In this document: positions 1 through 64,000 of the stretch, in pieces
How the letters are laid out: each line of letters begins with the position of its first letter
How positions within the stretch are numbered: position 1 is the stretch's first letter
DNA from: Altererythrobacter sp. B11
GTDB lineage: Bacteria > Pseudomonadota > Alphaproteobacteria > Sphingomonadales > Sphingomonadaceae
Length of the DNA stretch: 64,000 nt
Assembly (NCBI RefSeq): GCF_003569745.1
Contig: NZ_AP018498.1
Coordinates: 3,697,001-3,761,000, forward strand
Direction: 5' to 3'
Translations under genes and position numbers: made by a program
The notes under the pieces: generated by a model
What the model was told of the DNA's origin: nothing
The model's input: only the letters and a program-made list of their open reading frames with translations
Databases searched by the model: none

Positions 1-1840
1 GCGTCTTGCCATAGATGCGCCGGGCGATCGGCTCGCCCCAGCTACCCTGCTCCATCAGTGCTTCGAACAGCGGGCGCACGAATTTGGTGCGGCCGACCGA
101 GGCAAGGAAGCGCTCCGCTACGGGCACCGCCGGCTGATAGCGATTGGCCAGCGCCAGTTCGAGCCAGGCGAACAGGATCTCGTTATTACCTGATGCGGAC
201 AGGCCCAACGTTCGATCCAACTCGGCAAGTTCAGCAGTGGTGAGCTTCTTGGGCAGGCGCGAAAGGAAGCGCAGCCGCTCTGCCGTGGTCCATGCGCCCC
301 AGGCTGCGGCGTCCAGCGTGCCATGCTGCGCATAAGCCTGCGCAGCCCCGTCCACGCCAGCAAAGGCGGCGGCTTCGGGGCGCGCGACATTGTCGGGCAG
401 GCCGGGCTCATACACCCAGGCATCCAGCGCCAGCTTTTTCTCAAGCGCCGCATCGCCCTTCACCAGATTGGCATGCATATCCTCCAGCAGCAGGGCCGAA
501 GTGGCCGGCTGGAAAGCGTGGCTGTCGAACCACTGGCGCAGCCAGGCGTCGAATTTCTCACGCCCCACGATGTGTTCCACCGTGCGCATGAAGGAAGCGC
601 CCTTGTCATAGATGATGGCGGATTCGCCCGCGTCGGGGCCAGCTTCATCCGGCGGCAGGTGGAGCGCGGTGACCATGTTGTCGCTGCCCAGTTCGCCAAT
701 GGCATCCTCCATGCTGGCGAAGCTCAGCGCCGCCTCCTGCTCCGCACGCTTCCTGCCGTAGACCTTCTCCACGATGCGGTTTTCGAAATAGGAAGTGATG
801 CCCTCGTTCAGCCAGCTGTCCGCCCAATTCGCATTGGTCACCAGATTGCCGGACCAGCTATGCGCCAGCTCATGCGCAACCAGCCCGGTCAGGCTCTTGT
901 CGCCGGCCAGGAAGGTGGGCGTCAGGAAGGTCAGCGTGGGGTTTTCCATCCCGCCATAGGGGAAGGACGGCGGCAGCACGATCATGTCGTAACGGCCCCA
1001 GCGATAGGGGCCATAGAGTTCCTCCGCCGCTGCCACCATCGCTTCGGTGTCTTCCAGTTCCTTCGCCGCGCGATCGATCATCGCCGGTTCGGTCCACACG
1101 CCGGTCCGCGGGCCGAGCGCGCGAAACTCCAGATCGCCGGCGGCGATGGCGATCAGATAGGGTGCCACCGGTTTGTTCATGCGGAAGGAAAAGGCGCGGC
1201 GGCCCTCGCCCGCATCCGCGGGTTCGCCCACTCGCAGGCCGGACATCACCACCGTCAGCGGCTTGGGCGCCGTCACCCGCGCTTCCCAGCTCTGGCGAAT
1301 GCCGGGGCTGTCCTGCGTGGGGATCCAGCTGCGGTTGAGGATCGGCTGGCCCTGGCTGAACAGATAGGGCAGCTTGCCGCCGGCGGTCTGCTGCGGCGCC
1401 AGCCATTGCAGCGCCTCGGCCCCGGGCGCGGAGGTGTAGGTCACGGCGATGCGGCGCGCGGCGCCCATCTTCACCGTCACCGGTTCGCCCTTGCCTTCCA
1501 CCCGCTCGCCCACGGTGAAGGGCAGCGCATGGCCTTCACCATCGGTCACCTTGGCAATGCGCAGCCCGTCGCTGTCGAGCACGACAGTGTCCGCGTCAGG
1601 CTCGGCCAGAATATCCAGCGTGGCGGTGCCGCCCACCGTCTTGGCCTTGAAATCGAGCGCCAGATCGAGCGCGACATGGGTGACGCGGGCGACCTCCGGC
1701 TCGGCAAAGGTAGCCGGGTCCTTGGCATCCTCGCTGGTGAGGATGGGTGAGACGATCACCTCCTCATCCTCCATCAGCCCTTCTCCGCCGGGATTGCAGG
1801 CGGCGAGCAGAAGGAAGGCGGCGGACAGGGCGAAACGCAT
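1..1840 (-). CDS. M1-family metallo-aminopeptidase, lipoprotein (C-terminus outside window)
   Basis: Zinc aminopeptidase of the M1 (gluzincin) family, expected to trim N-terminal residues from peptides in the periplasm. The reading frame begins at the ATG at 1840 with a hydrophobic signal ending in a lipobox (LLLAAC), so the protein is probably lipid-anchored. The exopeptidase motif GGMENPT (near 940) and the zinc motif HELAH, followed by NEGITSYFE, are both present (near 800-880), so the catalytic set is intact. About 613 codons are visible and the frame is still open at base 1, so the C-terminal end lies outside. It reads away from the inverted repeat at 1931-2041. Confidence 0.93.
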   Translation of the reverse strand, partial: MRFALSAAFLLLAACNPGGEGLMEDEEVIVSPILTSEDAKDPATFAEPEVARVTHVALDLALDFKAKTVGGTATLDILAEPDADTVVLDSDGLRIAKVTDGEGHALPFTVGERVEGKGEPVTVKMGAARRIAVTYTSAPGAEALQWLAPQQTAGGKLPYLFSQGQPILNRSWIPTQDSPGIRQSWEARVTAPKPLTVVMSGLRVGEPADAGEGRRAFSFRMNKPVAPYLIAIAAGDLEFRALGPRTGVWTEPAMIDRAAKELEDTEAMVAAAEELYGPYRWGRYDMIVLPPSFPYGGMENPTLTFLTPTFLAGDKSLTGLVAHELAHSWSGNLVTNANWADSWLNEGITSYFENRIVEKVYGRKRAEQEAALSFASMEDAIGELGSDNMVTALHLPPDEAGPDAGESAIIYDKGASFMRTVEHIVGREKFDAWLRQWFDSHAFQPATSALLLEDMHANLVKGDAALEKKLALDAWVYEPGLPDNVARPEAAAFAGVDGAAQAYAQHGTLDAAAWGAWTTAERLRFLSRLPKKLTTAELAELDRTLGLSASGNNEILFAWLELALANRYQPAVPVAERFLASVGRTKFVRPLFEALMEQGSWGEPIARRIYGKT

Positions 1841-1930
1841 CGGGTTCTCCGGCGGGAAGGCGGGTGGTTGCAGCCGCAACCTTAAGCGGACCGGGGCGGC
1901 TTTGTCACCTGTGCGCCTGTGGCGGGGTAG

Positions 1931-2041
1931 CGCGCATCCTTCGACAAGCTCAGGATGAGCGGGGTTGAGGAGGGATCACGGAGCGGACTTCCAGCGCCCA
2001 TTCCTCCCTCCGCTCATCCTGAGCCTGTCGAAGGATGCGCG
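1931..2041. repeat. 32-bp inverted repeat pair, sphingomonad-type palindromic element
   Basis: The arms at 1931-1962 and 2010-2041 are reverse complements with one mismatch in 32 bp (core TTCGACAAGCTCAGGATGAG) around a 47-bp centre. The element lies between two minus-strand genes and could fold into a long hairpin that ends hemF/hbpS transcription. Single arms of the same family recur near 21.2 kb and 35.2 kb. Confidence 0.85.
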
Positions 2042-2062
2042 CACACCACACCCCCAACAAGA

Positions 2063-2491
2063 TCAGTTCAGCGGCTTCAACCCCACCGCCGCGATGCCCG
2101 CAAGCGCGCAGGCCTCGTCATTGTCGCTGGTGTCGCCGGTCACGCCGATGCCACCGATGATGGTGCCCTGTGCATCCACCACGATCACGCCGCCGGCCGC
2201 AGGCACCATGCCGCCGAAATCCATCGAATCGATCGAGGCGATGAAATGCGGGCGGTCGAGCGCCATCTCGCCAATCGTGCGGCTGGAAACGCCCAGCGCC
2301 AGCGCGCCGGCAGCCTTGCCCGCCGCCAGCCGCACGCGCAGGGTGGAGGAATTGTCCTGCCGCTGGCAGGCGATCAGATGGCCGCCCGGATCGAGCACCG
2401 TCGCCGTCAGCGGCTTGAGCCCCATCTCCGCCCCCTTGGCGAAGGCGGCTTCGATCATGGCGTTGGATTGCGCGAGAGTCAGGCGGTGCAT
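2063..2491 (-). CDS. HbpS/GlcG-family heme-binding-like protein (DUF336)
   Basis: A 142-residue single-domain protein of the GlcG/HbpS family (DUF336), whose characterised members bind heme or corrinoid ligands. The family pattern is clear: an N-terminal helix (MHRLTLAQSNAMI), the strand segment TATVLDPGGHLIA, and a glycine-rich segment (GGVIVVDAQGTIIGGIGVTG). It starts 4 bp after the hemF stop on the same strand, so the two are very likely cotranscribed. That fits a role in heme binding or handling, although this is inferred from context and family. No signal peptide is visible, so it is probably cytoplasmic. Confidence 0.85.
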   Translation of the reverse strand: MHRLTLAQSNAMIEAAFAKGAEMGLKPLTATVLDPGGHLIACQRQDNSSTLRVRLAAGKAAGALALGVSSRTIGEMALDRPHFIASIDSMDFGGMVPAAGGVIVVDAQGTIIGGIGVTGDTSDNDEACALAGIAAVGLKPLN

Positions 2492-2495
2492 CGGG

Positions 2496-3353
2496 TCAGC
2501 TCCATTTCACTTCGGGGGGCAGGCTCATCAGGATCGCGTCGATATTGCCTCCGGTGCGCAGGCCGAACAGCGTGCCCCGGTCATAGACGAGGTTGAATTC
2601 CACATAGCGGCCGCGCCATTCCAGCTGGGCCTGCTTATCCTCTGCCGTAAAGGCCATATCCATCCGCCGGCGGACGATCCGCGGGAAGGCGGCCAGGAAG
2701 GCCTCCCCCACATCGCGCGTAAAGGCGAAATTGCGCTCCCACGCGGTGTCGTCGGGGCATTCCAGATGGTCGTAGAAAATGCCGCCCACCCCGCGCGCCA
2801 CATTGCGATGGGGGATGAAGAAATACTCGTCCGCCCATTTGCGGAAGCGTTCGTAATAGGTGGGGTTGTGCGCCGCGCAGGCCGCGCGGAAGGCGGCGTG
2901 GAATTCCTCCGTATCCTCCGCATAGGGAATCGGCGGGTTGAGATCGGCCCCGCCGCCGAACCACGCCTTGCCGGTGGTCAGGAAGCGCGTGTTCATATGC
3001 ACGGCCGGCACATGGGGGTTGGCCATATGCGCCACCAGGCTGATGCCGGTGGCGGTGAAGCCGGGGCTCTCCTCGCTCGCGCCGTTGATGGTGGCGGCAA
3101 AGCCCGGGGCAAAGTCGCCGGAAACGGTGGAGACATTGACGCCCACCTTTTCGAACACCTTGCCCTTCATCACGCCGCGCACGCCGCCGCCGCCATGCGT
3201 TTCGTCCTCGGTCGAACGATCCCAGGGGATATAGTCGAACGCGGCGGAGGAGCCGGCTTCCCGCTCGATCGCCTCGAACTCGGCACAGATCCGGTCGCGC
3301 AGCGATTCGAACCATTCGCGCGCCCGCTCGCTATAAGGCTGCCAGTCGGTCAT
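2496..3353 (-). CDS. hemF: Oxygen-dependent coproporphyrinogen III oxidase
   Basis: HemF carries out the O2-dependent oxidative decarboxylation of coproporphyrinogen III to protoporphyrinogen IX in heme biosynthesis. The 285-residue product has the normal family length and strong motifs, including GGGGVRGVMKG, NPHVPAVHMNTRFL, FGGGADLNPPIPY and the C-terminal YVEFNLVYDRGT...GLRTGGN. The start at 3353 (MTDWQPYSERA) matches the usual HemF N-terminus. It is the first gene of a two-gene unit with the HbpS/GlcG-like gene and is divergent from pdeM, with a 77-bp gap holding both promoters. Confidence 0.97.
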   Translation of the reverse strand: MTDWQPYSERAREWFESLRDRICAEFEAIEREAGSSAAFDYIPWDRSTEDETHGGGGVRGVMKGKVFEKVGVNVSTVSGDFAPGFAATINGASEESPGFTATGISLVAHMANPHVPAVHMNTRFLTTGKAWFGGGADLNPPIPYAEDTEEFHAAFRAACAAHNPTYYERFRKWADEYFFIPHRNVARGVGGIFYDHLECPDDTAWERNFAFTRDVGEAFLAAFPRIVRRRMDMAFTAEDKQAQLEWRGRYVEFNLVYDRGTLFGLRTGGNIDAILMSLPPEVKWS

Positions 3354-3430
3354 TCTTCTCCACCTTTGCCTGCCGGGGGCCGGGTTGCACGACCCTTGCC
3401 AAACCCGCCGCTCCGGGGCAAGGGAAGCCC

Positions 3431-4120
3431 ATGGTTCCCCTTTCGTTCGCCGGCGAGGAATTCGCCCTCACCAGTCATAACGCGCTGTACTGGCCGCGCG
3501 AACGGGCGTTGCTGGTGGCGGACCTGCATCTGGAAAAGGCCAGCTTCTACGCCCGGTCCGGGCAGATGCTGCCGCCCTATGACAGCCGGGAGACGCTGGA
3601 ACGGGTGGCGCTGGCGATTCGCGAAAGCGGCGCTCGCCGCGTGTTCACCCTGGGGGACAATTTCCACGATGCCGATGGCGCCGCCCGGCTGGAGCCGCAT
3701 GCCGCGGGCATGCTGGCCGCGCTGACCCGCGTGGTGGACTGGGTGTGGATCACCGGCAACCATGACGTGAAGGGCGCCGCCACCGGGGGCGAGCGGGTGG
3801 AGGAGCTGGAGCTCGCCGGAATGGTGCTGCGGCACGAGGCGCGGCGCGGCGAAACCCGGCCCGAACTGTCCGGCCACTTCCATCCGCGCCTGCAATTGCG
3901 CGTGCGCGACCGGCCGATCCGCCGCCCCTGCGCCGTGCTGGCCACCGGCGGGAGCGGCCCCGGCCGGATGATCCTGCCGGCCTTCGGCGCGCTGACGGGG
4001 GGCATGAATGCGGCGGACCCGGCGATCCTGGCGGCGCTGCAGCCCGCCAGCGCGATCGACGCGGTGCTAGCGGCGCGCGGCCGGCTGGCCACCTTCCCCC
4101 TGTGGCGCGCCGCCGCGTAA
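3431..4120 (+). CDS. pdeM: Ligase-associated DNA damage response endonuclease PdeM
   Basis: A 229-residue calcineurin-like metallophosphoesterase of the PdeM group. The metal-binding motifs appear in order: DLHLEK (D-x-H), TLGDNFHD (GDxxHD), TGNHD and GHFHPR. The group is named for clustering with an ATP-dependent DNA ligase, an Lhr-type helicase and an MBL-fold exonuclease. None of those partners is next to it here, so this copy stands alone between hemF and infC. The ATG at 3431 follows an AGGGAAG ribosome-binding site. The molecular role is inferred from the family. Confidence 0.88.
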   Translation: MVPLSFAGEEFALTSHNALYWPRERALLVADLHLEKASFYARSGQMLPPYDSRETLERVALAIRESGARRVFTLGDNFHDADGAARLEPHAAGMLAALTRVVDWVWITGNHDVKGAATGGERVEELELAGMVLRHEARRGETRPELSGHFHPRLQLRVRDRPIRRPCAVLATGGSGPGRMILPAFGALTGGMNAADPAILAALQPASAIDAVLAARGRLATFPLWRAAA

Positions 4121-4185
4121 ATCCTGCAACCACTAGCGCGCGGGCGCGTTACGCATTAGATAGAGCCCCTGCAGAGGACAATTAC

Positions 4186-4201
4186 AGGAGAAAGTCTTAT
4201 A
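4186..4201 (+). promoter_or_regulatory. Ribosome-binding site that points to an AUA start for infC
   Basis: AGGAG at 4186-4190 is followed after 8 nt by ATA at 4199-4201, which is in frame with infC. The first ATG (4220) lies 29 nt from this site, too far for normal use. Rare non-AUG starts on infC are the known basis of IF-3 autoregulation (AUU in Escherichia coli). Confidence 0.7.
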
Positions 4202-4741
4202 CCCCGTCCACCCCGGCGCATGATGGCGCCCCCGGTCAAATCAGGACCGCGCTTCGATAACATGATCCAGTCCGACAAGGTTCGGGTCATTGACGAGAAT
4301 GGCGAGAACCTTGGCGTAATGTACACCAGGGAAGCGATCGAACAGGCCAACGATGCGGGCCTCAATCTGGTCGAAGTCTCGCCCAATGCGGACCCGCCCG
4401 TCTGCAAGTTCCTGGATGTCGGCAAGTTTCGCTACGAAGCCCAGAAAAAGGCGAATGCCGCGCGCAAGACGCAGAAGACCCAGGACATCAAAGAGATCAA
4501 GATGCGCCCGAACATCGATGATCACGATTACGATGTGAAGATGCGCAACGTGAACAAGTTCATTGAGCATGGCGACAAGGTGAAGGTCACCCTGCGCTTT
4601 CGCGGCCGTGAAATGGCGCACCAGCATTTGGGCATGGACCTGCTCAAGCGGGTGCAGGAAGACGTGGCGGAAACCGCCAAGGTGGAAGCCTATCCGCGCC
4701 TCGAAGGGCGCCAGATGCTGATGGTGCTGGCCCCCAAGTAA
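4199..4741 (+). CDS. infC: Translation initiation factor IF-3
   Basis: IF-3 binds the 30S subunit, keeps it apart from 50S and checks start-codon and initiator tRNA pairing. The product shows the N-terminal domain ([11 protein letters not shown]..., [17 protein letters not shown]), the lysine-rich linker and the C-terminal domain ([29 protein letters not shown]). The first ATG is at 4220 (173 aa). I place the start at an in-frame ATA at 4199 because a good AGGAG sits 8 nt upstream and the added residues (PRPPRR) fit the basic N-terminus of alphaproteobacterial IF-3; this gives 180 aa. rpmI and rplT, often downstream of infC, are not here. Identity is certain; the exact start is inferred. Confidence 0.95.
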
Positions 4742-4876
4742 GGCGGCCGGAAAGCCGGCGGGCGGATGGCGCACGGCGCCCCGCCCCCAGCTTCCTTCCA
4801 TGGATGATCGAGCTTCGGCGGCCCCGCGGAACGCGGCGTGCCGCCGATGGTTCTTCTGGCGGGTCCAAGGAAGCAT

Positions 4877-5452
4877 ATGATGTCGCACACACGCACCGCA
4901 GTGGCGCTTGCCGCACTGTCCCTTTCGATCGCCGCCTGCCAGCAGGATGCCGATCCGGCGCCGGCCCCGGCCGGCGTGGAAGGCGCCGCGCAGCCCGCGC
5001 CCGTCCCATCACCCTCCCCTTCACCCGGCCCGATCGCAGGCGCCACGCCCGCCGCCGTCGCCTCCCTCACGCCGGAAGCGGAAAAGGGCGAGAAGGGCGC
5101 GCGCAATGTGCTGCTCGCCTGGGCGCGGGCGCTGGAAACCGGGGATTATGCCACCGCCTATGCGCAATATGGCGATAATGGCGCGCGCAGCGGGATGAGC
5201 GCGCAGGAATTCGCCGACAAATGGCGCCGCTTCAAGACGATCACCATCTCCGTCCCTGAAGGCCAGATGGAAGGCGCCGCCGGTTCCAGCTATTACAGCG
5301 TGCCCGCCACGGTGGTAGGCAAGCAGCAGGACGGCCATCCCTACCGGCTCGAAGGCGAAGTGGTGCTGCGCCGGGTCAACGACGTGCCGGGGGCCACGCC
5401 CGAGCAATTGCGCTGGCATCTGGAATCCAGCGACCTCCAGCCGGTGAACTGA
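4877..5452 (+). CDS. Small lipoprotein of unknown function
   Basis: About 191 residues, starting at tandem ATGs (4877/4880) behind AAGGAAG. The N-terminus is a lipoprotein signal (VALAALSLSIAAC, cysteine near residue 21). A proline/alanine-rich linker follows, then a compact domain with LLAWARALETGDYATAYAQY and FADKWRRFKTITISVPEG, which looks like an NTF2- or DUF4440-like fold, though I cannot assign it firmly. It is probably anchored in the cell envelope. Its last 15 codons have a degenerate second copy at 5641-5688, evidence of a local tandem duplication. Confidence 0.75.
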   Translation: MMSHTRTAVALAALSLSIAACQQDADPAPAPAGVEGAAQPAPVPSPSPSPGPIAGATPAAVASLTPEAEKGEKGARNVLLAWARALETGDYATAYAQYGDNGARSGMSAQEFADKWRRFKTITISVPEGQMEGAAGSSYYSVPATVVGKQQDGHPYRLEGEVVLRRVNDVPGATPEQLRWHLESSDLQPVN

Positions 5453-5454
5453 AC

Positions 5455-5508
5455 GCCCGCTCTCTCCAGCCGCGCGATCAGCGTCTCGAGCCCTACGCGG
5501 AGATCGAT
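5455..5508 (-). pseudogene. Remnant of a second VOC-family gene copy
   Basis: Read on the minus strand, this stretch gives IDLRVGLETLIARLERAG, which aligns with INLRVAGLDALIARLQGAG inside the intact VOC gene at 5699-6088, with one codon missing. It has no start and no surrounding open frame, so it is a gene fragment. Its position just after the lipoprotein stop mirrors the order lipoprotein tail then VOC gene seen at 5641-6088. Confidence 0.75.
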
Positions 5509-5520
5509 CCCCGCCTAGTC

Positions 5521-5615
5521 GTCATTCCCGCGCAGGCGGGAATCCAGCCAGCGCCGTGCCAATCAGACTTCGCGCCGATCCCTCCGCGCGGGACCCCCGC
5601 CTGCGCAGGGATGAC
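5521..5615. repeat. Inverted repeat of the CATTCCCGCGCAGGCGGGAA family
   Basis: The arms at 5521-5545 and 5591-5615 are imperfect reverse complements, and the left arm is itself palindromic (TTCCCGCGCAGGCGGGAA). The element lies between two halves of a decayed tandem duplication. A sister copy sits at about 21.26 kb. Confidence 0.8.
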
Positions 5616-5640
5616 GAATGGGGGCGGACCCCCGCACGGG

Positions 5641-5688
5641 CAGTTGCGCTGGCTCCTTGAATCCAGCCATCTCCAGCCCGTGAAGAGC
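5641..5688 (+). pseudogene. Duplicated 3' end of the 4877-5452 lipoprotein gene
   Basis: Translation gives QLRWLLESSHLQPVKS against QLRWHLESSDLQPVN at the C-terminus of the intact lipoprotein. The nucleotides also align without gaps (5405-5449 against 5641-5685). The stop codon is lost and no upstream gene body remains. It is a relic of the same duplication that left the VOC fragment at 5455-5508. Confidence 0.75.
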
Positions 5689-5698
5689 CGGGCCTGTT

Positions 5699-6088
5699 TC
5701 AGTCCGCAGGCGGCTCCCACAATTCCACCGGATTGCCTTCCGCGTCCTGGATGCGGGCGAAGCGGCCGACCTCCGGGTGGTCCCATTCCGCGCGGGTTTC
5801 CACGGCCACCCCGGCACCTTGGAGCCGCGCGATCAGGGCATCCAGCCCCGCGACGCGCAGGTTGATCATCACCTGCCGGTCCGCCGCGAAATAATCGCTG
5901 CCCTGCGGGAAGATCGAATAGACGGTGTCCCCGCCCTCCGCCCGCCAGAACCACGCCCCGTCCGGCGCGGCCTCTCCGGCCGCAGTGACGGTGAAGCCCA
6001 GCGTGTCGCGATACCACGCCGCCAGCGCGGCCGGATCCTGCGCGCGCAGGAACACTCCGCCGATGCCCAGCACTCTGCCTTCATCCAC
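5699..6088 (-). CDS. VOC-family (glyoxalase/bleomycin-resistance fold) protein
   Basis: A 129-residue vicinal oxygen chelate protein. It has two beta-alpha-beta-beta-beta modules: ALAAWYRDTLGFTVTAAGE in the first, and AGLDALIARLQGAGVAVE followed by RFARIQDAEGNPVELWEP in the second. The ending (DAEGNPVELWEP) is typical of small stand-alone VOC proteins, whose substrates cannot be deduced from sequence. It converges on the duplication scar at 5455-5690. A start at 6088 (MDEGRVLGIGGVFLRAQD) fits the family well. Confidence 0.85.
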   Translation of the reverse strand: MDEGRVLGIGGVFLRAQDPAALAAWYRDTLGFTVTAAGEAAPDGAWFWRAEGGDTVYSIFPQGSDYFAADRQVMINLRVAGLDALIARLQGAGVAVETRAEWDHPEVGRFARIQDAEGNPVELWEPPAD

Positions 6089-6157
6089 GGCACGTCTCCT
6101 TGCCCTTGTCGGGCGAAAGGCTAGGATCGCGCCGGGAGAGAGTAAAGGGGGGGAGGC

Positions 6158-7636
6158 TTGACCGAAGCGGATCAGCCATCGGCGCGCGCTGCAGCCCAGG
6201 ACGGCAAGGCCACCGCGAAGCGCATCGGCTTCTGGCTGGGCCTGTCCGCCATGGCCATCACCCTGCTGCTACCGCCGCCCCCGTCCATGCCCGGCGGGGC
6301 ATGGGTGGTCGCCGGGCTGGTATGCTGGATGGCCGCCTGGTGGATGACAGAGGCGATCCCCCTCACGGCCACCGCCCTGCTTCCCTTCCTCGTCCTGCCG
6401 TTTGCGGGCGTGGGCACGCCCAACGATGTCGCTTCCGATTACTATTCCCCGATCCTGTTCCTGATTCTGGGCGGCGCCTTCCTGGCGCTGGCGATCGAGC
6501 GGACCGGGCTGCACAAGCGGCTGGCCGTGTTCGTGCTCGATCTGGTGGGCAGCAAGGGCGGGCCGCTGCAGGTGATGCTGGCCTTCATGGTTTCGGCGGC
6601 GGTGCTGTCCAACATCATTTCCAACACCTCCACCGCGCTCATCATGATGCCCATGGCCGCGGCCGTGCTGGCGGGCGGTGGAGCCGGGTCGGACCAGCGG
6701 CTGGGCCTGCCCGGCGCGCTGCCCATGGCAATCGCCTTCGCCGCTTCCATCGGCGGACTCGGCACGATCATCGGCAGCCCGACCAATGCCATCGGCGTCG
6801 CGCTGCTGCGCGAAACCGCCGGAGTGCAGGTCAGCTTCGCGCTGTGGAGCGCCTTCGGCCTGCCGATCGTGGTGCTGGGAATACCGCTGGCCGCGCTGAT
6901 CATCGGCAAGGTGCAGCGGGTGGCCGATCACCCCTTCGACACGCAGGCGGCGCGCGCGGCCATTGCGCCGCATGGGCCATGGACCACGCCGGAACGGCGG
7001 CTGGTGCCGGTGATCGCACTTGCCTTCGTGCTGTGGATGGCGCGCCCGCTGCTTGAACCGCTGCTGCCGCCGGGCTCGCTCACCGACGGCACGATTGCCG
7101 TGTTCGCGGGGCTGGCCCTGTTCCTGCTTCCCGATGGCACCGGCCGGCGGCTGCTGAACTGGGAAGAGGCGAACCGGGCGCCATGGGGCGTGATCCTGAT
7201 GTTCGGCGGGGGGCTGGCGCTGGCCGCGGCGATGAGCCGCAGCGGGCTGGACACATGGCTGGGGCAAGCGCTGCTCCCCCTGGCCGGCGTGCCGCTGGTG
7301 GTGGTGGCGCTGGCCGTGGTGGCGATGGTGGTGCTGATTACAGAATTCGCCAGCAATGTCGCCACCGCCAGCGGCGTGATGCCAGTGATCGCCAGCCTCA
7401 CCGTGGCGCTGGGGGCGGACCCGCTGTTGCTGGGCGTGCCGGCGGCCATGGCGGCCAGCTGGGGCTTCATGCTGCCATCCGGCACCGGCCCGAATGCCAT
7501 CGCCTGGGCCACCGGGCGGATCGATCTGCCGCGCATGGTCGGCGCGGGCGCGCTGCTCGACCTTGCCGGCGTCGTACTGATCGTCGGTTCGGCATGGGCA
7601 GTCTATGCGCTGATGGCGGCAATCGGGCTGGTGTAA
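6158..7636 (+). CDS. SLC13/DASS-family anion (dicarboxylate-type) transporter
   Basis: A 492-residue inner-membrane carrier of the divalent anion:sodium symporter (DASS/SLC13) family, with about 11-13 hydrophobic segments. The two signature SNT-type loops are present: NIISNTSTALIMMP in the first half and TEFASNVATASGVMP in the second. The repeated GSPTNAIG and PSGTGPNAIA hairpins are also visible. Substrates in the family include C4-dicarboxylates, citrate and sulfate, and I cannot choose among them. The frame opens at a TTG (6158) behind a purine-rich GGGGGGGAGG stretch, with no earlier ATG in frame. Confidence 0.88.
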   Translation: MTEADQPSARAAAQDGKATAKRIGFWLGLSAMAITLLLPPPPSMPGGAWVVAGLVCWMAAWWMTEAIPLTATALLPFLVLPFAGVGTPNDVASDYYSPILFLILGGAFLALAIERTGLHKRLAVFVLDLVGSKGGPLQVMLAFMVSAAVLSNIISNTSTALIMMPMAAAVLAGGGAGSDQRLGLPGALPMAIAFAASIGGLGTIIGSPTNAIGVALLRETAGVQVSFALWSAFGLPIVVLGIPLAALIIGKVQRVADHPFDTQAARAAIAPHGPWTTPERRLVPVIALAFVLWMARPLLEPLLPPGSLTDGTIAVFAGLALFLLPDGTGRRLLNWEEANRAPWGVILMFGGGLALAAAMSRSGLDTWLGQALLPLAGVPLVVVALAVVAMVVLITEFASNVATASGVMPVIASLTVALGADPLLLGVPAAMAASWGFMLPSGTGPNAIAWATGRIDLPRMVGAGALLDLAGVVLIVGSAWAVYALMAAIGLV

Positions 7637-7873
7637 CCCTTTGGCACCGGAAGTGTCCGGGGCTTTCCTACTCGCCGTCGCTTGTGCCAGCCCGCACGCA
7701 TGCTTCTGCCGCCTCGCAACCCTTTGGAAACCGCCGAAACGCCTGCTTTTTCGGAACTCCTCCGGGGGGCCGGGAATTTTGCCATGAACCCTGTTCCAGC
7801 GTGTTCCAAACCTTCCACTTTTGCGCGGGCTTTGCCCTCGCCAGTTGTTCGTCAAAAGGTTACACTCGCAACC
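7637..7873 (+). other. Leader region with no recognised element
   Basis: 237 bp between the SLC13 gene and the ATG of the PLP enzyme. An open frame continues upstream of 7874, but its codon use and residues look non-coding. I looked for SAM-type riboswitch cores, which could be expected ahead of a methionine-pathway gene, and could not recognise one. It presumably holds the promoter. Confidence 0.4.
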
Positions 7874-9196
7874 ATGTCTGATCAGAACGACCTTCCGCCG
7901 ACGGATCCCACCACGCCCCGGCGCAAGCCGCGGCCCGAAGTGGCCCGGCTCGGCGGCCGCGAGTTGAAGCCGTCCACGCTGATGATGGGCTTCGGCTATG
8001 ATCCCACCCTGTCGGAAGGCGCGCTGAAGCCGCCGATCTTCCTCACCAGCACCTTCGCCTTCGAAAGCGCTGCGGCAGGGAAGCGGCATTTCCAAAGCCT
8101 GACCGGCGGCGGCGGCGCGGAAGGGCTCGTCTATTCCCGCTTCAACGGCCCCAATCAGGAAATCCTCGAAGATCGCCTGGGCGTGTGGGACGGGGCGGAG
8201 GATGCGCTGGTGTTTTCCAGCGGTATGACGGCGATCTGCATCCTGCTGATGGCCTATTGCCGTTCGGGCGACGTGATCGTCCACTCCGGCCCGCTCTATG
8301 CCGCCAGCGAAGGCTTCGTAGCCAAGGTGCTGGGCAAGTTCGGCGTGACTTATGTCGATTTTCCCGCAGGTGCGACGCGCGAGGAACTGGACGCGGTGCT
8401 GGCGGAGGCGAAGGATCGCGCCGCGCAGCAGGGCGGCCGGGTGGCGATGATCTATCTGGAAAGTCCCGGCAATCCCACCAATGCGCTGGTGGATGTGGAA
8501 GCGGTGCGGGCCGCGCGCGATGCGGCGCTCGACCCCGCGCAGACGCCGATTGCGATCGACAACACCTTTCTCGGTCCGCTGTGGCAGCGCCCGCTGGACC
8601 AAGGGGCGGATATCGTCGTCTACTCACTGACGAAATATGTCGGCGGCCATTCGGACCTGGTGGCGGGCAGCGTGGCCGGCGCCAAGCGGTGGATGGACCC
8701 GGTGCGCAGCCTGCGCAACACCATGGGCGGCATCTGCGATCCCAACACCGCCTGGATGCTGCTGCGCAGCCTGGAAACGGTGGAGCTGCGGATGCAGCGC
8801 GCCACCGAAAACGCGGTGAAAGTGTGCGATTTCCTGAAGGATCACCCCAAGGTCAGCGGCGTCGGCTTCCTTAGCCTGCTGCCGGAAGGCACGCGGCAGA
8901 AGGATATTTATGATCGCCACTGCAGCGGGCCGGGCAGCACCTTCTCCCTCTTCATCGACGGCGGGGAGGCGGAGAGCTTCCGCTTCCTAGACAATCTGCG
9001 CATCGCCAAGCTGGCGGTGAGCCTGGGCGGCACGGAAACGCTTGCCAGCCATCCGGCGGGAATGACGCATCTTTCCGTCAGCCCGGAACGGCGCGCCCAG
9101 CTGGGGATCACTGATAATCTGGTGCGGATTTCCATCGGCATAGAGGACGCCGATGATCTGATCGCCGATTTCGCGCAGGCGCTGGAGGCGGTGTAA
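7874..9196 (+). CDS. Cystathionine gamma-synthase-family PLP enzyme
   Basis: A 440-residue enzyme of the Cys/Met-metabolism PLP family (cystathionine gamma-synthase, gamma-lyase and O-acylhomoserine sulfhydrylase relatives). The cofactor lysine lies in YSLTKYVGGHSD. Other family landmarks are YSRFNGPNQEILEDRL, SSGMTAICILLMAY, YLESPGNPTN and the late SLGGTETLASHPAGMTH segment. I start at the ATG at 7874 (MSDQNDLPPTDP) because upstream codons show no family similarity. Family membership is certain. Whether it is a synthase, lyase or sulfhydrylase cannot be told from sequence, and no met genes are adjacent. Confidence 0.9.
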   Translation: MSDQNDLPPTDPTTPRRKPRPEVARLGGRELKPSTLMMGFGYDPTLSEGALKPPIFLTSTFAFESAAAGKRHFQSLTGGGGAEGLVYSRFNGPNQEILEDRLGVWDGAEDALVFSSGMTAICILLMAYCRSGDVIVHSGPLYAASEGFVAKVLGKFGVTYVDFPAGATREELDAVLAEAKDRAAQQGGRVAMIYLESPGNPTNALVDVEAVRAARDAALDPAQTPIAIDNTFLGPLWQRPLDQGADIVVYSLTKYVGGHSDLVAGSVAGAKRWMDPVRSLRNTMGGICDPNTAWMLLRSLETVELRMQRATENAVKVCDFLKDHPKVSGVGFLSLLPEGTRQKDIYDRHCSGPGSTFSLFIDGGEAESFRFLDNLRIAKLAVSLGGTETLASHPAGMTHLSVSPERRAQLGITDNLVRISIGIEDADDLIADFAQALEAV

Positions 9197-9217
9197 GCGG
9201 GGGCGCAGGCGGGGCGG

Positions 9218-9751
9218 CTAGCCGCTCCACTCCCGCCGTTCCTCGGCCTGGCGCAGCACTTCATAGGCCACGCTATAGGCCTGGAACTGGCGGGCCGCCT
9301 CGGCATCGCCGGGCTTCACATCGGGATGGACTTCCTTCGCCCGGTCCCGCCACGCCTTCTTGATCGCAGGGAAATCCGCATCGCTTTCCAGCCCCAGCAC
9401 TTCCAGCGCACGCATTTCATCCGCACTTCGGCTGCCGTCGCCGCTGCCGGCCCAGCCGTAATGCGCCGCTTCGGCATAGCCGGCGTTCTCGCGCTGTTCG
9501 CTGCGGGCGCGGGCTTCCGCCTCCGCCTTCTCCAGCCCTTCGAAATAGTCCCACTTCTGATTGTATTCGGCGGCGTGGCGCTGGCAGAAATACCACCGCT
9601 CCGGGCTGTTCGGCGCCTTGGGCGCGGGGCAATCGCCCGGCTCTTCGCAGCCATGGCGATCGCACAGGCGCACCTTCGCCGCCTCGCGCGCGCTTTCATA
9701 ACCACGCCAGCGGGGGAAGCCCCAGTCCATCGATCGGCGGGAACGGGACAT
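9218..9751 (-). CDS. J-domain (DnaJ-like) protein
   Basis: A 177-residue protein ending in a J domain: ALEVLGLESDADFPAIKKAWRD, the diagnostic VHPDVK (HPD) and YSVAYEVLRQAEE. J domains stimulate the ATPase of DnaK-type chaperones. The N-terminal half is a sphingomonad-type extension with several cysteines and histidines (LCDRHGCEEPGDCPAP, WYFCQRH) that could bind a metal. It is not DnaJ itself because the G/F and zinc-finger regions are missing. I start at ATG 9751 (MSRSRRSMDWGFPRWRG). The open frame extends to 9916, but those residues look non-coding. Confidence 0.85.
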   Translation of the reverse strand: MSRSRRSMDWGFPRWRGYESAREAAKVRLCDRHGCEEPGDCPAPKAPNSPERWYFCQRHAAEYNQKWDYFEGLEKAEAEARARSEQRENAGYAEAAHYGWAGSGDGSRSADEMRALEVLGLESDADFPAIKKAWRDRAKEVHPDVKPGDAEAARQFQAYSVAYEVLRQAEERREWSG

Positions 9752-9914
9752 CAGCGAAACCGGCTCAAGTGCATGCGCTCCATATAGCCGCTCGGGCCGC
9801 TCGCGAACAGGGGTAGCCGCTCGTCGGCGGGCATCATCCCTTCGTCCATGCTGCATTGCAATATCGGAAGGACTGACCATATGCGGCACCATCTCCCCGT
9901 TACGAAGCACAGAC

Positions 9915-10112
9915 ATGTCCCGGCAACTCGCCCTCTCTTCCGCCTTTTCGATCTTCGCGCTGGCCGCGCTGGCGCTGCTCGCCCCCGGCTCTGCCCATCC
10001 GTCCGATCTCTTCGCGGACGGCGAAATGCAGACGGGCGCGACGATCGAAATCGCCGCGCCCGCCTTTTCAGCAGCGCTGCCGGAATGGCCGGCGCTGCAC
10101 CTTCTGCGCTGA
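9915..10112 (+). CDS. Small exported protein of unknown function
   Basis: A 65-residue frame with a convincing signal peptide (LSSAFSIFALAALALLAPGSAH) followed by about 35 mature residues. GC-rich third positions throughout look coding. I recognise no family. It stops 2 bp before the pal stop codon on the other strand, so the two genes converge almost end to end. The ribosome-binding site is weak, so this call is moderate. Confidence 0.5.
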   Translation: MSRQLALSSAFSIFALAALALLAPGSAHPSDLFADGEMQTGATIEIAAPAFSAALPEWPALHLLR

Positions 10113-10114
10113 AA

Positions 10115-10630
10115 TCAGTTCAGAACGATCGTCACCGCGCGGCGGTTCTGCGCCCAGGCGGCTTCGTTGGAACCCAGCGCCACCGGGCGTTCCTTGCCGT
10201 AGCTGATCGTGGTCACCCGCGTAGCCGGCACGCCCAGGCTGACGAGATAGTTCTTCGCCGCATTGGCGCGGCGTTCACCCAGCGCAAGGTTGTAGTCGCG
10301 CGTGCCGCGCTCGTCGCAATGCCCTTCGATCGTGGCGCGGATGTTCGGATACTGCGACATATACTGCGCCTGCGCACGCAGGGCGGCCTGATCCTCGCTG
10401 TCGATATCGTATTTGTCGGTATCGAAGTAGATCACATCCTTGCCGGCCATGGCCTGCTTGAAATGGGTCTGCGAACCCGGGACCGGGCCGGTGGGCGCGG
10501 GCGTCGGCGCGGGTGCCGGCGTCGTTGCAGTCGGCTGCGGAGCCGGCGGCAGCGTTTCCGGAGCCTTCTTGGCGCAGGCCCCCAGGGCAAGCGCACTGGC
10601 GGCCGTCAGGGCTATAGCGATCTTCTGCAT
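10115..10630 (-). CDS. pal: Peptidoglycan-associated lipoprotein Pal
   Basis: The outer-membrane lipoprotein of the Tol-Pal system, tethering the outer membrane to peptidoglycan. The 171-residue product has a lipoprotein signal (ASALALGACAKK), a Pro/Ala-rich linker (APAPTPAPTGP), and an OmpA-like domain with IEGHCDERGTRDYNLALGERRA, the diaminopimelate-binding region. It is the last gene of ybgC-tolQRAB-pal, 65 bp after tolB, with ATG at 10630. Confidence 0.97.
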   Translation of the reverse strand: MQKIAIALTAASALALGACAKKAPETLPPAPQPTATTPAPAPTPAPTGPVPGSQTHFKQAMAGKDVIYFDTDKYDIDSEDQAALRAQAQYMSQYPNIRATIEGHCDERGTRDYNLALGERRANAAKNYLVSLGVPATRVTTISYGKERPVALGSNEAAWAQNRRAVTIVLN

Positions 10631-10695
10631 GCTTAGTCCTCCTCAAATCCTAAAATGACTTATAGCGAAAGCGGCCCATGGGGAAAGCAATGGTT

Positions 10696-12096
10696 TTACG
10701 GCAGAACCGGTCCCCAGGCCGGGTCCGATGCACCCACCGGCGTGGGCAGCTTGCGCAGATTCTCGCCGGTGAGATCCACCTGCCACAGGGAACCTTCCCC
10801 CGATCCTTTGGCAGTGCGGAAAAACTGAACGATGCGGCCGTTGGGCGACCAGGTCGGCGCCTCATCCTGCCAGCTGTTGGTGAGATAGCGCATGTTGCGC
10901 CCGGCCGGGGTCATCACTGCGATACGCAGATCGCCGGCAATATGCGTGAAGGCGATCAAGTCACCGCGCGGGCTCCACTCCGGCGTGGCCGAGCGGCCGC
11001 CGAAGAAGCTGATGCGCCGCTGGTTGGAGCCATCGGCGTTCATCACATAGATCTGCTGGCTGCCCGACCGATCGCTTTCGAACACGATCTGGCTGCCATC
11101 GGGCGAATAGGATCCGCCGATGTCGATGCCGGGGCTGTCGGTCAGCTTCTGGCTCTGCCCCCCGGTGGCCGGCACGCGATAGATGTCGGTATTGCCCGCG
11201 ATTGCCATGGAATAGAGGATCCACTTGCCATCGGGCGACCAGCGCGGCGCGAAGGTGGGGTTGTTGCTCTGCGTCACCAGCGTCTGCTTGCCCGTGCCGA
11301 TGTCGTAGATGTAGATGCGCGGGTTGCCGTTCAGATAGCTGAGATAGACGATCTTCGAATAGTCGGGGGAATACCGGGGGGTCAGCGCCGTCGCCTGCCC
11401 ATTGGTGATGAAGCGGTGGTTTGCCCCGTCCGAATCCATAATGGCCAGGCGCTTGATGCGGTGATCCTTCGGCCCCGTCTCCGCGATATAGGCGATTTTG
11501 GAATCGAAGAACGGGCTTTCCCCGGACAGGCGCGAATAGACGAGGTCCGCGCATTTGTGCGCCGCCCGCCGCCATTCGTTCGGCTGCACCACCCAACCTT
11601 CGCGCACCAGCTGGTCCTGTAACTGCACGTCATAGAGATAGCAGCCCACCGTCAGCCGGCCGTCCTCGTTCGCGCGAACATAGCCCTGCACCAGCATCTC
11701 GGCCGAGCGGCCGCTCCACACGTTCCAAGCGGGCGCAGTGATCTGGTCATATGCCGGCTTGGGCAGCGCGTCCGGCCCCACGGGGCGGAACAGGCCATTG
11801 TTGCGCAGATCGTTGAAGATCACGCGGGCCAGTTCCATCCCGAGCGCGCGAGTGCCCTGCGAATTGGCTGGCGTGGGCTCGTCGCGACTGGTGGCGAAGG
11901 CGGGAATGGCGATGCCCAGATCCTGCCAGGCGTTCTCATCCGTGACAGTGAACGTAAAGCCTTCGTCCTGATCCGTTCCAGCAGCGGCCGGTTCCGCCGG
12001 AGCGGGTGTGACGACCGGCGGTGGTGTTGTGTTCTGTGCAGCGGCGGGCACAGCCACCAAACTCACTGAAAGGGCGAGGGCAAGGCGGGTGATCAT
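10696..12096 (-). CDS. tolB: Tol-Pal system beta-propeller protein TolB
   Basis: Periplasmic TolB links TolA to Pal. It has a cleavable signal (LALALSVSLVAVPAAAQ), an N-terminal domain (ELARVIFNDLRNNGLFRPV) and a six-bladed propeller with repeats such as TPRYSPDYSKIVYLS, APRWSPDGKWILYSM and TPEWSPRGDLIAFTH. A GTG at 12099 directly precedes an ATG at 12096. I prefer the ATG because it gives a TGATG overlap with the tolA stop, indicating translational coupling. About 466 residues, slightly longer than the usual 430-450. Confidence 0.97.
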   Translation of the reverse strand: MITRLALALSVSLVAVPAAAQNTTPPPVVTPAPAEPAAAGTDQDEGFTFTVTDENAWQDLGIAIPAFATSRDEPTPANSQGTRALGMELARVIFNDLRNNGLFRPVGPDALPKPAYDQITAPAWNVWSGRSAEMLVQGYVRANEDGRLTVGCYLYDVQLQDQLVREGWVVQPNEWRRAAHKCADLVYSRLSGESPFFDSKIAYIAETGPKDHRIKRLAIMDSDGANHRFITNGQATALTPRYSPDYSKIVYLSYLNGNPRIYIYDIGTGKQTLVTQSNNPTFAPRWSPDGKWILYSMAIAGNTDIYRVPATGGQSQKLTDSPGIDIGGSYSPDGSQIVFESDRSGSQQIYVMNADGSNQRRISFFGGRSATPEWSPRGDLIAFTHIAGDLRIAVMTPAGRNMRYLTNSWQDEAPTWSPNGRIVQFFRTAKGSGEGSLWQVDLTGENLRKLPTPVGASDPAWGPVLP

Positions 12097-12956
12097 CACA
12101 GATTCCTATCGAATTTCACATTCCGAGGACTCTTCCAGATGTTGTAGTATTCCTCGGGCAGGTTGAATGGTGCGGCCAGCTGGATCGCACGGATTGCGCG
12201 CTCGCAGTGCAGCGCTTTCTGCGGACTATTTGATGGCGTCTCACCCGTCTGCCTAACGCAGGTTGGGCGGCCTTTCAGACTTCCGTCGGGATTGAGATCC
12301 CAATTCAGATAGGTGACGAGCTTTTCTGTATCGACACCCTGCGGCGCCGACCAGTGCGGTTTGATTTGCCGGGCCATGGCAGCTTGAATGGATGCCGTAA
12401 CTGCCGGCCCCGCCTCCTTTGCCGGGCTGCCGCGGTCCGACCCATCGCTGGCGCCCGCGCCGGACAGGAAATCCGATCCGATGCGGGTGCCGGTGGGGCG
12501 CGAACTGCGCGAGGGACTGGGCGCGGGCTTGGGGTCCGGCCGCGTCTGGCGCGGCGCGGCGCTGGGCTTGGGCTGTGGCTGGGATGGCCGTGGCTGAGCG
12601 GTGGGCCGCGGGGCCGGCCGGGAGCTGGCGGCGGCACGCGGCGCCGGCGGGGTCACGGGCTGCTCTGCCGGCCGCTCGACCCGCTCCGGCGCGGGCGGTG
12701 GCGGCGGAGCGACCGGCTCGGGCTCGGCCGAAAGCTCCGGGGCAACGGCCGCCTGCGGTGCTTCGGCGGGATCGGGCGCGGTGGAGCGGAGGCTCACCTC
12801 GCTCGCCAGGCTGACCTCCATCCGCTCGGGCACCGGGATCTGGTGCGGGGGCGACTTGTCGTAGAACACGAGCACCGCCACCAGCGCCACATGCGCGGCG
12901 GCGGCGATGCCGAGACCGATGCGTTCCTCTCGCGACAGGGAAGCGGAAGCTGCCAT
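12096..12956 (-). CDS. tolA: TolA-like energy-transducing envelope protein
   Basis: TolA spans the inner membrane and carries proton-motive energy from TolQR to TolB/Pal. The 286-residue product has a single N-terminal membrane helix (LGIAAAAHVALVAVLVF), a long linker (about residues 60-170) made mostly of Pro, Ala, Arg and Ser rather than the helical Ala/Lys repeats of enteric TolA, and a small C-terminal domain (MARQIKPHWSAPQG...YLNWDLNPDGSL, with paired cysteines). Position between tolR and tolB fixes the identity. It starts 9 bp after the tolR stop. Confidence 0.92.
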   Translation of the reverse strand: MAASASLSREERIGLGIAAAAHVALVAVLVFYDKSPPHQIPVPERMEVSLASEVSLRSTAPDPAEAPQAAVAPELSAEPEPVAPPPPPAPERVERPAEQPVTPPAPRAAASSRPAPRPTAQPRPSQPQPKPSAAPRQTRPDPKPAPSPSRSSRPTGTRIGSDFLSGAGASDGSDRGSPAKEAGPAVTASIQAAMARQIKPHWSAPQGVDTEKLVTYLNWDLNPDGSLKGRPTCVRQTGETPSNSPQKALHCERAIRAIQLAAPFNLPEEYYNIWKSPRNVKFDRNL

Positions 12957-12965
12957 GACCTGCGG

Positions 12966-13409
12966 CTATGGAGCCTCGACTGAACCCTGGGTGACCAGGG
13001 AAATGCGGTTGCAGCCGGCGCGGTTCAGCTCGCCCATCACCGCCATGACGCGACCATAATCGAGCCCGCGGTCCGCCCGCAGAGTGATCAGCGGCCCTTG
13101 CGGCGCGCCGCAGGAGAAGCCCGAGACCACGGAGGGGAAAGCGCCGCCTTCGACCACCGCATCATCGACATAGATGAAGCCGGCCTGATCGATGGAGATG
13201 GTGATCTGGTCCTGTTCCTGCTCCAGCGCATTGGCGCGGCTGTCCGGCAGGTCCACGGGCACGCCGCTGGCCAGCATGGGCGCCGTCACCATGAAGATGA
13301 TCAGCAGCACCAGCATCACGTCCACCAGCGGCGTGACGTTGATCTCCGCCATAGGCGTCCGCCGGCTCGAACGGCCGCGCCGACGCGAGGTGTGGAGACC
13401 CATCGCCAT
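12966..13409 (-). CDS. tolR: ExbD/TolR-family proton-channel subunit TolR
   Basis: TolR pairs with TolQ as the proton-driven motor of the Tol-Pal complex. The 147 residues include a basic N-terminal tail ([18 protein letters not shown]), the family start [19 protein letters not shown] with the essential membrane aspartate in PLVDVM, and a periplasmic domain. The ATG at 13409 shares its last base with the tolQ TGA (TGATG), so translation is coupled. Confidence 0.96.
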
Positions 13410-14113
13410 CAGGCGCGGTCCAACTCACGCCCGATCTGCGCGCTCACCTTGTCTGCGAAGCGCTGCAGGCGGGCCTGGAAACCATCCACCCGGTGGCTGA
13501 AGCGGTTGTAGGCGATCACCGCCGGGATGGCCGCGAACAGGCCGATGGCCGTGGCGAAAAGCGCCTCCGAAATACCGGGGGCAACCACGGCGAGAGAGCT
13601 GTTCTGCTGGCTGCCGATCTGAAAGAAGCTGTTCATGATGCCCCATACGGTGCCGAACAGGCCAACAAAGGGGGCGACGGCACCAGTGGTGGCGAGGAAG
13701 TTGAGTCGCTCCGCCAGCGCATCGCTTTCGACGGCAACCTGCCCTTCCATGGCCAGCGCCACCCGCTGCCGCGTGCCTTCGCGATCGCGCACGCCGCCCG
13801 CGGTGGATATCTTCAGCTCATCCAGGCCCGCCGCCGCGACGCGGGCGGACGGATTGGCCTGCCCCTTGCGGCCGCCCAGCATGGCTTCGGGATTTTCCGA
13901 CTGCCAGAAATCTTCCTCGAACTCACGCGAGCGGCGCTTCACGCTGCCCATCTTCATCGAGAAGGAGACGACAATCGTCCACACCCAGATACTGGCGAGG
14001 ACGAGGCCGGTGATGACCAGCTGCACGACGATGTCGGCATCGAGGAACAATTGCAGCGGGTCGAGCCGGGTCGGCGCCGAGGCGCCTGCTGCACTCATCA
14101 TGTCTAGGATCAT
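13409..14113 (-). CDS. tolQ: MotA/TolQ/ExbB-family proton-channel subunit TolQ
   Basis: TolQ forms the proton channel with TolR in the inner membrane. Three hydrophobic segments are visible: [20 protein letters not shown] near residue 30, and the pair [20 protein letters not shown] and [20 protein letters not shown]. Those two hold the conserved Thr/Gly-rich channel motifs. At 234 residues it has the usual length. Its ATG overlaps the ybgC stop by four bases (ATGA). Confidence 0.97.
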
Positions 14114-14580
14114 TCGGCGTCTTTCGCGTCGAGGAGGGGGGTGAAGGCTTCCCGCCAGGCGGCGGGCTGGCGACGCGGGCGTCCCTGCTGGCCGATGAAG
14201 CCGACCCTTATGTCAGCCTCCACCAGCAGATCCCGCGCCCGCTCCGTCGTTCTCACGGCCCTTTGCCGCAGGCTGACGCTGGCGGCGCGCAGTTCCGTGG
14301 CGCGGGTTTCGATCACTATAGCGTCATCGAGCTTCGCGGGGAGAGCAAATCGCATGGCGATGTCCACCACGGCGTAAGTGCCCTCTCCCGCCTCATGCGC
14401 AGCGCGCTGGTCTATGCCCAGCAGCCGCAGCATGTCGGAACGGGCTCGCTCGAACCACCGCAGATAATTGGCATGATAGACGATGCCCGACAGATCCGTG
14501 TCCTCGTAATAAACGCGCACCGGGAACAGGTGCAGCGGGCCATGGAACTGGCCGGAAGGCGGCTGGGGATCGGTTATCAT
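14110..14580 (-). CDS. ybgC: Tol-Pal-associated acyl-CoA thioesterase YbgC
   Basis: A hot-dog-fold thioesterase that heads the tol-pal operon in many Proteobacteria. The family signature is present near residue 25: RVYYEDTDLSGIVYHANYLRWFERAR, with the catalytic aspartate in YHANYL-adjacent DTDLSG. 156 residues, slightly longer at both ends than the enteric enzyme. Characterised members hydrolyse short-chain acyl-CoA; the link to Tol-Pal is unclear. It is the first gene of the operon, so the promoter should lie in the 63 bp before the HIT gene or just upstream of 14580. Confidence 0.93.
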   Translation of the reverse strand: MITDPQPPSGQFHGPLHLFPVRVYYEDTDLSGIVYHANYLRWFERARSDMLRLLGIDQRAAHEAGEGTYAVVDIAMRFALPAKLDDAIVIETRATELRAASVSLRQRAVRTTERARDLLVEADIRVGFIGQQGRPRRQPAAWREAFTPLLDAKDAE

Positions 14581-14643
14581 CGCTGAACGCCGGATTAGCG
14601 ACCCCGCGACTCGGGGAAAAGGGCCAATCGCGGCAGGCGGTTG

Positions 14644-15021
14644 CTAGGCGGCGATCATCCGACCCAGCGGCCGGCCGCCGAACAGGTGAACATGCAGATG
14701 CGCCACTTCCTGCCCGCCATGTGCGCCGACATTGGCGAGCAGACGATAGCCCGGCTCCACCAACCCCTGCTCCCGCGCGACATGGCCTACGGCCCGCACG
14801 AAGCCAGCGATCTCCTCCGCCGCTGCACGGGCGGAAAAATCGTCCCAGCTCACCCATTCGCCCTTGGGGATCACAAGAATGTGCACCGGGGCCTGCGGTG
14901 CGATGTCATGGAAGGCGAGCGCCCACTCATCCTCATACACTTTCTTGCACGGGATCTCCCCGCGCAGGATCTTGGCGAAGATATTCTCCCGGTCATACGG
15001 CAGTGCGGGATCGATCGGCAT
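14644..15021 (-). CDS. HIT-family nucleotide-binding protein (HinT-like)
   Basis: A 125-residue histidine-triad protein with NIFAKILRGEIPCKKVYED at the start, HILVIPKGE in the middle, and the active-site triad HLHVHLFGGRPLG at the end. HinT-type proteins hydrolyse purine nucleoside phosphoramidates. It begins right at the hisE stop (the two share bases near 15021), so it belongs to the tail of the histidine gene cluster. Homologues are often found there in alphaproteobacteria. Confidence 0.92.
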   Translation of the reverse strand: MPIDPALPYDRENIFAKILRGEIPCKKVYEDEWALAFHDIAPQAPVHILVIPKGEWVSWDDFSARAAAEEIAGFVRAVGHVAREQGLVEPGYRLLANVGAHGGQEVAHLHVHLFGGRPLGRMIAA

Positions 15022-15347
15022 CAGGCTTCCCTCGCAGCTTTTTCTTCCAGGCCGGACAGGCCTTCGCGCCGGTCGAGCTCTGCCAGCACGTCGGCCAGCG
15101 GCACGTCGCGGGCGCCGAGCAGGACCATCAGGTGGAACAGCAGGTCCGCCGCTTCCCCGACCAGTTCCGCCTCGCTCCCCGTGAGGGCGGCGATCAGCGT
15201 CTCCGTCGCCTCTTCCCCCAGCTTGCGGGCAATCACCGGCAGGCCGCGCGCATTGAGCTGCGCGACATAGCTCTCCTGCGGCGAAGCGGAGGCCCGCTCC
15301 GCAATCCGGGCTTCCAATCGTGCAAGCGTTTCGTTCGGCGTTCCCAT
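15021..15347 (-). CDS. hisE: Phosphoribosyl-ATP diphosphatase
   Basis: HisE removes pyrophosphate from phosphoribosyl-ATP, the second step of histidine biosynthesis. The 108-residue protein has the MazG-like helices with KLGEEATETLIAAL and GEAADLLFHLMVLLGA, which carry the metal-binding acidic residues. It lies between hisF and the HIT gene. HisI is separate and not in this window. Confidence 0.96.
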   Translation of the reverse strand: MGTPNETLARLEARIAERASASPQESYVAQLNARGLPVIARKLGEEATETLIAALTGSEAELVGEAADLLFHLMVLLGARDVPLADVLAELDRREGLSGLEEKAAREA

Positions 15348-15411
15348 GCGCGCGGCATGGGCAAGCGGGCGGCGCCCGTCAAGCGGCAGCGATCCGTCAG
15401 GCGGGCGCCAT

Positions 15412-16173
15412 TCAGGACCGGGCCGGCAGCCCTGCGGCGCGCAAGGCGGCGTGCGCCTCGGCTATGGAATGAGTGCCGAAATGAAAGATCGAGGCGGCCA
15501 GGACCGCGCTGGCATGGCCATGCGTCACGCCTTCCACCAGATGGTCCAGCGTGCCCACGCCGCCACTGGCGATCACCGGCACCGGCACTGCATCCGCAAT
15601 CGCGCGGGTGAGGTCCAGATCATAGCCTTGCCGCGTACCGTCACCATCCATCGAGGTAACGAGCAGCTCGCCCGCACCAAGCTCGGCCAGCTTGGTCGCG
15701 TGCTCCAGCGCGTCCAGCCCCGTGGGCCGCCGGCCGCCATGGGTGAATATCTCCCATTTGCCCGCGCCCGTGCGGCGGGCATCGACCGAGGCGACGACGC
15801 ACTGGCTGCCCATACGATCGGCGATTTCGGCCACCACTTCCGGCCGAGCAACGGCCGCGCTGTTGACCGCCACCTTGTCCGCGCCAGCCAGCAGCAGCGC
15901 CCGCGCATCCTCCACCGTCCGCACGCCGCCGCCGACGGTGAGCGGCATGAAGCACACCTCCGCCGTGCGCTGGACAATGTCGAGCAGGGTGCCGCGCCCT
16001 TCGTGGCTGGCGGAAATGTCGAGAAAGCACAGCTCGTCCGCGCCCGCAGCATCATAGGCTCGCGCCTGTTCGACGGGATCGCCGGCATCCTTGAGATCGA
16101 CGAAGTTGACGCCCTTGACCACGCGGCCATCGGCAACGTCGAGGCAGGGGATCACGCGCACGCGGACGGTCAT
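15412..16173 (-). CDS. hisF: Imidazole glycerol phosphate synthase subunit HisF
   Basis: HisF, the cyclase half of IGP synthase, uses ammonia from HisH to make IGP and AICAR. The 253-residue TIM barrel starts with [21 protein letters not shown], which carries the first catalytic aspartate. It also shows [31 protein letters not shown] and [15 protein letters not shown] (second aspartate), then VIASGGVGT. The ATG at 16173 overlaps the stop of the small membrane protein (ATGA). The open frame upstream of 16173 is not part of HisF. Confidence 0.97.
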
Positions 16174-16427
16174 AATACCTCCAGCACGATGCCGAGGCAG
16201 CCCGCCTCCGGCCCGCACTCGCGCTCCTGCGTCAGGCCGTCCAGCATGATGGCGAGGCTGGCAAGCAGGCAGGCGCTCCACAGCGCGATCAGCAGCCAGT
16301 AGGTGCGCGGCGCACGATCGCGCCGGGCCACCACCGCGCCCAGCGTCGCCTGCCGCTGGTAAAGATCGCTCGCCACCACGAGCGCGAGCAGGGCGACGAA
16401 AACGGCCGAGACGAGCGCCACCGCCAT
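16170..16427 (-). CDS. Small two-helix membrane protein embedded in the his operon
   Basis: An 85-residue protein with two hydrophobic helices ([21 protein letters not shown] and [20 protein letters not shown]) joined by a basic loop. A short cysteine-containing tail ([13 protein letters not shown]) follows. It starts at the last base of the hisA stop (TGATG) and ends inside the hisF start (ATGA), so it is translationally coupled on both sides. I recognise no family. The coupling argues that it is a real gene, but a direct role in histidine synthesis is only a guess. Confidence 0.8.
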
Positions 16428-17155
16428 CAGCCTCGCGCCGCGATCTGCAGCGCCGCCGCGAGATCAAGCCGTCCGTCATAGAGCGCGCGGCCGGTAATCA
16501 CGCCCTCGATCCCGTCGGCAGCATGGAGCGCGAGCATGCGGATATCGTCGAGCCCCTTCACGCCGCCGCTGGCGATCACCGGCAGCTCCGTGGCGCGCGC
16601 CAGATCCACTGTCGCCTGCACATTGCAGCCCTTGAGCAGCCCGTCGCGCCCGATGTCGGTGAACAGCAGGCTGGCAACGCCGGCATCTTCAAAGCGGCGG
16701 GCCATGTCGACGATCGATACGTCCGACACTTCGGCCCAGCCTTCCGTCGCCACCATCCCGTCGCGCGCGTCCACGGCAACGACGATGCCGTTCTCCCAGG
16801 TGCGCGCCATGTCCCTGACGAATTGCGGATCCTTCAACGCGGCCGTGCCGATCACCACCCGCGCGACGCCCAGGTTGAACCAGCCCTCCACCGCCTCGGC
16901 CGTGCGAATGCCCCCGCCGAGTTGCACATAGCCAGGAAAGGCCTCGACAATGCGCTCCACCGCCTCGCGATTGCGGCTTTCGCCCGCGAAGGCGCCATCG
17001 AGATCGACGACATGCAGGTGCTGGGCCCCGGCTTCCGCAAACAGCAGCGCCTGCGCGGCGGGATCATCGCCATAGACCGTGGCACGATCCATATCGCCTT
17101 CGGCCAGCCGCACCACCTGGCCACCCTTAAGGTCAATGGCGGGGAAGACGATCAT
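16427..17155 (-). CDS. hisA: Phosphoribosylformimino-5-aminoimidazole carboxamide ribotide isomerase
   Basis: HisA isomerises ProFAR to PRFAR, the substrate of HisFH. The 242-residue barrel starts with [21 protein letters not shown] (catalytic aspartate in AIDLKGG), and has [19 protein letters not shown] (second catalytic aspartate), [14 protein letters not shown] and [10 protein letters not shown] start at ATG 17155, which overlaps the hisH stop by four bases. The usual alphaproteobacterial order hisB-hisH-hisA-hisF holds, with one extra gene between hisA and hisF. Confidence 0.97.
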
Positions 17156-17784
17156 GCGGGATCCCATTCGAGGAAGCGGCTGAGGAAGGCCAGCCCGTAG
17201 CGCTGGCTCTTTTCAGGATGGAACTGGACGCCCATGATATTGTCCCGCGCCACCGCGGCAACGAGCCCGCCGCCGTGATCCGTCATCGCGGCAATGTCGT
17301 GGCCGTTTTCAGGCTGGAAGACATAGGAGTGGAGGAAATAGGCCTCGCCCCCTTCGATCAGACCGGCGCCGTCGGGATGCGCGGTGGGCTCTACGTCGTT
17401 CCAGCCCATATGCGGCACCTTGATCGCCGGATCGGTACGCTCGATCCGGTGAACCTCGCCCGCGATCCAGCCGAGCCCCGGCGTGCTGCCATGCTCCAGC
17501 CCGCGCGTGGCGAGCAATTGCATTCCCACGCAGATGCCGAGGAACGGCACGCCGTGCTGCAGCACCCGCTCCTCCAGCGCCTCCACCAAGCCGGGAATGC
17601 CCTTCAATCCCTGCGCACAGGCCCGGAAGGAGCCGACACCCGGCAGCACGATCCGCCGCGCGCCGCGCACCAGTTCGGGATCGGCCGTCACCGTCACCTG
17701 CCTGGCGCCGGCGGCCTGCAGCGCATTCAGCACCGAATGGAGGTTTCCCGCACCATAATCGATGAGAGCGATGGCTTCAGACAT
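17152..17784 (-). CDS. hisH: Imidazole glycerol phosphate synthase glutaminase subunit HisH
   Basis: HisH hydrolyses glutamine and channels ammonia to HisF. The 210-residue class I glutamine amidotransferase begins IALIDYGAGNLHSV. It carries the nucleophile in GICVGMQLLATRGLEHG, and the His-Glu pair in GVQFHPEKSQRYG near the C-terminus. It begins 11 bp after hisB and overlaps hisA (ATGA). Confidence 0.97.
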   Translation of the reverse strand: MSEAIALIDYGAGNLHSVLNALQAAGARQVTVTADPELVRGARRIVLPGVGSFRACAQGLKGIPGLVEALEERVLQHGVPFLGICVGMQLLATRGLEHGSTPGLGWIAGEVHRIERTDPAIKVPHMGWNDVEPTAHPDGAGLIEGGEAYFLHSYVFQPENGHDIAAMTDHGGGLVAAVARDNIMGVQFHPEKSQRYGLAFLSRFLEWDPA

Positions 17785-17795
17785 GGCGCGGCGCC

Positions 17796-18389
17796 TCAGC
17801 CACCCAATTGCCCCTTGGTGCTCGGCACCGCCTCACCCTTGCGCGGATCGAGTTCCACCGCGCTGCGCATGGCACGGGCGAAGCCCTTGAAGATCGCCTC
17901 GCACACATGATGGTTGTTCTGCCCATAGAGCAGTTCGATATGCAGCGTGATCCCGGCAGCCTGCGCGATCGAATGGAACCAGTGTTCCACCAGTTCCGTA
18001 TCGAGTTCGCCCAGCTTTTCCTGGGTGAAGCGTGCCTTCCATACCAGGAACGGCCGACCCGAAATGTCCAGCGCCACGCGGGCCAGCGTTTCGTCCATCG
18101 GCGAATAGGCCTGGCCATAACGGCCGATGCCGGCCTTGCTGCCGAGCGCCTCCGAGATGGCCTGCCCCAGCGCAATAGCACTGTCTTCCGCGGTGTGATG
18201 CTGGTCCACATGCAGATCGCCATCCACCTTCAGCGTGACGTCGATCAGCGAGTGGCGCGAGAACTGCTCGATCATGTGATCGAGGAAGCCGATCCCCGTG
18301 CTGACGCTATAGGCGCCTGTGCCATCGAGATCGACCTCGACGAGGATGTCGGTTTCCGCGGTCTTTCGAGCTATCCGGCCGGTACGCAT
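17796..18389 (-). CDS. hisB: Imidazoleglycerol-phosphate dehydratase
   Basis: Converts imidazole glycerol phosphate to imidazole acetol phosphate. This is the monofunctional 197-residue form, without the phosphatase domain of enteric HisB. Metal-binding motifs are [48 protein letters not shown] and [16 protein letters not shown]. It is the first gene of the his operon and is divergent from sspB, so the roughly 85-bp gap should contain both promoters. Confidence 0.97.
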
Positions 18390-18474
18390 GGGGCACGCGC
18401 TATACGCCCGGAGGCATGTTTCGCAAGCATTCCTGCTTGACCGGGCGCGCGCGCATCTTCACCTATCGCCGCAT

Positions 18475-18993
18475 ATGAGCGACGATACGCCTGACAGCCT
18501 GATCCCTTATGACGAAATCGTGCAGGAGGCCCTGCGCGCTGTCGTCGGCCGTGTGCTCGGTTCGGTCCAGGATGCCGGCGGCGTTCTGCCCGGCAACCAC
18601 CATTTCTACGTCACCTTCAAGACGGGCGCGCCAGGGGTCAACATCCCCAAGAATCTGCGTGAGCGCTTTCCGGACGAGATGACGATCGTGTTGCAGAACA
18701 AGTTCTGGGATCTGAAAGTCACCGACCGCGGCTTCACCGTGGGGCTCAGCTTCAATCAGCTGCCCGCCAAGCTGGAGATCCCTTTCTCGGCAATCACCGC
18801 CTTTGTCGATCCGGCGGTGGATTTCGGGTTGCAGTTCCAGGCGGCCGTGCCCGATGTGGAACCCACCGCGCATGACGCGGCGGAGAACGACGGCTCAGGC
18901 GCGGGTGCTGCGGAACAGGGTGGAGAGAAGCCCGTTGCTTCCGGGGAAGACGGTTCCAATGTCGTCACGGTCGATTTCGGCCGCAAGAAGTAA
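18475..18993 (+). CDS. sspB: ClpXP adaptor SspB, alphaproteobacterial type
   Basis: SspB tethers ssrA-tagged and other substrates to the ClpXP protease. The 172-residue protein has the substrate-binding domain (IPYDEIVQEALRAVVGRVLG, GNHHFYVTFKT, NLRERFPDEMTIVLQNKFWDL), a disordered acidic linker, and a short basic C-terminus (NVVTVDFGRKK) that in this family docks on the ClpX N-domain. I start at ATG 18475 (MSDDTPDSLIPYDE); upstream in-frame residues do not fit the family. Confidence 0.9.
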   Translation: MSDDTPDSLIPYDEIVQEALRAVVGRVLGSVQDAGGVLPGNHHFYVTFKTGAPGVNIPKNLRERFPDEMTIVLQNKFWDLKVTDRGFTVGLSFNQLPAKLEIPFSAITAFVDPAVDFGLQFQAAVPDVEPTAHDAAENDGSGAGAAEQGGEKPVASGEDGSNVVTVDFGRKK

Positions 18994-19043
18994 TCTCCCG
19001 CCGCCGCAGCACCGCTGCCCGGCGGACAGCGGAGGCCTGCCGG

Positions 19044-19493
19044 ATGAGTAAACGCCCGATTTTGCCCGAACCGGCACCGCAGGATCGCAAGCGGCCGGTG
19101 AGCCGGGCGCTGGGCAAGGCGCGTAGCGGCATCAGCAAGGGCATCCAGAAGGTCCAGGGTCCCAGCCCCAATCCGGCCACCAACATTCTGATCGCCGATG
19201 TGGCGATGCGCAGCGCCATGATCGTGTTCCGTCGCAGCGTGGAGCGTGCGCTGCTGCGTGCCCGCTATGATCCGGAAACGGCGCGCGAGATTGTGGACGG
19301 CAAGCCGCGCATGCGCTCCCTCGCTACGGCCGTGGTCGCGCGCGAGGCGACGAAATCGAAAGCAGGCATGTTGCTGGTCGGCGGCGCCATGCTGGCCAAG
19401 GTGGCATTCGACCGCGGGCGCAACCGCCGGAATGCGGAGCGCGACGGCCGGCGGCAACTGGCCAAACAGGCGCTCAAGGGGCGAGAGGACTGA
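19044..19493 (+). CDS. Conserved basic protein of unknown function
   Basis: A 149-residue, strongly basic protein (many Arg/Lys). It has a central helical region (NILIADVAMRSAMIVFRRSVERALLRARYD), a short hydrophobic stretch (MLLVGGAMLAKVAF) that could be a membrane segment, and a charged tail. It follows sspB by 50 bp on the same strand and precedes gmk. It has the look of a conserved sphingomonad protein, but I cannot assign a function. Confidence 0.75.
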   Translation: MSKRPILPEPAPQDRKRPVSRALGKARSGISKGIQKVQGPSPNPATNILIADVAMRSAMIVFRRSVERALLRARYDPETAREIVDGKPRMRSLATAVVAREATKSKAGMLLVGGAMLAKVAFDRGRNRRNAERDGRRQLAKQALKGRED

Positions 19494-19562
19494 TCGCACC
19501 GCCATTGGCTTCTCGGCACGGCATGGGTTGATTTTAGCCCCTGCCATGCGCCAACAGCGCGC

Positions 19563-20213
19563 ATGGCAGACACCATCATCGAATCCGGCACGCTCGCCCG
19601 CCGCGGGCTGATGTTCATCCTCTCTTCGCCCTCCGGCGCGGGCAAGACCACCATCGCCCACCGCCTGCTGAAAGAGGAAGGCGCTGCACTGCGCATGTCG
19701 GTTTCGGTTACCACGCGCCCCATGCGGCCGGGGGAGGTGGACGGCGTCGATTACGTTTTCACCGATCGGCCCGGCTTCGAGCGGATGGTGGAGGAGGATG
19801 CCTTCCTCGAATATGCTGAGGTGTTCGGCCACTGGTACGGCACGCCGCGCGCGGAAATCCGCGCCGGGCTGAAGGTGGGGCAGGATTACATCTTCGATAT
19901 CGACTGGCAGGGCACGCAGCAGCTTTATCAGCGCGCGCAGGGCGACGTGGTGCGCGTGTTCCTGCTCCCGCCCAGCATCGAGGCGCTGGAGCAGCGCCTG
20001 CGGTCCCGCGCGACCGACAGCGACGAGGTGATCGAAAGCCGCATGGCCCGCGCCAAGTCGGAAATCAGCCATTGGGACGCCTATGACTATGTGGTCATCA
20101 ACGACGACATCGAAACCTGCTTCCGCAAGGTGAAGATGATCCTGGAGGCGGAACGGCTGCGGCGGCTGCGCCAGGTCGGGCTGATCGATTTCGCCCGCCA
20201 GCTGATGCGCTGA
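19563..20213 (+). CDS. gmk: Guanylate kinase
   Basis: Phosphorylates GMP to GDP. The 216-residue product has the P-loop [16 protein letters not shown] near residue 20, the GMP-binding segment [34 protein letters not shown], the IDWQGTQQL strand and the lid with [15 protein letters not shown]. Length and motif order are standard. It starts 69 bp after the unknown basic-protein gene. Confidence 0.97.
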
Positions 20214-20316
20214 CCCCACGGGCGCGGGCGGCGTGGTCCGCTTCGCGCCTTGCCCTGCCCCCTCCGCCGGTTTAGCGGCGCGGGCATATCCTTTGCAGCA
20301 GCACGAAAGTATCCGC

Positions 20317-21156
20317 ATGACCGCACAGCTCGAAGCCGCCATCGCCGCCGCCTGGGAAAACCGCGCCGAAGTCACCCCCGCCAGCGGCGAGGTCCGCCGC
20401 GATGTGGAAGCGGCGCTGGAACTGCTCGATTCCGGCAAGGCACGCGTGGCTGAACCCGATGGCATGGGCGGATGGAAGGTCAATCAGTGGCTGAAGCAGG
20501 CCGTGCTCCTGTCTTTCCGCCTGAACGACAATGTGGTGGTGGACGGCGGCGCCGCCGGCGCGCCCGCATTCGACAAGGTGCCGAGCAAGTTTGCCGGCTG
20601 GGGAGACAATCGTTTCCGGACCGCAGGCTTCCGCGTGGTGCCCGGCGCGGTGGCACGCCATGGCAGCTTCATCGGCAAGGGCGTGGTGCTGATGCCCAGC
20701 TTCGTGAACATCGGCGCGTTCGTGGATGAAGGCACCATGGTGGACACTTGGGCGACGGTCGGCTCCTGCGCGCAGATCGGCAAGAATGTGCACATTTCCG
20801 GCGGCGCCGGCATCGGCGGCGTGCTGGAGCCGCTGCAGGCCGGCCCGGTGGTGATCGAGGATGGCGCCTTCATCGGCGCGCGCAGCGAAGTGGCCGAAGG
20901 CGTACGTGTGGGCGAAGGCGCAGTGCTTTCCATGGGCGTCTATCTCGGCGCCTCCACCAAGATCGTGGACCGCGCCACGGGCGAGGTGCATCGCGGGCAT
21001 GTGCCGCCCTATTCGGTCGTCGTTCCCGGCGCCCTGCCCGGCAAGCCTCTGCCCGATGGCACGCAAGGCCCCTCGCTCTATTGCGCCGTGATCGTGAAGA
21101 CGGTGGACGCGCAGACCCGCGCCAAGACCGGCATCAACGAGCTGCTGCGGGACTAA
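20317..21156 (+). CDS. dapD: Tetrahydrodipicolinate N-succinyltransferase
   Basis: Transfers succinyl from succinyl-CoA to tetrahydrodipicolinate in the succinylase branch of lysine and diaminopimelate synthesis. The 279-residue product has the N-terminal domain ([19 protein letters not shown]) and a left-handed beta-helix built from hexapeptides ([49 protein letters not shown]). I start at ATG 20317. The open frame from 20233 lacks family similarity before this point. Confidence 0.97.
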
Positions 21157-21194
21157 AGGGCAGGCGGTAGAGCGGACGGACTGGACCGCGCGGG

Positions 21195-21292
21195 CGCGCG
21201 TCCGTCGACAGGCTCAGGACCAGCGGGGGAAGGGGAAAGTTCATCTCCTCTCCCCGTCATTCCCGCGCAGGCGGGAAGCCAGCGCCGCGCGT
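21195..21292. repeat. Composite of two sphingomonad-type palindromic elements
   Basis: A TCGACAGGCTCAGGACCAGCGG half-element at about 21198-21219 is followed by CGTCATTCCCGCGCAGGCGGGAA at about 21256-21278. These are the same two families as at 1.9-2.0 kb and 5.5-5.6 kb. The composite lies in the 215-bp gap after dapD and may help end dapD transcription. Confidence 0.7.
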
Positions 21293-21371
21293 GCACCAGC
21301 CCGCTCCGCGGAACATTCCGCGTCCTCGGCAGTAGGATGGGCGTAATCACCGAATTGGAGCGGAGAAGGCA

Positions 21372-21689
21372 ATGGAAGGCAGAACCCCCGGAGTTCATAC
21401 CGAAACGGACGAGGTGCGCGCGGGCTCGACCCCGCATGTCGTGCGCTGGATTCTGGGTATCAGCCTCCTCGCCGTGATCGTCGCCTTGTCGGCGGTATGG
21501 ATCATCGGTGCAGCGACTCACGAAGGTCCGGATGAAGCGGCGGTTACGCCCACCGCGCAGACGTCTGGCGCGGTCAATAGCGATGGCGGCACGGTCATTA
21601 CGGAAGGCATGGACGAGATGGACGCCCCGCAGCCGGGCGCGACCTCCGATACGCCGCTGCAGACGATCCCCAACGATACTAGCGATTGA
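21372..21689 (+). CDS. Single-pass membrane protein of unknown function
   Basis: A 105-residue protein with a short cytoplasmic N-terminus, one membrane helix (WILGISLLAVIVALSAVWIIGAA), and an acidic, Thr/Ser/Pro-rich tail that is probably periplasmic and disordered. The ATG at 21372 has a good purine-rich site (GGAGCGGAGAAGG) just upstream. It is 63 bp before the DUF1810 gene on the same strand. No family recognised. Confidence 0.65.
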   Translation: MEGRTPGVHTETDEVRAGSTPHVVRWILGISLLAVIVALSAVWIIGAATHEGPDEAAVTPTAQTSGAVNSDGGTVITEGMDEMDAPQPGATSDTPLQTIPNDTSD

Positions 21690-21752
21690 GGCCGCGTATC
21701 GCTGGCGGACGTTCGGCTCGCAGTACATCTATAGGCTGAAGCAGGTGCGATC

Positions 21753-22202
21753 ATGGGCGTCTGTGGCGGATTGACGCGCTTTGTTCAGGCCCAGGCGGGT
21801 ATTTACCCCCGCGCGCTGGAGGAACTGCGCGCCGGCGCCAAGCGCAGCCACTGGATGTGGTTCATCTTCCCCCAGATCATCGGCCTGGGGCGAAGCAGCA
21901 CCGCGCAATTCTATGCGATTGCCGATCTGGCCGAAGCGCGCTGCTACCTTGCGCATCCGCTGCTCGGCCCCCGCCTGGAAGAAGCGACCCGCGCCATGCT
22001 CGCGTGGTCGGCAGAGCGGAGCCCGGAAGCCATACTGGGCCACGTTGATGCACTGAAATTCCACAGCTCGATGACGCTGTTCGACGCGGCTGCGGAGGGG
22101 GAAGGGCCCTATCGCGAGGCGCTCGACTCCTTTTATTATAGCCAGCGAGACGGCGCGACGACCGCCATCATCGGACGCGAGCAAGCCGCGCCCTCAGCCT
22201 GA
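21753..22202 (+). CDS. DUF1810-family protein
   Basis: A 149-residue member of DUF1810, recognisable from LTRFVQAQAGIYPRALEELRAGAKRSHWMWFIFPQIIGLG, AIADLAEARCYLAHPLLGPRL and DALKFHSSMTLF. The helical fold has been linked to calpastatin-like annotation by name only, and no biochemical role is established. Its stop lies 10 bp from the stop of the convergent dipeptidase gene. Confidence 0.9.
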   Translation: MGVCGGLTRFVQAQAGIYPRALEELRAGAKRSHWMWFIFPQIIGLGRSSTAQFYAIADLAEARCYLAHPLLGPRLEEATRAMLAWSAERSPEAILGHVDALKFHSSMTLFDAAAEGEGPYREALDSFYYSQRDGATTAIIGREQAAPSA

Positions 22203-22212
22203 GCGCCGGCGA

Positions 22213-23466
22213 TTATCCCTCCACGGGCGTCTCTATCGGCGGGTCCGCCCGGTGCGCCGCGGCGTAGGCTTCGGCCGCACGCAGCACGCGCATCATGTTG
22301 CGGCTGCTGATCTTTTCCAGATCCTGCCGGCTGTATCCGCGCCGCGCGAGCTCCGTGAACAGCGCCGGATAGCCCGAGACATCCTCCATCCCCACCGGCC
22401 CGCTGTCCATCCCGTCATAATCACCGCCAAGGCCGATGTAATCGATCCCCGCGACTTCGCGGATATGGTCGATGTGGTCGGCCATGTCGGAGACGGCGGC
22501 CTTGGGTGCCGGATTCGCGGCATCCCACGTCTTCATCGCTGCCTCCACCGCCTGCGGCTGCCCCTGCCACAGCGCGGCGAGGCGCGCCTGTTCCGCCTGC
22601 CGGCGGGCCTGGAACTGGCGCAGATCCTCGCTCAGATAGCCGGGCAGCCCCACCACCATCACGATGCCGCCATTCTCCTTCAGCCGGGCGAGCACCGCAT
22701 CGGGCACGTTGCGGGCGTGGCCATTCACCGCGCGGGCCCCGCTGTGGCTGAAGATCACCGGCGCGCGCGCCGCATCCAGTGCATCCATCATGGTGGCTTC
22801 GCTGGTGTGGCTGAGATCGACCAGCATTCCGATCCGCTGCATCTCGCGCACGACCTTCACCCCGAAATCGGTGAGGCCATCGTGCTGTGGGGCGTCGGTG
22901 GCGCTATCGGCCCAGGGCAGCGTCTTCGAATGGGTCAGCGTCATATAACGGGCGCCCAGGTCATACATCTGGCGCAGCACGGCGAGACTACCGTCGATCG
23001 AGCTGCCGCCCTCCATGCCCATGAGCGAGGCGATCCGGCCCTGCTTCATCGCCCGTTCCACATCCTCTGCCGTGAGGGCGAGCGCGAGATCACCGGGATA
23101 GCGCGCAATCAGCCGCTTCGTCACATCGATCTGCTGCAGCGTGGCCACCACCGCTTCCGGCCCCGGAAGGTCGGCGCTGACATAGACGGACCAAAACTGC
23201 GCACCCACCCGGCCGCGGCGCAGGCGCGGAAGATCGGTGTGCATGCCGCCTTTGCTCCAGCCATTAGACGGGGCGCGGCTCGTATCGCGGAAGTCGAAAT
23301 CGGCGATCACATCCTTGTAGCGATCACGCAATTGCTCGGGCACGTCATTGTGCCCATCCCACACCGGTGCGGCCTTCAGCGCGGCCTCGGCCACCTGCTC
23401 CGGGCTTTGCGCCGCCAGCGGGGCAGCAAGGAGCAGTGCGGCGAGGCCGATGGCGTGATGTCGCAT
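22213..23466 (-). CDS. Membrane dipeptidase (peptidase family M19)
   Basis: A 417-residue zinc dipeptidase of the renal-dipeptidase family, exported by an N-terminal signal (IGLAALLLAAPLAAQSPEQ). Zinc-ligand motifs are present: VWDGHNDVPEQL (HxD), LMGMEGGSSI (Glu), LVDLSHTSEATMMDAL and IFSHSGARAVNGHARN (His), then IDYIGLGGDYDGMD near the C-terminus. It presumably cleaves dipeptides, possibly including D-amino-acid dipeptides, in the periplasm. It starts 7 bp after the DUF72 gene and is probably in an operon with it. Confidence 0.93.
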   Translation of the reverse strand: MRHHAIGLAALLLAAPLAAQSPEQVAEAALKAAPVWDGHNDVPEQLRDRYKDVIADFDFRDTSRAPSNGWSKGGMHTDLPRLRRGRVGAQFWSVYVSADLPGPEAVVATLQQIDVTKRLIARYPGDLALALTAEDVERAMKQGRIASLMGMEGGSSIDGSLAVLRQMYDLGARYMTLTHSKTLPWADSATDAPQHDGLTDFGVKVVREMQRIGMLVDLSHTSEATMMDALDAARAPVIFSHSGARAVNGHARNVPDAVLARLKENGGIVMVVGLPGYLSEDLRQFQARRQAEQARLAALWQGQPQAVEAAMKTWDAANPAPKAAVSDMADHIDHIREVAGIDYIGLGGDYDGMDSGPVGMEDVSGYPALFTELARRGYSRQDLEKISSRNMMRVLRAAEAYAAAHRADPPIETPVEG

Positions 23467-23473
23467 TATGTGG

Positions 23474-24271
23474 TCAGTCCCCCAGCAGGCCGGCCAGCGC
23501 CATGGCGGCAGCCGGTGCGCGCTCCTTCGCGCCGTTGATCATGAAGGCGAACACATCGCCCTGCCCGCCGCGACTATCGGCGCGTTCGGCACGATATGGC
23601 AAGCCCTGCGGCGCATGACCGCCGGCCCAGCTTTCACAGATGCGGCGGATGCGATCGAGTTCGTCGGCCGGATAGCCGGTGGGACAGTCGCTGTGCATGC
23701 CCTGCATCCGCAGATAGGCGAAGTCCGCCGTGCGGTCGCCCACCGGCACACGCTCAGGGTGTTCGGACCAGACGATCGCCACCCCCGCCTTGCGCGCCAT
23801 CTGCACGAATTCGGCGCAGGCGAAGCTCTCATGCCCCACTTCGATCGCGTGGCGCAGCGGCAGGCCTTCATGGCTCCCCGGCAGCAGATCGAGGAAGGCG
23901 GCCATGTCGTCCGGATCGAAGCGCTTGGTGGTGGCCAGTTGCCAGCAGATGGGGCCGAGCTTTCCGCCCAGTTCCACCAGCCCCTGGTCGAGGAAATGCG
24001 CCACCCCTTCCCCCGCCTCCGCCAGCACCTTGCGGTTGCTGACATAGCGCGAACCCTTCAGCGCGAAGACGAAGCCCTCCGGTGTCTCGTCATGCCATTT
24101 GCGGAAGCTCTCCGGCTTCTGCAGGCGGTAGAAGGTGGCGTTGATCTCGATCGCGGCGACATGGCGGGAGGCATATTCCAGCTCTCGCCGATGCGGCAGG
24201 TCGGCGGGATAGAAAGCGCCATTGCGCCACCCGTCGTAAGTCCAGCCACCGATTCCCGTGCGGATCGTCAT
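23474..24271 (-). CDS. DUF72-family TIM-barrel protein
   Basis: A 265-residue DUF72 protein (YecE-like). The diagnostic start IRTGIGGWTYDGWRNGAFYP is followed by LEYASRHVAAIEINATFYRL, SFRKWHDETPEGFVFALKGSRYVSN, and the ending VFAFMINGAKERAPAAAMAL. The fold is a TIM barrel but no reaction has been established for the family. It is upstream of, and probably cotranscribed with, the dipeptidase, and divergent from the DUF985 gene. Confidence 0.92.
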   Translation of the reverse strand: MTIRTGIGGWTYDGWRNGAFYPADLPHRRELEYASRHVAAIEINATFYRLQKPESFRKWHDETPEGFVFALKGSRYVSNRKVLAEAGEGVAHFLDQGLVELGGKLGPICWQLATTKRFDPDDMAAFLDLLPGSHEGLPLRHAIEVGHESFACAEFVQMARKAGVAIVWSEHPERVPVGDRTADFAYLRMQGMHSDCPTGYPADELDRIRRICESWAGGHAPQGLPYRAERADSRGGQGDVFAFMINGAKERAPAAAMALAGLLGD

Positions 24272-24351
24272 ATGGCTATGCTACACCAGCAACGACATAC
24301 TGCGCGCAACAATTCCGGCACCGGCCGGTTTGCAGACGGGAGGGCGAGGCG

Positions 24352-24789
24352 ATGAACGAAGCCAAGCGAGTGATCGAGGCGCTGCGCCTCTCCCCCCATC
24401 CGGAAGGTGGCTGGTATCGCGAAACCTGGCGCGCCCCCGCCGCGGAGGGCGAGCGGGGCCATGCCACCGCAATCCACTTCCTGCTCGAAGCGCATCAGCG
24501 GTCGCATTGGCACCGGGTGGATGCGGCGGAAATCTGGTTGTGGCACACCGGCGATCCGCTGCTGCTGTCCCTCTCCGCCGATGCCGACGGACCCGTGCGG
24601 GAGATCCGGCTGGGGCCCGATGTGCTGGGCGGAGACCTGCCGCAATATGTGGTCGCCCCCGCCGAATGGCAGGCTGCGGCGCCGCTTCCCGGCAGCGCAG
24701 GTTATACGCTCGCCAGCTGCGTGGTGGCCCCGGCTTTCCGCTTCGAAGGCTTCGAGCTGGCAGCCGAAGGCTGGCGGCCCGGCACTTGA
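24352..24789 (+). CDS. DUF985-family cupin protein
   Basis: A 145-residue cupin of the DUF985 group. It carries LRLSPHPEGGWYRETWRA, TAIHFLLEAHQRSHWHRVDAAEIWLWH with the cupin histidines and glutamate, LGPDVLGGDLPQYVVAP, and the late SCVVAPAFRFEGFEL. Members resemble Streptomyces/plant proteins of unsettled function. Its stop codon overlaps the TTG start of the next gene, so the two form a coupled pair. Confidence 0.9.
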   Translation: MNEAKRVIEALRLSPHPEGGWYRETWRAPAAEGERGHATAIHFLLEAHQRSHWHRVDAAEIWLWHTGDPLLLSLSADADGPVREIRLGPDVLGGDLPQYVVAPAEWQAAAPLPGSAGYTLASCVVAPAFRFEGFELAAEGWRPGT

Positions 24790-25187
24790 CCCGCACCGTT
24801 CTACGCCTGCTGCTGGCCGCCTTCTATGCGGTCGCCGGCTGCTTCCACCTCGCCGCGCCCGCGCCCTTCCTGCGCATCATGCCCGGCTTCGTGCCGCAGG
24901 CCGAACTGGTGGTGCAACTCACCGGGCTGGCAGAGCTTGCCGGGGCCGCCGCGCTGGCGCAGCCCTGGTGGCCGGGGCTGCGCAGGGCGGGCGGGATCGG
25001 CCTCGCCGCCTATGCGCTGTGCGTCTGGCCGGCGAACATCAATCACTTCGCCATGGACATGGCCCGCACCGACCATGGCTGGGGCCTTGCCTATCACCTG
25101 CCGCGCATGGCGCTGCAGCCGGTGCTGATCTGGCTGGCGCTGTGGACCGGCGGCGCGACGGACTGGCCCTTCCGCCGCCGGGCGTAG
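24786..25187 (+). CDS. DoxX-like small integral membrane protein
   Basis: A 133-residue, four-helix membrane protein beginning at a TTG that overlaps the DUF985 stop (TTGA): LRLLLAAFYAVAGCFHLAAPAPFLRIMPGFVP is the typical DoxX-type opening. Further helices follow with ELAGAAALAQPWWPGLRRAG and YALCVWPANINHFAMDMA. The NINH motif and overall size match DoxX/DUF4345-type proteins. The open frame upstream of 24786 is only the shadow of the DUF985 gene. Function unknown; it ends 2 bp from the convergent dioxygenase gene. Confidence 0.8.
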   Translation: MTRTVLRLLLAAFYAVAGCFHLAAPAPFLRIMPGFVPQAELVVQLTGLAELAGAAALAQPWWPGLRRAGGIGLAAYALCVWPANINHFAMDMARTDHGWGLAYHLPRMALQPVLIWLALWTGGATDWPFRRRA

Positions 25188-25189
25188 CC

Positions 25190-26458
25190 TCAGTCGTCCT
25201 TGTCGTCCTTCCCGCCCACGCCATAGGTGATGGCGGCATTGCGGGTCTTCTGGAAGTCCTCCACGCTCATGCCCTTCATCGCGGCATAGATGTGGATGTT
25301 GCCGACGCCCGTCACCGCGCCGAGCTTTTCCAGCATGAAGAAGATCACGCCGTAATGGATCATGCCGATCCAGTCGCGCCGGCGGATCAGGTCGCGCTCC
25401 TCATCCGTCAGGTCGGCCGCGGCGAGGCATGCCTCTTCGTCTTCCTTGAATGCCTTGCGGATCTTCGGATCGATCAGCGAATGCAGGAAGTGATTGATGC
25501 GGAAGCCCTTGACCGAACGCTCGATGGTGAAGGGATAGGTACCCTCCAGCGCCGCGGCGCCTTCCCAGTCCCACTCCATCCGCTCGCGCAGCGCCTCGTC
25601 GCTCTCGCGCGGCTCCGCCTCAGGCTTTTCTTCCAGGATCATCGTGGCGATCGGCGTCATGGATGGCAGGAAATAGGCCTTGTGGGTGCACTCCACCTCT
25701 TCGGACAGGGCGCCGCGCATCATCATCCACATCACCACTTCGGCGCCTTCCCAGCCGCCCAGTTCGGCAAGCTTGGCCACCGGATAATCCAGCAGGCCTT
25801 CGGGATGCTTCTCCAGCCGGTCCATGAATTCCATGTCCCATTCGGTGTTGTTGAAGCCGTTGCGTTCGCCATGCACCTGATGGCTGAGGCCGCCCGTGCC
25901 CACGATGGCGACCTTGATGTCTTCCGGATAGGACTGGATCGCGCGGCGCAGCGACTTGCCGAATTTCCAGAACCGCCGCGCAGAGGGCAGCGGCACGGTG
26001 AGCACGCCGCAAGCGATCGGCAGGAACCGCGCTGCCCAGCCATCCGCATCGTGATCGAGGATTACGGACAGCGGGGAGAAGGCGCCGTGGTCCAGGTTCT
26101 TGCCCTGGAAATAGCTGAGATCGAACTCGTCGGCGACCATGGCCTTGGCCACATGCTGCGCCAGCTTCGGATCGCCCATGATGCGCGGCAGATCGCGCGG
26201 GCCGCCGCCTTCATCCGCAGGGCCATAGCTTTCCCCCACGCCCAGCGCGAAATGGCTGTAGTGGTCGAAGAAAGCCGTCATGTGATCGTTGTAGATATAC
26301 AGCAGGACATCGGGCTTCTTGTCCCGCATCCACTGCTGCACCGGTTCATAGCCTTCGAAGATCGGCTTCCACACCGGATCGTCGAACTTCTTCGCATCCT
26401 TGGCGAAAGCGATGGTGGGGGTGTGCGATGTGGCGATCCCGCCGACGATGGTAGCCAT
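25190..26458 (-). CDS. Gallate-type class III extradiol dioxygenase (fused LigB-LigA domains)
   Basis: A 422-residue fusion of a catalytic LigB-like domain (about 1-300) and a C-terminal LigA-like domain (about 335-405, RRRDWIGMIHYGVIFFMLEK). This architecture is found in gallate dioxygenases (DesB, GalA) and 3-O-methylgallate dioxygenase (DesZ). Iron ligands expected for DesB are in place: His12 in SHTPT, His59 in YNDHMT and the glutamate in GGWEGAEVVMW near 240. His124 (LDHGAF) and His195 (SHQVHGERNGFNN) are also conserved. It should open the ring of gallate or a close analogue to a 4-oxalomesaconate-type product. No downstream pathway genes are adjacent. I use ATG 26458; the frame runs further upstream without similarity. 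Confidence 0.85.
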   Translation of the reverse strand: MATIVGGIATSHTPTIAFAKDAKKFDDPVWKPIFEGYEPVQQWMRDKKPDVLLYIYNDHMTAFFDHYSHFALGVGESYGPADEGGGPRDLPRIMGDPKLAQHVAKAMVADEFDLSYFQGKNLDHGAFSPLSVILDHDADGWAARFLPIACGVLTVPLPSARRFWKFGKSLRRAIQSYPEDIKVAIVGTGGLSHQVHGERNGFNNTEWDMEFMDRLEKHPEGLLDYPVAKLAELGGWEGAEVVMWMMMRGALSEEVECTHKAYFLPSMTPIATMILEEKPEAEPRESDEALRERMEWDWEGAAALEGTYPFTIERSVKGFRINHFLHSLIDPKIRKAFKEDEEACLAAADLTDEERDLIRRRDWIGMIHYGVIFFMLEKLGAVTGVGNIHIYAAMKGMSVEDFQKTRNAAITYGVGGKDDKDD

Positions 26459-26582
26459 ATCCGGGTCCGTTCCTCTCCGTGGAGCGCGGTGGCCCCGCGC
26501 GTTTCGTGGAATGGATGATGCCACGCGCCGGCGCATTGCGACAAGTCAAAACCCTCGCAAGGGTGAATTCATCGCATATCCG

Positions 26583-26622
26583 AAAAGAAAAGGGCGGCAT
26601 GCCCGAAGCCACGCCGCCCTTT
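26583..26622 (-). terminator. Intrinsic terminator after the SWIB gene
   Basis: Arms 26589-26598 (AAAGGGCGGC) and 26613-26622 (GCCGCCCTTT) pair perfectly. Read on the minus strand, the hairpin is followed by CTTTTCTTTT, a good U-tract. This ends transcription of the SWIB gene 50 bp upstream. Confidence 0.88.
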
Positions 26623-26672
26623 CATGGGTCCACTGTCGCCGCCAGCAGAGGCCGGCGGAGAGACGGGCCGGA

Positions 26673-26924
26673 TCAGCTCAGATGCTTGGAGACCGCAGCG
26701 GTCATCTTGAACATCGAGATCTGGTCCTTGCCGATCACCGCGCCCAGCTTCTCGTCGGGATTGATCTGGCGTTTGTCCTTGCTGTCCTGCAAATTGTTCG
26801 CCTTGATGTATTCCCACACCTTCGAAGTTACCTCAGCGCGAGTCATCGGGCCCTTGCCGATCACTGCTTCCAGATCGCCCGACAGGGTGACCGGCTTGCT
26901 GAGCGCATTGTTCTTGGCCGCCAT
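26673..26924 (-). CDS. SWIB/MDM2-domain protein
   Basis: An 83-residue protein that is essentially one SWIB domain: KPVTLSGDLEAVIGKGPMTRAEVTSKVWEYIKANNLQDSKDKRQINPDEKL is followed by MFKMTAAVSKHL. SWIB domains are best known from eukaryotic chromatin remodellers, and stand-alone bacterial forms occur in Chlamydia and several alphaproteobacteria. It is likely a small DNA-associated protein. I prefer ATG 26924 to the adjacent GTG at 26927, because AAGGAAG lies about 7 nt upstream. It has its own terminator at 26583-26622. Confidence 0.92.
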   Translation of the reverse strand: MAAKNNALSKPVTLSGDLEAVIGKGPMTRAEVTSKVWEYIKANNLQDSKDKRQINPDEKLGAVIGKDQISMFKMTAAVSKHLS

Positions 26925-26966
26925 CACTACTTCCTTTCACTACACACATGGTCTTCGGGTGTGGCC

Positions 26967-27566
26967 TCAGCCTTCGTCACCCTCGTCCCAATCCTCAAAA
27001 TCCTCGTCGCTGCGGGCGAAGGTGCCGGTCAGCAGGGCCACGCCCACCACATGGTCCTTCATCGCCGCAACCAGTTCCTCGCGCGTGGCGCCTGGCATCT
27101 GCACCAGCGGCAGGTCCAGCGCGAAGAGCTGAAACACGTAATCATGCGGGTCGCTGCCCTGCGGCGGATCGGGCAGCAGCCATTCGGAATTGCCGAAGGC
27201 GTTCTTGCCCACGCGCGGCGGCACTTCGCCTTCCAGCAGCTGCCCCTTCTGCGCGGCGAGACCCCATACCAGCCAGTGGCAGAACGGCTCTGCCCCCGGC
27301 GCGTGCGGATCTTCGACCACCAGCACGAGTTCCATCGCCCCGGCGGGCGGCGCGGTCCATTCCAGCGGCGGGGCCACGGCGTCTTCCTCCCCCGCCGTGA
27401 AGGAGGGGTCGAGCGCATCGCCATCCGAGAACGCGGCCGAGCGCAGGGTGAACCCACTCCGGCCCACCAGATCGGGGCCGCCGAGGCGCGCCACCGTCAA
27501 CCGTCCATGTTCCGGCCCTGCCTGGGGCAGAGCCTCAGCGAGCCATGCGGGAACGGGTTCGGCCAT
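26967..27566 (-). CDS. YbhB/YbcL-type phosphatidylethanolamine-binding (PEBP) protein
   Basis: A 199-residue member of the PEBP / Raf-kinase-inhibitor-like family. Typical elements are the approach to the ligand pocket (APPLEWTAPPAGAMELVLVVEDPHAPG), HWLVWGLAAQKGQLLEG, and DPPQGSDPHDYVFQLFALDLPL. The C-terminus carries a highly acidic tail (SDEDFEDWDEGDEG). Bacterial members have no firm physiological role. The start is taken at ATG 27566 (MAEPVPAWL); the open frame continues upstream without similarity. No signal peptide, so probably cytoplasmic. Confidence 0.88.
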   Translation of the reverse strand: MAEPVPAWLAEALPQAGPEHGRLTVARLGGPDLVGRSGFTLRSAAFSDGDALDPSFTAGEEDAVAPPLEWTAPPAGAMELVLVVEDPHAPGAEPFCHWLVWGLAAQKGQLLEGEVPPRVGKNAFGNSEWLLPDPPQGSDPHDYVFQLFALDLPLVQMPGATREELVAAMKDHVVGVALLTGTFARSDEDFEDWDEGDEG

Positions 27567-27783
27567 CAATCCTCTCATGCACTGCATCCGTAAGAATGCG
27601 GCGCTGTGCCGCTTCGCCACCTTCTTGGCAAGGGGTGGCTCCGCCGCGAACTGTCGACGGTTTCCAGAGAAATCGCACCAAAGCGGGCGACGGTTCCCGC
27701 ATTCCTGACCCGCCATACGTACTTGCCCGTATCGGCTGCGCGGGATAGGCAATGTCAGCACCGGCTGGGGGGAACCGAACATC

Positions 27784-29232
27784 ATGGTGGGCCTGCTTTT
27801 TTCCATGCGTTACAATAAGTTCGCCCTGTCCGCATGCGGCGCGGCGCTGCTCGCCGCATGCGGCGGCGGGGGCGGTTCCAGCGCCGCGCCCTCGGCCGGC
27901 GGAAGCCCCACCCCCACGCCCAGCCCCAGCCCCAGCGCCGCGGCCTGTTCGCTCGGCGCGCGGCAGGATTGGGCGTTGCGTGCGCTCGACGAATGGTATC
28001 TTTTCCCCAGCCTGCTGGACAAGAACATTGTCAAATCGGCCTATCCCGACCTGCAATCCTATATCGATGCCCTGGTCGCACCGGCCCGAGCGCAGAGCCG
28101 GGACCGCTATTTCACCTATGTCACCTCCATCGAGGAGGAGAACGCCTATTACGAGGAAGGCGCCAACGCCGGCTTCGGCTTCCAGCTGAGCCTGGTGGGC
28201 AACGCGCTCTACGTCATCGACAGCTACGAAGGGGCGCCCGCGCTGGCCGCCAATATCGACCGTGGCACGCAGATCCTCTCCATCGGCACCAGCAGCGGCA
28301 CTATGCAGACGGTCAGCAGCTTGCTGGCGACCGGCGGGACAGATCGCCTCGTCGATGCGCTCGGCCCCTCTACCGTGGGCACGACCCGCGTGTTCCGCGT
28401 CCGCGATGCCTCCGGCGTGGAGCGCGAAGTCGCCCTCAGCGCCAGTGAATACAATATCGACCCGGTTTCCGACCGCTTCGGCGCGCGCATCATCCTCGAT
28501 GGCGCGAAGAAGGTCGGTTATCTCAACCTGCGCACCTTCATCGATACGGCGGAGCCCGACCTGCGCGCCGCCTTTGCAGAATTCAAGGCGCAGGGGGTGA
28601 CGGAGCTGATCATCGACCTGCGCTATAACGGCGGCGGGCTGATCTCCGTGGCGGAGTTGGTGGGCGATCTGATGGGCGGCGGCCGCAGTGGGCAGATCTT
28701 CGATTACGTGACCTTCCGCGATTCCAAATCCGCCAACAACGAAAGCCGCGCCTTCCAGTTGCAGCCCGAAAGCATCAGCCCCACGAGAATCGCCTTTATC
28801 GGCACCCACGGCACTGCGTCGGCCAGCGAACTGGTGATCAACGGCATGGTCCCCTATCTGCGCACCAACATGGCGCTGGTGGGCGGCAACACCTATGGCA
28901 AGCCCGTGGGCCAGATCGCGCTCGACCGGCCGGAATGTGACGACCGGCTGCGGGCGATCGCGCTGAAGATCGAGAATGCCGATCATCAGGGTGAGTATTA
29001 CACCGGCCTCGCCAGTACGGTGCCCGTCACCTGCAGCGCGGAGGACGACCTGTTCCATCCGCTCGGCGATCCCCAGGAAGCCATGGTTGGCGCGGCGCTC
29101 GATTTCCTCGCCGGCCGGGCCTGCGGCACGATCTCCGCTGGCGCCAGGGCGGCCGCGCCCAAGGGCAAGGTGCCGCTGGTGCCGAGCCAGCCATCGCGCA
29201 CAGTGCAGGTGGAACTGCCCGGAATTTACTGA
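27784..29232 (+). CDS. S41-family (C-terminal processing) serine peptidase, lipoprotein
   Basis: A 482-residue exported S41 protease. The signal ends in a lipobox (GAALLAACGGGGG), followed by a Ser/Pro-rich linker. A PDZ-like region occupies about 110-210 and the catalytic domain lies beyond. The nucleophile is in HGTASASELVINGM, and YNGGGLISVAELVG and GGNTYGKPVGQIAL (likely lysine base region) flank it. Either ATG 27784 (behind GGGGGGAA) or ATG 27805 could be used. The stop overlaps by 7 bp the 3' end of the convergent lipoprotein gene. Confidence 0.9.
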   Translation: MVGLLFSMRYNKFALSACGAALLAACGGGGGSSAAPSAGGSPTPTPSPSPSAAACSLGARQDWALRALDEWYLFPSLLDKNIVKSAYPDLQSYIDALVAPARAQSRDRYFTYVTSIEEENAYYEEGANAGFGFQLSLVGNALYVIDSYEGAPALAANIDRGTQILSIGTSSGTMQTVSSLLATGGTDRLVDALGPSTVGTTRVFRVRDASGVEREVALSASEYNIDPVSDRFGARIILDGAKKVGYLNLRTFIDTAEPDLRAAFAEFKAQGVTELIIDLRYNGGGLISVAELVGDLMGGGRSGQIFDYVTFRDSKSANNESRAFQLQPESISPTRIAFIGTHGTASASELVINGMVPYLRTNMALVGGNTYGKPVGQIALDRPECDDRLRAIALKIENADHQGEYYTGLASTVPVTCSAEDDLFHPLGDPQEAMVGAALDFLAGRACGTISAGARAAAPKGKVPLVPSQPSRTVQVELPGIY

Positions 29233-29678
29233 TCGGGCCCGGTGAAGGGCTGCGCCTCCGTCCAGGCGCAGCCTTCTCGCTGCTCCCCCCGCACCATCAG
29301 CGTGACGACGAAGGGATAGGTCCGGTCGCTCATCCCGTCGCTGCAGGCGCCCGGCGTCACGGCCAGCACGAAGTCCTGGTCGGCCAGCCGCCCGGTGAAG
29401 GACACGCCGTTGCGGCCGGCGAAGCGATCGACCTCGATCATCTCGCCGTCCTGCTTTTCGGGCGTGGTATAGGTCAGCCGGCGGCCGGCCACTTCCCCGC
29501 CCCAGAATGGCTCGGTGCCGGTGAAGCGCACCACCTCCTCCGCCCCGATGCCGGAGAAGGGCTGCGTATCCTCCGCGTCCCCCGGCGCGCCGGCGGCGCC
29601 CCCGCCGGAGCTGCAGGCGGCGAGTGCGAGGGCGAGGGCGAGAAGGGCGGGCGCGGCAAGGGCGAAGCGATGGTTCAT
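29226..29678 (-). CDS. COG3650-like lipoprotein of unknown function
   Basis: About 150 residues, with a lipoprotein signal (LLALALALAACSSGGG) and a globular domain with VVRFTGTEPFWGGEVAGRRLTY and FVLAVTPGACSDGMSDRTYPF. The GTEPFWG motif and paired cysteines are those of the COG3650 / membrane-like protein family, whose function is unknown. I start at ATG 29678; an in-frame ATG at 29690 is also possible. The last 7 bp overlap the convergent S41 gene. Confidence 0.78.
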   Translation of the reverse strand: MNHRFALAAPALLALALALAACSSGGGAAGAPGDAEDTQPFSGIGAEEVVRFTGTEPFWGGEVAGRRLTYTTPEKQDGEMIEVDRFAGRNGVSFTGRLADQDFVLAVTPGACSDGMSDRTYPFVVTLMVRGEQREGCAWTEAQPFTGPDQ

Positions 29679-29733
29679 GCCCCGCAGCATGGCCCCGCCG
29701 CGCGCCCGCTTCAAGCGCTGCGGGATCGCCCGT

Positions 29734-30546
<813 letters not shown>

Positions 30547-30611
30547 CCCCGCAATATGGCGCCTCGCGCCGCGTAGGGAAGCGGGAACCGCACCCGCCCC
30601 ACCTTAACTCC

Positions 30612-30914
30612 CTAGGACCGCGCCTTGGGCGTCAGCCGCCGGCGATTGGCGCCCACCTTGGCGCGATAGTGCCGGATCGCGGTGCGCGTGGCCACTTCGG
30701 GCGTCAGCGCGGCGGTGGTGGCGAGCTTCATCGCCAGGTCAGCCCCGGCGGAGATCTTCTCCTCCACCATCCGCGCCGCTTCCCGATCGGCCAGCGCACC
30801 GCCGGCGGAAAGCCGCATCATGCGCAGCCAGATTACCGTTCCCGCTTCGGCCCAGAGCATCCAGCCCTGCATGCCGATGGCGAACCAGTCGCCAGACTGC
30901 GCCTGCCGGCTCAT
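30612..30914 (-). CDS. Small helical protein of unknown function
   Basis: A 100-residue, mostly helical protein starting MSRQAQSGDWFAIGMQGWMLWAEAG and ending in a basic tail (HYRAKVGANRRRLTPKARS). The N-terminal Trp/Met/Gly-rich amphipathic helix and later EEKISAGADLAMKLA region look phasin-like, but I would not assign that. It overlaps the end of the DUF4142 gene by four bases (ATGA), so the two are coupled. Confidence 0.7.
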   Translation of the reverse strand: MSRQAQSGDWFAIGMQGWMLWAEAGTVIWLRMMRLSAGGALADREAARMVEEKISAGADLAMKLATTAALTPEVATRTAIRHYRAKVGANRRRLTPKARS

Positions 30915-31480
30915 GTGAGTTCGCGCGCCATTTCGAGATGGTGCTCCACCACCTTGGCCGTCTTGCCGGCAAAGTCCTTCAGCGGCTGCGCATCGCCGCC
31001 CTGGGCGTAACCGTTCAGGGCATCCAGCGCCGCCTGGTGTGCGGCCACCTGCTGGCGGGCATAGGTGGCATCGAAATCATCGCCCGCGCCGCGCAGTTCC
31101 TCGAGATTCTGCTGCTGCATCGGGGTCATCTGCGGGTTCACCGTCACGCCCTGCACTTCGGCGGCCGCCTTGCGCAGGTTTTCGGTGGAGGTCGTGTGAT
31201 CCTTCACCATCTGGGCGGCGAAATCCTTCACCTTCTGGCTCGATCCGTGCTCCTGCGCCAGCTTGGCGGCTTCCACCTCATAGGTGTCGCTGGCGGCGGC
31301 GGTATCGACGAATTGCTGCGGCATCGGCGCGGTCGCGGCGGCAGGGGCCATCGCATCGGTACTCGTCGCCATGGCATCGGTGGGCTGGTCGGTCATCGCC
31401 GTATCATCGGCATCATTGTTCGAACCGCAGGCGGCGAGCGCGAGGGCGCCGACGCCGGCAAACAGGAAACGGGTCTTCAT
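30911..31480 (-). CDS. DUF4142-family exported protein
   Basis: A 189-residue lipoprotein (signal GALALAACGSNN), a low-complexity Thr/Met/Ala linker, then the DUF4142 domain: QFVDTAAASDTYEVEAAKLAQEHGSSQKVKDFAAQMVKDHTTS and NLEELRGAGDDFDATYARQQVAAHQAALDAL. The fold is ferritin-like and found in many envelope proteins, with no established activity. It starts at ATG 31480 and is coupled to the following small gene. Confidence 0.88.
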   Translation of the reverse strand: MKTRFLFAGVGALALAACGSNNDADDTAMTDQPTDAMATSTDAMAPAAATAPMPQQFVDTAAASDTYEVEAAKLAQEHGSSQKVKDFAAQMVKDHTTSTENLRKAAAEVQGVTVNPQMTPMQQQNLEELRGAGDDFDATYARQQVAAHQAALDALNGYAQGGDAQPLKDFAGKTAKVVEHHLEMARELT

Positions 31481-31629
31481 GCGGACATCCTCCTCAGGTG
31501 GATCGGCCCATCCATCGGATCGGCACTCCTCCGCCAATCCGCGCCGCCCGCGCCCGTTCCACACAATCGCCACATTTTGCGTTGAACCGCAGGAACTTAA
31601 CCCAGGTTAGCAAGATTCCTCGGTTCGTC

Positions 31630-32214
31630 TCACCCGCAGCTTTCGACATAGGCGAGCTGCGGCATCACCCCCACGAACATATTGCGGACCTTGCCATCCC
31701 GGCCGATTTCGAAGCGCAGCCGCGGATCCTCGCCCGGCTGGGTGAGATATTTGGCCGGCGCTTCCTCATATTTATGCGGTTCCTCGCGGAAGCCGGGGAA
31801 GGCCGCGCGCACCTCTTCCTCGGTGGAGCCGGCGCCGATCCCTTCCATCAGTTGCACGCTGGAGCCCTGCGACACGGCGATGCGCCGCAGCTGGCCCACC
31901 TCAACCATTCCCTCTACTCCGGGATAATCGGGCGAGGTGGCGATGGTGCAGCTGCTCCCGGGCGCCTGCGCCCCGTGCTGGGCGAAGCTGCTGGTTTCCG
32001 GCACCGGAGCGCCGATGGTGAGATCGCCCAGCCCATCCAGCGTGAGCATTGTGACGGTGGGCGAGGCGCCCGGCAGCGAAGACGCGGCCCCTGGCGGCGT
32101 GGCGGCGTCCGTCGCCGTGGCGCTCGCCCCCGCCTCGGGGTTCGCCTCCTCCCCGGATGAACAGGCGGAAAGCAGCGCGAGCGCCGCGGCAGAAGCAAGG
32201 GTGAGGGTTCTCAT
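31630..32214 (-). CDS. Lipoprotein of unknown function
   Basis: A 194-residue lipoprotein with signal ALALLSACSSGEEANPEAG, a Thr/Ala/Pro-rich linker, and a domain starting MLTLDGLGDLTIGAPVPETSSFAQ. This resembles small domains that start with LGLGDLRIGM. It also carries GAGSTEEEVRAAFPGFREEPHKY and terminal paired cysteines. No biochemical role known. Start taken at ATG 32214. Upstream lies the 21-bp-period array. Confidence 0.75.
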   Translation of the reverse strand: MRTLTLASAAALALLSACSSGEEANPEAGASATATDAATPPGAASSLPGASPTVTMLTLDGLGDLTIGAPVPETSSFAQHGAQAPGSSCTIATSPDYPGVEGMVEVGQLRRIAVSQGSSVQLMEGIGAGSTEEEVRAAFPGFREEPHKYEEAPAKYLTQPGEDPRLRFEIGRDGKVRNMFVGVMPQLAYVESCG

Positions 32215-32360
32215 CAACCCCGAACCGCCCCGCCGGCAGGCAGTTCCCGGCGAAAGGCCGCCCTGCGGCAGATGGCGCAAATCGGGGCAGTCGCGGAGCC
32301 GCCCCGCCCCGCCCGGCTGGAACGGCCTGGCACAGGGTTCATGGGCAAAAACCCCCTTTG

Positions 32361-32520
32361 CGTAACCCTGCGCGCGCCCATGCGTGACCTTGCGCGCCGA
32401 ACCGTCACCCTGCGGCAAGAAGTGTCACCCATACGCGCGCCACCCGTCACCGTGAGGCGGGCGCATCTGTCATGCGCGGGCGTGCCCTGTGTCACCTTGC
32501 GCACTCCTCCCGTCACCCCG
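32361..32520. repeat. Array of eight GTNAC-type units with a period near 21 bp
   Basis: GTNA[C/T] cores start at 32362, 32384, 32404, 32424, 32446, 32469, 32491 and 32512, spaced 22, 20, 20, 22, 23, 22 and 21 bp. Most are followed by a CCTGCG- or CTTGCG-like tail (for example GTCACCTTGCGCAC). The period equals two helical turns, so units would lie on one DNA face. The intervening bases vary and the units are too short for a CRISPR. It sits immediately downstream of the HTH gene at 32513-32833, whose stop codon falls in the last unit. Confidence 0.75.
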
Positions 32521-32833
32521 CGCGCCGCAGCAGCGGATGGACTTCGCGCGCCGCGGAGCGGCGGGCGGAGCGGGCCTTCGCCGCCTCTTCCAGCGCCCAG
32601 TCCCAGAACTCGGCGAATTTCGGCGCCCGCGCCCGCAGGCGATAGGCGGCCTGCCGGCTCATCCCCACACCCCGCGCCGCCCGCGCCACCTTCCCATGCT
32701 GCGCCAGCGCACGGAGGAAGGCGCTCGCCTTCTCCCCCGTCCAGCGGCTGTTGTCCGGCGGCAGCGCCTCGGGTGGGGCAGGCGTGGCGACGGGCGCGGA
32801 GCGCGATTCGGCGGGGGTGTGATGCTGGCTCAT
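32513..32833 (-). CDS. Small helix-turn-helix protein
   Basis: A 106-residue protein with a disordered Pro/Ala-rich N-terminus, then WTGEKASAFLRALAQHGKVARAARGVGMSRQAAYRLRARAPKFAEFWDWAL. The middle of this is a clear helix-turn-helix (V-A-R-A-A-R-G-V-G-M-S-R-Q-A-A-Y-R-L-R). It ends in basic residues and stops at a TGA formed inside the first GTGAC unit of the repeat array. The HTH resembles those of phage or IS terminase-like small subunits and transcription factors. It may bind the adjacent array. Start at ATG 32833; ATG 32842 is also possible. Confidence 0.75.
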   Translation of the reverse strand: MSQHHTPAESRSAPVATPAPPEALPPDNSRWTGEKASAFLRALAQHGKVARAARGVGMSRQAAYRLRARAPKFAEFWDWALEEAAKARSARRSAAREVHPLLRRAG

Positions 32834-32986
32834 GCCCGGCATGGCAGCACAGCGGCGGGGGTGTAGGGAAGGTGGGAGTGCGGCGCTGGCCGCTCGCTCG
32901 GGTGAAGGCTTGCCCCCTCGCTCGCGACGGCTGCCCCCCACTCGGCTCGAAGCCCCCTCTCGGCGCGAAGGCCTGCCCCCCTCCCT

Positions 32987-33016
32987 CGTCACCCCGGACT
33001 TGATCCGGGGTCCAGC
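32987..33016. repeat. Short palindromic element (ACCCCGGA...TCCGGGGT)
   Basis: ACCCCGGA (32991-32998) and TCCGGGGT (33004-33011) form an 8-bp stem around CTTGA, inside the CGTCACCCCGGACTTGATCC type element common in Proteobacteria. It lies just after the stop of the nuclease-like gene and may act as its terminator. Confidence 0.7.
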
Positions 33017-33021
33017 GCGGG

Positions 33022-33585
33022 TCAGTCGCCACCGGCCGGCGAGCGCAGGCCGACAAAAAGCCCGCGCACAGCCTCTGCAATCCCGCCGATGCCGACAGGC
33101 GAGGCAAGCGAGCGCACCCGCTCAAGCGATATGGTTTTCTGATCGGGCAAGGCGGAGGCCAGCACGGGGAAGAACTGCCATTGCGCCGCATCCCGATGAT
33201 CCGCCACCGCCGGATCGACCACCGGATGCCAGGCGAACACATAGATCGCCGCCACCCTGCCCGGCTCCGCGATCCACGTCATGCCTTCCCACCGGCCAGT
33301 GCGGGGGCGAATATCGAAGCGCCCCGGATTGGGCTTCCGCCCCGGCTCGTGCCAGTCCTGCAAGGCGGAGGACTGCTTGACCTCCAGCCCCGTACCATCG
33401 GCATGTTCGAAATCGTAAGCCGCCCAGCTATCCGTCCGCCACCGCCATTCGGGCTCCAGCGCCTCGCTCAGGATCGCTTCGACCAGCGTGCCGCGGAAGG
33501 CGTTGCCGACCACCGGCTTGCCCAACAGGGCCTGGACTATGCGGGCTTGGACGGTGGGGTTCATGTCGGTCGGCCGGGAGATCAT
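33022..33585 (-). CDS. Putative PD-(D/E)XK-like nuclease-fold protein
   Basis: A 187-residue protein with no firm family assignment. Its N-terminal half has the order expected for a restriction-endonuclease-like core: a helix with a conserved-looking Glu36 (RGTLVEAILSEAL), Asp58 (WAAYDFEHADG) and the E-x-K pair at 68-70 in GTGLEVKQSSALQDW. A later segment (RVAAIYVFAWHPVVDP) adds a hydrophobic strand. The nuclease role is inferred from this pattern only. It lies between the HTH gene and the HEPN gene. Start ATG at 33585, or 33564 (MNPTVQARIVQALLG); neither has a strong ribosome-binding site. Confidence 0.65.
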   Translation of the reverse strand: MISRPTDMNPTVQARIVQALLGKPVVGNAFRGTLVEAILSEALEPEWRWRTDSWAAYDFEHADGTGLEVKQSSALQDWHEPGRKPNPGRFDIRPRTGRWEGMTWIAEPGRVAAIYVFAWHPVVDPAVADHRDAAQWQFFPVLASALPDQKTISLERVRSLASPVGIGGIAEAVRGLFVGLRSPAGGD

Positions 33586-33627
33586 TGACTGGTTCGAGCA
33601 ACCGCGCCCATGTCATCAGTCACGTTG

Positions 33628-34926
33628 TCACTCTCTTAGCGGTACACGAAGTTCTGAACCGTAGCTTGCCCTACCAAGCTCATCCAAAAGTGTTCGATGA
33701 CTAATCGAAAGATCGATGTCGCTCCAAATTCTTGCGTATAAAAGCTCGGTGATTAATTGCGCGGAATTGCAATCGATATCGTATGCACCGCGCTTTCCAG
33801 CATGAACTAACGCGGATCGAATCCCGTATAGATTCTTCACATCCCGCGCTATCGCCTCTCTTTTCTCATGTTCATCTGAGAGCAGTGTAGCGGAATGCCG
33901 AGCTATCGTTTGGACCACTGGGGCGCTCCGATCCGAATCCGATAGAAGAGCTTCTATCGCCGTAAAAAAGTACAGCAACCTGTCGGAACGATCTTTGCTT
34001 CTGCGGCCCCTGGTAAGCCAACCACACCCTTGCGCAAAGCGCTCAGCGATAGATCCCGCACGAGGCTCAAAAATCATTGCGATTTTGCGTTGCGTCAAGG
34101 GCTCGTGAATTGCCCGGCCCCCTTCGCTCGTGATTTCATAAACATTCGGAGTTGACAGCCCTCCCATTTCCGCAGTGCCGTTCGGGAGTATCGCCAAACT
34201 GTGGTCGCTCCTATCCGGGAGCAAGAACGGGTGAGGTTCATTATCTCCTAAGCTAGGGGCTAGTAATCCGAGATCAGGCCTTTTTACACTTAACCTTAAA
34301 AGCGTCAGGGAAATATCTACCAGCCAAAGTGCCTCCTCTTCGCGTAGGGGATCTGCCGCAGAAAGTTTTATCGCCCACATCGTCTTGGGTATGCTGGCAA
34401 AGCACTTCACGTCTTCACCTTCAAAATTCAACCCAATCCCCCAATCATCACCGATAATGAACCTAAGATTATTCTTATTTTTCTCCAATTCTTTTACTTT
34501 TGATTCCGACTTTTCAATTATAACACGCCCAATCTCTATGCGTTCCACATCGCTAGGAAGGCGCACCAAAGGACAGGGACGAAAAAATTCGCAGATCGAA
34601 GCTGATGTCTCCTCTATCTGCTTCAGAGCCTCATCCAAGACAGCTCGGTCGTTAATACGATGTTCGTCGCTCTCGGCGGCAGCAAAATCCCACAAAGCTT
34701 TCGCGAGTACTTTCCCATGTCCCCTATCCGGCCCGAGTTTTTTAATAGCTCGTCTGATAAACTCTCGCTGGGATTCAATAACAGCATCCGAGACCTCGAA
34801 AGCTGTGCCTTTGTGGTAACGAAACCGCGCGAATTGCATGTCAGTGATATCTGAGACAGTGCATTCGCGAGCTTTTATTGCGAAATCACGTAACGCTTCA
34901 CGGAGCTCTGGCGTTATGAGACTCAT
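33628..34926 (-). CDS. HEPN-domain protein (ApeA-like HEPN), possible defence RNase
   Basis: A 432-residue protein of unknown overall function whose C-terminal third (about 305-400) matches an Apea-like HEPN domain: LLYFFTAIEALLSDSDRS, HSATLLSDEHEKREAI and VKNLYGIRSALVHAGKRG. The HEPN nuclease signature R-x4-H is Arg370 to His375 in RSALVH. HEPN proteins of this type are RNases in phage-defence and toxin systems. The N-terminal 300 residues have no recognised domain. The gene is clearly AT-richer than its neighbours, with many A/T third positions, a sign of horizontal acquisition. ATG 34926 (MSLITPELREAL) is the likely start. Confidence 0.72.
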   Translation of the reverse strand: MSLITPELREALRDFAIKARECTVSDITDMQFARFRYHKGTAFEVSDAVIESQREFIRRAIKKLGPDRGHGKVLAKALWDFAAAESDEHRINDRAVLDEALKQIEETSASICEFFRPCPLVRLPSDVERIEIGRVIIEKSESKVKELEKNKNNLRFIIGDDWGIGLNFEGEDVKCFASIPKTMWAIKLSAADPLREEEALWLVDISLTLLRLSVKRPDLGLLAPSLGDNEPHPFLLPDRSDHSLAILPNGTAEMGGLSTPNVYEITSEGGRAIHEPLTQRKIAMIFEPRAGSIAERFAQGCGWLTRGRRSKDRSDRLLYFFTAIEALLSDSDRSAPVVQTIARHSATLLSDEHEKREAIARDVKNLYGIRSALVHAGKRGAYDIDCNSAQLITELLYARIWSDIDLSISHRTLLDELGRASYGSELRVPLRE

Positions 34927-35410
34927 CTAACTTTCTGCCTTCTATATTTTTTCACTCACGAGACGGGGAGCATCGCCATAGCCCCGCCCGCCCCATCGCC
35001 ACCCAGCGGGACCGAAAGATCATCGCCAGCAGCAGCCCTCATGGCGAATAGTTCAACGCCGACCGCTGCGGCGCGCCTGCCGCAGGTCTTGCGCCACTTC
35101 TACACGATAAGCATCGCCACGCCGAGGGATGAGCAAGCCGAAAGGCGGCAATAGGCCGTCGGCAGCCACGAGGATCGCCAATCTTCTCCCTCAGCCCGCA
35201 GCCTTCGACAAGCTCAGGCTGAGCGGGGTTGGGGATGGTTGGCGGGCTTTGCCCCCGCCGGGGTCGCGGATGGCGGCAGGGCTGCGCCCGGCGCGGGCTG
35301 ACCTGCACGGCGCCACCCGCCTGTGCCCCTCCACCAGCCTGCGGCTGGTCCCCCTCCCCGGACGGGGAGGATGGGCGGGTGCGGGTGGGGCGGGGGTTAG
35401 CCCGCCGCCC
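34927..35410. other. 484-bp repeat-rich gap with no gene
   Basis: No convincing gene on either strand. The left 100 bp are the AT-rich upstream region of the HEPN gene. At 35201-35227 lies a CCTTCGACAAGCTCAGGC-type element like those at 1.9 and 21.2 kb. At 35333-35349 is the palindrome ACCAGCCTGCGGCTGGT inside a CCCCTCCACCAGCC...TGGTCCCCCTCCCC block, another common sphingomonad intergenic type. I found no tRNA fragment or direct repeats that would mark an integration site. Confidence 0.6.
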
Positions 35411-37628
<2,218 letters not shown>

Positions 37629-37724
37629 CTAGGCGTTCGCCGCCGGCCCTGCAAGCGTGGCGGCGGACAGGGCGTGCGCCCTGTGCTATGAAGGCGGCGC
37701 GGGAGGGCGAAAGGGAGATTCGCC

Positions 37725-38111
37725 ATGATCACGCATGCCCGCCTGCTCGCCGCCACGCTGGCGCTCGCCGCGCCGGTGGCCGCCGCCGCCCACCACGGCT
37801 GGGCCTGGACCGAGGATGAGGAAAGCCGCCTTGCCGGCACCATCCAGTCCATCAGCTTCGGCAATCCGCATATGCACCTGCAGCTGCTGAGCGAAGGGAA
37901 GACCTGGGAGGTCGATCTCTCGCCGCCCATCGTCGCCCAGCGGTCGGGCTTCGGGCCGGATGCGGCGAAGGCCGGGGATGCGGCGGTGCTGACCGGCCAC
38001 CGCGCGCGCGACCGCGATGTGCGCGGCTTCAAGGCCGAGACCATCACCGTGAACGGCAAGACCTATGACGTCTATCCCCAGCGGGACAAGACGCTGAAAA
38101 GCGCCGGCTAG
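37725..38111 (+). CDS. DUF6152-family exported protein
   Basis: A 128-residue periplasmic protein with signal LLAATLALAAPVAAAAHHGW and a domain with RLAGTIQSISFGNPHMHLQL, KTWEVDLSPPIVAQRSGF and DRDVRGFKAETITVNGKTYDVYP. The HHGW start after the signal and the GNPH motif are typical of DUF6152. Function unknown; histidines suggest metal binding. It is divergent from thiC and converges with the phosphatase gene (4-bp end overlap). Confidence 0.85.
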   Translation: MITHARLLAATLALAAPVAAAAHHGWAWTEDEESRLAGTIQSISFGNPHMHLQLLSEGKTWEVDLSPPIVAQRSGFGPDAAKAGDAAVLTGHRARDRDVRGFKAETITVNGKTYDVYPQRDKTLKSAG

Positions 38112-39799
38112 GCCCCCGCCCCGCCACGCAGTTCCACGCTGCCGCCCGCGCGGGCGATGGCGTAGCTGCGCAGCATCAGCGGCCGGTAATCCGGGCTTTC
38201 GATGGTGGACATGCCGATGAAGCTGGTCTGCGCCGCGTCGGGCCGCAGGTCCAGCCGCACATAGCCCTGGTGGAAATTGTCGGTCCACAGCACCTCCTCC
38301 ACCATTTCGGCAAAGGCGGTGTCGAGCCGGGCGGAGAGATCGCGGTCGAACCCGCTTTCGAGGAAATCGCCGGGCGAGGTGACGCCCGCCGTGCCCAGTT
38401 CGATGCCCATCGGCCGCCCGGCGCCATCCGCCAGACGGTTGGCCCAGAAGCTGTGGCTATCCCCCGTCAGCACGATCAGGTCGCGCGCGCCGGCCTTGCT
38501 GCACAGATCGTAGAACCGCTCCCGCGCCCAGGGGTAGCCGTCCCATGTGTCGGTGTAGAAGGGCAGGTTCCACTGCGCCTTCCACGCCAGCGCCTGCGCC
38601 GCGGGGGCGAGGCCCGGGGTGTCCGCCGCGGGCAGCAGGCCGGCGCCCACCAGATCGGGTACCTCCATCCGCGCCATGGGCACGGCATTGCCGATCACCC
38701 GCCAGGGCTGCCCCTCCGCCACGGAGCGGGACAGCGCATCGGCCAGGAACAGTTCCATGTCATGGCTCAGCATCGGCCGGTCGGGCGCGCCCAGCACGTC
38801 GCGGCGGAACTTCTCGACATCGGCCTTGCTGGTGAAGGCGCCGGCATAATCGGCATAGTCGATCTGCCGCGCGCGTGCCGTGTGGCGCGTTTCCAGCGTC
38901 ACCAGCGTGGCCAGATCGCCGAAGCGATAGCTGCGCCAGAATTCCGCCCGGCTGCGCCCCACCCCCGGCTCGCGGATCGGCAGCCATTCGTAATAGGCCT
39001 GGATGGAGGCCGCGCGGCGGGATAGCCAGTCCCCCTCCTGCGCGGGCTGGTGGTTCTCCGCCCCGCCGATCCACGGATTGTTGGCGCTTTCGTGATCGTC
39101 CCAGCAGGCAATGAAGGGATGCGCCGCGGTCATCGCCTGCAGCCCCGCGTCGCGGCGATATTGCGCATGGCGCGTGCGATAATCGGAGAGGCTGACGATC
39201 TCGTTCGCCGGTTCGTGCAGGCGGCCCAGCTTGCGCCCGGCCTCCGCGCCCCAGCCATCGGCGCCATATTCGTAGATATAGTCGCCCGTGTGCAGCACGA
39301 TATCCACCAGCGGATCGCGCGCGATGGCATCATAGGCGTTGAAATAGCCGAAGGGATAGTTGGAGCAGCTGACCAGCGCCACGCCCAGCCGGTCCAGCGC
39401 GCCGGTGGGCAGGGTGCGCGTGCGCCCGGCGGGCGACACCTCCCCATCCATCACGAAGCGATAGTGATAGCGGCGGCCGGGCTCGAGCCCCTCCACCAGC
39501 ACCTTCACCGTATAGTCGTGATCGGCCGAAGTGGTGACACGGCCGGAGCGGGCCACGGCGGTGAAGGCGGCGTCGGTGGCCAGCTGCCATTCCACCGCCT
39601 GCTGCGGGGCATCGCTTTCTACCCGGGTCCAGATCACCAGGCTGGAGCTGTCCGGATCGCCGCTGGCCACGCCATGGCGGAAGCGGGCCGAGGCAGGCTC
39701 TGCCGCTTGCAAGCGCAGCGGCAGGCCCGCGGCGATGCCGCCCGCGCCCAGCGCGGCCACCGCCTGCCGCCGATTCCATCCCCTGCCCTGCTGGCTCAT
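38108..39799 (-). CDS. phoD: PhoD-family alkaline phosphatase/phosphodiesterase, Tat-exported
   Basis: A 563-residue PhoD-like phosphoesterase. The N-terminus carries a twin-arginine signal (GWNRRQAVAALGAGGIAAGLPL). Mature motifs include RFRHGVASGDPDSSSLVIWTRV, VLHTGDYIYEYGADGW, FIACWDDHESANNPW (metal-binding DDHE) and IVLTGDSHSFWANRL. PhoD enzymes release phosphate from a range of phosphomonoesters and diesters in the periplasm. Start at ATG 39799. The TonB-dependent receptor gene lies just upstream on the same strand with a terminator between them. Confidence 0.93.
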   Translation of the reverse strand: MSQQGRGWNRRQAVAALGAGGIAAGLPLRLQAAEPASARFRHGVASGDPDSSSLVIWTRVESDAPQQAVEWQLATDAAFTAVARSGRVTTSADHDYTVKVLVEGLEPGRRYHYRFVMDGEVSPAGRTRTLPTGALDRLGVALVSCSNYPFGYFNAYDAIARDPLVDIVLHTGDYIYEYGADGWGAEAGRKLGRLHEPANEIVSLSDYRTRHAQYRRDAGLQAMTAAHPFIACWDDHESANNPWIGGAENHQPAQEGDWLSRRAASIQAYYEWLPIREPGVGRSRAEFWRSYRFGDLATLVTLETRHTARARQIDYADYAGAFTSKADVEKFRRDVLGAPDRPMLSHDMELFLADALSRSVAEGQPWRVIGNAVPMARMEVPDLVGAGLLPAADTPGLAPAAQALAWKAQWNLPFYTDTWDGYPWARERFYDLCSKAGARDLIVLTGDSHSFWANRLADGAGRPMGIELGTAGVTSPGDFLESGFDRDLSARLDTAFAEMVEEVLWTDNFHQGYVRLDLRPDAAQTSFIGMSTIESPDYRPLMLRSYAIARAGGSVELRGGAGA

Positions 39800-39820
39800 C
39801 GCGCAATCCTTCGCTTCGAC

Positions 39821-39867
39821 AAAAGAGGCGCCCCGCCCGCCCATGCCGCAGCACGGGCAGGCGGGGC
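39821..39867 (-). terminator. Intrinsic terminator after the TonB-dependent receptor gene
   Basis: On the minus strand GCCCCGCC (39860-39867) pairs with GGCGGGGC (39830-39837), extended by further GC pairing around GCCCGTGC/GGCATGGGC. CGCCTCTTTTGTC follows as a T-rich tail. It lies in the 82-bp gap before phoD, so the two genes may be separate units or linked by partial read-through. Confidence 0.75.
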
Positions 39868-39881
39868 TGCCGGTCATCCGA

Positions 39882-42299
39882 TCAGAAATCCGCGGTTACG
39901 GTGAAGCTCACCGTGCGCGGGGCGCCGATCCAGGCCGCATCGCTGGAGATGCCGCCCAGATAGCTTTCATCGGTCACATTGTTGGCGACCAGCCGGAACG
40001 ACATGGATTTCAGCACATCGCTGATCCCTTCGCCGTTCACGCCGATATAGACGTCGGTCAGGAAGTAGCTGTCCGCTTCCCAGCTGTTGGCGCGGTTGAC
40101 GAAGCGCTTGCCGGTGTATTTGCCCGAAACGCCGGCCACGAAGGGCCCGCTGTTCCAGTCCGCCGAAAGGACGAACATGTCCTTGGGAATGCCGGTGACC
40201 TGGTTGCCGTCCACAATGCCGTTTTCCGCATCCAGATCGGCATCGCCCGTGCCGCGATAGGTGGCATCGGTGTGGGTGTAGCTGGCATAGACGCCCAGCG
40301 AGGGCAGCAGGCGATAGCTGGCCACCAGCTCCACGCCTTCCGCGTCGATGCCGCCGGCGTTGAGCCAGGTGCCGCTGCCTTCGCCCAGATAGTCGATGCC
40401 GGAGCCGCTGTTGGCCGAAAGGAAGATCAGCCGGTTCTTGAACACGCTGTTGAAATAGGTGGCCGAAGCCTGCAGCCGCCCGGTGGTGTAGCGCACGCCC
40501 GCTTCGATATTGCGCGATGTTTCGGGCTTCAGCCTGTCCAGATCGGCCGCGGCCACTTCCAGGATCGAGTCCGTCAGCGCCTTGTAGTTTTCGGCATAGC
40601 CGCCGAACAGGGTGACATCGGGCACCACGCGATATTGCAAGCCGCCGGAGAACAGCACCTTGGAGGTGGAGGTCAGATCCACATCGGCGCTCTGGCCGAA
40701 CTGGTCGCGCCGGTCCACCGTGGCGCGGAACTGCTTGATCCCGGCCGTGGCGGTAACGGGGCCATATTCGAACTGTTCTTCCGCATACCACTTGAAGGTC
40801 GTCTGCGGATATTCGCGGCTATACTGCGTCCAGTAAGGCTCGCTGTAGAATTCCGGCCCCACGCGCGCATCCACCAGCAGGTGCCAGTCGCGATGTTCCT
40901 TGCGGGGCGAATCTTCGTACCAGATGCCGCCGCGCAGCTGGTTCTCGCCGCCCGCCAGCTGGGCATGCCAGATCGCCTCACCCGTGCCGCCGATGCGGTG
41001 CTTGCGATAATGGGTGTGGCGATAGGACTGCACGGGGATCGCATCCGCCTGGTAGCAGGCCGGGTCCACCGCCGGATCGGTGGTGCCGCCATAGGGGAAC
41101 TTCAGCGTGCCCACGCAGCCCGCGATCGGACTCAGCGCCACGCCATTGGCATCCACGAAATAGAACCGGCCGAGCTGCTGCCCGCCGTTCACCGTGTTGC
41201 CGGGCACCAGCTCGCTTTGCGGGCCGGTGCCGTCCGGCAGCACGTCCACCACGTAATAGGGCGCCCAGTCGCCGCGGCCGACCATGTTGTGGAAGTAGAC
41301 CGCGCCCTTGAGATCGAGCGAGTCCCCGATGCTGCCTTCGGCCTTCAGATAGGTGAAGAAGTTTTCGCGCAGCGTGCCCCACACCTGGCGATAGGATTGA
41401 TCGACATAGGGGACGCCGGTCCAGTTGCCGATCAGCTGGTCCGTATCGGGCGCCAGCGCGAATTGCTGCGCCGAATAGACCTGATCGTAATTGTTCTCCA
41501 GCGTATCGTCATAGGCGGCATAGCCGGTGATGCGGATCGGCCCGGTGGTGACGAACTTGCCGGCAAAATGGGTGCGGTGGTTGTCGGCGGATTCGCTCGC
41601 CCAGTCGGTCGCCTCCTGATAGCTGCCCGAAATCCACGCCTTCACCTGATCGCCCAGGATCAGGCCGGTGTCATAGCGGCCATAGAAGCGCTGCGCATCG
41701 AACTGGCCCAGCGTGGCGGATACGCGCATGCGCCGTTCGTCCACCGGATCATCGGTGCGGAAGTCGATCGTGCCGCCCAGCGCCTCGTTCGACAGCGCGC
41801 CGATGTCGGCCGTGCCCTGCGAAACGGCCACGCCGCCGATGTTCATCGTGTCGATGAAGCGGTTGGCCTTGGACCCGCCGCCATAGGCGCTGCCGCCATT
41901 GGGCAGGCCGTCGATTGTGATGCCGATCTGCTGCGTATCCAGCGTGGTCTGGAAGCCGCGGATGCTGACGCTGGTGGACCAGTCGTCGAAGCCGAAGGTG
42001 TCACCTTCCTGCACGGAAACGCCGGGCAAATTGTCGATCAACGCCAGCGGGCTGGTGATCGGCGATTGCTGGGCCACCATGGGTTCGGTGGTTTCGCTGT
42101 TGTTATAGACGGTGGCGGTGCCGATCACGATGATCGGATCGCCTTCCGCCAGCGAGGTGTCGGCGGCGGCATCGGCGGCTTCTTCCGCCAGCGCGGGCTG
42201 TGCGGCGGCGAGGAGCAGCCCGCCGAGCGGCGCGGCCATGATCTGGCGCATGGTGAGCCGGCACGGCTGCGGGCCGCGCGCAAAAACTGTCTGGTGCAT
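39882..42299 (-). CDS. TonB-dependent outer-membrane receptor
   Basis: An 805-residue TonB-dependent receptor with a signal peptide ending LLLAAAQPALAEE, and a TonB-box-like segment (DPIIVIGTATV) near residue 55. A plug domain follows (ITSPLALIDNLPGVSVQEGD...SVSIRGFQTTLDTQQIGITIDGLPN), then a beta-barrel ending in VSFTVTADF with the terminal Phe. The ATG at 42299 has a good AGGGA 7 nt upstream. The ligand is unknown. The adjacent PhoD phosphatase suggests, but does not prove, uptake of a phosphorylated compound. Confidence 0.93.
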   Translation of the reverse strand: MHQTVFARGPQPCRLTMRQIMAAPLGGLLLAAAQPALAEEAADAAADTSLAEGDPIIVIGTATVYNNSETTEPMVAQQSPITSPLALIDNLPGVSVQEGDTFGFDDWSTSVSIRGFQTTLDTQQIGITIDGLPNGGSAYGGGSKANRFIDTMNIGGVAVSQGTADIGALSNEALGGTIDFRTDDPVDERRMRVSATLGQFDAQRFYGRYDTGLILGDQVKAWISGSYQEATDWASESADNHRTHFAGKFVTTGPIRITGYAAYDDTLENNYDQVYSAQQFALAPDTDQLIGNWTGVPYVDQSYRQVWGTLRENFFTYLKAEGSIGDSLDLKGAVYFHNMVGRGDWAPYYVVDVLPDGTGPQSELVPGNTVNGGQQLGRFYFVDANGVALSPIAGCVGTLKFPYGGTTDPAVDPACYQADAIPVQSYRHTHYRKHRIGGTGEAIWHAQLAGGENQLRGGIWYEDSPRKEHRDWHLLVDARVGPEFYSEPYWTQYSREYPQTTFKWYAEEQFEYGPVTATAGIKQFRATVDRRDQFGQSADVDLTSTSKVLFSGGLQYRVVPDVTLFGGYAENYKALTDSILEVAAADLDRLKPETSRNIEAGVRYTTGRLQASATYFNSVFKNRLIFLSANSGSGIDYLGEGSGTWLNAGGIDAEGVELVASYRLLPSLGVYASYTHTDATYRGTGDADLDAENGIVDGNQVTGIPKDMFVLSADWNSGPFVAGVSGKYTGKRFVNRANSWEADSYFLTDVYIGVNGEGISDVLKSMSFRLVANNVTDESYLGGISSDAAWIGAPRTVSFTVTADF

Positions 42300-42451
42300 G
42301 GTTGTTTCCCTGAACGCTCGATTGCGCCGGGACCGATGGCCTGCGATTTGGACGGCGTGTTGACGATTTCGCGATCATTGCGCGACAGTTTCGTGGCGGA
42401 TTTCTTACGCGCTGCGCGGCTGCGGCGGGCGGCGTGCAGGGGCCGGCGGGC

Positions 42452-43102
42452 ATGACCATGCTCTATCGCCTTGATGCGGATGCCCATTCCGTCGCCCGCA
42501 CCTTCGGCGCACGGGCCGGGGCCGATCCCTGGGCAGGAGGGCATGTGGCGCCCGGCGGCTTTGCGCCGGTGATCACCGCGGGGCGCGAATTTATTGCCGG
42601 GCCGCGTCCTGCGCCAGGGCCGGGGGTCGGGGAACGGCGGATGATCCCGCGCCTGTGGGGCGTGCCGCCGCCGCCCTCCGCCCGCGATGGCGCGGGGCGC
42701 GGCGTCACCAGCGTGCGCAATGCGGACAGCCCGTTCTGGATCGGCAATCTGCGCAACAGCGAATTCCGCTGTCTCGTCCCCGCCACCGCCTTCATGGAGT
42801 GGGGTGCGGGGACGGACCGCGACGGACGCCGCATCCGCCACTGGTTCGCACCCACGGACCAGAGGCTGTTCGCCTTCGCCGGGGTGTGGAAGGACAGCGA
42901 AGTGCCGGCCTTCGCCCTGCTCAGCTGCGCAGCCAACGCGGTGCTGCGCGCCGCCGGGCGCGATGCAATGCCGGTGATCCTGCCGCCCGATCCGCGCGCG
43001 CAGCACCTGTGGCTGCACGGCGACTGGGGGCGGGCAAAGGCGCTGATCGCGCCCTATTCCTCCGCCCTCCTGCGCGAACGGCAGGAGGGCGAGAGGGACT
43101 GA
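42452..43102 (+). CDS. SRAP (YedK/HMCES)-family protein lacking the catalytic Cys2
   Basis: A 216-residue protein with the SRAP fold pattern: MIPRLWGVPPPP, SVRNADSPFWIGNLRNSEFRCLVPATAFMEWG, LFAFAGVWKDSEVPAFALLS and RDAMPVILPP. Active SRAP proteins begin Met-Cys and use Cys2 to crosslink to abasic sites in single-stranded DNA, with a Glu and a His (HxRMP) in support. Here the N-terminus is MTMLYRL with no cysteine at position 2, and the HDRMP segment reads GRDAMP. The glutamate (MEWG) remains. It is probably a non-catalytic or divergent subgroup member. Confidence 0.75.
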   Translation: MTMLYRLDADAHSVARTFGARAGADPWAGGHVAPGGFAPVITAGREFIAGPRPAPGPGVGERRMIPRLWGVPPPPSARDGAGRGVTSVRNADSPFWIGNLRNSEFRCLVPATAFMEWGAGTDRDGRRIRHWFAPTDQRLFAFAGVWKDSEVPAFALLSCAANAVLRAAGRDAMPVILPPDPRAQHLWLHGDWGRAKALIAPYSSALLRERQEGERD

Positions 43103-43111
43103 GAGGGCGCC

Positions 43112-43957
43112 TTAGAAAGTGTAGCCGATGCCGATGGCCCCGGCCCACTGGTTGGCGCTGCCGCGGATGCTGACGATCGGCGAATCCTTCGCATCCCCGA
43201 GCATTCGGGAATAGCTGCCGACGGCGAACAGGGCGAGGCCGCCATTGGCCAGCTCGCCATCGAGATCATAGGCCATCAGCAGCGAGGCGCCGGCCTTGGT
43301 GAAGCCGCCATCCGCCTGATAGGCCGGCAGCCCGCTGGCGAGCGACTGCCCCGGAGTGATCGAATAATAGTAATCGGCGAAGGAATCGTCGCCATATTCC
43401 GCATTCAGGCTGAGCGTGGCAGCCATGCCGCGGCTGAGCGGGGTGAAATAGGCGATGGAGGGATTGACCACCATGCCATCATGCGCGCCGGCGACATCCC
43501 ACAGCACGTCGGTGGTGACCGTCAGGCTGTCATAGGGGTTGAGCACGCCGGGGAAGCGGACGCCGGCCGTCGGCCCGACTTCCACCGCCGTATCGAGCTC
43601 GCCCAGGCTCTTCACCACGGGATCCTTGATCTGCCGCGTCCGGTTCAGCCGCAGGCGGCCCGCTACGCCCAGGTTGAAGCCCGGCCCTTCGGCGGCATCG
43701 GGCACGAAATCCAGCGCGAGGCCCGCCGCGCGCGGGTTGATGCCCACGCCCTTGATGGAGCCCTGCACCAGCGGCACGGGGGAGACGACGTAATCGTCCG
43801 ACCCGTCATAGCTGGGCACCACCGCCGCGCCGACGCCGACGCTGAGGTAATCGCCATCGAACACGGTGTCTTCCCGCGCGGCGGAATCCTGCGCGCAGGC
43901 CGGGCTGGCGATCGCCAGCGCAAGGGCGCTGCCGAGCAGCGGAACGAACGATTTCAT
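43112..43957 (-). CDS. MipA/OmpV-family outer-membrane protein
   Basis: A 281-residue outer-membrane beta-barrel of the MipA/OmpV family with signal LGSALALAIASPACAQD. The mature part alternates strands, with YLSVGVGAAVVPSYDGSDDYVVSPVPLVQG and a C-terminal strand ending WAGAIGIGYTF. MipA-like proteins have been tied to murein-synthase scaffolding and antibiotic uptake in other bacteria. Start at ATG 43957. The open frame continues far upstream opposite crtY, but that part is antisense. It is convergent with the SRAP gene, 9 bp away. Confidence 0.9.
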   Translation of the reverse strand: MKSFVPLLGSALALAIASPACAQDSAAREDTVFDGDYLSVGVGAAVVPSYDGSDDYVVSPVPLVQGSIKGVGINPRAAGLALDFVPDAAEGPGFNLGVAGRLRLNRTRQIKDPVVKSLGELDTAVEVGPTAGVRFPGVLNPYDSLTVTTDVLWDVAGAHDGMVVNPSIAYFTPLSRGMAATLSLNAEYGDDSFADYYYSITPGQSLASGLPAYQADGGFTKAGASLLMAYDLDGELANGGLALFAVGSYSRMLGDAKDSPIVSIRGSANQWAGAIGIGYTF

Positions 43958-44068
43958 GCATGAACCCCACATAATTGTGCCGCTTAAACCCACGGCCGCG
44001 CACGCGGTTCCACCGGGCCCGCACAGCACAGGCGTTGCGCCCCCGCCGCCATCCGCTAGAGCAGGCGC

Positions 44069-45250
44069 ATGAGCGAGCGGGATTGCGATTTGGCCCTTGT
44101 CGGCGGCGGCCTGTCCGGCGGGCTCATCGCGCTGGCAGTGGCGCGGAGCCGGCCCGATCTGCGCCTGCGCCTGATCGAGGCGGGCGAGCGGCCCGGCGGC
44201 AATCACCGGTGGAGCTGGTTTGCCAGCGACCTTTCCCCCGCAGGCGCGGCGCTGATGGACCGCTTTCCCGCGGCGCAGTGGCAAGGCGGCTATCGCGTGG
44301 CCTTCCCGGCCCGCACGCGCGATCTCGCCACCCCCTATCGCTCGCTCGCCTCGGCCGACTTCGCCGCGGTGCTGGAGCAGGCCCTGCCCGCCGGCACGAT
44401 CCGCACGGGCACGCTGGTGGCCGCGCTGGATGCGGAAGGCGTGACGCTGGAAGGCGGGGAGCGGATCGGCGCGCGCGCCGTGATCGATTGCCGCGGCTTT
44501 GCCCCCACGCCGCATCTGACCGGCGGCTGGCAAGTGTTCATGGGCCGACACCTGCGCACCACTGCCCCGCATGGCGTGCAGGCGCCCACGATCATGGACG
44601 CGCGGGTGGAGCAGGCGGGCGGCTATCGCTTCGTCTATACCCTCCCCCTCACCCCGCATGAGATCTTCGTGGAGGACACCTATTACCAGGACAGCCCGCT
44701 GCTGGACCGGCAGGCGCTGTCGCAACGGATCGACGAATATTGCGCGGCGCAGGGCTGGCACGGCACCACGCTGGCGAGCGAGACGGGCGTGCTGCCGGTA
44801 GTGACCGGGGGCGATTTCGCCGCCTGGCAGGCCAGCCTGCGCGTGACCGGCGTGGCCCGTGCGGGCGCGCGCGGCGGCTTCCTCCATCCGCTCACCAGCT
44901 ATACTCTCCCCTTCGCGGTGGACACCGCGCTCGCCATCGCCGGGGCGGCCGACCTGCCGGGGCCGCAGCTCGCCGCCATGCTGGAGGCGCGCGCCGCGCG
45001 CCACTGGCGCGCCACCCGTTTCTATCGCCGCCTCGGCGCCATGCTGTTCGGCGCCGCCCGCCCAGAGGAAAGATATCGCGTGTTCGAACGCTTCTATGGC
45101 CTGCCGGAGCCGCTGATCGAGCGCTTCTATGCCGCCCGCTCCACCCCGGGTGACCGGCTGCGCCTGCTCTGCGGGCGGCCGCCCGTGCCGGTGATGGGCG
45201 CGCTCCACGCCCTCGCCACCACGCGCCCGGCGCTGCAGGTGGCGGCATGA
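44069..45250 (+). CDS. crtY: Lycopene beta-cyclase
   Basis: CrtY closes both ends of lycopene to give beta-carotene. The 393-residue flavoprotein has the dinucleotide motif DLALVGGGLSGGLIALAVA at the N-terminus, followed by LIEAGERPGGNHRWSWF. It also has the CrtY-type segments GGYRFVYTLPLTPHEIFVEDTYY and GFLHPLTSYTLPFAVDTALAIA. It is the first gene of the crt cluster, overlapping crtI by four bases (ATGA), in the order crtY-crtI-LOG-crtB. Confidence 0.96.
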   Translation: MSERDCDLALVGGGLSGGLIALAVARSRPDLRLRLIEAGERPGGNHRWSWFASDLSPAGAALMDRFPAAQWQGGYRVAFPARTRDLATPYRSLASADFAAVLEQALPAGTIRTGTLVAALDAEGVTLEGGERIGARAVIDCRGFAPTPHLTGGWQVFMGRHLRTTAPHGVQAPTIMDARVEQAGGYRFVYTLPLTPHEIFVEDTYYQDSPLLDRQALSQRIDEYCAAQGWHGTTLASETGVLPVVTGGDFAAWQASLRVTGVARAGARGGFLHPLTSYTLPFAVDTALAIAGAADLPGPQLAAMLEARAARHWRATRFYRRLGAMLFGAARPEERYRVFERFYGLPEPLIERFYAARSTPGDRLRLLCGRPPVPVMGALHALATTRPALQVAA

Positions 45251-46749
45251 ACGCCCCCGCCCCCGCCACTCGCCGCGCCTGCGTGATCGGATCGGGCTTC
45301 GGCGGGCTTGCGCTTGCCATCCGCCTGCAATCCGCGGGCATCGCCACCACGGTGGTGGAAGCGCGCGACAAGCCCGGCGGCCGCGCCTATCACTGGCAGC
45401 GCGAAGGCTTCACCTTCGATGCCGGCCCCACGGTCATCACCGATCCCGATTGCCTGAAGGAATTGTGGGCGCTGAGCGGCCACGACATCGCCGAGGACGT
45501 GGAGCTGATGCCGGTGATGCCGTTCTACCGGCTCAACTGGCCCGACGGCACGAATTTCGATTATTCGAACGACGACGCCGAGCTGCGCCGCCAGATCGCG
45601 CGGCTCGATCCCGCCGATATCGCCGGCTACGAAGCCTTCCTGGATTATTCCGCCGCGGTCTATCGCGAGGGCTATCTGCGGCTGGGCACGGTGCCCTTCC
45701 TCGATTTCCGGAGCATGCTGAAGGCCGCCCCCGCGCTGGCAAAGCACCAGGCATGGCGATCGGTCTATTCCATCGTCAGCAAATATGTCCGCAACGAGAA
45801 GCTGCGCGAGGCGCTGAGCTTCCACACGCTGCTGGTGGGCGGCAATCCGATGACCACCAGTTCCATCTATGCCCTGATCCACAAGCTGGAGAAGGACGGC
45901 GGCGTATGGTGGGCGCGCGGCGGCACCAACCGCCTGATCGCCGGCATGGTGCGCCATTTCGAGCGGCTGGGCGGCACCATGCGGCTGGGCGATCCCGCCG
46001 TTCAGGTCCACACCATCGGCAACCGCGCGAGCGAGGTGGAAACCGCCAGCGGCTGGCGCGAAGGCTTCGATGCCGTGGCCAGCAATGCCGATATCGTGCA
46101 CAGCTATCGCGAGCTGCTGGGCAGCAATCCGCGCGGCAAGGCGGAAGGGCGCCGGCTCGCCCGCAAGCGCTTCAGCCCCTCGCTCTTCGTCGTCCACTTC
46201 GGGATCGAAGGCAGCTGGCCGGGCATTCCGCATCACATGATCCTGTTCGGCCCCCGCTACAAAGGCCTGCTCGACGATATCTATTCCAACGGCGTGCTGC
46301 CGCGCGATTTCTCCATCTATCTGCACCACCCCACGGTGACGGACCCGAGCATGGCACCGCCGGGCAAGAGCACCTTCTACGCATTGGTGCCGGTGGCCCA
46401 CATGGGCAAGCTGACGGTGGACTGGCAGAAGATCGGCCCGGTGCTGGAAAAGCGCGTGCTGGACGAGGTCGGGCGGCGGCTGATCCCCGATATCCATGAC
46501 CGGATCGTGACCAGCTTCCACTACACGCCCCGCGATTTCGCCGGCGACCTCCACGCCCATATGGGCAGCGCCTTCAGCCTGGAGCCGGTGCTGACGCAGA
46601 GCGCCTGGTTCCGCGGCCACAATCGCGACGATGTGATCGGCAATTTCTATCTCGTGGGTGCGGGCACGCATCCCGGCGCCGGCATTCCCGGCGTGGTCGG
46701 CAGCGCCAAGGCCACCGCCGGCCTGATGCTGGAGGATCTCGCGCGATGA
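45247..46749 (+). CDS. crtI: Phytoene desaturase
   Basis: CrtI desaturates phytoene in four steps to all-trans-lycopene, with FAD. The 500-residue product has the FAD motif CVIGSGFGGLALAIRLQSAG at residues 12-31, EARDKPGGRAYHWQREGFTFDAGPTVI, and the C-terminal carotenoid-desaturase segment YLVGAGTHPGAGIPGVVGSAKATAGLML. Length is standard. It is coupled to crtY by the ATGA overlap and is followed 37 bp later by the LOG gene. Confidence 0.97.
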   Translation: MNAPAPATRRACVIGSGFGGLALAIRLQSAGIATTVVEARDKPGGRAYHWQREGFTFDAGPTVITDPDCLKELWALSGHDIAEDVELMPVMPFYRLNWPDGTNFDYSNDDAELRRQIARLDPADIAGYEAFLDYSAAVYREGYLRLGTVPFLDFRSMLKAAPALAKHQAWRSVYSIVSKYVRNEKLREALSFHTLLVGGNPMTTSSIYALIHKLEKDGGVWWARGGTNRLIAGMVRHFERLGGTMRLGDPAVQVHTIGNRASEVETASGWREGFDAVASNADIVHSYRELLGSNPRGKAEGRRLARKRFSPSLFVVHFGIEGSWPGIPHHMILFGPRYKGLLDDIYSNGVLPRDFSIYLHHPTVTDPSMAPPGKSTFYALVPVAHMGKLTVDWQKIGPVLEKRVLDEVGRRLIPDIHDRIVTSFHYTPRDFAGDLHAHMGSAFSLEPVLTQSAWFRGHNRDDVIGNFYLVGAGTHPGAGIPGVVGSAKATAGLMLEDLAR

Positions 46750-46786
46750 TCGAACCCGTTAATCCTCCCCGGGCCGGAGAGGTATT

Positions 46787-47368
46787 ATGAAGCGGATTGC
46801 GGTGTATTGCGGGTCGGCCACGCCGGCGGATCCGCGCTATGTCATTCTGGCCCGCGAGATCGGGGAGGAGCTGGCGCGGCGCGGGATCGGGCTGGTCTAT
46901 GGCGGCGGCAAGCTGGGGCTGATGGGCTCCGTGGCCTATGGCGCGCTGGATGCCGGCGGCGAGGTGATCGGCGTGATCCCCGAGGCGCTGGTGGGCGGCG
47001 AAGTGGCCAATGAGGATTGCACCGAACTGCATGTCGTTGCCAACATGCACCAGCGCAAGCAGGCCTTCACCGATCTGTCCGATGGTTTCCTGACCATCCC
47101 CGGCGGGGTGGGCACGATGGACGAATTGTGGGAAGCGGTCAGCTGGGCGCAGCTGGGCTATCATGCCAAGCCCGTGGGGCTGCTCAACGCCTTCGGCTTC
47201 TATGACGGGCTGATCGAATTCTACCGCCACATGGCCGATACCGGCTTCATTCGCGAGGCCCATCGCGGCATCCTCATTCAGGACGAAGCGCTGGACCCGC
47301 TGCTGGCCAAGATGGCCGCCTATGTCCCGCATCGCACGATCTTCCAGATGAAGGCAGAGGATCTCTAG
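46787..47368 (+). CDS. LOG-family (TIGR00730) nucleotide 5'-monophosphate phosphoribohydrolase
   Basis: A 193-residue LOG-family protein. It starts IAVYCGSATPADPRYVILAREIGEELARRGIGLVYGGGKLGLMG and carries the signature PGGVGTMDELWEA. Members hydrolyse cytokinin riboside or other nucleoside monophosphates to base and ribose-5-phosphate. The ATG at 46787 follows GGAGAGG. It lies between crtI and crtB on the same strand with short gaps (37 and 6 bp), so it appears to be cotranscribed with the carotenoid genes. Confidence 0.93.
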   Translation: MKRIAVYCGSATPADPRYVILAREIGEELARRGIGLVYGGGKLGLMGSVAYGALDAGGEVIGVIPEALVGGEVANEDCTELHVVANMHQRKQAFTDLSDGFLTIPGGVGTMDELWEAVSWAQLGYHAKPVGLLNAFGFYDGLIEFYRHMADTGFIREAHRGILIQDEALDPLLAKMAAYVPHRTIFQMKAEDL

Positions 47369-47374
47369 CCGCCG

Positions 47375-48436
47375 ATGCCCCGCCCACGCCTGCTTGCCCC
47401 TTCCCGCATCCTTCGCACCACGCCCCGCCAGGTGGGCGGCGGCCGCCCGCGCGCGGCGCTGGTGGAACGGGCGCGGCAGAGCATTGCGCGCGGCAGCCGC
47501 AGCTTCGCCCTCGCCAGCCAGCTGTTCGACCGGCAGACGCGCGAGCGGGCGTGGCTGCTCTATGCCTGGTGCCGCCGCTGCGACGACATTGCCGATGGGC
47601 AGGACCATGGCGGCGCGCTGAGGCCGGACGAAGAGGGCGCGCGTGACCGGATCGAGGCGATCCGCGTGCTCACCGCGCGGGCGCTGGACGGGCAGCCCAC
47701 CGCCGATATCGCCTTCGATGCGCTGGGGCAGGTGGCGGCGGAGGCGCATCTGACGGCCGAGATGGCGGATGACGTGATCGAAGGCTTCGCGCTGGATGCG
47801 GCCGGCTGGCGCCCGCGCAGCGAGGCGGACATGATGCGCTATTGCTATCACGTCGCGGGCGCGGTGGGCGTGATGATGGCGCGGGTGATGGGCGTGGCGG
47901 CGGACGATCACGACACGCTGGACCGGGCCTGCGATCTGGGCCTGGCCTTCCAGCTCAACAATATCGCGCGCGACCTGCTGGAAGACGATGCCGCCGGGCG
48001 CTGCTATCTGCCCGTGGAATGGCTGGTGGAGGCGGACATTCCGCCGGGCCAGCACATGAAGCCGGCCTATCGCGCGGAACTGGTGGAAATGGCCGCGCGG
48101 CTGGTGGACATTGCCGACGAGCATGAGGCGGCGGCGCGGGTGGGCGCGGCCCGGCTGCGCTTCCGCCAGCGGTGGGCGGTGCTGGCCGCCGCCAATATCT
48201 ATGGCGCGATTGGCCGCGAAGTTCGTACACGCGGCGCGGCGGCCTGGGACCACCGCGTCCACACCTCCGCCCTCGCCAAGCTGGGCCATGTGGCAGCGGC
48301 CTTCCTGCAGGCGCTGCGCCGGCCGCCCCAGCCGGCGGAATGGCCCCGCTGGACGCGCGGCGAAATCCTGGTGGCGGTGCGCATGGCCGGCCCGGTGGCG
48401 CCGATCCCGATGACGCCGCTGCCCGATGATGTATAG
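47375..48436 (+). CDS. crtB: Phytoene synthase
   Basis: CrtB condenses two geranylgeranyl diphosphates to phytoene. The 353-residue product has the two aspartate-rich motifs: CRRCDDIADGQD in the first and FQLNNIARDLLEDDAAGRCYLP in the second. RGSRSFALASQLF and EADMMRYCYHVAGAVGVMMA are also typical. The N-terminal 30 residues are an unusual Pro/Arg-rich extension. It begins 6 bp after the LOG stop and is the last carotenoid gene of the cluster. crtE and crtZ are not in this window. Confidence 0.95.
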   Translation: MPRPRLLAPSRILRTTPRQVGGGRPRAALVERARQSIARGSRSFALASQLFDRQTRERAWLLYAWCRRCDDIADGQDHGGALRPDEEGARDRIEAIRVLTARALDGQPTADIAFDALGQVAAEAHLTAEMADDVIEGFALDAAGWRPRSEADMMRYCYHVAGAVGVMMARVMGVAADDHDTLDRACDLGLAFQLNNIARDLLEDDAAGRCYLPVEWLVEADIPPGQHMKPAYRAELVEMAARLVDIADEHEAAARVGAARLRFRQRWAVLAAANIYGAIGREVRTRGAAAWDHRVHTSALAKLGHVAAAFLQALRRPPQPAEWPRWTRGEILVAVRMAGPVAPIPMTPLPDDV

Positions 48437-48462
48437 ATCTCTCTGAAAAACGGAGAGGAAGC

Positions 48463-50364
48463 ATGATCCAGTCGCTGCTCATCGCCAATCGCGGCGAAAT
48501 CGCCTGCCGCATCATCCGCACGGCGCGGGCGATGGGTATCCGCACGGTGGCGGTCTATTCCGATGCCGATGCTCGCGCGCTGCATGTGCGGCAGGCGGAT
48601 GAGGCGGTGCATATCGGCCCCTCGCCCGCGGCCGACAGCTATCTGGTGGGCGAGCGGATCATCGCCGCGGCCCGGCAGGCCGGGGCGGAGGCGATCCACC
48701 CCGGCTATGGCTTCCTGAGCGAGAATGCCGCTTTCGCGCAGGCGGTGATCGAGGCCGGGCTGGTGTGGGTTGGTCCGAAGCCCGACAGCATCCGCGCCAT
48801 GGGGCTGAAGGATGCGGCCAAGGCGCTGATGCAGGAGGCCGGCGTGCCGGTGACGCCCGGCTATCTGGGCGAGGACCAGAGCCCGGAGCGGCTGCTGGCG
48901 GAGGCCGAGGCGATCGGCTGGCCGGTGCTGATCAAGGCCGTGGCCGGCGGCGGCGGCAAGGGCATGCGCAAGGTGGACGAGGCGCGCCACTTCATCGAGA
49001 TGCTGGAAAGCTGCCGGCGTGAAGCGCAGGCGAGCTTCGGCAACACGCAGGTGCTGCTGGAAAAGTGGATCACCTCCCCCCGCCATATCGAAGTGCAGGT
49101 GTTCGGCGACACGCACGGCAATGTGGTGCATCTGTTCGAGCGGGACTGCTCGCTGCAGCGGCGGCACCAGAAGGTGATCGAGGAAGCCCCCGCCCCCGGC
49201 ATGGACGAAGCGACGCGCGAGCAACTCTGCGCCGCCGCCGTGCGCGCGGCCAAGGCGGTGGATTATGTCGGCGCGGGCACGGTGGAATTCATCGCCGACG
49301 CCAGCGAAGGGCTGCGCGCCGATCGCATCTTCTTCATGGAAATGAACACCCGCCTGCAGGTGGAACATCCGGTGACGGAAGCGATCACCGGGGTCGATCT
49401 GGTGGAATGGCAGCTGCGCGTGGCAAGCGGGGAGCCGATCCCGCTGCGGCAGGACGATCTGGCGATCACCGGCCATGCGATCGAGGCGCGGCTCTATGCC
49501 GAAGACCCGGCCAAAGGCTTCCTGCCGAGCACCGGGCGGCTGGAGCATCTCCACTTCGGCCCGGCGGACCGGGTGGAGACGGGGGTGGAGGAAGGCGGCA
49601 CCGTCTCCCCGCTCTACGATCCGATGATCGCCAAGCTCGTGTGCCACGGCGCCGACCGGGGCGAAGCGATCGACGCGCTGCTGGCCGCCACCGCCGGCAC
49701 CGAAGTATGGCCGGTGCGGACCAATGCGGGCTTTCTCGCCCGCGCGCTGGACGCCGCCGCCTTCCGCCATGCGGAGCTGGACACCGGCTTCATCGAGCGC
49801 GCGGGCGAAGCGCTGATCCCGCCGGCAGAGCCGCCCGAGCTGCTGTGGCTGGTCGCGGCGCGGATCGCGATGGAGGATGCGGGGGATGGGCCGCTCGCCG
49901 GCTTCCGCCTGAATGCGGCGCCAAGGCGTGCCGTGACGCTAGGCCGCGGCGGCGTGTTCCGCTCGATCGACCTCGCGGAGGCAGCGGCCGAGGTGCACGA
50001 GGCGGATGCGGAGGAGGATGACGCGGAGGCGGCCATCGTCTCCGGCTATCGCGATGGGGATGCGATCATCCTGTTCGCCGACGGCACCGCCTATCGCTTC
50101 GATCTCGCCGCGCGCGGGTCGGGCGCGGCGGCGCTGGGCGATGGCGCGATCCTGGCGCCGATGCCGGGCAAGGTCATCGCCGTGGATGTGGCCGAAGGCG
50201 ACCAGGTGGAGGCCGGGCAGCGGCTGCTGGTGCTGGAGGCGATGAAGATGGAGCACGCCCTCACCGCGCCCTTTGCCGGCACGGTGGCGGAGCTGACCGC
50301 CAGCGCGGGTGCGCAGGTGCAGGTGGAGGCGCTGCTCGCCCGGGTGGAGAAGGCGGAGGGCTGA
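48463..50364 (+). CDS. Biotin-dependent acyl-CoA carboxylase, alpha subunit (AccA3/MccA/PccA type)
   Basis: A 633-residue fusion of biotin carboxylase and biotin carrier domains. Domains in order: N-terminal biotin carboxylase (LLIANRGEIACRIIRTARAMG), ATP-grasp (LIKAVAGGGGKGMRKV), MEMNTRLQVEHPVTEAITG, a linker, and a C-terminal biotinyl domain with EAMKMEH, biotin on Lys595. It supplies carboxybiotin to a carboxyltransferase beta subunit, which is not adjacent. Methylcrotonyl-, propionyl- or acetyl-CoA specificity cannot be decided. It follows crtB by 26 bp and may be cotranscribed. Confidence 0.93.
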   Translation: MIQSLLIANRGEIACRIIRTARAMGIRTVAVYSDADARALHVRQADEAVHIGPSPAADSYLVGERIIAAARQAGAEAIHPGYGFLSENAAFAQAVIEAGLVWVGPKPDSIRAMGLKDAAKALMQEAGVPVTPGYLGEDQSPERLLAEAEAIGWPVLIKAVAGGGGKGMRKVDEARHFIEMLESCRREAQASFGNTQVLLEKWITSPRHIEVQVFGDTHGNVVHLFERDCSLQRRHQKVIEEAPAPGMDEATREQLCAAAVRAAKAVDYVGAGTVEFIADASEGLRADRIFFMEMNTRLQVEHPVTEAITGVDLVEWQLRVASGEPIPLRQDDLAITGHAIEARLYAEDPAKGFLPSTGRLEHLHFGPADRVETGVEEGGTVSPLYDPMIAKLVCHGADRGEAIDALLAATAGTEVWPVRTNAGFLARALDAAAFRHAELDTGFIERAGEALIPPAEPPELLWLVAARIAMEDAGDGPLAGFRLNAAPRRAVTLGRGGVFRSIDLAEAAAEVHEADAEEDDAEAAIVSGYRDGDAIILFADGTAYRFDLAARGSGAAALGDGAILAPMPGKVIAVDVAEGDQVEAGQRLLVLEAMKMEHALTAPFAGTVAELTASAGAQVQVEALLARVEKAEG

Positions 50365-50373
50365 GCCCCCGGC

Positions 50374-51624
50374 CTATTCCGCCGCGGCGGGCTTCGGTCC
50401 GTTGAGGCGGCGGAACAGCACGCCCTTTTCGCTGAACAGCACCAGCGCCAGCGCCAGCACGCTGCAGATCAGCAGCGCATGGGCGAAGGGCCGCGCCGTG
50501 CCGTCATAGGCCTGGCCGATCACCAGCCCCACCACCGCCGCGCCGAACATGCGGAAGAAGCTCTGGATCGAGCTGGCCGCGCCGGCGATGGAGGCGAAGG
50601 GTTGCATGGCGATGGAGCCGAAATTGGCGCCGAGGAAGCCAAGCAGGCCGAGGTTGATCGCCATCAGCGGCAGGAACAGCGCGATCTCCCCATCGTGATA
50701 ATGCGCCGCCCACACCTGCAGGCAGCTGACCACGATGAACACCAGCACGCCGGTGTGCGACACGCGCCGCGCGCCGAACCGCTCCACGATGCGGGCGTTG
50801 ACGATGTTGGAGACGACCATCATCGCCGCCGTGCCGCCGAACACCACCGGGAACCACTTGCCCGCCCCGAAATGCTCCCCGATCAGCTGCTGCGCGCTGT
50901 TCACATAGCCGAACACGGCGCCGATCAGCAGCGAAGTGCCGAGGACATAGCCGATCGCCGCCCGGTTGAAGAGCGCCACGCCCATGTTGCGCAGGATGAC
51001 CGGCACGTCGATCTTCTGGCGGTATTCGGGATGCAGCGTTTCCGGCAGCCGGGCCCACACCCACAGCGCGCCCAGCGCGGCACAGCCCGCCAGCGAGAAG
51101 AAGATCCACCGCCAGCCGGCAATCAGCAGCACGCCCTGCCCCAGGCTGGGCGCCACCACCGGCACGGCGATGAACACCGCGCCCACCAGGCTCATCAGCC
51201 GGGCCATGCCGTCGCCTTCATACTGGTCGCGGATGATCGCGTAGGGCACGACCATCAGGCCCGAGGCGGCGAGGCCCTGCAGCCCGCGCACCACCAACAG
51301 CGCTTCGAAGGAATGGACCAGCGTCACCACCACGGACAGCAGCGCGAACAGCGCCAGCGTGCCCAGCAGCACGGGCCGGCGGCCCAGCCGGTCCGCCAGC
51401 GAGCCGGGCAGCAGCGTGCCCACGCCATTGGCGAGGAGATAGACCGCCACCACCAGCTGGCGCTGGTTGCCTTCCGCCACGCCCATCTCGCGCGCGATTT
51501 CGTCAAGCGCGGGCAGCATGCCGTCGATGGCGAGAGCGCTCAGGCTCATCAGCAGCGCGATCAGCAGCACCAGCTCGCGCTGCCCGATCATCGGCATTTC
51601 GTGGGGTGCAACTCTGGTGGCCAT
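50374..51624 (-). CDS. Bcr/CflA-family multidrug efflux MFS transporter
   Basis: A 416-residue, 12-helix drug:proton antiporter of the Bcr/CflA type. Hallmarks are IDGMLPALDEIAREMGV in the first loop after helix 1, the MFS motif GSLADRLGRRPVLLGTLALF, and RGLQGLAASGLMVVPYAIIRDQY. Relatives export chloramphenicol, bicyclomycin and sulfonamides. It is convergent with the carboxylase gene (9-bp gap) and divergent from dinB. Confidence 0.93.
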   Translation of the reverse strand: MATRVAPHEMPMIGQRELVLLIALLMSLSALAIDGMLPALDEIAREMGVAEGNQRQLVVAVYLLANGVGTLLPGSLADRLGRRPVLLGTLALFALLSVVVTLVHSFEALLVVRGLQGLAASGLMVVPYAIIRDQYEGDGMARLMSLVGAVFIAVPVVAPSLGQGVLLIAGWRWIFFSLAGCAALGALWVWARLPETLHPEYRQKIDVPVILRNMGVALFNRAAIGYVLGTSLLIGAVFGYVNSAQQLIGEHFGAGKWFPVVFGGTAAMMVVSNIVNARIVERFGARRVSHTGVLVFIVVSCLQVWAAHYHDGEIALFLPLMAINLGLLGFLGANFGSIAMQPFASIAGAASSIQSFFRMFGAAVVGLVIGQAYDGTARPFAHALLICSVLALALVLFSEKGVLFRRLNGPKPAAAE

Positions 51625-51736
51625 GGCCGCGGCCCTAGCCGCCTGTTGCGGTGCGGTAAACGCTTTTGCTTCGCCATGTCTGCCACCGGCGAGGTGAGCG
51701 GATGACGCAGGCCGCGCGGGCGCTTATTCCCCCCGC

Positions 51737-52855
51737 ATGGCGATTCCCGCCCCAACGGACGACGAGGCCGAGGCGCCCGGCCTGCGCAAGATCATCCATG
51801 TGGACATGGATGCGTTCTTCGCCAGCGTCGAGCAGCGCGACAATCCCGAGCTGCGCGGCCGCCCGGTGGCCGTGGGCGGCGCATCGGGGCGCGGCGTGGT
51901 GGCCGCCGCCAGCTACGAGGCGCGCCGCTTCGGCGTGCGCTCCGCCATGCCCTCCGTCACCGCCAAGCGGAAATGCCCGGAGCTGATCTTCTGCAAGCCG
52001 CGCTTCGACACCTATCGCGAGGTGTCGCAACAGATCCGCGCGATCTTCCGTCACTTCACTCCGCATGTCGAACCGCTGAGCCTGGACGAAGCCTATCTGG
52101 ACGTGACCGAGGACATTCGCGGCATCGGCAGCGCCACCCGCGTGGCCGAGCTGATCCGCGCCCGCATCCGCGAGGAGACCGGGCTGACCGCCAGCGCGGG
52201 GGTTTCCTACAACAAGTTCCTCGCCAAGCTGGCGAGCGACCAGAACAAGCCGGACGGGCTGTGCGTGATCCGCCCCGGACAGGGCGCGGCCTTCGTGCAG
52301 AGCCTGCCGGTGCGGCGGTTCCACGGCGTGGGGCCGCGTGGGGCGGAAAAGATGGCGCGGCTGGGCATAGAGACCGGCGCCGATCTGGCGGCGAAGGATG
52401 CGGACTGGCTGCGGGCCCATTTCGGCAGCTTCGGCGAATATCTCTATCGCGCGGCGCGGGGGATCGACCTGCGGCCGGTGCGCGCCGATCGCATCCGCAA
52501 GTCCATCGGCGGCGAACGTACCTTCTTCGAGGATATTTCCGCCGCGCCAGCGCTGCGCGACGCGCTGGCGGATATCGTGGAGATCGTGTGGAGCCGCATT
52601 GCCGAACATCAGGCGCGCGGCCGCACGGTCACGCTGAAGCTGCGCTATGCCGATTTCCAGATTGCCACCCGCGCCCGATCCCTGCCGCATTTCGTCTCCG
52701 GCCGGGCGGAGTTCGAAGCGCTCGCGGCGGAGCTGCTGGACGCGCAATTGCCGCTGCCGATGCCGATCCGGCTGATGGGGCTGACGCTGAGTTCGCTGGA
52801 AGGGGCCGAAGGGGAGGAACGGCAGCCCGACACCGCCCAGCTCTCGCTGCTCTAG
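51737..52855 (+). CDS. dinB: DNA polymerase IV (Y-family)
   Basis: DinB is an error-prone lesion-bypass polymerase. The 372-residue product has catalytic acids in [17 protein letters not shown] and [55 protein letters not shown] and a PAD/little-finger domain near the C-terminus complete the fold. The end ([10 protein letters not shown]) looks like a beta-clamp-binding motif (QLSLL). It begins after a 20-residue-shorter option; ATG 51737 is preferred. It overlaps by 4 bp the end of the convergent Nudix gene. Confidence 0.95.
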
Positions 52856-53322
52856 CTTTGCCGTTCTCGCCACAGCTCCAGCTGGCGCAGGGTGATCGGG
52901 GCCAGCCCCTGCGGCAGTTCGTGGTCCGCGAAGAAGCGCGCCTCCAACAATTCGCGCCGGTCCGCGCGGGGTGGGCGATCCGCCGTGATGCCGAAGATAT
53001 GCGCCGTATGCGGGGAGTTCCCCAGCTGCTCCCGCCACACCCCCAGCGCGACGACCGCCAGGGCCTCGCACCCCAGCTCCTCGCGCAGTTCACGCCTCGC
53101 GGCGCGTTCGGGATCTTCCCCGCGTGACACACCGCCACCGGGCAAGGACCACTGGCCCGAGCCATAGGAATGGCGCACCAGCAACACCCGGCCCGCCCCG
53201 TCGGACACGATCAGCGACACGCCCGCCAGCGGCAGGCGCGTGACGCGGCGAAAGATGCGCCGCACGCGATAGGCCCAGCGCAGCACCGCCCGGTGCAGCG
53301 CCGGCGGGATCAGGTGAAGCAT
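52852..53322 (-). CDS. NUDIX hydrolase
   Basis: A 156-residue Nudix protein with the box [23 protein letters not shown], which holds the metal-binding glutamates in the canonical GX5EX7REUXEEXGU form. The strand before it ([18 protein letters not shown]) is typical of small nucleotide-diphosphate-cleaving members. The substrate is unknown. It begins inside the last 13 bp of pgl, so translation is probably coupled. Confidence 0.92.
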
Positions 53323-53930
53323 GTCACCTTCTGGCTCGCCGCCCCCAGCAGCCGGGCAACCGGCCAGTCGCCCTCGCCCGCCGCCGCGCGTTCGAACAGC
53401 GCGCGCTTGTCCTCCCCCCGCATCACGAACAGCAACTCTTCGCTGTCGAGGAGCGATGGAATGGTGAGGGTGATGCGATCGAAGGGCGCCTCCGGCGGCA
53501 GCGGATCGGGCGTCAGCCGGCGCACCGGCCGGGGATCGTCGATCTGCGGATCGGTGTTGGGGAAGAGCGAGGCGATATGCCCGTCGCCCCCCATGCCCAG
53601 CCAGGCGAGCGCGAAGCGCGGCACATCCGCATCCAGTTCCAGGGGCACGATGCGGGCGCCGGCAGGCTCCAGCAGGCGGCGGATGCGGCCGATGTTGCTG
53701 GCGGGGTGATCCTCCGGCACCAGCCGGTCATCGCCCGGCCATACGGCGACCCGCCCCCAGTCGATCGCCGAATCCGTCAGCGCCTCCAGAATGGGAAAAG
53801 GCGTCGATCCGCCGGGCACGGTGATGGCAATTCCCGCCGGCTCGCGCTCCAGTGCGGCCGTCAGATGCTGCTCCAGCCAGCGGGCGACGCCGGCATCGCC
53901 GGCACCCGCAATCATCTCGATGTCGGCCAT
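53310..53930 (-). CDS. pgl: 6-phosphogluconolactonase
   Basis: Hydrolyses 6-phosphogluconolactone in the oxidative pentose phosphate or Entner-Doudoroff routes. The 206-residue DevB/SOL-type product carries [33 protein letters not shown] (typical DER/DDR motif) and [16 protein letters not shown]. zwf and edd, frequent partners, are not adjacent. Its end overlaps the Nudix gene by 13 bp. Confidence 0.93.
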
Positions 53931-53953
53931 GATCTCGCTTTCACACGCAGAAG

Positions 53954-53978
53954 CCGCCGCTGCACGGGGCAGCGGCGG
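53954..53978 (-). terminator. GC-rich hairpin between dps and pgl
   Basis: CCGCCGCTGC (53954-53963) and GCAGCGGCGG (53969-53978) pair over 10 bp with a 5-nt loop. It sits in the gap after dps (stop at 54006) and before the pgl start. The T-rich tail is weak, so this is probably a terminator but not certain. Confidence 0.6.
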
Positions 53979-54005
53979 TTCCGCGATCCTGGAAGGGGGA
54001 CAGGA

Positions 54006-54467
54006 TCAGCTGATCGTTTCGGTAAGGAACCAGGCGCGCTCCTCGGCCTGGTCGATCCAGTCGTCCACCATGCCGTTGGTTGCGTTGTCGCCCGCCTCGT
54101 CAGAGGTCTTCTTCACCTGCTTCAGGCGCTCGAGCAGCTTGCGATTGTCGTCGCGCAGCTCTTCCACCATCGCATCGGCGGAGAGTTCGGTATCGTCCTG
54201 ATCGGCGATATTGGTGGTCTTGCCCACCGTGCCGATGGAGGTCAGCGTCTTGCCGCCGATCTTGCGCACACGCTCCGCGATCACATCCACCAGGCCGAAG
54301 ATCTGCGCGGCCTGCTCGTCAAACAACAGGTGCCGGCTGCGGAAGTTCGGACCCTTCACATGCCAGTGGAAGTTCTTGGTCTTGAGATAAAGCGCGAGGT
54401 GATCGGCCAGGGCGCCGTTCAGCGCCTCGATCAAAGCGGCTTTGGAATTGTCACCAGTGCTAGCCAT
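54006..54467 (-). CDS. dps: Dps-family DNA-protection/iron-storage protein
   Basis: A 153-residue Dps/ferritin-like protein. Ferroxidase-site motifs are LKTKNFHWHVKGPNFRSRHLLFDEQ (His and Asp/Glu ligands between subunits). AMVEELRDDNRKLLERLKQVKKTSDE and AEERAWFLTETIS complete the helices. Dps forms dodecamers that oxidise Fe(II) with peroxide and can bind DNA. It stands alone, with a hairpin downstream and a 97-bp gap upstream that should hold its promoter. Confidence 0.95.
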   Translation of the reverse strand: MASTGDNSKAALIEALNGALADHLALYLKTKNFHWHVKGPNFRSRHLLFDEQAAQIFGLVDVIAERVRKIGGKTLTSIGTVGKTTNIADQDDTELSADAMVEELRDDNRKLLERLKQVKKTSDEAGDNATNGMVDDWIDQAEERAWFLTETIS

Positions 54468-54564
54468 GTCATTTCCCCTTTCGAATAGCTATGTGGCTGC
54501 TCAACGGAGGAACCACAAGATCGGTTTCTCAGACTTTCGTATAGGCTGTGATCGGCATATTCGA

Positions 54565-55128
54565 TCACCCGATCAGGCCAAGCGCGGAAATCAGCACGAC
54601 CAGCCCCGCCAGCAGCAGCAGCCCGGCAGCCGCCGCGCGCAACGGAGCCAGCGGCAGGCGTGTTTCCCAGTTCCCCGCACTCTCCCTCGCTACTGTGAGG
54701 ACGATGCCGGTCGCCAGTGCCCCGCCCGCGCCTGCCAGCGCGGGGGAGCCCAGGCCGACCGCCAGCGCCAGCACAAGGAAGCGCGCAGCGTCAGTGACTT
54801 GCGAGGCGAAGAGGACGAGGAGAGTCGCCCCGGCCGACAGCGTCGGTTCGCGCGGGGCGGGCCGGGGACGAGCAAGGAACAGCTCGCCGGCGGCCATCAC
54901 CAGCGCCATGGCGACGAAGACGAATTTTGCATTGCTGGGAAGCACGGGAATCAGCGCCCGCCCCAGCCAGGCCGCCAGCCCCGAGCTGACGATCGAACTG
55001 ACCCAGATCGCCGCAAGCAGGCCGCCGCCGGGCCCGACGCGGGCGGAAAGCCGCGCGGTGGAAACCGCCTCCCGGCCGCCGAGCGTGGCAAGGGCACATG
55101 CCAGGAAGGTGAGGAAGAAGGCCGGCAA
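54565..55128 (-). CDS. Polytopic membrane protein, resembles UPF0016/TMEM165
   Basis: A 187-residue protein with about six hydrophobic helices in two similar halves: MPAFFLTFLACALATLGGREAVSTARL and LSAGATLLVLFASQVTDAARFLVLALAVGLG. The two-half layout matches the UPF0016/TMEM165 cation transporters, where each half carries an E-x-G-D-(K/R)-(S/T) motif. Here the corresponding sites read TLGGREA and SQVTDAA, so the usual acidic motif is altered. The family assignment is tentative. tRNA-Gly lies just upstream. Confidence 0.65.
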   Translation of the reverse strand: MPAFFLTFLACALATLGGREAVSTARLSARVGPGGGLLAAIWVSSIVSSGLAAWLGRALIPVLPSNAKFVFVAMALVMAAGELFLARPRPAPREPTLSAGATLLVLFASQVTDAARFLVLALAVGLGSPALAGAGGALATGIVLTVARESAGNWETRLPLAPLRAAAAGLLLLAGLVVLISALGLIG

Positions 55129-55161
55129 TGCGCGCTCCCCCTCTGCCGGGTTCTACGGCCG

Positions 55162-55235
55162 TGGAGCGGGCGAAGGGAATCGAACCCTCGTCGTAAGCTT
55201 GGGAAGCTTCTGCTCTACCATTGAGCTACGCCCGC
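55162..55235 (-). tRNA. tRNA-Gly (CCC anticodon)
   Basis: On the minus strand the acceptor arm GCGGGCG pairs with CGCCCGC. The D-arm is GCTCAATGGTAGAGC, the anticodon loop is TTCCCAA (anticodon CCC), the T-arm is AGGGTTCGATTCCCT, and CCA is encoded (TGG at 55162-55164). The anticodon stem has four normal pairs plus a G-A at its top. Total 74 nt. Confidence 0.95.
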
Positions 55236-55438
55236 ATTGCCGCCGCTCCTGCCTGCCGGCCCGCGCAAGGTGGACCGGCCGCGGGTGCGACCGGCGCGGC
55301 AAGTGCCACAATCCCTCGCCCCCGGTCAAACCAAAAGCGCGGGCGCGCGGCGGGATTGTTGAAGAGGCAGAGCCAGGACATGACAGCACGGTTACATTGT
55401 GCCAGTGGCGCGCGGCACCACGCCGTACGGAGCCCTGC

Positions 55439-56545
55439 ATGCAATTCCCCTCGCCGAGGCGCGCCGCCCCTCTTCGCCGCGCCCGCACGGCTGCTTTCCT
55501 CGCCATCGGGCTGGCGGGCTTCGCCACCGCTCCTGCCCAGGCGCAGGAGCAGGCAGAGGGCATGGGCAGCACCCCGGCGGTGTTCGCGGCGCTGGATGCG
55601 GCCTTCCTCCCGGAGCAGACGGCCTTTCCGCACAGCGCCACCCCGGCCTATGCCGCGCCGGTCGAGGCGCAGCCTGACGGGCCGATCGTGGGGCCGGTGG
55701 ACGATGAGGCGGAGGCGAGCCAGCCCGCACCGCCGCTCGACAGTGCGGATTCGCTGCAAGGGGCACCGCGGCGCGATTACGCATCCTTCGGCAAGGATGT
55801 GGCCGCGATCAAATGGGAGCTGGCCGCCATCGCCGGATATTACACGGCGATCAACGGCCACAAATTGTTCGACGACGCGCAGGCGCCGCACTTCCATAGC
55901 GAAGGCTGGTTCGGCAAGAACACCAACAATGTCGGCATGGACAAGCTGGCCCATGCCTATTCGGCCTATGTGTTGAGCGAATTGTTCTACGCCCGGCTCA
56001 AGCACAAGACGGGGCGGGCTCCCGGTATTCAGTACACCGCCGCCGCGCTCGCTTCGGGCGTGATGCTGTGGTCGGAACTTTCGGACAGTATCGAGCCTTC
56101 CGGCGGCTGGTCGTGGGAAGACGTGGTGATGAACAGCGCCGGCGCGGGCTTTTCGATCCTGCGAAATTCGGTGCCGGGGCTGGACGAGAAGCTGGATTAC
56201 CGGCTGATGATCGAGCCGGGGGACGGCGTCTATGCCGTGGCGGGGAAGCGGCATTTCCAGCAGCAGCGCTATTTCTTCGCGCTCAAGCTCTCGGGCTTCA
56301 AGGCCTTCGACCGCAGCCCGTTGCGCTTCCTGGAACTGCATCTGGGCTATCACGGGGACGATTTCCTGCTGTCGGACCGTGCGGCGGGCACCGAGCCCAA
56401 GCGCCATGTCTTCGTGGGCATGGGCATCAACCTGCGCGAATTGCTGTTCAAGAATTCGAAGAGCAAGGTCGGTCGCGCGGCGGGCGAAGTGCTCGATTAT
56501 TTCCAGCCGCCCTATACCGCGGTTCACCAGCACCTGACCGATTAG
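55439..56545 (+). CDS. DUF2279-family exported protein
   Basis: A 368-residue protein with a cleavable signal (AAFLAIGLAGFATAPAQAQ), a Pro/Ala-rich N-terminal segment, and a DUF2279 domain at about 155-250: VGMDKLAHAYSAYVLSELFYARLKHKTG, ALASGVMLWSELSDSIEPSGGWSWEDVVMNSAGAGF. The C-terminal part has strands (LRFLELHLGYHGDDFLL) that suggest an outer-membrane or periplasmic beta-domain. No function is known for the family. It starts at ATG 55439; the open frame upstream is antisense to the tRNA and membrane protein gene. It precedes the L,D-transpeptidase by 76 bp. Confidence 0.8.
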   Translation: MQFPSPRRAAPLRRARTAAFLAIGLAGFATAPAQAQEQAEGMGSTPAVFAALDAAFLPEQTAFPHSATPAYAAPVEAQPDGPIVGPVDDEAEASQPAPPLDSADSLQGAPRRDYASFGKDVAAIKWELAAIAGYYTAINGHKLFDDAQAPHFHSEGWFGKNTNNVGMDKLAHAYSAYVLSELFYARLKHKTGRAPGIQYTAAALASGVMLWSELSDSIEPSGGWSWEDVVMNSAGAGFSILRNSVPGLDEKLDYRLMIEPGDGVYAVAGKRHFQQQRYFFALKLSGFKAFDRSPLRFLELHLGYHGDDFLLSDRAAGTEPKRHVFVGMGINLRELLFKNSKSKVGRAAGEVLDYFQPPYTAVHQHLTD

Positions 56546-56621
56546 CCGCGAGGTTTCCCGGCCGGGAGGAACCCCGGCCGCACCCGCCGCGTTTCCTGTG
56601 CTTCTGCACGGGAGTTCCTGC

Positions 56622-57689
56622 TTGAGAATCCGCTACTTGGCGCTTGCCGCCGCCCTCGCCCCGCTGGCCGCCTGCAATTCCTCCGATTCGCCATCGTCCC
56701 AGTCCGGGGATCAGGTTGCCGCCTCCCCCTACGCCGATCTGCAGTTCGAGGATGCGCCGGCCGGCGATGCGCAATTCACCGCGCCAGAGTCTCTCGGCAC
56801 GGAGGTGATGCTCGACCGGCTGGGCTTTTCCAGCGGGGTGATAGACGGCAAGTCCACCCGCTTCGACACGCAGGCGATCCGCGCCTTCCAGCAGGCGCAG
56901 GGTCTGAACGAAAGCGGGACGCTGGACGATGCGACGCGCGCGGCGCTGGCGAAGTTCCAGGTGCCGGCCACCCGCATGGTGCGCATCCCGGCCCGTTTCG
57001 CGCAGGGTCCCTTCATGCCCGATCTGCCCGAAGACACGGCCGAACAGGCCAAGGTCGACCGGCTAGGCTACCGCAATTTGATGGAAGCGCTGGCGGAGCG
57101 GTTCCATACCACGCCCGAAACGCTGGTGGCGCTGAACAGCCCGCAGACCGGCGTCGGCGCCGGGGCGGTGATCCGCGTGCCCAACACCGCCCCGGTCGAT
57201 CCCGCGGCGTTCGACGTGGATGATGGCGACTGGAACACCACGCTGATGTCGCTGGGCATCGCGCCCGATCAACCGGCCGCGGCGCGGGTGGTAGTCGACA
57301 AGTCTGACGGGGTGCTGCGCGCCTTCGACGAGGAGGACCGGCTGATCGCCCAGTTTCCGGCCACCATGGGCAGCGAGCACGATCCGCTGCCGATCGGCAA
57401 GTGGACGATAAAGGGCGTGAGCCACAATCCCCCATTCCACTACAACCCGGATCTGTTCTGGGATGTGAGCGATTCCGCCGACAGCCAGGTTCTGCCGCCG
57501 GGCCCGAACGGACCGGTGGGCGTGGTATGGATCGACCTGTCCAAGGAGCATTACGGCATCCACGGCACGGGCGAGCCCGCCTCCATCGGCACCGCCCAGA
57601 GCCATGGCTGCGTGCGCCTGACCAATTGGGACGCGGCGCGGCTGGCGCAGATGGTGAAGCCCAACACGCCGGCGGTATTCCAGGAATAG
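56622..57689 (+). CDS. L,D-transpeptidase (YkuD) with peptidoglycan-binding domain
   Basis: A 355-residue lipoprotein that forms 3-3 peptidoglycan crosslinks or anchors proteins to the wall. The signal ends LAPLAACNSSD. A PG-binding-1 domain (VMLDRLGFSSGVIDGKSTRFDTQAIRAFQQAQGL) and a LysM-like middle part precede the YkuD domain with catalytic HYGIHGTGEPASIGTAQSHGCVRLTN (Cys in SHGCVRL). Start is TTG at 56622, seven nt after GGGAG. The stop lies 1 bp from the convergent MFS gene. Confidence 0.93.
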   Translation: MRIRYLALAAALAPLAACNSSDSPSSQSGDQVAASPYADLQFEDAPAGDAQFTAPESLGTEVMLDRLGFSSGVIDGKSTRFDTQAIRAFQQAQGLNESGTLDDATRAALAKFQVPATRMVRIPARFAQGPFMPDLPEDTAEQAKVDRLGYRNLMEALAERFHTTPETLVALNSPQTGVGAGAVIRVPNTAPVDPAAFDVDDGDWNTTLMSLGIAPDQPAAARVVVDKSDGVLRAFDEEDRLIAQFPATMGSEHDPLPIGKWTIKGVSHNPPFHYNPDLFWDVSDSADSQVLPPGPNGPVGVVWIDLSKEHYGIHGTGEPASIGTAQSHGCVRLTNWDAARLAQMVKPNTPAVFQE

Positions 57690-57690
57690 C

Positions 57691-59052
57691 CTATGCCCGC
57701 GTCAGCTTGCGGGCGAAGAAGCCAAGCAGCAGGATGCACACCACGATACCGACGAGGCAGTAGGCCGTGAACATGTAGCCGGCCATCGCCCCGCTGCTCC
57801 CGGACAGGAACTGCGCCCCGAAAATGGGCGCGGCCACGGCGGCGAACTTGGCCATGAAGCTGGCCCAGCCGCCCCCGGTGGCGCGCACGGCGCTGGGGTA
57901 ATAGACGCTGGTGATCGAAATCACCGCCGAATGGCCGGCGCCGACCAGGATCGCGCTGACCAGCAGGGACGGCACGAACCAGTCCCCGCCGATCACCGCG
58001 CCGGTGCCGATCAGCACCACGATCGGCACCGCGAGCAGAGGGGCGAGGGCGATCCAGCCGGGGCCGCGCCGCTCCGTCATCGCGAGCAGCGCCACGCCGC
58101 CGAATGCGCCCAGCAGCGCGCTGGCCGAGCCCAGCCAGGCGGCGTTCTGCCGCGCGATGCCCAGGTTCTCCATGAAGATCACGCCATAGGCGCTCTTCAG
58201 ATAGATCGAGAAGCTGGAGAAGAAATAGGCCGCCCAGATCAACGGGGTGACGATCGCCAGCGCCCCCGCGAACAATTCGCGCAGCTTGGCGACGGGGTGG
58301 TTCTTGGTCGTGGTCTGCCGCTCGTCCGAGAGGATGAAGCGTTCATAGCCCACCATCTCGTAGCCGGGATTGAAGCGCGACAGGATCGGGATGATCCGTG
58401 CCGGCGGCTTGTTGGTCGCCACCATCCAGCGGGCGCTTTCGTGCAGGGTGAAGGCCAGCAGGATGGCGAAGATGCCCGTCAGCACGCCGCAGACCCAGAA
58501 GATGCCCTGCCAGCCCCACACCGGGGCGATCCAGTTGGCGATCGGGCCGGAAGAGGCGGTGCCGACCGAAAAGCCCATCATGATGATCGTCACGCTGGTC
58601 GCGCGCATCGACTTGGGCATGCTTTCGATGCTCAGCGCCCACACGGGGGCAAGCAGGCCGCCGATGGCGAGCCCGCTGACGAAGCGCAGCGCGATCAGGT
58701 GCTCGGCCGTGTCCGCGAAGCCGACCGCCATGGTCATCAGCGCGCTGCCGCAGGTGCAGGCGATGATCACCGGCCGCCGCCCGAAGATGTCCCCCAGGTA
58801 AGAGCCGAACAGCGAGCCGATCATCTGGCCGAGGAAGGCGGCCGAGCTGACATAGCCGGTCATCTCGTCCGAAATGCCCATATCGTCGCGAATATAGGGC
58901 AGCGCATAGGCCAGGGCGGCAAAATCCTGCCCGTCGAAGAAGGTGACGAGGCTGCACAGCACCAGGATGGTCAGGTGATATCGCGAAAAGCGCAGATCCT
59001 GCATGAATTGCGTAACGTCGAGCGTGTCGGAGCTTCTGCTGGCCATCGTCAT
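57691..59052 (-). CDS. MFS transporter, aromatic-acid:proton symporter (AAHS)-like
   Basis: A 453-residue, 12-helix MFS carrier. The sequence has SLVTFFDGQDFAALAYALPYI in helix 1 (the aspartate in FFDGQD is typical of AAHS carriers), the MFS motif GSYLGDIFGRRPVIIACTCG, and a large central loop with MVGYERFILSDERQTTTKNH. Likely substrates are aromatic or organic acids, but this is a guess from the family. It converges on the L,D-transpeptidase gene. Confidence 0.85.
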   Translation of the reverse strand: MTMASRSSDTLDVTQFMQDLRFSRYHLTILVLCSLVTFFDGQDFAALAYALPYIRDDMGISDEMTGYVSSAAFLGQMIGSLFGSYLGDIFGRRPVIIACTCGSALMTMAVGFADTAEHLIALRFVSGLAIGGLLAPVWALSIESMPKSMRATSVTIIMMGFSVGTASSGPIANWIAPVWGWQGIFWVCGVLTGIFAILLAFTLHESARWMVATNKPPARIIPILSRFNPGYEMVGYERFILSDERQTTTKNHPVAKLRELFAGALAIVTPLIWAAYFFSSFSIYLKSAYGVIFMENLGIARQNAAWLGSASALLGAFGGVALLAMTERRGPGWIALAPLLAVPIVVLIGTGAVIGGDWFVPSLLVSAILVGAGHSAVISITSVYYPSAVRATGGGWASFMAKFAAVAAPIFGAQFLSGSSGAMAGYMFTAYCLVGIVVCILLLGFFARKLTRA

Positions 59053-59235
59053 CCTATCTCACCAAGTCCCGCGGCGTTGTCGGCGGGCAGCCATTCGTTC
59101 GGGGCACAGATCCTCCGCCTGGCGGGGCCGCTGCTTTTCGAATGAGCCTTACAGCTAAGTGAAAGCCGATTGGGGCGAAACGTGCAATGCGCTTCGACAG
59201 CATTCGCGATACGCGAACGATCGGCAGCCCGTCCG

Positions 59236-60132
59236 TTACACTGCGCCGAGGAAGTTCTGCTGGTGGGACAGGCGATCAACGTCCTGCCGCGGCGGTGCAC
59301 CGAAAAGGCGGCGATATTCGCGGCTGAACTGCGATGGGCTGTCATAGCCCACCGCGAAGCCTGCCGCACCGGCGCTGAGCCCCTTCGCCAGCATCAGCCG
59401 CCGCGCCTCCTGCAGGCGGAGCTGCTTCTGGTATTCGAGCGGCGTCGTGCGCGTCACCGCCTTGAAATGTTCATGCAGCGAGGATTCGCTCATCCCCGCT
59501 GCCGCCGCGATGTCGCGGATGCGCAGCTGGTCGCGAAAGCGATCGCGAATGCGTGCAACGGCGCGGCTGACCTGGCCGAGGCGGCTGTCCGCCACCGCCA
59601 GATGCCGCAGCGCCCCGCCATGCGGGCCCGCAAGCAGCCGATAGAGGAGTTCCCGTTCGATCAGCGGTGCAAGTGCCGGAATGCTCTCGGGCCGATCGAG
59701 CAGCCGCACCAGCCGGCAGGCCGCGTCGATCAGGTCCGGATCGCCGGGATAGACCGCGAGCGCGGGCGCCGGCGGCGGCTTGCCCGGCCCGCCTTCGGCA
59801 ATCACCATGTCCACCAACGCCGGCAGATCGAGATCGATCTTGCAGCAGAGATAGGGTGCATCCGCGCTCGCTTCCGTCACCCTTCCGACCAGTGGCAGGT
59901 CCACCGACACCACGAGATAATGGGCGGCATCGTAGAACAGCTCCTGCTCCGCAATGGCAACGCTCTTCGCCCCCTGGGCGATCAGACAAAGCGAAGCGTC
60001 ATAGACGGAGGGCGTCGGCACGGTCGGCTCGTCCGCCCGGAACAGCGACAGGCGAGGCACCGCCGTCCTGTGCATCCCGGCTGCCGGGGCATAGCGGGTA
60101 ATCACCTCCGCCAGTTGCGCCATCCTGTCCAT
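59236..60132 (-). CDS. AraC-family transcriptional regulator
   Basis: A 298-residue regulator with an N-terminal AraC_N domain (about 20-170, CLIAQGAKSVAIAEQELFYDAAHYLVVSVDLPLVG) and a C-terminal double HTH (IRDIAAAAGMSESSLHEHFKAVTRTTPLEYQKQLRLQEARRLM and VGYDSPSQFSREYRRLFG). Regulators of this subfamily are often divergent from short-chain or aldo-keto reductase genes and activate them. That layout is seen here, with the SDR gene 144 bp away on the other strand. Start at ATG 60132. Confidence 0.92.
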   Translation of the reverse strand: MDRMAQLAEVITRYAPAAGMHRTAVPRLSLFRADEPTVPTPSVYDASLCLIAQGAKSVAIAEQELFYDAAHYLVVSVDLPLVGRVTEASADAPYLCCKIDLDLPALVDMVIAEGGPGKPPPAPALAVYPGDPDLIDAACRLVRLLDRPESIPALAPLIERELLYRLLAGPHGGALRHLAVADSRLGQVSRAVARIRDRFRDQLRIRDIAAAAGMSESSLHEHFKAVTRTTPLEYQKQLRLQEARRLMLAKGLSAGAAGFAVGYDSPSQFSREYRRLFGAPPRQDVDRLSHQQNFLGAV

Positions 60133-60276
60133 GGCACTCTCTTCGCCCGGAACGGCCTGCGCCGCAAGGTGCCACACCTCACTTCCGGAGGATCGTGCAA
60201 AGCTGCCGGGCGATCCGTCTAACGCCTGCGGCAAGGCGGCGGCATGATCAGGGCATCCGAACGACAGGAGTGACAG

Positions 60277-61002
60277 ATGACCAATATTTCCAACAAGATC
60301 GTGCTCGTAACCGGCGCCTCCAGCGGGATCGGCGAAGCCACCGTGCGGGAACTGGCCCAGGCCGGCGCAAAGGTGTTCATCGGCGCACGGCGCCGCGAGA
60401 GGCTGGAAAGCCTGGCGCGGGAACTGGGCGAGCACGTGGCCTGGCAAGAGCTGGACGTCACCGACGGCGACAGCTTCGAAGCCTTCGTCGCCGCGGCGGA
60501 GGCGCACTTCGGGCGGGTCGATGCGCTGGTGAACAATGCGGGCGTCATGCCTCTCTCCCCCCTCGCCGCGCTGAAGCGCGACGAGTGGAAGAAGATGATC
60601 GACGTCAACATCCATGGTGTTCTGAACGGCATTGCCGCGGTCCTGCCGCGCTTCCTGGTGCAGGGATCGGGGCATGTGATCAACGTCGCCTCCATCGCGG
60701 CCCACATGGTGATGCCGACGGCAGCGGTTTATTGCGGCACCAAGCATGCCGTGTGGGCGATCACCGATGGCCTGCGGCAGGAGCACGACGAGATCCGCAC
60801 TACCGTGATCTCGCCCGGCGTGGTCGCGACCGAGCTCGGCAACGACATCACCGACACCGCCGTGGCCGGCGCACTGCAGGAATGGCGCAAGAAATCGCTG
60901 ACGCCCGACGCAATTGCCCGGGCGATCCGCTTCGCCCTGGAACAGCCGGACGATGTGGACATCAACGAAGTGATCGTGCGCCCCACCGCGGCCGGCATGT
61001 GA
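60277..61002 (+). CDS. Short-chain dehydrogenase/reductase (SDR)
   Basis: A 241-residue classical SDR: VLVTGASSGIGEATVRELAQAGAKVFIGARR (TGxxxGIG cofactor motif), NNAGVMPLSPLAALKRDEW, INVASIAAHMV with the catalytic serine, and AVYCGTKHAVWAI with the YxxxK pair. The Arg in GARRRE after strand 2 suggests NADP(H). The substrate is unknown. Divergent from the AraC regulator and followed by a strong hairpin terminator. Confidence 0.93.
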   Translation: MTNISNKIVLVTGASSGIGEATVRELAQAGAKVFIGARRRERLESLARELGEHVAWQELDVTDGDSFEAFVAAAEAHFGRVDALVNNAGVMPLSPLAALKRDEWKKMIDVNIHGVLNGIAAVLPRFLVQGSGHVINVASIAAHMVMPTAAVYCGTKHAVWAITDGLRQEHDEIRTTVISPGVVATELGNDITDTAVAGALQEWRKKSLTPDAIARAIRFALEQPDDVDINEVIVRPTAAGM

Positions 61003-61006
61003 ACCC

Positions 61007-61038
61007 GGCGGGGGTGTGCCGCGCGGCACACCCCCGCC
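61007..61038 (+). terminator. 16-bp perfect palindrome after the SDR gene
   Basis: GGCGGGGGTGTGCCGC (61007-61022) is followed directly by its exact reverse complement (61023-61038). It begins 4 bp after the SDR stop and would fold into a very stable hairpin. The tail (CCACCCTTATG) is not U-rich. It most likely stops SDR transcription before the MarR promoter. Confidence 0.8.
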
Positions 61039-61138
61039 CCACCCTTATGTATGAATTGCCGGAGCCCCCTCCCAGCCGCATCTGCGGCCGGAGCCGCGCA
61101 ACGGCGAAATTTTCTGCCTTGATAATATCTGCCTTACG

Positions 61139-61160
61139 ATTATCTGCCCTTGCAGGTAAT
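61139..61160 (+). promoter_or_regulatory. Candidate MarR operator
   Basis: ATTATCTGCCCTTGCAGGTAAT is a 9-bp half-site repeated in inverted order (ATTAtCTGC/GCAGgTAAT) around CCTT. A second TATCTGCC half-site lies 15-20 bp upstream. It is 20 bp before the marR ATG, so binding there would block transcription of the efflux operon. Confidence 0.65.
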
Positions 61161-61179
61161 TTAAAGCGAGTCCCTGCCG

Positions 61180-61668
61180 ATGGCCATTTTCACAGTCGAA
61201 CAATGCGTGGCGCAGCGCTCGCCCGGGCGGTTGATCCGCCGGGTGGCGAAGCTGGGCACCGCCCTTGTCGAAGCGCAGTTCGAAGGCGAGGAGATGAGCT
61301 TCCAGCAGTGGATCGCGTTGAAGGTTACCGCCGATGGCGTGGTCGGCAATGCCGGCGAACTGGCGCGCGAGCTCGGCATCACCACCGGGGCGACCACCCG
61401 CCTGATCGACACGCTGGAACAGCGCGGCATGATGGCCCGAGTCCGCTGCGGCGAGGACCGGCGTGTGGTGAAGATCGCCGTCACTCCCGCCGGTGGCGCG
61501 GTGATGGAGCGGTTGCAGCCGCGCGTGGTCGGCGCGTGGAGCGAGATGTTCGCCGAGATCGAGCAGGAGGAAGCCGATGCCTTCGCCCGCACGCTGGTGC
61601 GGCTTTACGAGCGGGCCGAGCAGCTCGCCGGTACCAGCGAAGCGACGGAGACGGAGGACGCGCTGTGA
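61180..61668 (+). CDS. MarR-family transcriptional regulator
   Basis: A 162-residue winged-helix regulator. The HTH/wing region is LARELGITTGATTRLIDTLEQRGMMARVRCGEDRRVVKIAVTPAG with the DRR wing tip typical of MarR. MarR proteins usually repress linked efflux genes until bound by a small phenolic ligand. It starts the efflux operon, and its TGA overlaps the GTG of the outer-membrane factor gene. A palindrome at 61139-61160 is the likely operator. Confidence 0.92.
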   Translation: MAIFTVEQCVAQRSPGRLIRRVAKLGTALVEAQFEGEEMSFQQWIALKVTADGVVGNAGELARELGITTGATTRLIDTLEQRGMMARVRCGEDRRVVKIAVTPAGGAVMERLQPRVVGAWSEMFAEIEQEEADAFARTLVRLYERAEQLAGTSEATETEDAL

Positions 61669-63101
61669 CGCGGCGCCCGATCCTCTCCGGCCTCGTGCCG
61701 CTGCTGCTGGCAGGCTGCGCTTCGGTGCCGCATGTCGAGCCGCAGGTCACGCCAGTCGCCCCCACTTCGCTGGGGCTCGGGGACGAGGTTCCGACGGTGG
61801 CGGCGGACTGGTGGCGCGCGTTCAACGACCCGCAGCTTGACCGGCTGGAGGCGGCCGCGCTGGCGGGCAATCCGCGGCTGGAGGCGGCCGAGGCCCGGCT
61901 GCGCGAGGCCGAAGCCGCCATCGGGGTGACCCGCGCGGCCGGCGAGCCGCAGATCGGCGCCAATGCGCAGGTCACGCGCCAGCGCTTCTCCGAGAATGCC
62001 ACCGTCCCCCCGCCCTATGGCGGATCGACGCGCTGGCTGCCGCAGCTGGGCGCCACGCTGGACTGGGATCTCGACCTGTTCGGCCGGGTCAAGGCCGGGG
62101 TGCGGCAGGCTGAGGCAGAGGCGGCCGCCGCCCGCTATGACACGGCGGCGGCGCGGCTGACGCTGTCGGCCGCAGTCGCCCAGACCTATGTCGCGCTGGC
62201 CCGGGCGGAAGCGCAGATCGCCGTGGCGGATCGCTTCGTGGACACGCGCCAGCAGGCGCTTTCGCTGGCACAAACCAATGTAAACAGCGGCTTGGCGAGC
62301 GATTTCGAACTGCAGCAATCCCGCACCCTGCTGGCCGAGGCCGAGCAGGCCCGGGCGCTGGCGGTGGCGAGCCGCGAGGTGGTGGTGCATGCGCTGGCGG
62401 CGCTGGTGGGCCGCGGGGCGGACTTCCACGGCGAGATTTCCCCGCCGGTTCTGGCACTTGGCGATCCCCCGGCGGTTCCGGCCATGCTTCCCGCCGACCT
62501 GCTGGCACGCCGACCGGACATTCTGGCGGCCCGGGCGCGGATCACGGCGGCGAGCGCCGGGCGCGAGGCGGTGCGCGCGGATTTTCTCCCCAATATCAAT
62601 ATCTCCGCCCTCGCCGGCCTGGCCTCGGTCGGCTTTTCGCACCTGTTCGAAGGCGGTTCCGCCCAATATGCCGCGGGCCCTGCGATCCACCTGCCGATCT
62701 TCGAAGGCGGCCGGCTGCAAGCCCGGTACAAGGGCGCCACAGCGGCAGTAGAAGAGTATGGGGCTGAGTATAACGCCACCGTGCTGGATGCAGTGCGCGA
62801 CACGGCCGATGCGATCACCCGCGTCGGCGCCGCCGATCGCGAGCTGGCCGACCAGCAGCGGATCGTCGGCGGGCTGCGCGAAACGCTGCGGCTCAACCAG
62901 GTGCGGGTCGATACCGGCCTCGCCTCACGCATCGACACGCTCGAATCCGGTTTCCGCCTGCTGGCCGCCGAGCAATCGCTGGTCGACCTCCAGGCCGATG
63001 CGCTGACCCGGCGCATCCAGCTCCTCGCCGCGCTGGGCGGCGGCTTCGATTCCACCGCCGGCGGCCTCGCCGCCACAGACTTCGCGGAACCCCAATCATG
63101 A
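61665..63101 (+). CDS. NodT-family outer-membrane efflux lipoprotein
   Basis: A 478-residue TolC-like outer-membrane factor of the NodT/OprM group. The lipoprotein signal is PLLLAGCASVPH. The two OEP repeats are visible as paired helical segments (AADWWRAFNDPQLDRLEAAALAGNPRLEAA and LDAVRDTADAITRVGAADREL). Start is GTG 61665 overlapping the marR TGA (GTGA). It ends with an ATGA overlap into the adaptor gene. Confidence 0.93.
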   Translation: MTRRPILSGLVPLLLAGCASVPHVEPQVTPVAPTSLGLGDEVPTVAADWWRAFNDPQLDRLEAAALAGNPRLEAAEARLREAEAAIGVTRAAGEPQIGANAQVTRQRFSENATVPPPYGGSTRWLPQLGATLDWDLDLFGRVKAGVRQAEAEAAAARYDTAAARLTLSAAVAQTYVALARAEAQIAVADRFVDTRQQALSLAQTNVNSGLASDFELQQSRTLLAEAEQARALAVASREVVVHALAALVGRGADFHGEISPPVLALGDPPAVPAMLPADLLARRPDILAARARITAASAGREAVRADFLPNINISALAGLASVGFSHLFEGGSAQYAAGPAIHLPIFEGGRLQARYKGATAAVEEYGAEYNATVLDAVRDTADAITRVGAADRELADQQRIVGGLRETLRLNQVRVDTGLASRIDTLESGFRLLAAEQSLVDLQADALTRRIQLLAALGGGFDSTAGGLAATDFAEPQS

Positions 63102-64000
63102 CCGACATGCTGCGCAACGAATTCCGGGACAACGAAACCATCGGCGAGGAACTGTCCGACATCGCCGCCGAGCAGGAGGCGGCCCGTACCGCACCGCCCC
63201 CTCCCCCCGCGGAGGAGGAGCCGCGCGGCAAGCCCCGCGCGCGCCGGATCGCCTTCCTGATCCTCGGCCTCGTCGTGCTGATCGGCGCGATCACCTATGG
63301 CGTGATGTGGTTCCTCGCCCCGCCGTCCGAGGAAACGGACGACGCCTATGTGAACGGCAATGTGGTGGCGATCACCGCCCGCGCCGCGGGCACGGTGATC
63401 GCGCTGCATGCAGACAACACCCAGGCGGTGGAGCGCGGCGCGACGCTGATCGACCTTGATCCGGCGCAGCAGGAAGTCTCGCTGGAAGCCGCCGAGGCGC
63501 AGCTGGGGCAGGCGGTGCGCGCGGTGCGCGCCTCCCGCTCCGCCGTGGCGGAAGGCGGCGCGGAAATCGCCAAGGCGGAGGCTGACCTCTCCCGCGCGCA
63601 GGCCGACTATGCCCGCCGCAAGCAGGCCGCCGCGCAGGGCGCCATCTCCGCCGAGGAACTGAGCCACGCCGCCGATTCCGTGCAGACCGCGCGCGCCGCG
63701 CTCAATCTCGCCCGCGCCCGCCGCGCGCAGGCCGCCAGCAGCATCGCCGGCACCAGCGTGGCGAAGAACCCGCAGGTGCTGGCCGCGATCGCTGCCGTGC
63801 GCGAGGCGGCGATCAACCGCGCCTATATGAGCATCAAGGCCCCGGTGGCGGGCGTGGTGGCGCAGCGTTCGGTCCAGCTCGGCCAGCAGGTCGCCCCCGG
63901 CGAGCCGCTGATGGCGGTGGTCCCGCTGGACGCGCTGTGGATCGACGCGAACTTCCGCGAAACCCAGCTGGCCGATCTGCGGGTGGGCCAGCAGGCCACC
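63098..64000 (+). CDS. HlyD/EmrA-type membrane-fusion protein (C-terminus outside window)
   Basis: Periplasmic adaptor of a tripartite exporter, open to the end of the window (301 codons visible). It has a cytoplasmic N-terminal tail, one membrane helix (IAFLILGLVVLIGAITYGVMWFL) and the EmrA-type biotinyl/lipoyl half-motif (TDDAYVNGNVVAITARAAGTVIALHADNTQAVERGATLIDLDP). A long coiled coil and the second half-motif (IKAPVAGVVAQRSVQLGQQV) follow. ATG 63098 overlaps the NodT stop (ATGA). EmrB-type MFS pump genes usually follow, beyond the window. Confidence 0.93.
   Translation, partial: MTDMLRNEFRDNETIGEELSDIAAEQEAARTAPPPPPAEEEPRGKPRARRIAFLILGLVVLIGAITYGVMWFLAPPSEETDDAYVNGNVVAITARAAGTVIALHADNTQAVERGATLIDLDPAQQEVSLEAAEAQLGQAVRAVRASRSAVAEGGAEIAKAEADLSRAQADYARRKQAAAQGAISAEELSHAADSVQTARAALNLARARRAQAASSIAGTSVAKNPQVLAAIAAVREAAINRAYMSIKAPVAGVVAQRSVQLGQQVAPGEPLMAVVPLDALWIDANFRETQLADLRVGQQAT

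Follow-up and report, generated by a model that had tools for sequence, protein, structure and literature searches.

A helically phased GTNAC array behind a terminase small subunit-like gene is likely the cognate binding site of its product

The 64,000-nucleotide stretch of DNA analysed here (the window) carries on its minus strand a gene (32513–32833) for a 106-residue helix-turn-helix (HTH) protein with a DNA-binding domain like that of phage terminase small subunits (TerS). Read in the direction of this gene, a left-end motif (LE; TTCCCTAC, 32863–32870) lies 37 bp before the ATG and belongs to the same family as the T(T/G)TCCTAC sequence found before other paralogs and before dispersed tails. 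Eight units follow on the same strand: GTGAC at 32512–32516, overlapping the stop codon of the gene, and at 32491–32495, a degenerate ATGAC at 32469–32473, GTGAC at 32446–32450, 32424–32428 and 32404–32408, then GTCAC at 32384–32388 and GTTAC at 32362–32366, spellings that are also frequent in the penultimate and last units of homologous loci. A hairpin (GCAAA-ggggg-TTTTTGC, 32345–32361, minus strand; hairpin 2 of the element described below) precedes a 3′ tail (TGAACCCTGTGCCAGGCCGTTCCAG, 32317–32341, minus strand), a member of a dispersed repeat family. Upstream of the HTH gene, positions 32977–33017 hold a copy of another dispersed repeat (approximately GTCACCCCGGACTTGATCCGGGGTCCAGCG), with several matches in the same genome and in related ones.

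The eight-unit array is real. On the minus strand it reads as GGTGAC(A/G)C units beginning at the stop of the HTH gene, with a unit of approximately CANGGTGAC(A/G)CTT, and its steps of 20–23 bp correspond to two helical turns. The 200 bp array stretch contains seven GTNAC, five of them chained at 19–24 bp spacing. In 5000 dinucleotide shuffles of this stretch the mean was 0.59 GTNAC and the maximum 4, and chains never exceeded two; no 200 bp stretch in the rest of the window has a chain of four. The three-unit pattern GGTGAC..RGTNAC..RGTNAC matches the 3.84 Mb genome only at the array locus (reversed-pattern control 0), while a generic 5-mer chain search proved too insensitive for finding such arrays. 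A first-pass annotation made from sequence alone had claimed eight units at 20–23 bp spacing, and this held: seven of the eight read GTNAC on the forward strand (32362, 32384, 32404, 32424, 32446, 32491 and 32512) and the one at 32469 is a degenerate GTCAT. It had also stated that a periodicity no better than that of shuffled sequence would refute the array, an outcome that was not met. One correction applies to its description: the TGA of the HTH gene (32513–32515, minus strand) sits in the unit at 32512–32516, so that the minus strand is the natural reading direction of the array. Folding of the array as RNA gave no structure beyond background (z=-0.26). No match above threshold was obtained with Rfam for the array locus and 20 dispersed sites, no site in sigma-70 promoter and intrinsic terminator scans of the locus, and no match to the locus with PADLOC.

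The 106-residue protein is a chromosomal relative of the phage TerS DNA-binding domain. Pfam and NCBIfam searches of the locus returned only sub-threshold HTH matches; against PHROG 4044 (terminase small subunit), the product scores E=2.5e-11 and a long paralog (L004) E=2e-19. In an AF2 model built on an alignment of 14 sequences, helices 33–46, 49–55 and 60–69 form the HTH and a long helix spans residues 71–97. The recognition helix corresponds to about residues 60–69 (RQAAYRLRAR), and R65 is the residue that covaries with the site, as set out below. The best Foldseek match in the PDB is Sf6 TerS (probability 0.92, with a weak E of 1.3), and in BFVD most of the named top matches are small subunits of terminase (E about 1e-3). 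These structure matches are weak by E-value; we nevertheless count the fold relationship as shown. No relatives of the 106-residue protein were found in plasmid, phage and viral-contig collections, and no long form turned up in phages. Family searches at the locus gave no Rep match among the neighbouring proteins, and no large terminase lies beside the array. The genome has matches to PF03237 (large terminase) at 0.77 and 3.79 Mb, the array locus being at 3.73 Mb, and elsewhere one family member (L082) is immediately followed by an ORF that looks, without a family search, like a large terminase.

The array is conserved 3′ of the gene. It lies directly 3′ of the HTH gene in all eight nearest homologs outside the window's own genome (L005–L012, mostly titled Erythrobacter, Qipengyuania, Aurantiacibacter or Sphingomonadaceae), where the usual ending consists of GTCAC and/or GTTAC units with T-rich sequence and a tail, for example TGGACcGTGTTCCATGTGTTCCA. 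Further relatives were drawn from 150 genomes of the family, and more loci with the array 3′ of the gene were recorded (L021, L023, L024, L042, L026, L030, L038 and L041). Across loci the modal step is 21 bp (37 of 72), with 22 bp (19) and 20 bp (10) next, in a count in which a few loci include a spurious upstream unit. A logo of 99 units shows GTNAC with a preceding A/G-rich CANG favoured, and the remaining spacer varies freely; the anchor G, A and C are invariant by the manner in which units were picked. In 16 of 17 tabulated array loci a unit lies over the TGA stop codon of the HTH gene, and in 9 of the 17 this is the first unit. The gene beyond the array differs among loci in kind and strand (clustering of neighbours without a gene filter was swamped by spurious high-GC ORFs). 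Arrays also occur without an HTH ORF, at L170 (G088), L171 (G027) and, in short form, L159 (G080), with left motif and tail kept. L013, other distant paralogs and the majority of long forms lack an array of this kind, and no recognisable downstream site was found in the distant paralogs. At four distant loci (L014–L016 and L027), the ORF itself contains related units (CCGAC or mixed) about 21 bp apart; in translation these in-ORF units yield QADA/QGDA repeats.

The spelling of the site covaries with one residue of the recognition helix. Downstream of long-form paralogs lies a compact element of three half-sites, for example GGTGACACGGTGTCACCTTTGTCACC at L051 and TTGACACGGTGTCAACTTCGTCAA at L029. 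Comparing x in the AYxLR of the recognition helix with the first base of the downstream half-site, we find R or K with G in 15 of 15 cases and A or Q with T in 5 of 5 (Fisher p=6e-5, without correction for shared ancestry; half-sites were called partly by script and partly by eye). The residue switches within one close clade, being K in L034/L036 and Q or A in L029/L035/L061. Among loci fetched later, L205, L211 and L224 agree with this rule and L204 does so in part. Non-R short forms (L014–L016) have CCGAC units, and the window protein matches the rule, its R65 pairing with GTGAC units.

The array locus is a gene-and-array copy within a dispersed family that runs from LE to tail. With up to three mismatches, TGAACCCTGTTCCAGNNNGTTCCAG has 48 matches in the window's own genome (20 forward, 28 reverse; control 0), and related genomes hold about 10–25 tails of their own version each, the congener G002 having none. 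T(T/G)TCC(C)TAC or a close variant lies 84–134 bp upstream, on the same strand, in 26 of 31 own-genome tails examined; within 600 bp of tails in this genome the strict left motif was never seen downstream or on the other strand. The left motif precedes 120 of 144 HTH paralogs, compared with 1 of 142 control stretches. Hairpins fold better than mononucleotide shuffles of them, both after the left motif (p=6e-5) and before the tail (p=0.004). Ordinary gene-less elements are not enriched in GTNAC (4 found, 2.5 expected). Most dispersed copies share no interior sequence, and one gene-less subfamily of about 11 own-genome copies (G000:C1, L230–L240) has a shared interior (CTGTTCCACGGCGTTCCAAGCG ... 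CGACGAACCGAGTGG) with different flanks, often lying between other repeats such as GTCCTGAGCCTGTCGAAGGA. About 11 aligned copies revealed no target-site duplication by eye, and no terminal inverted repeats were seen, LE and tail being unlike each other; flank DNA was too diverged from that of two congeners to reveal an empty site. At L136/L162 both flanks are common across genera, and at L164/L168 the downstream gene is; the tails differ in both pairs. GTTCCA tails are frequent (at least 3) in all 8 genomes with an S[PA]QTAYRAR-type paralog (in G121, counted among the 8, it reads SAQTVYRAR) and in 0 of 22 others; one QTAYRAR paralog lies at G000:C1:1732549–1733331. Paralog types in this test come from listed matches only, so that absence is unproven, and ancestry is uncorrected. 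The tail in the window (TGAAC/GTTCCA) differs from the array half-site (GTGAC). We found no description of the element in the published literature searched.

Some further copies were observed in passing. A second, gene-less copy lies in the window at 7664–7809 on the plus strand, where a left motif TTTCCTAC is followed by a tail ATGAACCCTGTTCCAGCGTGTTCCAA. At L168 (G132) two tails stand in a row, the first of GTGAC type and the second TGGACAGTGTAACACCCGGTCCATG, suggestive of one element type nested in another. Two long paralogs from the window's own genus (L003 and L004) have a GTTCCA-type tail directly after the stop codon.

We suggest that the array is likely the cognate binding array of the neighbouring TerS-like protein, with the caveat that binding is inferred and that no binding experiment stands behind it. 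Here, eight helically phased sites (steps mostly 21–22 bp) would be bound by the HTH protein encoded immediately upstream, with one HTH per unit and R65 predicted to read the first G of GTGAC. Since the units are two turns apart, the proteins would stack along a single face of the DNA, perhaps via the long fourth helix, and form a cooperative nucleoprotein complex that, by analogy, may be comparable to iteron or small-terminase/pac complexes. The complex would form at the gene's 3′ end and not at its promoter, and we therefore envisage a self-contained gene-plus-site module, whose protein may act on its own element and, in trans, on gene-less copies, rather than a classical autorepressor; the array is 3′ of the gene, and no GTNAC was found between LE and ATG. 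Because the tail is spelled differently from the array half-site, this reading requires either another protein or another role. The first-pass annotation had proposed an array for cooperative binding next to an HTH gene, to be looked for beside homologues and refuted by homologous loci that lack it. This is supported by conservation in the nearest homologs, where the refuting outcome was not met, by helical phasing, by the residue/half-site covariation and by gene-less arrays, binding itself remaining an inference. Its HTH assignment held, and its iteron-like label held for the layout only, no Rep-type initiator having been found; it had missed the terminase relationship, the 3′ tail and the dispersed element family.

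Other readings of the locus can be considered. One possibility is a mobile, MITE-like element in the order LE, hairpin, optional HTH gene plus array, hairpin and tail, in which array and tail would be the sites by which the right end is recognised, the HTH protein would serve as DNA-recognition factor and an unidentified enzyme would move the element. The 48 dispersed tails (against none in the control), with LE upstream of most on the same strand, speak for this, as do the array copies without the gene and the subfamily of about 11 copies, whose common interior and different flanks look like dispersal. However, the element contains no transposase, no target-site duplication was seen and interiors are mostly unshared, and the positions common across genera (L136/L162 and L164/L168) suggest old, maintained sites. 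We consider it unlikely that the array is conventionally regulatory, controlling the downstream lipoprotein gene (31630–32214) or blocking read-through from the HTH gene. Array and tail do sit between two same-strand genes, and regulatory regions commonly have operators clustered at such spacing, but the gene beyond the array varies among loci and the scans gave no site resembling a promoter or terminator.

Still less likely is a packaging signal, in which a domesticated TerS and a pac-like array would recruit a phage or gene transfer agent (GTA) terminase, leading to preferential packaging of the locus and the tails. In its favour are the TerS relationship of the protein, the apparent large terminase downstream of L082 and the large-terminase matches in the window's own genome; in addition, the 22-bp pac of phage P22 lies within its TerS gene, and the TerS of SPP1 makes contact at several places around pac (PMC9611059). 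Against it, there is no large terminase beside the locus, searches of viral and plasmid collections gave no relatives, no long form turned up in phages, and G121 has 20 tails yet no PF03237 match. GTAs, moreover, are known to package host DNA largely at random. The alternative offered by the first-pass annotation, a decayed coding tail with Val-Thr repeats, failed and is all but excluded. A long minus-strand ORF does span the array, and in L014–L016 and L027 the ORF includes related units spaced about 21 bp apart. At the array locus, however, the reading is rejected by the HTH stop codon in the first unit and by steps (20, 22 and 23 bp among them) that are mostly not multiples of three; more widely, varied spacers around a kept motif and arrays that persist without an ORF argue against it.

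The binding-array reading can be placed beside known systems. Phage TerS proteins and their pac or cos sites (P22, SPP1, Sf6, PaP3) share the TerS-type HTH, a site in or next to their own gene and a contact length of about 20–22 bp. They differ in that the array locus has no adjacent large terminase and belongs to a chromosomal multi-gene family, that the short form comprises only an HTH and a long helix, and that many phased units stand in place of one pac. Plasmid-origin iterons (RepA/RepE type) are likewise direct repeats about 21–22 bp apart beside the gene of the presumed binder, and the array meets the iteron criterion of direct repeats of about 17–22 bp in helical phase; unlike them, it is chromosomal, without a Rep protein and with no known replication function. 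MITEs and REP-RAYT systems resemble the family in their short, dispersed intergenic units with hairpins and in having copies with and without a gene, whereas here no transposase in the element, terminal inverted repeats or target duplications were seen; as regards the Y1 transposase partner of REP-RAYT, the element itself encodes only an HTH DNA-binding protein.

A bolder reading, which taken as a whole we regard as about evenly balanced, is that these loci form an undescribed family of sphingomonad chromosomal elements, each with a left motif, a hairpin and a half-site tail, present at tens per genome and in some cases carrying a TerS-derived HTH gene, here together with an expanded array; helix and site would co-diversify, with paralogs owning separate sets of dispersed sites. 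If so, the paralog family would be a naturally occurring set of protein/site pairs, one base of the site being predictable from one residue of the recognition helix. A phage packaging DNA-reader would then have been converted many times over into chromosomal modules of gene plus site, in alphaproteobacteria of a common group, and these genomes would contain a set of conserved dispersed elements for which mobility, chromosome organisation, packaging and regulation are the candidate functions.

Follow-up and report, generated by a model that had tools for sequence, protein, structure and literature searches.

The closest described relatives of the protein analysed here belong to the SRAP superfamily, whose best-known representatives are YedK of Escherichia coli and HMCES. 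YedK forms its crosslink by Cys2, ring opening involves Glu105 together with His160, and Schiff-base formation is attributed to Glu105 (PMC9436759). Aravind et al. (2013) described the cysteine of this superfamily as "absolutely conserved" and always located at position 2 (PMC3765255), and a YedK paper from 2022 calls Cys2 "invariant" (PMC9436759). SRAP genes have been listed among the induced SOS genes of Sphingopyxis in a study whose account of them does not tell Cys2-bearing and Cys2-less genes apart (PMC6472365), and a cluster of SOS response-associated peptidases has been found to co-occur with halotolerance in Pontixanthobacter (PMC10040529). Our literature search, which worked on titles and the beginnings of abstracts and had most subscription journals outside its coverage, returned no report on Cys2-less SRAPs.

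The window, a stretch of 64,000 nucleotides from Altererythrobacter sp. B11, harbors a gene of the SRAP type without Cys2 (Table 1). A sequence-only reading had proposed that its product retains the SRAP fold but lacks both Cys2 and the active-site His, and the present analysis confirms this. The protein begins with Met-Thr-Met (MTMLY) and carries a GRDAMP (GRDAMPV) segment. The Pfam model SRAP (PF02586) matches residues 6-205 with an E-value of 3.6e-15 and 56.5 bits, well above the cut-off of 27.1, and NCBIfam yielded no matching model for this protein. The AlphaFold model, based on an alignment of 125 sequences, has a mean pLDDT of 93.9 and a pTM of 0.91. Foldseek retrieved 21 PDB chains at E <= 0.001, 16 of them with YedK or HMCES titles; the other five are the structural-genomics entries 2aeg, 1zn6, 2f20 (twice) and 2bdv, all counted among the SRAP superfamily structures (PMC3765255). 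VIA-align gave Z scores of 23.8 to 2aeg (Agrobacterium Atu5096), 21.4 to HMCES (5ko9) and 20.6 to YedK (6kbz), with residue 2 of the model placed on residue 2 of the chain in 14 of 15 rows. The modeled fold is thus that of SRAP, and score and structure agree on the membership of the protein in the superfamily.

The reading had itself named two findings that would speak against it, an upstream start codon restoring Met-Cys and a fold unrelated to SRAP. The latter is ruled out by the AlphaFold model, Foldseek and VIA-align. With respect to the former, the frame is open 5' of the ATG as far as a GTG at 42434 (M-Q-G-P-A-G-M-T-M), and none of the in-frame start codons, including this GTG, provides Met-Cys. 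The relatives align at the same start, while the sequence 5' of it differs among them, so that the annotated ATG at 42452 is most likely the true start and a wrongly chosen start codon can be dismissed.

Table 1. Coordinates of the SRAP-fold gene, its diagnostic codons and the thiC locus within the window.
Feature	Positions	Strand	Remarks
Cys2-less SRAP-fold gene	42452..43102	+	216 aa; ATG at 42452, stop TGA at 43100-43102
Thr2 codon (ACC) at the place of Cys2	42455..42457	+	predicted mature N-terminus if Met1 is removed
R45 to P51 (REFIAGP)	42584..42604	+	includes the A49-G50-P51 insertion, which none of the six sisters has
Ser87 codon, aligned with YedK Asn75	42710..42712	+	YedK alignment
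Arg89 codon, aligned with YedK Arg77 and kept	42716..42718	+	YedK alignment; R in 95/97 of the clade
Glu116 codon, aligned with YedK Glu105 and kept	42797..42799	+	YedK alignment; E in 76/97 of the clade
Gly169 codon, aligned with YedK His160	42956..42958	+	YedK alignment; G in 96/97 of the clade, one gap
thiC	35607..37586	-	divergent upstream neighbour in most relatives; here 4.9 kb off, beyond two genes
TPP riboswitch of thiC	37513..37622	-	RF00059, 62.0 bits, E 9.6e-10

The active-site positions were read from an alignment with E. coli YedK of the MG1655 record. Three of the four residues found in active crosslinkers of the YedK/HMCES type, namely Cys2, Asn75 and His160, are gone, and only Glu105 is kept. 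YedK Arg162 aligns with Ala172, a difference that is not special, as many Cys2-bearing alphaproteobacterial SRAPs read HPKAMP. By the established chemistry of YedK the protein, as translated, cannot form a Cys2 thiazolidine crosslink, because it has no Cys2 thiol. YedK of K-12 MG1655 (L114:222-890) itself reads HDRRP, and the other SRAPs compared mostly show HxxMP.

The fold is shared with YedK and HMCES over residues 2-216 (Z about 20-21), and the positions of Arg77 and Glu105 are conserved between them. Compared with YedK, the protein is shorter between Arg77 and the SPFW helix and has a longer hairpin between P39 and W69. The Cys2-bearing Atu5096 (2aeg) is the best PDB match both by structure and by profile (E 4.5e-38); the two proteins have similar VT-x-VR...W and AMPV segments, but MCNLY and HEKAMPV of 2aeg are replaced by MTMLY and GRDAMPV. 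Six Cys2-type sisters with a DPW motif (L116, L117, L120, L123, L125 and L126) share the LYRLD start, DPW, P66-R67, W69-G70 and RN..SPFW. These sisters keep Cys2, Asn75 and Glu105 (6/6) and mostly His160 (5/6), with MCNLYRLD, VTNVRN and HPKAMP as typical segments, whereas the A49-P51 insertion, N102 and G169 are missing from them and the positions of T42, G44 and R45 are not constant.

The distribution of the Cys2-less type was investigated by a protein search that covered 298 genomes from the same family as the window; 221 of them contained a match. Full-length close relatives (at least 57% identity, with the Cys2-type G180 excluded) are present in 31 of the 298, and one more genome (G116) carries a relative as two contig-end pieces. 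A collection of 84,980 species genomes provided 80 further loci by a pattern search that included MTMLYRLD, a pattern that favors Thr2 among these additions. The loci from both searches partly overlap; identical proteins enter the residue counts once but were not collapsed in the neighbour counts. The resulting core clade comprises 97 distinct sequences, all from Sphingomonadaceae, so that the Cys2-less subclade expected by the sequence-only reading does exist. A sequencing error or a lone pseudogene is ruled out, given that 97 distinct relatives share the loss.

Position 2 is Thr in 73, Pro in 23 and Leu in one of the 97 sequences, and Cys in none; the single Leu (L029) may represent a misplaced start. 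The 31 core genomes found without the pattern show the composition T27, P3 and L1. The Asn75 site is occupied by T (52), S (39), H (2), N (2), V (1) and A (1), the Arg77 site by R (95) and A (2), and the Glu105 site by E (76), V (9), A (4), L (4), I (3) and D (1). His is absent from the His160 site in all 96 scorable sequences. Among the 48 other SRAPs of the alignment, Asn75 is present in 45, Glu105 in 46, His160 in 45 and Cys2 in 42, one of the latter (L142) being a row without a clear start. Three of the six others without Cys2 are gapped at this position, the start of L134 is unclear, and L158 and L166 represent a separate Cys2-less kind. The genes of this second kind (L158:4926-6230 on the minus strand, MARIY...; L166:4143-5486 on the plus strand, MSRLY...) each immediately precede a Cys2 SRAP gene of the same orientation in an operon-like arrangement, and their products have Asn75, Glu105 and His160 replaced as well.

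A class-level search of 385 genomes retrieved core-like scores (>340 bits) only from four genomes of the window's family, with next-best scores of 87 bits within this family and 75 bits outside it. All 26 loci that were read from among the best-scoring ones of that search (L178-L203, of which L178 belongs to the window's family) start with M or V followed by Cys. In the samples searched, the Cys2-less SRAP clade is limited to Sphingomonadaceae.

The clade is marked by gains as well as by losses. G50, which is part of the insertion, and N102 (both 97/97) as well as N99 and G169 (both 96/97) are fixed in the clade and occur in none of the six Cys2-type sisters. The flanking insertion residues A49 and P51 are found in 94 and 93 of the 97 sequences. 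K147 (95/97) corresponds to Arg in all six sisters, and P178 (94/97) is absent from them. F37, T42, G44, R45 and R63 are invariant in the clade (97/97) and variable in the sisters. We regard the combination of losses and newly fixed sites as the trace left by a change of function.

For the phylogenetic tree, 154 rows were thinned to 121; rows of at most 170 aa were dropped, and so were, beforehand, the ambiguous rows L134, L136, L142, L165 and L174. The bootstrap of this tree had not settled, and YedK and L148 form long branches. A core of 69 rows (support 100/99) does not contain any Cys2, and the Cys2-bearing L116, L117, L120, L123 and L126 are located within the same group of 81 rows as the clade (support 97/100). 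The Cys2 label changes three times on the whole tree; at least two of these changes are forced by well-supported branches, and one corresponds to the separate L158/L166 pair. At the level of single residues, nine changes were counted for position 2, nine for Glu105 and 22 for Asn75. The Cys2-type sister L117 (L117:5001-5594) keeps Cys2, Asn75 and Glu105 and has Asn in place of His160; given this partly altered active site, the losses can come stepwise. Cys2, Asn75 and His160 are also missing from another nine sequences of the wider group, and in seven of these nine Glu105 is gone as well.

Most of the core genomes have not given up the canonical protein. Our PF02586 search of the 31 core genomes recovered a second SRAP in 29 of them, the exceptions being G102, where none was found, and G284 with only two pieces, one of them with an internal stop. 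All 28 second SRAPs whose start was read begin with Met-Cys, and so does the one of the window's own genome (L001). The retention of a Cys2 SRAP in the same genomes therefore documents that the Cys2-less protein is an addition and not a replacement.

The protein is thus an SRAP member by fold that stands outside the crosslinking SRAPs, and its function very likely differs from that of its relatives. On the basis of the sequence comparisons we lean towards the interpretation that it is a neofunctionalized, non-crosslinking paralogue which would bind a ligand, probably DNA, non-covalently beside the crosslinking paralogue. The former catalytic pocket would have been turned into a ligand-binding pocket, and single-stranded or damaged DNA would be held, with no stable covalent linkage, by the SRAP surface that has been kept. 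R89 and the conserved elements W69-G70 and S93-P94-F95-W96, which we take to face the DNA, would form the holding surface. HMCES offers a precedent, as one of its roles is reported to depend on DNA binding but not on crosslinking (PMC10250235). A gene of the uracil-DNA glycosylase (UDG) superfamily, which follows the SRAP gene in some core loci, also speaks for this reading. The sequence-only reading had already suggested a non-covalent role or a new function, and this stands as the best interpretation; it had missed the loss of Asn75, the retention of Glu105, the clade-specific residues and the gene neighbours. Four observations argue against a DNA binder. The most persistent neighbour is thiC, which is no repair gene, the UDG-superfamily gene is found in a minority of the loci and not near the window's gene, perfect LexA-type boxes are present upstream of few core genes, and Glu105 is kept in most of the clade, although pure binding would not be expected to need it.

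This last point bears on the alternative that survives best, namely that the protein is an AP lyase in which the N-terminal amine of Thr2 or Pro2 would form a Schiff base with the aldehyde of the abasic site, followed by beta-elimination, no thiol being available for a thiazolidine. The earlier reading had not considered such a nucleophilic role of Thr or Pro, and we treat it as a tentative possibility. All but one of the 97 sequences carry T or P at position 2, while position 3 varies widely, and through nine changes of state A, S, G and V were reached in none of the 97. After removal of Met1 the protein would start with Thr or Pro, like the AP lyases T4 PDG (endonuclease V) and Fpg/Nei, which use the amine of the N-terminal Thr (PMC3285167) and the N-terminal Pro (PMC11323726), respectively, as nucleophile. 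The folds of these enzymes were not among the structural matches, which at E <= 0.001 were SRAP only, but absence from such a list does not exclude a family. The C2A variant of YedK reacts with AP-DNA to give an imine and acts as a lyase; E105Q slows this 25-fold, compared with only 2.5-fold for H160Q (PMC9436759). Glu105 is kept in 76 of the 97 sequences, including the window protein, and Glu3 of Nei2 is dispensable for AP lyase activity (PMC11323726). However, the other 21 sequences have V, A, L, I or D at the Glu105 site, with nine changes on the tree, and His160, a helper in ring opening, is lost throughout the clade. Cys2-blocked YedK E105Q and H160Q showed no strand cleavage (PMC9436759), and the exchange of Pro2 of Nei2 for Ala or Cys abolishes most of the trapping, so that an amine alone is not enough (PMC11323726).

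The preference for T and P at position 2 could instead reflect Met removal or translation start. Three other Thr-majority columns, which served as a control, contain 74 other residues that are mostly Ser (56) or Ala (11) and never Pro; this control is weak, as two of the columns lie in model strands that disfavor Pro. Thr, Pro and Cys at position 2 all permit the removal of the initiator Met. This removal is documented for Cys in YedK (PMC9436759), Pro in Nei2 (PMC11323726) and Thr in T4 PDG (PMC3285167).

A lyase would depend on a supply of AP sites, which the gene of the UDG superfamily (PF03167; the L016 member scores 76.2 bits) could provide. In 15 of the 96 core loci it follows the SRAP gene in the same orientation, in nine of them as the next gene and in six of those nine with a gap of 1-74 bases; L016/L058 and L013/L053 look like the same genome sampled twice, which leaves about 13 independent cases. 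These loci (e.g., L050, L054, L070, L071 and L102) belong mostly to Novosphingobium. NCBIfam gave no match for this neighbour, and the gene was found neither among the neighbours in the window (36001-50000) nor in the 11 other wider-group members scored. The more far-reaching scenario, in which the change from Cys2 to Thr or Pro turned an AP-site shield into an N-terminal-amine AP lyase that converged chemically, from an unrelated fold, with T4 PDG and Fpg/Nei, while the cells retained a Cys2 SRAP and some species have a UDG-family gene next to it, appears unlikely.

The neighbourhood was tabulated with a rough gene caller, which recovered the SRAP gene from 108 of the 126 loci. The neighbour cluster to which the window's thiC belongs is located upstream and divergent in 76 of the 96 core loci, and in 50 of the 53 loci with at least 5 kb of upstream sequence, versus 37 of 108 loci for the next commonest cluster. 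This persistence is the basis for the improbable alternative that the rebuilt pocket binds a small molecule or protein tied to thiamin synthesis and that the work on DNA has been abandoned. Yet the two are transcribed divergently, with 1-6 predicted genes between them in 45 of the 76 loci, and so form no operon, and shared ancestry of the locus within one family explains thiC without a functional link. The retention of R77 and the common SRAP elements and the UDG-family gene downstream in a minority of the loci likewise stand against it. Because the pair is divergent and often separated, we interpret it as conservation of the location rather than as proof that both genes serve one pathway. Among the 11 other members of the wider group, thiC is near in only one, and there in another orientation. 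A Pfam scan of the other nine neighbour-cluster representatives found no repair family, and three of them were without any Pfam match.

In the window, phoD and a TonB receptor stand between thiC and the SRAP gene. The longest thiC ORF starts (ATG at 37586) within the TPP riboswitch; the true thiC start probably lies further inside, because the family models match only from residues 58-63 onwards. On the strand opposite the TonB receptor gene runs an open frame of 974 aa (39531-42455, plus strand), which is probably a by-product of the high G+C content and no gene.

Regulation by DNA damage was approached via the GTTC/GAAC-N7 motif, which we take to be the LexA-type box. Perfect boxes within 200 bases upstream were found in three of the 96 core loci and in five of the 45 Cys2-type loci that served as a control, and boxes with up to one mismatch in seven loci of each type; this control is uninformative. 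Hence, a link to DNA damage via LexA boxes is not supported by these upstream sequences. Where thiC directly adjoins (e.g., L044 and L070), the gap often holds the inverted repeat ATAGACG...CGTCTAG. In 44 of 95 loci CTAG is present within the 40 bases that precede the start, compared with an expectation of 0.0185 per locus, and mostly at a distance of 13-18 bases. The motif was rejected as the promoter of the SRAP gene, as [CG]TCTAG occurs in 24 of 28 thiC-adjacent loci versus 9 of 67 others; it more likely belongs to thiC, perhaps as part of its promoter.

The comparison of coding sequences indicates that the Cys2-less clade is under purifying selection. The median dN/dS is 0.28 for 4345 unsaturated pairs, and among the 25 least diverged pairs 24 range from 0.08 to 0.31 and one reaches 0.45. 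A decaying duplicate without function, to which the missing active-site residues and the stronger divergence of wider-group side members such as L148 and L129 might point, is thus very improbable in view of this dN/dS, the many invariant positions across the 97 sequences and the absence of any stop inside the match in the 31 core genomes.

The automatic label "SOS response-associated peptidase", under which such genes are annotated, does not imply activity. A stable Cys2-less clade beside a Cys2 SRAP represents a natural separation-of-function set, in which the fold and probably the DNA surface are kept and the crosslink chemistry is gone, and it would allow the roles of SRAP proteins apart from crosslinking to be asked directly.
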